Source: a virus. Taken from it: DNA of 21,260 nucleotides. Position numbers and translations under genes: made by a program. Of the stretch, positions 1 through 21,260 are shown piece after piece (the stretch's first letter is position 1; the number at the start of each line of letters is the position of its first letter). A model generated the notes under the pieces. That model had not been told where the DNA came from, did no database searches, and worked only from the letters and a program-made list of their open reading frames with translations. Where the stretch lies: IMG/VR virus record IMGVR_UViG_3300033233_000179, positions 1 to 21,260 of that record. One strand, given 5' to 3'.

Positions 1-4
1 TTAG

Positions 5-12
5 AATAAATA
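5..12 (+). promoter_or_regulatory. Candidate late promoter (AATAAATA)
   Basis: AATAAATA lies 26 nt upstream of the ATG at 39. The same octamer, usually followed by C, recurs before many genes in this window and resembles the T4 late promoter TATAAATA. In such AT-rich DNA a single match is weak; its position relative to the start codon is the main support. Confidence 0.45.
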
Positions 13-38
13 ATAATACCTGTAAAGTGTTTGGTATT

Positions 39-1256
39 ATGGCCAAAAGAAGTTTGCCAAATAGAGGTTATATATTTGAGGCAGTTTGGACTGCTGCTGT
101 TGCTGCTAGGTTTTATAAAAGAATAGGTGATATTGAAAAAATACAAAAACCGGGTGCATTTGAAAAATCAGCTTCTAAAAGAATTTCTCTGCAAACTTTA
201 CCTCCAGTGAACCAAAAAGATGTTGCGGATATGATAATCCAAATATGGAATAGTGGAAAAAATTTAAGAAGACTAACACAAAGTGATGTTCATTTTAAAT
301 CAAAAGTAAAAGACTCTTTGATTATTTCTGTGGGAGTTCCGAAGGAAATTGATTCTCTTATATCAAATATGGTAAGAACAAAAAATTTTAATGAAATAAG
401 TGATTTTATTCGTTCTTCTGCTGCTCTTGCTAATGGTCATGCAAACTTGAATGCTAGAGTTAAAAGAGTTGCTTTTAATGGATTTGAGGATGTTATTAAC
501 ATAACTGCTGATGGACTTGTTGATCAAAGAACAGTCAAGGCAGATGTAACAGTTACGATTCAAACGAATGATGGTGGTCCAAATATTCCTGCATTTGCAG
601 TATCTTGTAAGGTTCCTGGAGGAGAACAATTTGCTCAAGTAAGTGGATTTGAATGGCAAAAGTTTGAAGATTTATTTGGACAGTTGGGTGTGAATATACC
701 TACACAAATTAAGAAGGAGTGGACTTCTTCTATGCAGTCATATTTAAGTGAAGGTGTATTTACTAAAAAATATGCCACTAGACAAGCAATAGAATCTACT
801 ACTATACCAGACGACACAAAAAATGCAGCTAAACGAGTATATCGTAGTGCTGCAAATCTTATGAATTCTAATTTTCCAAAACAAAATTTTATAAATTATG
901 TTATAAATGGATTTAGTAATGGTGTTGATACTGAACTTGTTAAATTGACGGGATCTACTAGAGGTGGTGAAATGTATATGACTGGAGGAAAGACACTAAA
1001 AATAGATCAAGAATTCCGGCAAGTTTTATCTAATTTAACTTTCTCTGCCGAATATAAAGATACTGGAAAAAGTTCTTTAATATTAATAAAGGCAGATGGA
1101 GTTGCTAGCTCACTTATGCAATTTAGATATAAATGGGAAAACCCAAGTTCTGGATCAGGTGCAAATAAAACATATAAAATGTATCCAAGACATTACTTAG
1201 AAGCCTTAGATGGAATATTTGATATTGATCCAAGAACCCGAAAATTCAGTGTCTAG
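39..1256 (+). CDS. Conserved phage protein of unknown function, possible nuclease fold
   Basis: This 405-residue protein is soluble-looking, without a signal peptide or membrane segment. I do not recognise it with certainty. The N-terminus reads NRGYIFEAVWTAAVAARF, with a glutamate at residue 14. Near residue 169 there is KADVTVTI, followed about 20 residues later by AFAVSCKV (lysine 191). A glutamate in the first helix, then Asp and a strand ending in Ser-x-Lys, is the spacing of PD-(D/E)XK nucleases, so a restriction-endonuclease-like core is possible but not shown. The reading frame can be extended to a GTG at 27. I prefer the ATG at 39 because it fits the late-promoter spacing and because MAKR followed by basic residues is an ordinary start. 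The next downstream gene begins about 55 nt later. Confidence 0.75.
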   Translation: MAKRSLPNRGYIFEAVWTAAVAARFYKRIGDIEKIQKPGAFEKSASKRISLQTLPPVNQKDVADMIIQIWNSGKNLRRLTQSDVHFKSKVKDSLIISVGVPKEIDSLISNMVRTKNFNEISDFIRSSAALANGHANLNARVKRVAFNGFEDVINITADGLVDQRTVKADVTVTIQTNDGGPNIPAFAVSCKVPGGEQFAQVSGFEWQKFEDLFGQLGVNIPTQIKKEWTSSMQSYLSEGVFTKKYATRQAIESTTIPDDTKNAAKRVYRSAANLMNSNFPKQNFINYVINGFSNGVDTELVKLTGSTRGGEMYMTGGKTLKIDQEFRQVLSNLTFSAEYKDTGKSSLILIKADGVASSLMQFRYKWENPSSGSGANKTYKMYPRHYLEALDGIFDIDPRTRKFSV

Positions 1257-1269
1257 TAAATTTTTAAAC

Positions 1270-1277
1270 AATAAATA
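1270..1277 (+). promoter_or_regulatory. Candidate late promoter (AATAAATA)
   Basis: AATAAATA followed by AC stands 34 nt upstream of the ATG at 1312. It is the same motif that precedes the two other genes encoding an MK(S/T)FxQFLTE N-terminus (8169 and 8802), which supports a shared late class. Confidence 0.45.
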
Positions 1278-1311
1278 ACTAAAAGAACTATAAGTGCAAT
1301 AAGATACATTA

Positions 1312-1462
1312 ATGAAAAGTTTTCTCCAATTCTTAACTGAAGCAACAGAATCGCAAGCAGCAATGCAAGCGAAGAAACTTGGATATAAAGGTGATGGTCA
1401 CGGAGTATGATGGGGGCACAAAGAAAAAAGACTTTGCTGAATTGGAGGCAAAAAGAAAGTAG
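1312..1462 (+). pseudogene. Frameshifted small gene with capsid-targeting-like N-terminus
   Basis: From the ATG at 1312 the frame reads MKSFLQFLTEATESQAAMQ, continues to GYKGDGHGV and stops at TGA 1408-1410 after 32 codons. Skipping one base (+1) at that point continues as YDGGTKKKDFAELEAKRK and ends at TAG 1460-1462, directly against the stop of the minus-strand gene. Small cyanophage proteins that I recall have the form FxQFL(S/T)EA, then DGHG and a WYD-like stretch, so the two halves look like one ancestral reading frame with a one-base insertion or two-base deletion. A programmed +1 shift at GTA TGA is an alternative, and a sequencing error is a third. The first ten residues match those at 8203 and 8836. 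Confidence 0.55.
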
Positions 1463-2167
1463 TTACTTATTATGTGCTTTTTTATACTGACTTTTCTTTT
1501 CTTCCTTCCATTCTTTTTTGAGTAGTTTTAAATTCTTCTTATCTAATTCAGCAGCAAAATATAATTGTAATTCATACGGGGTAAGGTCTCTATTCAAGAG
1601 CTTCTTGCCCCTTATTAGTATCTGTTGAACGATGGGTTTCATTTTTGCTACCATCCATTCCACCAGAGATTTGCCAATAAGAGCCGCAGCAACAGAAGCA
1701 GTAGCAGTGGTGCCAGCAAGAATAACCTGTTCCTTAGGAGGAACAGGAACTGGTCCGAGAAGGGGAACTTCGATGATTGGGATGCCCGTGTCTGGTTTGG
1801 CGAATTCAACTGGGGGGGTTTCAACATTCTTCACCTCATCAGTGGGGGGAGTAGGAACCAAAACTTGTGGTATAGGTGGAATCACAGGAGTATCTGGAAG
1901 ACCCCTAGACTTCTCTTGTTCCGCTTCCTCCTGGGCATTCCTTTCTGCTCTTACTGCCTCATCAAACTCTGCTTGAGTAGGAACACTGAGAGTAGGATAT
2001 TTTATTGAGGTGTCAGTATAACGAACTATCGGCACTTCTAAACTACGAATGAGTGCTTGAGGTGTCTGTTGAACGACTGGTGGATTTATTGTGGGGATGA
2101 TACTGGGACCACCAAGATTATTAATATTTGGAATCCCATTCGCACCAATGTTGGGGATCTCACTCAT
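1463..2167 (-). CDS. Proline-rich virion or membrane-associated protein, function unknown
   Basis: The protein has 234 residues. The first 145 or so are rich in Pro, Ile and Val with many P-rich strings (for example VIPPIPQVLVPTPPT) and one short charged stretch (RAERNAQEEAEQEKSR). A hydrophobic Ala-rich segment (around VILAGTTATASVAAALIG, roughly residues 150-170) follows, then a basic amphipathic tail ending in KKEWKEEKKSQYKK. This pattern suggests an extended rod or tether with one membrane-contacting segment and a positive C-terminus; it is inference. It is the last gene of a four-gene minus-strand group whose other three members carry export signals. The start has an AGG-containing ribosome site (ATAGGTTATAC) six bases upstream, and it begins only 10 nt after the stop of the gene before it. 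Confidence 0.75.
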   Translation of the reverse strand: MSEIPNIGANGIPNINNLGGPSIIPTINPPVVQQTPQALIRSLEVPIVRYTDTSIKYPTLSVPTQAEFDEAVRAERNAQEEAEQEKSRGLPDTPVIPPIPQVLVPTPPTDEVKNVETPPVEFAKPDTGIPIIEVPLLGPVPVPPKEQVILAGTTATASVAAALIGKSLVEWMVAKMKPIVQQILIRGKKLLNRDLTPYELQLYFAAELDKKNLKLLKKEWKEEKKSQYKKAHNK

Positions 2168-2177
2168 TTTGTATAAC

Positions 2178-2783
2178 CTATTTCATTACTGGGGGTTTGC
2201 TTATAACAACTCCATTTCCAGACATAATGTGTCCGTTTGGTGCTGTTGCCATTATATCAGCACATATTTTTCCATAAGGACTTTCTGGGTGATAAAATAC
2301 CCCTGCTCGTATTTGCTCTCCACAAATTCTCAAACGAACAAGTTCAAAATCTAAACGACTTTTTTCATATTCACTATTTTGTCTTAAAATTTCAACTTTT
2401 GCTCTTGCTTTACATATCTCTTGTAGTGATCCATCAAGAGGAAAGTTGAAACCTAAACTCAGACCAGCATTACCACCAAAAGATTGGTATGTTTCTGGGT
2501 CTAAACTTTTATTGCTATTACCAAAAGCAAATGGAGCAATACTCATAGTAGGTCCTTGACAACTCACACCACCACCATAAGTATTCATAGCATAAGGTCC
2601 TTGTAAAACCTGAACTGCCTGATTTGTTACACTACCAGTAGCACTCGCACTCGGTCCAGCAATGTTAGTATTACTGGGTGCTGTTTGTGTTTTTCCCGAT
2701 GATGTCAATAGTAAAATAATTATTGGGTAAATACAGAGGTGGATGTAGTGGTTGATTGTTGCTCGGTAGTTCTGTCTATCCAT
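2178..2783 (-). CDS. Exported protein of unknown function
   Basis: The body of the protein, from about residue 33, starts with TQTAPSNTNIAGPSASATG and continues with QVLQGPYAMNTYGGGVSCQG, a Gly-rich stretch, then a charged helical region (QEICKARAKVEILRQNSEYEKSRLDFELVRLRICGEQI) in the second half. There are four cysteines or so in the mature part, unusual for a cytoplasmic phage protein. A hydrophobic run, IYPIIILLLTSSG, near residues 18-30 looks like a signal-peptide core. The only ATG that keeps it is at 2783, which overlaps the upstream gene by 64 nt and gives an odd, long N-region. A start at ATA/ATT overlapping the upstream TAA (near 2722) would give a short signal peptide and an ATGA-like junction. 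The true start is therefore unsure; the coding region itself is not. Confidence 0.7.
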   Translation of the reverse strand: MDRQNYRATINHYIHLCIYPIIILLLTSSGKTQTAPSNTNIAGPSASATGSVTNQAVQVLQGPYAMNTYGGGVSCQGPTMSIAPFAFGNSNKSLDPETYQSFGGNAGLSLGFNFPLDGSLQEICKARAKVEILRQNSEYEKSRLDFELVRLRICGEQIRAGVFYHPESPYGKICADIMATAPNGHIMSGNGVVISKPPVMK

Positions 2784-3079
2784 GTTTCTTTTGCGACTCC
2801 AGGTCCAAGGTAAGTTTCACTGAATTGAAACAGAGCACCTTGATTCATGATACTATAATTAGAATTCTGGTTTGGTCTACCAGGAATATTAATGTTCGTT
2901 CCAGTTACAGTGTATGATGTGCCAGTTGTATAATCAACTTGGCGAATTACTTCTACGATTTTTGTTGTTGTCTCAGTTGTTGCATTGATAGTGCCTCTCG
3001 TAAAATTAGGCACTACGGTATTTGCTAGGGTAGGACAAGAAAACCCTAGCAGGAATATACCTACTAGGATATGTCTCAT
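2720..3079 (-). CDS. Small exported protein, paralogue of the upstream gene product
   Basis: The 119 residues begin with MRHILVGIFLLGFSCPTLANT, a Sec-type signal peptide with likely cleavage near residue 19-21. The cysteine at position 15 could suggest a lipobox, but LGFSC is a poor match. The mature part is Thr/Ser/Asn-rich with few charges. Two blocks, SYTVTGTNI (residues 55-63) and YSIMNQGALFQFSE (75-88), match SYGVSGTNI and YDINTSGQAFTFSE in the protein of the preceding gene, so the two are paralogues. The start overlaps the stop of that gene as ATGA (3076-3079), which implies coupled translation. I do not recognise the family; low-complexity secreted beta-rich proteins (fibre or curli-like) are one possibility. 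Confidence 0.7.
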   Translation of the reverse strand: MRHILVGIFLLGFSCPTLANTVVPNFTRGTINATTETTTKIVEVIRQVDYTTGTSYTVTGTNINIPGRPNQNSNYSIMNQGALFQFSETYLGPGVAKETWIDRTTEQQSTTTSTSVFTQ

Positions 3080-3537
3080 TTGAATACACTCAACTCAATG
3101 GTTCTTTGAGCAGTAGCAGTAGTTCCAGCACCACCAGCAGTGACGGTAGGAACACCAGTAGGTGATAATGTACCAGCAAGAGAACCTTTATCTCCTGCTA
3201 ACTGAGTAGTAGAGTTGCCATAAAGGTTGGGAGTAGCAATTGCTCCAGCACTAACCGACTGAGTGGTGACAGGAGTATCGGCAGCAGTAAAACTTTCTGA
3301 GAAAGTAAATGCTTGACCTGATGTATTGATGTCATAAGTTCCAGCACCACCTACTCCACCGAATGAAGTTGATTGAATATTTGTTCCCGACACACCATAA
3401 GATGCTCCGATTCTTGTTGATTGTACCGCAGCACCCTGTACGCTAAGTTGAACAGAATCAGTAATCTTAGATGTAATTTCAGTAGCACTTACAGGAATAG
3501 CAAAGAATAACGAAGAGATTAAAAGTAATCTTTTCAT
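3076..3537 (-). CDS. Exported Gly/Thr/Ser-rich protein of unknown function
   Basis: The 153-residue product starts with MKRLLLISSLFFAIPVSATE, a textbook signal peptide with VSA cleavage at residue 18. The mature chain is almost devoid of charge and rich in Gly, Thr, Ser and Ala, as expected for a beta-rich extracellular or virion-surface protein. It shares the blocks SYxVxGTNI and GxxFxFSE with its downstream neighbour. It is the first gene of the minus-strand group and has an exact TATAAATA late promoter 25 nt upstream of its ATG. It stands divergent to psbA with 291 nt between the two start codons. Export signals are rare among T4-type structural genes, so the protein probably acts at or beyond the inner membrane late in infection. 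Confidence 0.75.
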   Translation of the reverse strand: MKRLLLISSLFFAIPVSATEITSKITDSVQLSVQGAAVQSTRIGASYGVSGTNIQSTSFGGVGGAGTYDINTSGQAFTFSESFTAADTPVTTQSVSAGAIATPNLYGNSTTQLAGDKGSLAGTLSPTGVPTVTAGGAGTTATAQRTIELSVFK

Positions 3538-3561
3538 TTTCTTGGTATGAATAACTAAAGA

Positions 3562-3569
3562 TATTTATA
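3562..3569 (-). promoter_or_regulatory. T4-type late promoter (exact TATAAATA)
   Basis: The minus strand reads TATAAATA here, the exact T4 late consensus, 25 nt before the ATG at 3537. It should drive the four exported-protein genes down to 1463. Confidence 0.65.
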
Positions 3570-3638
3570 AAAATTTTTTTATTGTGTGAGAAAAAAATGA
3601 TTTCTATTTATACTGTGCCAGTTAGGTAATTGGACCTA

Positions 3639-3667
3639 TTGACAGCATTTCCTAACAATGGTATGAT
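3639..3667 (+). promoter_or_regulatory. Sigma70-like promoter of psbA, overlapped by a late motif
   Basis: TTGACA (3639-3644), a 17-nt spacer and TATGAT (3662-3667) form a near-consensus host-type promoter, giving a leader of about 155 nt before psbA. The -10 element overlaps GATAAATAC (3665-3673), a late-like motif, so the same site may serve in both early and late infection. Confidence 0.7.
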
Positions 3668-3755
3668 AAATACATACACGGGTTAAGAAATCTAACAATT
3701 TCTCATCTTCGTATCTTCTCCAACCGGGATCAAGAGAAGTAAAGCATCCCTCATA

Positions 3756-3808
3756 CCTACACTGGAGGGTGGTGTAGGAATAATTCCTAACGGTTCGTTC
3801 CCCCGAAC
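3756..3808 (+). promoter_or_regulatory. psbA leader with two small hairpins
   Basis: The psbA leader contains CCTACAC/GTGTAGG (3756-3762 with 3772-3778, 9-nt loop) and GTTCG/CGAAC (3793-3797 with 3804-3808, loop TTCCCC). The second ends 20 nt before the start codon, in a leader without a clear Shine-Dalgarno sequence. A role in mRNA stability or translation is possible. The remaining 3538-3828 region shows no other gene. Confidence 0.4.
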
Positions 3809-3828
3809 TCATACTTACCCTTTTACAA

Positions 3829-4908
3829 ATGACTGCTACAATTGCTCAACAACGTTCCACAAATACTTGGAACCAATTCTGTGACTGGATTACATCTACC
3901 AATAATCGTCTTTATGTCGGGTGGTTTGGTGTATTGATGGTGCCTTGCCTACTTGCTGCTACTATTTGCTTCATCGTTGCATTTATTGCAGCCCCACCAG
4001 TGGACATTGATGGCATTCGTGAACCAGTTGCTGGTTCGCTCATGTACGGTAACAACATCATCTCTGGTGCTGTTGTTCCTTCTTCTAATGCTATTGGACT
4101 TCACTTCTATCCTATTTGGGAAGCTGCTTCCCTTGATGAATGGCTCTATAACGGAGGTCCATTCCAACTTGTTGTCTTCCACTTCCTCATCGGCATCTAT
4201 GCCTATATGGGTCGTGAATGGGAACTCTCATACCGTCTAGGTATGCGTCCTTGGATCTGCGTTGCATACTCGGCACCTGTTGCTGCTGCATCTGCTGTAT
4301 TCCTGGTCTATCCTTTCGGTCAAGGTTCTTTCTCTGATGCTATGCCTTTGGGCATTTCTGGTACTTTTAACTATATGCTTGTCTTTCAGGCAGAGCATAA
4401 CATTCTGATGCACCCCTTCCATATGTTGGGTGTTGCTGGTGTCTTCGGTGGTTCATTGTTCTCTGCGATGCACGGTTCTCTTGTAACCTCATCACTGGTT
4501 CGTGAAACAACCGAAACCGAAAGTCAGAACTATGGTTATAAGTTCGGACAAGAAGAAGAGACTTATAACATCGTTGCTGCTCATGGTTATTTTGGTCGCC
4601 TTATTTTTCAATATGCGTCCTTCAATAACTCACGTTCACTGCACTTCTTCCTTGCTGCCTGGCCTGTTGTAGGCATCTGGTTCACCGCTCTTGGTGTATC
4701 CACGATGGCATTCAACCTCAACGGTTTTAATTTTAACCAGTCTCTTATTGATAGTCAAAACCGAGTAATTCCTACTTGGGCAGACATCCTTAATCGTGCT
4801 GGTCTTGGTATGGAAGTGATGCATGAACGTAACGCTCACAACTTCCCACTTGACCTTGCTGCTGCTCAAACAACTTCGGTTGCCTTGACTGCACCATCCA
4901 TCGGGTGA
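3829..4908 (+). CDS. psbA: Photosystem II D1 protein
   Basis: Full-length 359-residue D1, the reaction-centre core subunit of photosystem II, placed in the host thylakoid membrane. With standard numbering the key residues are all present: Tyr161 (redox-active TyrZ), Asp170, Glu189, His190, His198 (P680 ligand), His332, Glu333, Asp342 and Ala344. The C-terminal HNFPLDLA is followed by AAQ, so normal CtpA processing after Ala344 is expected. Residue 130 is Glu (MGREWE), the form linked to high-light D1 isoforms. There is no intron. The phage copy replaces damaged host D1 and keeps photosynthetic energy flowing during infection. The gene has its own sigma70-like promoter and a hairpin terminator. 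It is visibly richer in G+C than the genes around it, consistent with host origin. Confidence 0.99.
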
Positions 4909-4919
4909 TAAAATAAAGG

Positions 4920-4943
4920 GGAACTCTTCGGAGTTCCTTATTC
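4920..4943 (+). terminator. psbA terminator hairpin
   Basis: GGAACTC, the tetraloop TTCG, then GAGTTCC (4920-4937) make a perfect 7-bp stem 12 nt after the psbA stop. The UUCG loop is extra stable. The following TTATTC is only a weak U-tract, so termination may be partial and the hairpin may also protect the mRNA 3' end. Confidence 0.75.
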
Positions 4944-4987
4944 ATAAGTTTCGGAGTGTTCCTCTTTCTGATGTCTCTAATATAGAA

Positions 4988-5020
4988 AATAAATACTCAT
5001 AAGTCGCAGTAACTTATGAG
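4988..5020 (+). promoter_or_regulatory. Late promoter joined to a hairpin that hides the HNH start codon
   Basis: CTCATAAGT (4996-5004) pairs with ACTTATGAG (5012-5020) as a perfect 9-bp stem with a 7-nt loop. The ATG of the endonuclease gene (5016-5018) lies inside the 3' arm. AATAAATAC (4988-4996) immediately precedes the 5' arm. With T4 geometry, late transcripts would begin near 5001 and lack most of the 5' arm, which would open the start codon. Read-through transcripts from psbA would carry the full hairpin. Confidence 0.6.
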
Positions 5021-5390
5021 ACCTCTCCAGTCGCCTCAGGACTACTTGTTTAATTTACAGACTACAAGTTCATCTGAAGCAAAACGATTATGGAGAAAAC
5101 ACATTAAAGAAAGTTGGGATCATAAATGTGCTTATTGTAATTCAGAAGAAAATCTAACATTAGATCATGTGATTCCACAATGTAAGGGTGGTCTTGATAT
5201 AACAAGAAATATTGTGTCCTGCTGTCATTCTTGTAATCAATCTAAAGGACATGAGCATTGGAAATTGTGGTATGTTCAACAAGACTTTTACCATGAAGAT
5301 AATTTTAATAAAATAGAAGATTTGATGAAACCTCCATTGCCCACAAATCTATATTCTTATCGTCCAAGAAAAAATAATACTACCAATTGA
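5016..5390 (+). CDS. HNH homing-type endonuclease beside psbA
   Basis: The 124-residue protein carries a compact HNH domain at residues 38-80: CAYC, then LTLDHVIP with Asp50-His51, Asn65 in TRNIVSCC, and CHSC, followed by NQSKG. The two CxxC pairs should hold a structural zinc and His51 is the expected catalytic general base. The first 35 residues contain a helical, basic segment (EAKRLWRKHIKESW), the rest of the C-terminus is probably DNA-contacting. A free-standing endonuclease (F-CphI) is known next to psbA in cyanophage S-PM2, where it targets the psbA intron insertion site. Here psbA is intron-free, so this enzyme may be a stand-alone homing gene. Whether it is an F-CphI homologue cannot be judged without comparison. 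Its start codon is inside a hairpin. Confidence 0.9.
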   Translation: MRPLQSPQDYLFNLQTTSSSEAKRLWRKHIKESWDHKCAYCNSEENLTLDHVIPQCKGGLDITRNIVSCCHSCNQSKGHEHWKLWYVQQDFYHEDNFNKIEDLMKPPLPTNLYSYRPRKNNTTN

Positions 5391-5415
5391 CTTTCAACTT
5401 AAATCATACTATAAT
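5387..5415 (+). promoter_or_regulatory. Sigma70-like promoter
   Basis: TTGACT (5387-5392), 17 nt, TATAAT (5410-5415). The -35 element overlaps the stop codon of the HNH gene. Transcription should begin near 5422, inside the hairpin that follows, giving a leader of only about 20 nt for the gene at 5441. Confidence 0.7.
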
Positions 5416-5440
5416 GGGGAGAGAAATCTCCTCATTTTTT
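5416..5440 (+). terminator. Terminator-like hairpin directly before a start codon
   Basis: GGGGAGA, loop GAAA, TCTCCTC (7 pairs, one G-U) followed by ATTTTTT. It looks like an intrinsic terminator for transcripts coming from psbA and the HNH gene. The T-run touches the ATG at 5441. RNAs started at the adjacent promoter begin within the stem and so would escape it. Confidence 0.6.
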
Positions 5441-5839
5441 ATGTCTAAAATTACCAAGAAAACTTTTGATGATTATGGAAATGACTTTCGTGCAGGCAAC
5501 AAGAACATTGATGACCTTTATACCAAAATGATTGATGACCTTGCGTTAGCATCAAGAGAGGAATCAAAGTTTCAGTATGTAATGAAAGATGTATTTGAGG
5601 TAATGCGTTCTCTTGGTTGGACTGGTGATGATACTTTTGAGGTGAATGTTGGTGGTTGTTCTGCAACAGGAACCGCAACTCACCCAGATGCAAATCCAAA
5701 ATGGGCAAAACCTTATGGGACAGTTACTTATCAAAAAGATGCCTTTATCGTCATTAAAAACTCAAACAAGAATCCAGTTGTCTCTTCTCAAGCACCTCAA
5801 CTTCCAGAGGGTCATGGGGAACCAGTACTTGTAAATTAA
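5441..5839 (+). CDS. Conserved hypothetical protein
   Basis: The product from ATG 5441 has 132 residues (MSKITKKTFDDYGNDF to the end). The frame can be extended to a TTG at 5387, but that would overlap the promoter and terminator, so the ATG is preferred. The N-terminal half is helical and charged, the centre holds VNVGGCSATGTATHPDANP, and the C-terminus is Pro-rich and probably flexible. There is no signal peptide or known motif. Its own host-type promoter suggests expression early in infection. No Shine-Dalgarno sequence is visible; the leader would be very short and U-rich. Confidence 0.75.
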   Translation: MSKITKKTFDDYGNDFRAGNKNIDDLYTKMIDDLALASREESKFQYVMKDVFEVMRSLGWTGDDTFEVNVGGCSATGTATHPDANPKWAKPYGTVTYQKDAFIVIKNSNKNPVVSSQAPQLPEGHGEPVLVN

Positions 5840-5846
5840 ATAAATA
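5839..5846 (+). promoter_or_regulatory. Candidate late promoter before speD
   Basis: AATAAATA followed by CT overlaps the preceding stop codon and stands 26 nt upstream of the speD ATG. It could drive the speD, glutaredoxin and 6456 genes. Confidence 0.5.
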
Positions 5847-5872
5847 CTCAAACTTATTCAGTTTTTTATGAA

Positions 5873-6223
5873 ATGATACAAGAAGTGCTTGGTATACATC
5901 ACATTGCAGAATTGTGTGATTGTAATAAAGATCTTTTAAATAATTCTAACTTTATCAGCACTTCTTTAAGAGAGGCAGTAAAATACGCCAATGCAACGTT
6001 GATAGAAGAAGTTAAATTTGAATTCACTCCACAAGGAGTTACTGCAGTTTGCCTTTTATCAGAAAGTCACATTAGTATTCATACTTGGCCTGAAAAATTC
6101 TATGCTGCGGTGGATATCTTTACTTGTGGAGATCACACATCACCAGAAAGGGCTTGTGAATTTCTTTCAAATGCGTTAGAATGCAAGAACCTAAACATAA
6201 CAATTTTAAAAAGGGGTTTATGA
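5873..6223 (+). CDS. speD: S-adenosylmethionine decarboxylase proenzyme
   Basis: The 116-residue protein is of the small bacterial/archaeal AdoMetDC type. The signature LLSESHISIHTWPE is at residues 61-74: the chain cleaves itself between Glu64 and Ser65, and Ser65 becomes the pyruvoyl cofactor. Cys85 in FTCGDH is the expected catalytic acid. The enzyme makes decarboxylated AdoMet, the aminopropyl donor for spermidine, and so feeds polyamine synthesis, which could help condense phage DNA or support host photosystems. speD is a known auxiliary gene of T4-type cyanophages. The stop overlaps the glutaredoxin start as ATGA, so the two are translated together. Confidence 0.96.
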   Translation: MIQEVLGIHHIAELCDCNKDLLNNSNFISTSLREAVKYANATLIEEVKFEFTPQGVTAVCLLSESHISIHTWPEKFYAAVDIFTCGDHTSPERACEFLSNALECKNLNITILKRGL

Positions 6224-6456
6224 AGTTTACGATTTATTCAAAAAACGGTTGCCCTTATTGCGATAAAGTTCAAGAACTTTTGGACTTGGCAAAGGTTAAA
6301 TATGAAGTTTATGAATTGGATGAGGACTTTACTGAAAAAGAATTTTATGATAAATTTGGACTTGGTTCTGCATTTCCTCAAGTAATTTGTGATGATAAAA
6401 CACTTGGTGGATGTATAAACACTCTTAACTACCTTCAGGAAAATAATTTACTTTAA
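6220..6456 (+). CDS. nrdC: Glutaredoxin
   Basis: A 78-residue glutaredoxin with the active-site motif CPYC (Cys11, Cys14), the cis-proline in AFPQV (Pro53) and the glutathione-binding GGC (63-65). It reduces disulfides using glutathione and in phages usually supplies electrons to ribonucleotide reductase. An in-frame ATG at 6181 lies within speD; the ATG at 6220, overlapping the speD stop as ATGA, gives the normal family length and start (MKFTIYSKNGCPYC). nrdC is the name used in cyanophage genomes, although the T4 gene of that name encodes a thioredoxin. Confidence 0.95.
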   Translation: MKFTIYSKNGCPYCDKVQELLDLAKVKYEVYELDEDFTEKEFYDKFGLGSAFPQVICDDKTLGGCINTLNYLQENNLL

Positions 6457-6809
6457 TGGAAGAACTTTGTAGTATTGTTGAGAAAGCAATTGATTATGTG
6501 TTTCTTCAGAACAAATTTACTTTTAATCTTTACGAATTTTTAAAGTCAAATAAGGCAACTAAGAAACAAACTCAAGATTTTATTGAAAGTACTTGTGCTG
6601 CAAATCTAAATAACATCATTATGGATTTGGATGATTATCTTGAAGGAGGTTCTGATGAAATGCATAAGCAACTTAGAGAAGCTTATGGTCATCATTCTAA
6701 ACCTCATGCAAGAAAAATAAGAAATTATTTGTATAAAATTCTTGAGGATGCTTGGAAATATGAAAAAGAACGAAGACCAGGAAGAAGAAAAAAGCTTGCA
6801 TCTAAATAA
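6456..6809 (+). CDS. Conserved hypothetical protein, helical
   Basis: The start overlaps the glutaredoxin stop (TAATG). The 117-residue product is predicted to be mostly helical, with an acidic centre (MDLDDYLEGGSDEMHK) and a strongly basic C-terminus (KYEKERRPGRRKKLASK). The basic tail could bind nucleic acid. The sequence KQLREAYGHHSKPHARKIRNYL looks conserved in character, with His and basic residues evenly spaced. I do not recognise a family. Its tight coupling to speD and the glutaredoxin indicates expression with the metabolic genes. Confidence 0.75.
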   Translation: MEELCSIVEKAIDYVFLQNKFTFNLYEFLKSNKATKKQTQDFIESTCAANLNNIIMDLDDYLEGGSDEMHKQLREAYGHHSKPHARKIRNYLYKILEDAWKYEKERRPGRRKKLASK

Positions 6810-6855
6810 AGGTGTAGAAGTTCTACTCAGATCTAGGGAGAAAAAAAAATTAGAG

Positions 6856-6921
6856 CTCAAAATTTTTGATTTTAAGTTCAATCAAATTTTATTTGGACAT
6901 AAAATTAATTTTGAGTTTTTT
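6856..6921 (+). terminator. Possible weak terminator in the 6810-6956 gap
   Basis: CTCAAAATT (6856-6864) and AATTTTGAG (6907-6915) can pair and are followed by six T. A smaller hairpin, TTTGATT with AATCAAA (6865-6871 and 6880-6886), is nested inside. Both stems are AT-rich and weak. Confidence 0.35.
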
Positions 6922-6956
6922 GTTAGTAAACAAGAAACGTCCTCTGGGAGAAATAC

Positions 6957-7181
6957 ATGTTAGAACTTACGCTTACTATTTGTACGTTATTTTCTTTTCT
7001 TTTCTTTTGTGTGGGAGGTGTAATAGGATGGATAGCAAGAGAAAATATCCTGACCAAACAAATGAATTATCATCCCGAAATGTTTGATAATCACGGTAAT
7101 TTAATACCAGACGAAATCATTGCTTTTAGATTTGAAAATCCGGAAGAACTTTTTACTGACTACGACGAAGACGAAAATTAA
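6957..7181 (+). CDS. Small membrane-anchored protein
   Basis: The 74 residues begin with a single hydrophobic helix, LTLTICTLFSFLFFCVGGVIGW (about residues 3-25), followed by a basic residue and a soluble acidic tail (MNYHPEMFDNHGNLIPDEI, FENPEELFTDYDEDEN). This predicts an inner-membrane anchor with the tail in the cytoplasm, by the positive-inside rule. The start has a good ribosome site, GGGAGA, seven bases upstream. Small proteins of this form are frequent in cyanophages; the role is unknown. Confidence 0.8.
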   Translation: MLELTLTICTLFSFLFFCVGGVIGWIARENILTKQMNYHPEMFDNHGNLIPDEIIAFRFENPEELFTDYDEDEN

Positions 7182-7193
7182 TTGGAGATTATT

Positions 7194-7661
7194 ATGCCAG
7201 CACCAGCAACAGTAGCACTACCTCCTAACCCTTTGGTTAGTGAAGTGCTTGAATTTGTTTCTAAGAAAAGAACAAAAGCAGAAAAAATCAAAGCACTTAA
7301 AGATTTTGAAAGCCCAGAGCTTAAGTCTATTTTGATTTGGAATTTTGACGAAAGTGTTACAAACATGCTTCCAGAAGGAACACCTCCTTATAGACCAAAC
7401 GAAGCACCAAAGGGAACCGAGCACACAAATCTTTCACATGAGCATAAAATTCTTTATAATTTTTTGAAAGGTGGTAACGATCAACTTCGCCCAATCAAAA
7501 GAGAAGAACTTTTTATGCAACTTTTGGAAGGTCTTCATGCAGAAGAAGCAGAAGTAGTTTGTTTGACTAAAGACCGTCAATTGAATAAGAAATATAAAAT
7601 TACAAAAGAGATTGTGTCTGAATCTTACCCTGATATTAGTTGGGGAACTCGTGGAGGTTAA
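7194..7661 (+). CDS. DUF6433-like phage protein
   Basis: The 155-residue product starts MPAPATVALPPNPLVSEVL after GGAG at 7184-7187; the frame could begin at TTG 7182, but the ATG has the correctly spaced ribosome site. It contains SKKRTKAEKIKALKDF, NMLPEGTPPYRPNEAPKG, and FMQLLEGLHAEEAEVVCLTKDRQL followed by a YPDISWG tail. This order (helix, LPEG-PPY, then LE-LH-EEA-x-KD) fits the phage family I know as DUF6433, whose function is not established. The family assignment is from memory of the pattern. Confidence 0.75.
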   Translation: MPAPATVALPPNPLVSEVLEFVSKKRTKAEKIKALKDFESPELKSILIWNFDESVTNMLPEGTPPYRPNEAPKGTEHTNLSHEHKILYNFLKGGNDQLRPIKREELFMQLLEGLHAEEAEVVCLTKDRQLNKKYKITKEIVSESYPDISWGTRGG

Positions 7662-7662
7662 A

Positions 7663-8016
7663 ATGTTTGAAACAAAAGTCAAAGAAACAACCATGAATAA
7701 GGAAGAAACTTATTGGACAAAGGAAGAAATTTCATCTCTTAGATCCAAGTATAATTGTACTTTGTTGAAAGAGAAAGCAACATCAGATGAGCAAAAGAAT
7801 AAACAACTTCCTAGGGATGTTTATAGAATTTTTTACAAACTAGAAAATAATGTTCATTGTGACATGGTAAGATCATCTCGTAGAGTAGATTTGTTTGATA
7901 TGTATTATGATAAATTTGGTCCTAATGTGATTCAAGATATTGATTTTGGTTATGGAACAATTAATCCAAACTCGTGGGATTATGTCATTCCAGAAAATAA
8001 AAGGAGACGTAGATGA
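7663..8016 (+). CDS. Conserved hypothetical protein
   Basis: The protein has 117 residues from the ATG at 7663, preceded by GGAGG. Upstream in-frame codons lie inside the previous gene and are not needed. The chain is charged and soluble. A tract with RVDLFDMYYDKFGPNVIQDIDFGYGTINP sits near the C-terminus, ending in KRRRR, a very basic tail. No motif is recognised. The stop overlaps the next start as ATGA. Confidence 0.75.
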   Translation: MFETKVKETTMNKEETYWTKEEISSLRSKYNCTLLKEKATSDEQKNKQLPRDVYRIFYKLENNVHCDMVRSSRRVDLFDMYYDKFGPNVIQDIDFGYGTINPNSWDYVIPENKRRRR

Positions 8017-8189
8017 AAAAAGGTTTTGATAATTCTGATGTCAAAGGATTTGTAAGTGACATCAATAAGATTTCTAAAGAGTATAAAAAAATTAAGAAGT
8101 ACATGAAAACTAATTACTTTGAAATTCAAAAATTAAATGGTACTGAAAAGATTGTAAATGATCTAGTGAATAAATACTACAAGGAATAA
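8013..8189 (+). CDS. Small basic helical protein
   Basis: A 58-residue reading frame begins at ATG 8013, overlapping the previous stop (ATGA) with AAAGGAGA as its ribosome site, so translation is very likely. The product (MKKGFDNSDVKGFVSDINK, then SKEYKKIKKYMK, ending LVNKYYKE) is lysine-rich and helical. Its last 19 codons or so are also the first part of a 54-bp sequence repeated at 8762-8815, and the coding end includes a late-promoter motif (8169-8176) for the following gene. Confidence 0.75.
   Translation: MKKGFDNSDVKGFVSDINKISKEYKKIKKYMKTNYFEIQKLNGTEKIVNDLVNKYYKE
8129..8182 (+). repeat. Repeat copy 1 (54 bp, exact) containing a late promoter
   Basis: Identical over 54 bp to 8762-8815, offset 633. 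It covers the 3' end of the 58-residue gene and includes AATAAATAC (8169-8177), which serves the gene at 8203. The same 633-bp offset holds for the start codons of the next genes (8203, 8836) and for a 49-bp identical stretch inside them (8267-8315 and 8900-8948), so this is one tandem duplication. Confidence 0.95.
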
Positions 8190-8202
8190 TTTTAGTGGGT
8201 TA

Positions 8203-8763
8203 ATGAAATCTTTTAATCAGTTTTTAACCGAATCCAATAATTGCATACCACTTGACTTGTCAGAAACAGTTGAGTGGTTTAGTATTTTTGATGAAGAACT
8301 TTCTGAAGTAGATAAATTGCAAGTTATTGAAGAACTATCAGAGGAGGATTTAATTAATCTTGCTTGGTTGAAACAATATCTTCAAGAGGAAAATGACGCA
8401 GATAGCAAAGCATCTGATTTAAAGATTAGTAGAAGTAAATTGGAAGCATTACGGGATAATGCTCGAAAAAGAGAAGCGAAACAAATGAATAAAAAAAAGG
8501 CAAAAAAGGTTGGCGCACCAGCATCACCATCTGATTTACGTCAATCATTAAAAAATCTTGGTGGTGCTATTAAAAGAACAGCAGCACGAGCAGCAGATAC
8601 AAGTCCAATACAAGCATATGACGCAGTAAGAAATACATATGACAGAGGAAAACAGTCAGTAAATAATACTGTCTCTAGACTAGGAAATACAACTCCAAGA
8701 CAAGCATTTAATGCGATAAAAAAAGGATTTAAAAGTAGTGTTTTCAATGCCGAAAATCGCTAA
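8203..8763 (+). CDS. Putative capsid-targeted protein, paralogue 1
   Basis: The 186-residue protein starts MKSFNQFLTES. T4 internal head protein IPIII starts MKTYQEFIAEA, a ten-residue capsid-targeting peptide that is cut after Glu by the prohead protease; the two share MK-aromatic-Q-x-F(I/L)xE. Cleavage after Glu10 is therefore plausible. An acidic helical region follows (SETVEWFSIFDEELSEVDKL), then a basic Lys/Arg/Ala-rich region (REAKQMNKKKAKKVGAPASP, RQSLKNLGGAIKRTAARAA) that should bind DNA. The domain order, and the shared VGAP, LRQS-KNLG blocks, are repeated in the next gene. Likely a packaged or scaffold-associated protein made late. The identity is inferred from the N-terminus only. 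Confidence 0.8.
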   Translation: MKSFNQFLTESNNCIPLDLSETVEWFSIFDEELSEVDKLQVIEELSEEDLINLAWLKQYLQEENDADSKASDLKISRSKLEALRDNARKREAKQMNKKKAKKVGAPASPSDLRQSLKNLGGAIKRTAARAADTSPIQAYDAVRNTYDRGKQSVNNTVSRLGNTTPRQAFNAIKKGFKSSVFNAENR

Positions 8764-8815
8764 AATTAAATGGTACTGAAAAGATTGTAAATGATCTAGT
8801 GAATAAATACTACAA
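8762..8815 (+). repeat. Repeat copy 2 (54 bp, exact) containing a late promoter
   Basis: Exact copy of 8129-8182. Here the sequence is no longer coding: it is a leftover of the 3' end of the 58-residue gene, kept together with the late-promoter motif AATAAATAC (8802-8810) that serves the gene at 8836. Confidence 0.95.
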
Positions 8816-8835
8816 TAAAGAACAGTAGTAGGTAA

Positions 8836-10074
8836 ATGAAAACTTTTAATCAATTCCTAACTGAAGCAGAAAATTCTATACCACTTGACTTGTCTGAAGC
8901 AGTTGAGTGGTTTAGTATTTTTGATGAAGAACTTTCTGAAGTAGATAAGTTGGAAGTTCTTGAAGAATTATCGGAACAAGATCTTGATAATCTGTCCTGG
9001 TTGAAAGTTTATATTTCAGAAGTAATTGCAAATAAAATAACTCCTTTTACTAGATCTCAAGCAGTTAAAAAATTAGTTACTAATAAAAGAGTACCCTTTC
9101 AAAGACCAACACCTCAACCTGCAGCAAGTGGATCTTCAACTATTTCACCAACTCAAGCATCAAACGCAGGAGCACCAACATCTACTCCTGGATTGCGTCA
9201 GTCAGTAAAAAATCTTGGTAGTGGAATTAAATCAAAACTTCCTCAAGCACCGAAAGTTCCAACTGGATTAAAGAGTGCTGCAGGCACTGCTGGCAGATTA
9301 GCTGGACCTGCGTTAACTGCATTAGGTGGTGCTTTAGAAACTGGAGCAGAAAGAGAAAAAGGTTCTGGTTGGGCTAGATCCTTAGCGAAGGGTGCTGCTG
9401 TTACCGCAGGTGGTATCCTAGGAGGAACTTTAGGTGGTGTTGCTGGCGGAGGTGTTGGTAGTGTTGCTCTTGGTGCAGCAGGTGCTTACGGTGGTGCAAC
9501 CGCAGCAGGCTCTGCCTTTGATACTGTTGCCGGAGCAAATGCAGCACAAAGAAAGACAATGGCAACAGCAAATCGTCAAAAACAAGCAGGTGGTGGTTTA
9601 GCAGGTATTGGAGGTAAGACAACCTTCAGTAAGGCTAAAGATGGAACTGGTTTTATGTCAACTGGTGCTGGATCACAAAGAAAAACCGTAAGTCTTGCTA
9701 AGACTAGTGTAGTAAAAGATCCTAAAACTGGTAAGATAGAAACAGGAAATCTTGCTTTTAAGGGAGGTCAAGCAGTTTATAAAAGAGCACAGGATCCTTC
9801 AACTCTTGCCAAGACCTCTAGTAATCCGCTTGAAAGAATTGGTAGAACAATTAATCCTAATGCGTACAAAGCACAAGATGAAGTGTCAAGAAAAACAAAA
9901 CTTCAACAAGCTGCCACTAGTGATATTAAGCGTCAACAATCTCTTGGTGTGAAGGGATCACAAAATCTTGTTGGACCTAAAATTGTTGGACCTAAAATTG
10001 TTGGACCTAAACCAACAGCAAGTCCCACTGGTACTACAGGAGGAACCCCTACAAATACAAGAGGTGGTAAATAA
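8836..10074 (+). CDS. Putative capsid-targeted protein, paralogue 2, with glycine zipper
   Basis: The 412-residue protein starts MKTFNQFLTEAEN and is clearly related to the 8203 product over residues 1-60 (IPLDLSEAVEWFSIFDEEL) and again at AGAPTSTPGLRQSVKNLG (111-128). A Gly/Ala-rich zipper at about 186-226 (KGAAVTAGGILGGTLGGVAG and onward) could insert into or cross a membrane. A basic, Gln/Lys/Ser-rich region follows, and near the end VGPK occurs three times (379-392). If the first ten residues target it to the prohead, it may be an internal protein ejected with DNA, and the zipper would fit a membrane-contact role during entry. Both points are inference. The DNA has a 15-bp repeat (9970-10011) behind the VGPK units. 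Confidence 0.8.
   Translation: MKTFNQFLTEAENSIPLDLSEAVEWFSIFDEELSEVDKLEVLEELSEQDLDNLSWLKVYISEVIANKITPFTRSQAVKKLVTNKRVPFQRPTPQPAASGSSTISPTQASNAGAPTSTPGLRQSVKNLGSGIKSKLPQAPKVPTGLKSAAGTAGRLAGPALTALGGALETGAEREKGSGWARSLAKGAAVTAGGILGGTLGGVAGGGVGSVALGAAGAYGGATAAGSAFDTVAGANAAQRKTMATANRQKQAGGGLAGIGGKTTFSKAKDGTGFMSTGAGSQRKTVSLAKTSVVKDPKTGKIETGNLAFKGGQAVYKRAQDPSTLAKTSSNPLERIGRTINPNAYKAQDEVSRKTKLQQAATSDIKRQQSLGVKGSQNLVGPKIVGPKIVGPKPTASPTGTTGGTPTNTRGGK
9970..10011 (+). repeat. Short 15-bp tandem repeat (2.8 units)
   Basis: GTTGGACCTAAAATT occurs at 9970, 9985 and 10000 (last unit incomplete). It encodes the repeated VGPK(I) near the C-terminus of the 8836 product and probably arose by replication slippage. 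Confidence 0.9.
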
Positions 10075-10077
10075 ATA
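10070..10077 (+). promoter_or_regulatory. Candidate late promoter
   Basis: AATAAATAC overlaps the stop of the preceding gene and stands 32 nt upstream of the ATG at 10110. A second ATAAATAA follows ten bases later. Confidence 0.5.
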
Positions 10078-10109
10078 CATAAATAATAAAAAAAGTTAAA
10101 GTAGAAGTA

Positions 10110-11246
10110 ATGGAATTATCTTATCGCCAGTACACTAAATTGATGGATGAATTGGTTTCTGAGGGTTATAATGTTCTGGAAGCATCTCAGATGATTTTTA
10201 GCGGACAACTCACCGAAGAACAGGTATGGGAAGGTGTTGAGGAGTGGGTAAATTCACTTCTAGAAGAAGGTTATGACCTGAGTGATTATACTTGGGAAGA
10301 GATGTATGAGGGGTATTTGAGTGAAATGGGTGGACCAAATAATAGACCAGCACCGGCAAAACCAGAAACTATAAATCTTAAACCACAAAAAGGAGTGACT
10401 GCTGGAGGCAATGTAACTTTAGGTAGAGGATATGAAGCAACCCTAGGTGGCAAAAAAGGACAATTATCATATGTACGAGGAAGTCAGGGAAGATTGCAAA
10501 GAACGTTTAGAGAACTTGGGTCTGAAGCAAATCCACCATCTGCTGCTCAGGCAAAACAAGATCAAGCAGATCCTAGACGCAACTCAGCATCAACACCAAG
10601 ACCTGCAGTAACACCGGCAGCAACAAGTCCAAGACCAGCAGCAACAAGACCTGCCACTGGAATTGCTCGTGGTTCTGGACCATCAACACCAGCAAAACCA
10701 GCAACACCTACATCACCAGCAAAACCAGCAACACCTACAGTACCTACAGCACCAGCAACTCCCGCATCACCTACAAAACCGGCAACAACTCCAATGCAAC
10801 AATTTGCTGCAGCTAATCCAAAACTTGCTGCTGCTTCTGCTGAAAGAGATCGCACAAGAGGAACTAGTGCAACAACCAATCCATTGATGAAAAAAACATT
10901 TGGTGCAGATTATGTAAGTAAAATGCCAGCACCAAAAACTCCTTCACCAACAACATCATCAACTGCTTTTTCTTCATCAACACCAGCATTAGGAACTTCT
11001 ACTCCAGCAATGCAATCAGCAGGAACCGCCGCTGCCTCTAAACCAACGACCACTGGTGTATCTGGATTCAAGATGTCAACAGATTTATCAAAACCTGCTG
11101 AAACAAAAAAGAATCAACAAAAAATTGCTGCTGGAATGGAAATCAAAGGAAATAGTCTTCAAGAGGAGTTGAGAGGAGATAGTTATGGAAGCAATGCTCG
11201 TCCAGACTCACTATACGATGCGTATCAATCAATTTATAATCAATGA
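10110..11246 (+). CDS. Proline/threonine/alanine-rich phage protein
   Basis: The 378-residue protein has an acidic, helical N-terminal domain (about 1-75: LMDELVSEGYNVLEASQMIF, VEEWVNSLLEEGYDLSDYTWEEMYEGYL), then a long low-complexity region, with KPATPT- and SPAKPATP-type units around residues 190-230, and a small C-terminal segment ending SLYDAYQSIYNQ. It does not begin with the FxQFLTE motif of its two upstream neighbours, but is probably part of the same late group. The acidic helices and disordered tail are typical of prohead core or scaffold proteins. Function unknown. It ends seven bases before a strong terminator. Confidence 0.75.
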   Translation: MELSYRQYTKLMDELVSEGYNVLEASQMIFSGQLTEEQVWEGVEEWVNSLLEEGYDLSDYTWEEMYEGYLSEMGGPNNRPAPAKPETINLKPQKGVTAGGNVTLGRGYEATLGGKKGQLSYVRGSQGRLQRTFRELGSEANPPSAAQAKQDQADPRRNSASTPRPAVTPAATSPRPAATRPATGIARGSGPSTPAKPATPTSPAKPATPTVPTAPATPASPTKPATTPMQQFAAANPKLAAASAERDRTRGTSATTNPLMKKTFGADYVSKMPAPKTPSPTTSSTAFSSSTPALGTSTPAMQSAGTAAASKPTTTGVSGFKMSTDLSKPAETKKNQQKIAAGMEIKGNSLQEELRGDSYGSNARPDSLYDAYQSIYNQ

Positions 11247-11252
11247 TAGTGA

Positions 11253-11278
11253 GGAGAGTTGACACTCTCCTTTTTTTT
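11253..11278 (+). terminator. Intrinsic terminator whose loop is part of the next promoter
   Basis: GGAGAGT, loop TGAC, ACTCTCC (11253-11270) is followed by eight T. It closes the late group 8013-11246. Its loop and arms supply the -35 element of the following promoter. Confidence 0.92.
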
Positions 11279-11287
11279 CTCTATAAT
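11259..11287 (+). promoter_or_regulatory. Sigma70-like promoter overlapping the terminator
   Basis: TTGACA (11259-11264), 17 nt, TATAAT (11282-11287) is a full consensus. The -35 hexamer lies in the terminator loop and the T-run forms the spacer. Transcription would start near 11294, serving the 56-residue gene, thyX and probably the genes behind. Confidence 0.9.
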
Positions 11288-11308
11288 AGATAGAGAACTC
11301 TTTATAAA

Positions 11309-11479
11309 ATGAACAAACAAAAACTTAAATTAATTGTTCGCAACCTTGAACTTCTTGTTGATAGTTTAAAAGAAGAAATTGATTCAGATGAAAAATCAAA
11401 TCTCAACTATAAAGAAATTACACATTATCTAGAAAATTGCGATGATGACATAGAGTATTATGATGAAAATGAGGATTGA
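11309..11479 (+). CDS. Small acidic helical protein
   Basis: A 56-residue frame from ATG 11309 to TGA 11477-11479, placed 22 nt after the expected transcription start. The first 25 residues (MNKQKLKLIVRNLELLVDSL) are amphipathic and helical; the rest is very acidic (ENCDDDIEYYDENED). The stop overlaps the thyX start as TGATG. I believe similar short proteins occur before thyX in other cyanophages, but this is from memory. Confidence 0.75.
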   Translation: MNKQKLKLIVRNLELLVDSLKEEIDSDEKSNLNYKEITHYLENCDDDIEYYDENED

Positions 11480-12234
11480 TGAAACCTATTAAAGCAAAAG
11501 ACCTTTTAGAACTTGACCGTTATATGAAAGTTGTGATGCTTCGCCAAACACAACTTCCACAGACTCTTGTTTATCAGGCAGGTAAGAATGATTATAGTGA
11601 AGACCCTATTCACACTAAGTTTCCCCCTGCGGAAAAGGAATGTGGTAAATGGGTAATTGAACAGTTACTTGCAAATGAGCGAGGGCACTGGGGACCTCTA
11701 GAGCATCCTGCAATTACTTTGGACTGTGTTGGGTTTGTTCATAATGTAATGGTACAGGCACGAACTCACCGTGTTGGAGTTTCTTTTGATGTTCAGTCTC
11801 AGCGTTATACTGGTCGTCGTGTATTGAAGGTTGCGACTGGTGACCTGAAACCTGAAGAGGTTTTCTATGTGCGTCCAGAAGGTCTCTACCTTGACCGTAA
11901 AGGGCACAAATACGAATGGAGGAAGGATGACTACGAAAGGCAGTTAAAGTTCTGCCTGGCGGCATCTGAGAGGTATGCAGAGAACTACAATACTCGTGGT
12001 ATGGCAGAAGAACATCTCCGTGATTATCTTCCGCAGAACATTCGTCAGAACTTTGTTGTTTCATTCTCTCTTCGTGCCGCACTACACTTTCTTGACCTTC
12101 GTGCTAAACTGGATGCTCAAGTAGAAATTCAGGCATTATGTGAAGGTATGGTTCCCGTAATGAGAGAATGGGTTCCAGAAATCTTTAGTTACTATGAGGA
12201 AAAGCGTCTTCACAAAGCACGATTAAGTCCCTAA
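11479..12234 (+). CDS. thyX: FAD-dependent thymidylate synthase
   Basis: The 251-residue ThyX converts dUMP to dTMP with methylenetetrahydrofolate and reduced FAD, providing thymidine for phage DNA. The ThyX motif is seen as QARTHRVGVSFDVQSQRYTG (residues 93-112), containing the flavin- and nucleotide-binding Arg, His and Ser. By my count the gap between HR and the Ser of SxR is one residue longer than in the usual RHRx7S form. The C-terminal half contains NFVVSFSLRAALHFLDLRAKLDAQVEIQAL, the expected RALxHFLxLR-type block. A TTG three bases upstream would add one residue; ATG 11479, overlapping the small gene's stop, is the likely start. Confidence 0.96.
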   Translation: MKPIKAKDLLELDRYMKVVMLRQTQLPQTLVYQAGKNDYSEDPIHTKFPPAEKECGKWVIEQLLANERGHWGPLEHPAITLDCVGFVHNVMVQARTHRVGVSFDVQSQRYTGRRVLKVATGDLKPEEVFYVRPEGLYLDRKGHKYEWRKDDYERQLKFCLAASERYAENYNTRGMAEEHLRDYLPQNIRQNFVVSFSLRAALHFLDLRAKLDAQVEIQALCEGMVPVMREWVPEIFSYYEEKRLHKARLSP

Positions 12235-12258
12235 ATATTTTGTAAATTATTATAAACA

Positions 12259-12501
12259 ATGCCAGAATATCCAATTATTAATAAAAAAACAGGTGAGACA
12301 AAAGAACTCAAAATGTCTGTTGATGAATACTCCCAATGGAGAAAAGATAACCAGGACTGGGACAAAGATTGGTCACAAGGTTGTGCATCTTTCGGTGAAG
12401 TTGGTGAATGGAAAGACAAACTAAACAGAAAAAATCCTTCTTGGAATGAGGTATTAAAAAAAGTTGGAAATGTACCTGGTTCACGAGTAAAGAAAAACTA
12501 A
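12259..12501 (+). CDS. FmdB-like small protein lacking the zinc cysteines
   Basis: The 80-residue chain begins MPEYPIINKKTGETKELKMS, which follows the pattern of the FmdB zinc-ribbon family (MPxYxFxNxxTGE) and of the small cyanophage proteins often annotated that way. The cysteine pairs of the bacterial family are absent; only one Cys remains. The rest has SVDEYSQWRKDNQDWDKDW, a hydrophilic helix, and a C-terminal WNEVLKKVGNVPGSRV, which in other phages is placed after GWKEVLxK. Function unknown. Its stop and the phoH start overlap (TAATG). Confidence 0.7.
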   Translation: MPEYPIINKKTGETKELKMSVDEYSQWRKDNQDWDKDWSQGCASFGEVGEWKDKLNRKNPSWNEVLKKVGNVPGSRVKKN

Positions 12502-13259
12502 TGGCAAGAAGAAAAAGATCAAATGATCTCCAACCAATTGGGGTAGGAATGAATACAAAACAAATGAAAAGAAGAAAACCAATTAACACAGATTTATTAA
12601 TTGAGATTGATCCTCTAACCGACAATCAAAAAAGACTTTTTGAATCCTATGCTAATAACAAGCATTTGTTTGCATATGGTTGTGCAGGAACTGGAAAAAC
12701 ATTTATCACACTTTACAATGCTTTAAGAGAAGTTTTAAATGAGATAACTCCCTATGAAAGAATTTACATCGTTCGTTCTTTAGTTTCTACTAGAGAGATT
12801 GGGTTTCTTCCAGGAGATCATGAAGATAAATCTGCACTTTATCAAATTCCGTATAAGAACATGGTTAAATACATGTTCCAAATGCCATCTGATGCTGATT
12901 TTGAGATGCTCTATGGAAATTTGAAATCACAAGAGACTATTAAATTCTGGAGCACTTCTTTTATTCGTGGAACAACTTTAGACAATTGTATTGTTTTAGT
13001 TGATGAGTGCCAGAATTTAAATTTTCACGAACTTGATAGTATAATTACTCGTGTTGGAGAAAATTGTAAAATTATGTTCTGTGGTGATGCTACTCAAACT
13101 GATTTAACAAAAACTTATGAAAAAAATGGTATTCTTGATTTCATTAAAATCATTCGTAACATGAATAGTTTCGATGCGATTGAATTTACTGTTGATGATA
13201 TTGTGAGATCTGGTTTGGTTAAAGAATACATTCTTAACAAAATTGCGTTAGGTATGTAA
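12501..13259 (+). CDS. phoH: PhoH-like ATPase
   Basis: The 252-residue protein has a P-loop at residues 60-67 (GCAGTGKT), a Walker B at 164-169 (IVLVDE, then CQN) and the PhoH block FCGDATQTDL near 194-202. The N-terminal 30 residues are basic and probably disordered. PhoH-like proteins are P-loop ATPases related to RNA helicase cores; phage copies are very common in cyanophages and possibly act in RNA or phosphate-stress metabolism, but the precise role is not settled. It is coupled by TAATG to both neighbours, so it belongs to a replication operon here. Confidence 0.95.
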   Translation: MARRKRSNDLQPIGVGMNTKQMKRRKPINTDLLIEIDPLTDNQKRLFESYANNKHLFAYGCAGTGKTFITLYNALREVLNEITPYERIYIVRSLVSTREIGFLPGDHEDKSALYQIPYKNMVKYMFQMPSDADFEMLYGNLKSQETIKFWSTSFIRGTTLDNCIVLVDECQNLNFHELDSIITRVGENCKIMFCGDATQTDLTKTYEKNGILDFIKIIRNMNSFDAIEFTVDDIVRSGLVKEYILNKIALGM

Positions 13260-13927
13260 TGTCATTCATTCATTGTAATTATCTGGGTGATCTTGAATTA
13301 GATTGTAAGACTACCGAGAGTATTCGTCTGTACAATCTTCCAAGTGGTAAATGGGTTCCTTCAATTACTTCGGTAACTTCTTTCTATAATCGTGAGATTT
13401 TTGTTAAGTGGAGAAAGAGAGTTGGGATTGAAGAGGCAAATCGTATTACAAAAAGAGCAACATCAAGAGGAACTGATTTTCACCAAGTCTGCCAAGACTA
13501 TTTGGAGAATAAAGAACTTGTGTGGGAGAATTATCAACCTACGTCAAAGTTTATGTTTTATCATGCAAAACCGTATCTTGATAAAATAAATAACATTCAT
13601 GCTATCGAAAGAACTCTTTATAGTGAGTATTTTGGACTTGCTGGACGAGTTGATTGTATTGCTGAATACGAAGGTGAACTGGCAATCATTGACTTTAAAA
13701 CATCTGGCAAAATTAAACCTGAAAAATGGCTTGAAAATTATTTTGTTCAAGAGACTGCTTATGCATGTATGTACTATGAATTAACTCAAATTCCTATTAA
13801 AAAACTTATTACCTTGATGGTAACTCCTGATGGAGAAGTGAAGATATTTGACAAAAGAAACAAAGGGGATTATATTAAGTTATTGGTGAAATACATCAAA
13901 GAATTTGTAAAGGAAAGAACCCAATAA
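13259..13927 (+). CDS. PD-(D/E)XK (RecB-like) exonuclease
   Basis: The 222-residue protein has the motifs of the RecB/Cas4/MGME1-type nuclease family: GTDFHQ with His75, GRVDCIAEYEGELAIIDFKT with Asp132, Asp145 and Lys147, and ETAYACMYYE in the QxxxY position. Metal-dependent 5' or 3' exonuclease activity on phage or host DNA is expected. In many cyanophages such an enzyme lies between phoH and gene 33, and it may support recombination or replication. The start overlaps the phoH stop and the stop overlaps gene 33 start, both as TAATG. Confidence 0.9.
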   Translation: MSFIHCNYLGDLELDCKTTESIRLYNLPSGKWVPSITSVTSFYNREIFVKWRKRVGIEEANRITKRATSRGTDFHQVCQDYLENKELVWENYQPTSKFMFYHAKPYLDKINNIHAIERTLYSEYFGLAGRVDCIAEYEGELAIIDFKTSGKIKPEKWLENYFVQETAYACMYYELTQIPIKKLITLMVTPDGEVKIFDKRNKGDYIKLLVKYIKEFVKERTQ

Positions 13928-14181
13928 TGGAAGATTTAATTTCTCAAGAATTGAAAAAAAAATTTCTATGCTCGTCTAGATTTGCACAAGAAATTGAAAA
14001 AATTGTCAGTGAAACTAAAAGTAGTTACATTGATTCTATCATCTATTTTTGTGAAAAAAATAACATTGAACTTGATTTAATTTCCAAACTTATTTCAAAA
14101 CCACTGAAAGATAAAATTAAACATGAAGCAATGGAGTTAAATTTTTTGAAGAAAACTTCTAAAGCAAAACTGCCTTTATGA
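13927..14181 (+). CDS. 33: Late transcription coactivator gp33
   Basis: The 84-residue product contains SSYIDSIIYFCEKNNIELDLISKLISKPLKDKIKHEAMELNFL, the pattern found in cyanophage gp33: an SYxDxIxxxCExxxI helix, a short ISKPL hinge and an EAMxLNFL end. gp33 joins the sliding clamp to RNA polymerase so that gp55 can work at late promoters. Several AATAAATA-type motifs in the window fit this. It overlaps the gene 59 start as ATGA. Confidence 0.8.
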   Translation: MEDLISQELKKKFLCSSRFAQEIEKIVSETKSSYIDSIIYFCEKNNIELDLISKLISKPLKDKIKHEAMELNFLKKTSKAKLPL

Positions 14182-14780
14182 AAGTGACACCCTTTGATGT
14201 TTATAAAACTTATCTTGCCCTAAAGAATCACTTTACAAATGATAACTATGATTATTTTAAGTATTCTGGAAAATCTAGAGCAAGCGTAGCATCATTTAAT
14301 AAAAGAAAGGACAAGTATTTTTTTGAAAGATGCTCAAGAAAATTAAATGATGATGAAGTTGTAAATTATTTTGTTTCTAGTTTCATTGTTCATGACGATC
14401 CTCAAAAAGTTTGGATCGGAGAAATTATTCAAACAGGAGAAAGTCATTATACAAATTGGAAAAAGAAAAACCAAAGTCTTTTTTATGTATTTTCGCAGGA
14501 GATTGAGAATGTTTTTTCTAACAAAAACTTTGATTTGATGTTTGACTGTAAACCAGGTCATCACCCACAAGTTCTGAAAGAACATTTGAAACAAAATCTT
14601 TCTTTGGAAACTCTTATCATACTGGATAAGATTTTGGGGTATAGTAAAAAATATGATAAAATTTTAGATGATTTGATGTGGAAAACTGTAAGTAGTAAAA
14701 TAAAAAAATATAATCCTTTTATGGCAAACATAAATATAACCAAATTTAAAACTCTTCTTAAAGAAATAATTGTAAAATGA
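14178..14780 (+). CDS. 59: Helicase loader gp59
   Basis: The 200-residue protein shows the gp59 arrangement: an N-terminal VTPFDVYKTYLALKNHF helix, YDYFKYSGKSRASVASFNKRKDKYFFERCSRK with its basic DNA-contacting face, then VIHDDP-like segment (FIVHDDPQKVWIGEII), which are features of the T4 protein (217 residues). gp59 loads the gp41 replicative helicase onto fork DNA and gp32-covered single strands, so the neighbouring gene 32 fits. ATGA overlaps link it to genes 33 and the DUF1825 gene. Confidence 0.93.
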   Translation: MKVTPFDVYKTYLALKNHFTNDNYDYFKYSGKSRASVASFNKRKDKYFFERCSRKLNDDEVVNYFVSSFIVHDDPQKVWIGEIIQTGESHYTNWKKKNQSLFYVFSQEIENVFSNKNFDLMFDCKPGHHPQVLKEHLKQNLSLETLIILDKILGYSKKYDKILDDLMWKTVSSKIKKYNPFMANINITKFKTLLKEIIVK

Positions 14781-15121
14781 GCAGTTTTTTTGATTCGGAA
14801 ATAGTTCTTGGAGATCTTGAAGAAATCCATACTATTCAAAAAAAATTACAAAAAAAATTTTTTATGATTCCTAGTTTGTCTCATGAGGAAAGAGTTGAAT
14901 TTATATTATTACTTGAAACTCTTGTGGAAAAACAGGAAATAATGTATTTTAGAATGAAATTATCTGACGATGAGGAAAGTAAAAAGATGATATCTGAGAT
15001 TAAAAAAAGTGCTATTATTCTTGGAGTTTCTCCTGAAACTTCATTAGAAGAATTGTTTGATCAGATGAAAAAAACTGTGCTGAATTTACGAAAATCACTT
15101 GACATGAAGAGTGAAACGTAG
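14777..15121 (+). CDS. DUF1825-type protein, cyanobacterial family
   Basis: The 114-residue product starts MSSFFDSEIVLGDLEEI, continues with a helix containing RVEFILLLETLVEKQEIMYFRMKLS, and ends with PETSLEELFDQMKKTVLNLR. This follows the order of the cyanobacterial DUF1825 family (MxFFDSEIV, then EQMxxLxE, FxLS, QMF(D)QM near the C-terminus). That family is a small, conserved helical protein of unknown function found in cyanobacteria. It seems to be a host-derived gene placed in the phage replication operon. The start overlaps the gene 59 stop (ATGA). The promoter of gene 32 lies over its 3' end. Confidence 0.8.
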   Translation: MSSFFDSEIVLGDLEEIHTIQKKLQKKFFMIPSLSHEERVEFILLLETLVEKQEIMYFRMKLSDDEESKKMISEIKKSAIILGVSPETSLEELFDQMKKTVLNLRKSLDMKSET

Positions 15122-15127
15122 TATCAT
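15099..15127 (+). promoter_or_regulatory. Sigma70-like promoter of gene 32
   Basis: TTGACA (15099-15104), 17 nt, TATCAT (15122-15127). It overlaps the last codons of the DUF1825 gene and gives a short leader (about 40 nt) for gene 32, which has GGAG seven or so bases before its ATG. Confidence 0.75.
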
Positions 15128-15172
15128 TCTTCATGAACACACACCTAATACAACTAATACGGAGAAATACGC

Positions 15173-16090
15173 ATGTCATTTGCTGATCTAAAAAAACAGT
15201 CCTCTCTTGGATCTCTTACTCAAAAATTGGTAAAAGAAGTTGAGAAGATGAATACAACTTCTTCTGCTGGAGATGATCGTCTTTGGAAACCAGAAGTAGA
15301 TAAAATGGGTAACGGATTTGCTGTTATTCGTTTTCTTCCAGCACCAGAGGCAGAAGATCTTCCTTGGGCAAAGGTCTGGTCTCACGCTTTTCAAAGTTCT
15401 GGCGGTTGGTACATTGAAAACTCTTTGACAACACTAGGTCAAAAGGATCCTGTATCGGAGTATAATACTCAATTATGGAACAGTGGTCTTGAGTCTGATA
15501 AAGAAATCGCTCGTAAACAAAAACGCAAATTGTCTTACTTTTCAAACATTTATGTTGTGAAAGACAATACCAATCCTCAAAATGAAGGAAAAGTATTTTT
15601 GTTTAAATATGGCAAAAAAATCTTTGATAAAATTCAGGAAGCAATGCAACCGGAGTTTGAGGATGAAACTGCCATTAATCCGTTTGATTTCTGGGAAGGT
15701 GCAAACTTCAAATTGAAAATTAAAAAAGTTGCTGGTTATTGGAATTATGATTCTTCTGAATTTGAACGTCCAGGTCCTCTTCTTAATGATGATGATGCTC
15801 TTGAGTCTTTGTGGAAGAAAGAATATTCTCTTTTAGATTTTACTAAATCTGAAAATTTCAAATCTTATGATGAATTGAGCAAGCGTCTTGGATATGTTCT
15901 TGGAACAAAGAGTGCTCCTCGTCGTGAAGATCCAGAAACTTATGAAGAGGAGCAAGTATCTTCACCTTCATTGACAGAAGATCTTCGTTCTGAATTGAAT
16001 TCTCTTACTTCTCGTTCAACAGTATCTAACGATGTTGATGAGGATGAAGATGATGCTCTTTCGTTCTTTCAAAAACTTGCTGAAAACTAA
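15173..16090 (+). CDS. 32: Single-stranded DNA-binding protein gp32
   Basis: The 305-residue protein has the three gp32 parts: an N-terminal B region with the basic SLGSLTQKLVKE motif (LAST-like, residues 10-22) for cooperativity, a core with WSHAFQSSGGWYIENS, and an acidic tail ending DVDEDEDDALSFFQKLAEN for partner binding. In T4 the core after WYIE holds a Zn via His64 and three Cys; here the Cys are missing (no Cys in the whole protein) though a His (71) remains, so the zinc site is lost. The protein coats single-stranded DNA in replication, repair and recombination, with gp59 and gp41. It has a separate promoter and is closed by a terminator shared with gene 53. Confidence 0.96.
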   Translation: MSFADLKKQSSLGSLTQKLVKEVEKMNTTSSAGDDRLWKPEVDKMGNGFAVIRFLPAPEAEDLPWAKVWSHAFQSSGGWYIENSLTTLGQKDPVSEYNTQLWNSGLESDKEIARKQKRKLSYFSNIYVVKDNTNPQNEGKVFLFKYGKKIFDKIQEAMQPEFEDETAINPFDFWEGANFKLKIKKVAGYWNYDSSEFERPGPLLNDDDALESLWKKEYSLLDFTKSENFKSYDELSKRLGYVLGTKSAPRREDPETYEEEQVSSPSLTEDLRSELNSLTSRSTVSNDVDEDEDDALSFFQKLAEN

Positions 16091-16146
16091 AATTAACTTT
16101 TAGTTCAAAAAAGGTCTAAAAATTTTTTCTGACAAATTTTTCTTAA

Positions 16147-16176
16147 AAGGGTTGCTCAAAAAGCAACCCTTTTTTT
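16147..16176. terminator. Bidirectional terminator between genes 32 and 53
   Basis: AAGGGTTGCT, loop CAAAA, AGCAACCCTT (16147-16171) is followed by a T-run on the plus strand. On the minus strand the same stem is followed by TTTTAAGA. It ends two convergent operons. The T-run on the plus strand lies directly over the stop codon of gene 53. Confidence 0.95.
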
Positions 16177-16873
16177 ATGGTAATGTGATACGTGGATTTT
16201 CTGTTTTTTTCAGTTTATCATCAATGTATTGTGAACTTGGTTGATACGTCATTATGTTTTCCAGGTCTTGAATAATCACAGGCACAAATCTTGAACTCAA
16301 AATATCAATAGATCTCTTTTCGTCATTTAACTCTCTTTCGTAATCAAAAAATAAAACTTCTTTAATTTCTGATTTTGTTACTATTTGATTGTTGTCAATG
16401 TATGAAATTGAATGATTTGGTTCAACCCAAAGACCTTTCTTTTGAATTAACCGATTCCTAAAATCTTTAATTTCTAGAGTTTCGTAATGATGAACTTGAT
16501 AAAGTTCTTCATTTGGATATTTATTTTTTAAATATTCCTCTAGATCTGCATTACTTAATGGCCATTGATTTCGAATGTTTGTAATTTTATTGGCCAATAG
16601 AATAATCCAATCTAAATTAGAATCTCCATAAAATTTTTCTGCTATTTGATCTGGTCTTTCATTACCTTCTACTTGATATTTTTCAAAATTTAAAAAGGAT
16701 CCAAAAATATCTTCTCTTACCCTTGCGGATTTAAAAAGATTTTTTACAGTTGTGTATTCAAGAATTGAATTTCTTGATGCACTCAAATCTGGATAACTTA
16801 AATTTGAAAATCTTCTAAAATAACTGTTTTTAAAATAACCCTCTGGATAAGGATTGTATTTTGGAATTGCCAT
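16175..16873 (-). CDS. 53: Baseplate wedge protein gp53
   Basis: The 232-residue protein contains YFRRFSNLSYPDLSASRNS, then YTTVKNLFKSARVREDIFGS, YQVEGNERPDQIAEKFYGD, and NLDWIILLANKI near the middle. The VEGNERPDQIAEKFYG stretch is LysM-like and typical of gp53. gp53 sits at the baseplate centre-wedge junction and locks wedges around the hub. It is the last gene of a minus-strand group and lies directly after gene 48. Confidence 0.93.
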   Translation of the reverse strand: MAIPKYNPYPEGYFKNSYFRRFSNLSYPDLSASRNSILEYTTVKNLFKSARVREDIFGSFLNFEKYQVEGNERPDQIAEKFYGDSNLDWIILLANKITNIRNQWPLSNADLEEYLKNKYPNEELYQVHHYETLEIKDFRNRLIQKKGLWVEPNHSISYIDNNQIVTKSEIKEVLFFDYERELNDEKRSIDILSSRFVPVIIQDLENIMTYQPSSQYIDDKLKKTENPRITLP

Positions 16874-16875
16874 CT

Positions 16876-18087
16876 TTAGTAACCTACGTCGTCTGCTGGA
16901 TACAGAGCCTGATCAACATCATAAATTGGTTGTAATTCTGAAAATTCAAATTGAATTTGGATCGCAACTGGATGTGAATCTTCATAAGCAGTCCAAAATC
17001 CATCAGGAGCATAATCTGCCGTGAATCTTACGAGAGCCATGTCTTTAAATTTATTTACAGATTTATTATCATTATTAGTTTTATATTGAAGAGCAAAAAT
17101 GTTTGGAGTTCCAAGTAACGCATCACCCAACACTTTTCTTGGCACCATTCCATCTTTAAAAAATTTAATAATTCTACGAATGTTTGCACCTTCGTCTGCA
17201 CTTCTTGCGACTAACTTATAAGAAAATCCAAATTGTCTTAAAGTTACACCTTGAAAAAGAAGTTCTGCATTTGGATTGATTATGTTTCCTGTGGTTCTTG
17301 CAAGCAACTGATCAACATCAATGTTAATGTTTTTAGATGATAGGTATGCTGCTGCCTCCTGCGCTGCAATGATGCCAGCTCCCCCGACAACGTTCTGGGC
17401 TATCCTGCCTAAATCTGGATTTTCCCCACCACCACCTCCTGGAATAATAGCTCCTACCGTACCCACTGCTGCAACACCTAAAACATTTAAATCACTTTTT
17501 CCCCATTCTGCTCCATTAGAATCACTTACCTTTGGCATTGGGAGAATGATAGTTCCTCCATATTTTTTACCGCGAGTTGGATTTTTTAGATTCGCACCAC
17601 CACCTCCTTGAGGTGGTCTATACTCATATTTATCTATTTGTAGATAATCTTGGTTTTTATCAATATCTTTGGGATAAGCAAGTGCCGAGGTAAGTTTTTT
17701 TGTTTTAAATTTCCTTAATCCAGAGCCCAACCGATTTTCTTTTTGAAGTTCTCCGCCAATTGTGACCCCAACATTAACTGGAAGTTCATCCTCATCAATT
17801 GATGCATTATTATCCCCATCACTTATTCTTTTATCATACTCATCTAATAGTTCCTCTTCCGACAAAAATTTTAGTGGTTGATTAATTGTACCATTAAATT
17901 GATTTACAATGAACTTAGTCTCCTCTGCTTCTGCAATTTTTTTCCAATCGTTAGATGTTGGATTTACTGGAATTCCATCAATAAAGAATCCAGTTATAAA
18001 ACCATCTTTGGTTCCTCCTGTAATTACATCAACTTCAATTTTTTTTGCACCTAAGGATGATATTGCGAAGGAGTTTGTAAATGCCAT
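16876..18087 (-). CDS. 48: Baseplate tail tube cap gp48
   Basis: The 403-residue protein is a tail-tube-like baseplate protein. The C-terminal half has NPNAELLFQGVTLRQFGFSYKLVARSADEGANIRRIIKFFKDGM, the marker of gp48/gp54-type proteins, then FMALVRFTADYAPDGFWTAYEDSHPVAIQ-type strands. The middle has a Gly/Ala-rich loop (VGAIIPGGGGGENP), longer than in T4 (364 residues). gp48 sits on the central hub and starts tube polymerisation with gp54. It begins four bases after the stop of the unknown gene, so the four minus-strand genes form one unit. Confidence 0.9.
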   Translation of the reverse strand: MAFTNSFAISSLGAKKIEVDVITGGTKDGFITGFFIDGIPVNPTSNDWKKIAEAEETKFIVNQFNGTINQPLKFLSEEELLDEYDKRISDGDNNASIDEDELPVNVGVTIGGELQKENRLGSGLRKFKTKKLTSALAYPKDIDKNQDYLQIDKYEYRPPQGGGGANLKNPTRGKKYGGTIILPMPKVSDSNGAEWGKSDLNVLGVAAVGTVGAIIPGGGGGENPDLGRIAQNVVGGAGIIAAQEAAAYLSSKNINIDVDQLLARTTGNIINPNAELLFQGVTLRQFGFSYKLVARSADEGANIRRIIKFFKDGMVPRKVLGDALLGTPNIFALQYKTNNDNKSVNKFKDMALVRFTADYAPDGFWTAYEDSHPVAIQIQFEFSELQPIYDVDQALYPADDVGY

Positions 18088-18091
18088 TTTG

Positions 18092-18571
18092 TTATGTTCC
18101 TTTAATTTTTTCTGCCGACCTTACAGATTGTTGTCTTTTATCTACGAATTTTTCTGTTGGAAGATTGACTAATCCTTTCCATTCATCGTCTGGAATGAAA
18201 TAAGGTATTCCTTGAACTCCAGAAAAAAGATATCTGCGAAGTGTTTGAGGAGGAACTGCAAATCCAGATTGTCCTGATTTATTTAGCAAGTCATTGGCAA
18301 TTTCATCTCTCGAATCTGGACTTACATAATGTAAATTGCATCCCAAGAATCCATTTGCATACATTTCCATAACAAAAACTAAAGGAAATTTATCGTGACC
18401 CTCAAAAGAGTATTTTGGAGCATAAGAAAAAAGATATAAATTTCCGGGAATAAATCCCTTTGGACCCTTGAACGTTCGAGATTGAAGTTCAGTAATTAAT
18501 TGATTTATGTACCAATCGTTTTTTTGTGGTATTTTTCCTGCTTTTTTTTGTATTGATTCGAAAATATTCAA
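18092..18571 (-). CDS. Conserved structural or packaging protein of unknown function
   Basis: The 159-residue product has a NDWYINQLITELQSRT N-terminal segment, then PGNLYLFSYAPKYSFEGHDKFPLVFVMEMYANGFLGCNLHYVSPDSR, a strand-rich block found in related marine phage proteins, and RRYLFSGVQGIPYFIPDDEW. I recall proteins with the FPLV-GFLG-NLHY pattern annotated as DNA end protectors or structural proteins, but the assignment is not firm. The position next to gene 4 would fit T4 gene 2 (DNA end protector), which precedes gene 4 in T4. Its start overlaps the gene 4 stop as ATGA. Confidence 0.75.
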   Translation of the reverse strand: MNIFESIQKKAGKIPQKNDWYINQLITELQSRTFKGPKGFIPGNLYLFSYAPKYSFEGHDKFPLVFVMEMYANGFLGCNLHYVSPDSRDEIANDLLNKSGQSGFAVPPQTLRRYLFSGVQGIPYFIPDDEWKGLVNLPTEKFVDKRQQSVRSAEKIKGT

Positions 18572-19005
18572 ATTCCTAACTCCTTTTCTGTCATAATTCT
18601 AAACTCAAATAAATTATCGGAACAAAACTCTTTTGCTGCTTGCCATTTTGCTTGATTTTTCACATAAGTAAGAGTTTCATAAATTAATGTTTTATTTGAT
18701 TTTCCTTTTTTTCTGACAGGTTCTTGCGTCTCCTTTAAAGGTTTGATTTCTATAATTGCTTTTCTAATTTTTCCATCTTTGCCAAGATACTTGATGTAAA
18801 AATCAGGAAAGTATCTCCTAACTTTTTTTGTTGTTGGATCAAAATATTTAATCTGTATTTCTTCTGATGCCCACTCCAAAACATTTTCATTTAAATCTGC
18901 ATATTTTGCAAACTTTCGTTCCCAAAGACTTCTGCAAATGATATTATTTGAATCACCTTTGTATTTTTTTGGATTAGTTGGGTTATACTTTGTAGTATAA
19001 GCCAT
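18568..19005 (-). CDS. 4: Head completion protein gp4
   Basis: The 145-residue product starts with KYNPTNPKKYKGDSNNIICRSLWERKFAKYAD, the hallmark of T4 gp4, then WASEEIQIKYFDPTTKKVRRYFPDFYIKYLG and IEIKPLKE. The D (in FPDFYI) and the E-I-K are arranged as in a PD-(D/E)XK nuclease, consistent with reported views of gp4 as a head completion nuclease. It acts after DNA packaging, before tail joining. Length matches T4 (150). It is the first gene of the minus-strand unit and is divergent to gene 54. Confidence 0.93.
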   Translation of the reverse strand: MAYTTKYNPTNPKKYKGDSNNIICRSLWERKFAKYADLNENVLEWASEEIQIKYFDPTTKKVRRYFPDFYIKYLGKDGKIRKAIIEIKPLKETQEPVRKKGKSNKTLIYETLTYVKNQAKWQAAKEFCSDNLFEFRIMTEKELGI

Positions 19006-19008
19006 AAA

Positions 19009-19039
19009 TATAAATATTAAACTACTACTAGTATTTATT
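19009..19039. promoter_or_regulatory. Two divergent late promoters in a 34-bp gap
   Basis: TATAAATA (19009-19016, plus) precedes gene 54, and AATAAATA on the minus strand (19032-19039) precedes gene 4. Each lies about 25 nt from its start codon. The two sites face one another, so the expected start points (near 19022 and 19026) almost coincide. Confidence 0.65.
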
Positions 19040-19795
19040 GTGGCACTATTAGGGAGCGAAATTACTTATTCTATTGAAACGATTAAAGGTATCTTTTCAA
19101 AAATATCGGTTGATAATTTATATCAAGTACGATTTACTTCTGCAAATTATGGCAATTGGTTGAAGGGTGAAGACGAAAAACTTACTGGCAAGACTAGAAA
19201 TGAAGGATTTTATATGTTTGAAAAAGTTGGGTTATTATGCACTGATGCAGAATTGCCAGCAACAAGCTATGAAGCAACTCAGGTATTTGGTGATCGACAG
19301 GGATTGACTGAGATGTTTCCAACACGTAGAATTTACCCCCCACTCAATTTGACTTTTTATGTAGATTCAAATCATGTTGTAATTAAGATGTTTGAGATGT
19401 GGATGAATTTCATAAATCCAATTAATTCAATTAAAAAAATGCATAATACTTATGGTAGAATGAGATATCCGGATACTTATAAAGACAACATTGAGATAAT
19501 TAAATTTGAAAAAGATGCTGGACTGTCAAGATCATTCTTGACATCTGGAGGAAACCGAACTGTAGGTAACACATCAGAATTGAGATATAAATCGCCTATG
19601 ATAAGGTATCATCTTACTAATTGTTGGCCGATGAATATGTCACAAATGCCTGTATCTTATGGTACAGCAAACATTCTTAAGGTGTCAGTTACATTTCAAT
19701 ATGATAGATATTATGTCTTTGAATCCAATCCAGAGGATGGTAGTGTAGAGTATTTGTTTAATGAAAAGAACCTCCTACAAGAACCTAATAAATAA
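19040..19795 (+). CDS. 54: Baseplate tail tube initiator gp54
   Basis: The 251-residue protein starts at GTG 19040 (MALLGSEITYSIETIKGIF). It contains GLLCTDAELPATSYEATQVF, RRIYPPLNLTFYVD and the tail-tube-like VSVTFQYDRYYV close to the C-terminus, so a tail tube fold is expected. gp54 binds to gp48 at the baseplate top and starts tube growth. The GTG is the only reasonable start; ATG codons come later and would cut conserved residues. Its late promoter lies 24 nt upstream. Confidence 0.85.
   Translation: MALLGSEITYSIETIKGIFSKISVDNLYQVRFTSANYGNWLKGEDEKLTGKTRNEGFYMFEKVGLLCTDAELPATSYEATQVFGDRQGLTEMFPTRRIYPPLNLTFYVDSNHVVIKMFEMWMNFINPINSIKKMHNTYGRMRYPDTYKDNIEIIKFEKDAGLSRSFLTSGGNRTVGNTSELRYKSPMIRYHLTNCWPMNMSQMPVSYGTANILKVSVTFQYDRYYVFESNPEDGSVEYLFNEKNLLQEPNK
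19787..19794 (+). promoter_or_regulatory. Candidate late promoter before gene 26
   Basis: AATAAATA followed by A overlaps the end of gene 54 and stands 25 nt upstream of the ATG at 19820. Confidence 0.45.
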
Positions 19796-19819
19796 TTATA
19801 TTGACCTAAATGTTTATCA

Positions 19820-20548
19820 ATGACTTTACCAGCAATCACAACTCCAACATACGAACTGATTTTACCATCGAATGAAAAGAAAATTAAATACCGCCCATTT
19901 CTGGTTAGAGAAGAAAAAATATTAATTCTTGCTTTACAATCTCAAGATAATGCTCAAATTACAAATGCAGTAAAACAAGTTCTTAAAAGTTGTCTTGTCA
20001 CAAGAGGAGTTAATGTAGATAAATTACCTACATTTGATATTGAATACTTATTTTTAAACATTCGTGCAAAATCTATTGGGGAATCCATTAAGATTGTAAT
20101 TACATGTGCAGACGATGGAGAAACTGAAGTTCCTGTAACTATTTTTGTTGATGAAATTCAAGTTAAAAAAAATAAAGATCATAAGAATGACATTGTTTTA
20201 GATGATAAAACTTTGCGTATGAAGTATCCATCTTTAGAAGAATTTATAGAATCAAATTTTGAAGTTGATGATAAATTAACCCCTGAAGAGAAGGTAGATC
20301 TTACATTAAAACCTGTTGCAAATTGTTTAGAAATGCTCTTTAATGAAGAGGATGCTTGGGATTTTTCAAGTTATAGTGAAAAGGAAAAAATTAATTTTTT
20401 GGGAAAACTTACTTCAAAGCAATATAAGGAAGTGGAACAGTTTTTTGCAACTATGCCAAAACTTTCTCACGAATTTATTGTTGAGAATCCAAAAACTGGT
20501 ATTAAAAATCCTGTCGTTTTGGAGGGATTGAAGGATTTTTTCGCTTAA
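19820..20548 (+). CDS. 26: Baseplate hub assembly protein gp26
   Basis: The 242-residue protein begins MTLPAITTPTYELILPSNEK, followed by the T4_baseplate (gp26) pattern YRPFLVREEKILILALQSQD and KLPTFDIEYLFLNIRAKSIGE. Three quarters along, DAWDFSSYSEKEKINFLGKL and FFATMPKLSHEF follow. gp26 acts in hub assembly and plays a chaperone-like role with the next gene product. The C-terminus ends LKDFFA at TAA 20546-20548; a slippery sequence and a long stem stand exactly at that point, so part of the ribosomes probably enter the -1 frame. Confidence 0.9.
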   Translation: MTLPAITTPTYELILPSNEKKIKYRPFLVREEKILILALQSQDNAQITNAVKQVLKSCLVTRGVNVDKLPTFDIEYLFLNIRAKSIGESIKIVITCADDGETEVPVTIFVDEIQVKKNKDHKNDIVLDDKTLRMKYPSLEEFIESNFEVDDKLTPEEKVDLTLKPVANCLEMLFNEEDAWDFSSYSEKEKINFLGKLTSKQYKEVEQFFATMPKLSHEFIVENPKTGIKNPVVLEGLKDFFA

Positions 20549-20607
20549 GTATTGCACGAGAGGACCTTGAATCTTATTACAGAATTAATTTTGCTCTCGT
20601 GCAATAC
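20536..20607 (+). promoter_or_regulatory. Probable -1 ribosomal frameshift signal
   Basis: The last codons of gene 26 read GAT TTT TTC GCT TAA, so T TTT TTC (20536-20542) is a perfect X XXY YYZ slippery heptamer in the reading frame. After a 6-nt spacer, which holds the zero-frame stop, GTATTGCACGAGAG (20549-20562) pairs perfectly with CTCTCGTGCAATAC (20594-20607): 14 bp with a 31-nt loop. The -1 frame stays open for 60 codons behind the slip. No start codon fits a stand-alone gene there. Confidence 0.8.
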
Positions 20608-20724
20608 CATAAATACAGTTTAAGTGAAATTGAAAACATGCTTCCTTGGGAACGCGAAATTTACTTGGCATTATTACAAAATTACTTAGAGGAAGATAAG
20701 CAAAGACACGCAAATGCCCGCTAA
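20542..20724 (+). CDS. -1 frame extension of gp26 (possible gp51-like tail chaperone domain)
   Basis: After the slip, the frame reads RLSIAREDLESYYRINFALV, then QYHKYSLSEIENMLPWEREI, and YLALLQNYLEEDKQRHANAR, stopping at 20722-20724. The predicted fusion with gp26 would have 302 residues or so. No ATG occurs before residue 33 of the extension, and the only alternative starts are ATT 20551 and GTG 20599, neither with a ribosome site. SLSEIENMLPWEREI resembles the (M)TPREI-like helix found in T domains of lambda gpG-T type tail chaperones. In cyanophage genomes a short gene at this position has been called gene 51; T4 gp51 is much longer, so I leave the name open. Confidence 0.7.
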   Translation, partial: RLSIAREDLESYYRINFALVQYHKYSLSEIENMLPWEREIYLALLQNYLEEDKQRHANAR

Positions 20725-21260
20725 TACCCTAGAAAAAAAGATTTCAATTGATAGTTTTTTTCAGAATCTTGATGAGATTTCTGGGGAATTGGATCGTGTT
20801 GATAAAAAAACAGATCAAGCTTTACAGGAAGTTAAATCCTCATCAATGAAAGCATTTTCAAATGAAAATTACTTTGAATCTCTGTTGAAGTCTCTTACCG
20901 AGCAAGAAGAGATTGTTCAAAAAGTTTCCTCAGAAAATCAACAACAAAATACGACAATTAATAATTTAACAAATGTTGTAAATCAAGAAGGAGATACAGT
21001 AAAACAGACAATTGTTAATCAAAATCAAATTACGAATCAAATTAGTGAAGTTGGAGATAGAGTTAAAAGTCTAGAAAAATCTGGAGAGAAAGTTGTTGAT
21101 CAAAATCAAATTACGAATCAAATTAGTGAAGTTGGAGATACAGTAAAACAGACAATTGTTAATCAAAATCAAATTACGAATCAAATTAGTGAAGTTGGAG
21201 ATAGAGTTAAAAGTCTAGAAAAATCTGGAGAGAAAGTTGTTGATCAAAATCAAATTACGA
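20714..21260 (+). CDS. N-terminal part of a large coiled-coil tail protein (incomplete)
   Basis: An open frame starts at ATG 20714, overlapping the stop of the preceding frame, and is still open at the window end (182 codons). The first 85 residues (MPANTLEKKISIDSFFQNLD, SGELDRVDKKTDQALQEVKS) are helical and polar. From about residue 93 it consists of 48-residue repeats (NQNQITNQISEVGDRVKSLE and EKVVDQNQITNQISEVGDTV) with hydrophobic residues spaced as in a coiled coil. Location after genes 54-26 suggests a tape-measure or baseplate hub protein (T4 gene 29 is the equivalent by position), but the repeats could also be a different structural protein. 3' end lies outside. Confidence 0.75.
   Translation, partial: MPANTLEKKISIDSFFQNLDEISGELDRVDKKTDQALQEVKSSSMKAFSNENYFESLLKSLTEQEEIVQKVSSENQQQNTTINNLTNVVNQEGDTVKQTIVNQNQITNQISEVGDRVKSLEKSGEKVVDQNQITNQISEVGDTVKQTIVNQNQITNQISEVGDRVKSLEKSGEKVVDQNQIT
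20990..21260 (+). repeat. Tandem 144-bp repeats in the open frame at the window end
   Basis: The DNA from 20990 repeats with a 144-bp period (second unit from 21134) without a visible mismatch up to the end. Inside each period, the block CAAAATCAAATTACGAATCA recurs after 81 and 63 bp, giving two sub-units of 27 and 21 codons. The near-perfect identity means recent duplication or gene conversion. Confidence 0.95.

Follow-up and report, generated by a model that had tools for sequence, protein, structure and literature searches.

Locus and gene neighborhood

The window, that is, the whole 21,260-base stretch of viral DNA analyzed here (IMG/VR record IMGVR_UViG_3300033233_000179), carries the gene set of a T4-type cyanophage, with psbA, speD, thyX, phoH, gp32, and tail genes. 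The region around its gp26 homolog contains the following features, with the evidence for each in parentheses:

19040..19795, + strand: tail tube-type protein gene, directly 5' of gp26 (PF23849 Phage_TTP_2, E 9e-17; T4 gp54-like position)
19820..20548, + strand: gp26 homolog, 242 aa, predicted short form of a tail assembly chaperone, TAC (PF12322, E 2e-64; phrog_150 "baseplate hub", E 3e-67)
20521..20527, + strand: SD-like GGAGGGA, putative frameshift stimulator, 8 nt 5' of the heptamer (codon bias)
20536..20542, + strand: slippery heptamer T_TTT_TTC, zero frame (heptamer kept in 115/115 homologous junctions)
20543..20548, + strand: spacer GCTTAA, including the zero-frame stop (sequence reading)
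20546..20548, + strand: zero-frame stop TAA, end of the short form (sequence reading)
20549..20562, + strand: 5' arm of the downstream stem, GTATTGCACGAGAG (folding and clade alignment)
20594..20607, + strand: 3' arm of the downstream stem, CTCTCGTGCAATAC (folding and clade alignment)
20542..20724, + strand: -1 frame extension, predicted gp51 homolog, 60 aa, without a start of its own (phrog_634, E 3e-26; dN/dS 0.12)
20714..21260, + strand: start of a repetitive, coiled-coil-like ORF that leaves the window, candidate tape-measure protein (phrog_4704 tape measure, E 3e-4, weak)

A tail-tube gene on the 5' side, as found here for gp26, is the usual arrangement for a TAC gene; the counterpart of the tube-type gene in Vibrio nt-1 and Aeromonas CC2 is annotated as "baseplate tail tube initiator gp54". 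On the 3' side, the weakly tape-measure-like ORF runs off the window, and a homologous repetitive ORF follows gp51 in the relative locus L001 (2395-3726); a PHROGs search with the ORF after gp51 in five relatives gave no solid tape-measure match. The repeats within this ORF are near-identical, with a length of 84 bases in L001 and of 144 bases in the window (20714-21260), and their number may perhaps set the length of the tail.

Elsewhere in the window, an HNH endonuclease ORF (5016-5390; PF14279, E 3e-11) lies directly 3' of psbA and looks like the homing endonuclease that adjoins psbA in some cyanophages. A TnsA-like endonuclease N-terminal domain (18568-19005, minus strand; PF08722, E 5e-22) is encoded at the position that is annotated as head closure (gp4) in P-SSM2. 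Upstream of psbA, the minus strand of 1463-3537 holds a run of ORFs of 234, 201, 119, and 153 aa; the 201-aa ORF had no Pfam match.

The slippery heptamer and its conservation

The zero frame of gp26 ends in GAT TTT TTC GCT TAA. Direct reading of this junction bears out what a preceding sequence-only reading of the same DNA had described, namely the heptamer, a 6-nt spacer that contains the stop, and an open -1 frame of 60 codons (from CGC at 20542 to TAA at 20722-20724) that reads KDFFRLSI and onward. TTTTTTC occurs in ten copies on the plus strand of the window, so the heptamer alone is not rare; the junction signal is more than chance because heptamer and frame are conserved together across loci.

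This conservation was followed over 115 homologous junctions, 19 of them from the window and named phages and 96 from IMG/VR; the named set covers Kyanoviridae, Pelagibacter phages, Vibrio nt-1, Pseudomonas pf16, Agrobacterium OLIVR5, Sinorhizobium phiM9, Caulobacter Cr30, and Stenotrophomonas Bhz51. Every junction has T_TTT_TT followed by C, T, or G (C in 110), exactly 3 nt separate heptamer and stop in 112/115, and the -1 frame is open throughout; Aeromonas AsFcp_1 and CC2 add two further heptamer junctions beyond the 115. An alignment of this kind over T4-type relatives had been proposed as a check in the sequence-only reading, and its outcome is favorable, with heptamer and open -1 frame in 115/115 and a conserved hairpin that shows covariation in the main cyanophage group.

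Codon choice at the junction departs from that in the rest of the gene. The conserved Phe240, the first Phe of the pair, is encoded by TTT in 115/115; at the other conserved Phe positions, both TTT and TTC occur. Phe-Phe pairs elsewhere in gp26 are written TTT TTC in only 3/89 cases. Given a per-site chance of T_TTT of approximately 0.46 under codon usage, the agreement of all 90 clusters on T_TTT is far outside chance, even if just a fraction of the clusters are independent. The corresponding RNA sequence, U_UUU_UUC, is functional as a shift site in E. coli (PMC4066793).

Ackermannviridae-type relatives present a different picture at the gp26 end: among L130, L131, and L133, the motif nearby is CTTTTTG or GTTTTTC, with one locus showing neither clearly, and the -1 frame ORF begins at or near the gp26 stop (TAATG in two). 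These relatives may use a weaker slip or reinitiation.

Upstream and downstream elements

The Glu235 codon that forms the GGAGGGA element is GAG in 71 of the 84 clusters that have Glu at this position, compared with 30% GAG elsewhere in gp26, and the predicted anti-SD pairing amounts to -7.8 kcal/mol, vs. -5.2 in synonymous shuffles (p 2e-14). The SD-like element is maintained by synonymous codon choice; since it persists where no start codon comes after it, a role as ribosome-binding site of gp51 does not suffice to explain it. In dnaX, SD-like elements stimulate -1 shifting, and the three elements of the window junction – SD-like element, heptamer, and downstream structure – stand in the dnaX-type order.

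The downstream stem of the window begins right after the zero-frame stop and consists of 14 perfectly matched base pairs that enclose a 31-nt loop; it folds with -25.6 kcal/mol (z -5.8), and 0/200 dinucleotide shuffles were as stable. The perfect stem claimed in the sequence-only reading is thus found in the window itself, but perfection is not a feature of its clade: across the clade, which comprises 14 sequences, the stem shows very little variation, and pair 22-64 of the alignment is mismatched in 13 relatives. In the window both bases of this pair are different and pair as C-G; this renders the stem perfect and at the same time abolishes the ATG. Codons in the arms show nearly no synonymous change within the clade, whereas loop codons do change; covariation is uninformative or absent here because the stem pairs hardly vary.

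The main group of 65 other cyanophage junctions has a different hairpin that starts at the same point, with 10 pairs of which 87% are formed; its covariation exceeds that of all 500 shuffles, and one pair occurs as UA, AU, and GC. Across 89 clusters, the sequence downstream of the junction folds with z < -2 in 46, vs. 10.6% of control windows; about half of the clusters fold no better than shuffles at z -2, and by folding the stem is not universal. A universal hairpin was rejected as a candidate: RNAalifold on the 65-sequence set gave only 4 pairs, though the 10-bp helix passed the shuffle control.

The -1 frame extension

The extension matches phrog_634, "baseplate hub assembly catalyst" (E 3e-26), and similar sequences are present in 1,263 phage records, of which the matches listed are T4-type; a Pfam search with the extension alone returned no family. 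Judged by sequence similarity, the extension is a homolog of gp51 and not a new domain. The description in the sequence-only reading as a tail-chaperone-like extension can be made more specific, gp51 being a protein that already has a name in T4. In every heptamer-type phage, gp51 sits in the -1 frame and is open from the heptamer. In public records, gp51 either is annotated as a gene of its own, with starts that differ between records, or is missing.

The earliest start-like codons in the -1 frame of the window are a GTG at codon 20 and an ATG at codon 33, both inside conserved sequence, in agreement with the earlier statement that this frame has no good start of its own. Over the stretch that separates the heptamer from the first ATG of the window clade, the -1 frame has a dN/dS of 0.12, vs. 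approximately 1.3 in the other two frames; after the ATG, dN/dS in the -1 frame is 0.18. The -1 frame is under purifying selection before any possible ATG.

T4 genes 26 and 51

T4 carries 26 and 51 as two separate, divergent genes. Aligned to a profile built from 19 fusions, T4 gp26 spans positions 11-238, stopping at the shift point, and T4 gp51 covers positions 75-282 and passes the shift point in frame; Pfam assigns both to PF12322. By these alignments and family assignments, T4 gp26 and gp51 are both homologs of the fusion. The T4-type gp26 genes that were read lack the heptamer and have a closed -1 frame; where the Phe pair is kept, it is written TTC TTT. The number of PF12322 genes per genome, counted over 16 genomes (the window, a 21-kb fragment, lies outside this count), is one in 12 named heptamer-type phages and two in 4 T4-type genomes.

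In a maximum-likelihood tree without outgroup, the T4-type gp26 sequences form one clade and the T4-type gp51 sequences another; this topology, which is unrooted, is consistent with one duplication event that took the place of the frameshift in the T4 clade. Since the tree has no outgroup, the ancestral status of the frameshift is something that we infer. A separate, ATG-started gene without heptamer or stem, which the sequence-only reading had named as evidence against frameshifting, was found in the T4 clade alone; there, a long paralog in frame takes the place of the shift. The annotation of T4 gene 26 also includes an internal in-frame product, 26' (L022 423-710). T4 gp26 and gp51 have been listed as hub assembly chaperones, and the particle is described without gp51 (PMC3004832).

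In marine T4-type phages and several further T4-type lineages, the frameshift signal is the rule; the arrangement seen in T4 is accompanied by a second long gene that is in frame. We consider it likely, with some room for doubt, that the three-element signal (SD-like element, T_TTT_TTY, hairpin) is ancestral in the T4 superfamily, that T4 genes 26 and 51 are resolved duplicates, that the gp51 "catalyst" is a GT-type long form, and that the products of the separate "gp51" genes annotated in many cyanophages are not free proteins.

Alternative explanations

One alternative is that gp51 forms a gene of its own, as most public annotations imply, that its translation depends on termination-reinitiation at the stop of gp26 (translational coupling), and that the heptamer is incidental. 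An ATG does overlap the gp26 stop in nt-1, Cr30, phiM9, and Bhz51, in many cyanophages the extension has an ATG after 3 codons, and gp51 is recorded as its own CDS in public records; a separate gp51 start is conceivable in the 89/115 relatives in which an ATG occurs among -1 codons 1-15 or which are not scorable. Yet it is the heptamer that is conserved and not the ATG, and purifying selection is strong in the early -1 codons, where 21 loci offer no ATG, GTG, or TTG up to codon 15 and the first ATG of the window comes only at codon 33. Phages that lack any ATG still retain the SD-like element, and where an ATG exists, the element is too distant from it. T4 gp51 combines a gp26-like body, in frame, with the rest of the protein in one chain. 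We consider coupling very improbable. For the window, gp51 as an independent gene was rejected: no start is present, and selection begins at the heptamer. The many cyanophage annotations that give gp51 as a gene by itself, for which starts were trimmed or made up, are probably incorrect.

The same fusion could also be obtained without any ribosomal shift, if RNA polymerase slipped on the T6 run and produced mRNAs in the -1 frame. Some genes are known to use transcriptional slippage, cases of which have been reviewed (PMC5009743), and the junction does contain six T in a row. Here, however, the run is just six T long and usually followed by C, the SD-like element and the 3' hairpin, both of which act on the ribosome, are kept, and the conservation pattern fits an in-frame X_XXY_YYZ including its zero-frame phase, which slippage does not need. 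We regard polymerase slippage as even less probable than coupling. The lowest probability, close to nil, goes to a fusion gene broken by decay or by sequencing error; the frame break does resemble a single-base indel, but the identical break at the same codon recurs in 115 loci that comprise isolates and metagenomes of several phage families, the -1 frame is under selection, and independent isolate genomes such as P-SSM2 and S-PM2 contradict an error.

Predicted chaperone-like fold and proposed mechanism

The AF2 model of gp26 has a pLDDT of 88. A VIA-align search with its N-terminal domain placed the HK97 TAC (2OB9) first, at a borderline Z of 8.0 (rmsd 4.1; 84 residues), followed by 3FGX and YqbN; Foldseek with the gp26 model also ranked the HK97 TAC first, as a weak match (E 1.1). 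A structure search with a T4-type gp51 model, which is thin in its C-terminal 45 residues, found no TAC neighbor above Z 5.

We consider it very probable that a programmed -1 frameshift in the TAC gene of this T4-type marine phage of the Kyanoviridae type yields a short gp26 and a gp26-gp51 long form. The proposal of the sequence-only reading that gp26 is made in a short and an extended form, in the manner of G/GT, is supported by the heptamer, the SD-like element, the hairpin, the constant frame, selection, and, at borderline strength, the TAC-like N-terminal fold. From the observed sequence elements, their conservation, the frame, selection, and homology, we infer the occurrence and rate of the shift and its role in assembly as follows. 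Most ribosomes would end gp26 at 20548 and release the 242-aa short form; a minority would slip back by one base on T_TTT_TTC, aided by the 5' GGAGGGA and the 3' stem, and pass the stop in the -1 frame to produce a 301-aa gp26-gp51 fusion, the long form. If the lambda G/GT pair is a guide, the tape-measure protein would be coated by the short form, the gp51 tail of the less abundant long form would bring in tube or hub subunits, and both forms would be gone by the time the virion is finished. The T4 clade would instead obtain its two forms from a pair of paralogous genes, 26 and 51, and this pair offers a ready test of whether contractile tails need a fixed short:long ratio.

Comparison with known systems

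Vladimirov, Gautam, and Davidson (Virology 566:9-15, 2022) are said to have identified the TAC genes of T4-like phages, apparently gp26/gp51. Passages of two citing papers state that some T4-like phages carry a short TAC gene and a separate long fusion gene (PMC10885494), and that poly-T slippery signals are known in T4-like TAC-N genes (PMC12846349). The novelty that the sequence-only reading had suggested for T4-type gp26 is too strong a claim, because citing papers, to the extent of these passages, credit the 2022 study with the T4-like TAC genes. The literature search, in which that study was represented by citing papers, found no description of the frameshift signal in cyanophages, nor of the SD-like element, the hairpin covariation, or the split between one-gene and two-gene phages.

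The frameshift in the tail assembly chaperone genes G/GT of lambda was reportedly described by Xu, Hendrix, and Duda in 2004. In lambda, the tape-measure protein is chaperoned by gpG together with gpGT, the less abundant product of the frameshift, and the virion retains neither; a 2016 review considered the G-T frameshift conserved in long-tailed phages except T4 (PMC5009743). The present results would extend the lambda-style two-form chaperone to T4-type phages, though T4 is listed as the exception (PMC5009743). As in lambda, the -1 frame of the window encodes a conserved segment under selection. In contrast to lambda, the two frames have almost no overlap, since the heptamer lies just 3 nt before the stop, and the system belongs to a contractile T4-type tail; no sequence similarity was found between lambda G/GT and the gp26/gp51 of the window.

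The frameshift of E. coli dnaX, for which we draw on general knowledge, shares with the window an SD-like element, a heptamer, and a stem-loop in the same order; it differs in that the heptamer of the window is U-type and not A-type and is followed by a stop after 3 nt, and in that the predicted shift product of the window is the longer one, whereas that of dnaX is the shorter. The TAC genes of Vandenendeviridae and Andersonviridae use a frameshift with a GTTTTT motif (PMC12846349); they resemble the window in a -1 shift located where the short TAC gene of a myovirus ends, in a conserved T-rich motif, and in a -1 frame without premature stop, but they belong to other phage families and use another slippery motif. 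Finally, T4 gp26 and gp51 are, by sequence, homologous to the gp26 of the window and to its long form, respectively; yet T4 has a separate gene for each, the two being divergent, and lacks both the heptamer and the open -1 frame, where the window has one gene and a predicted frameshift.
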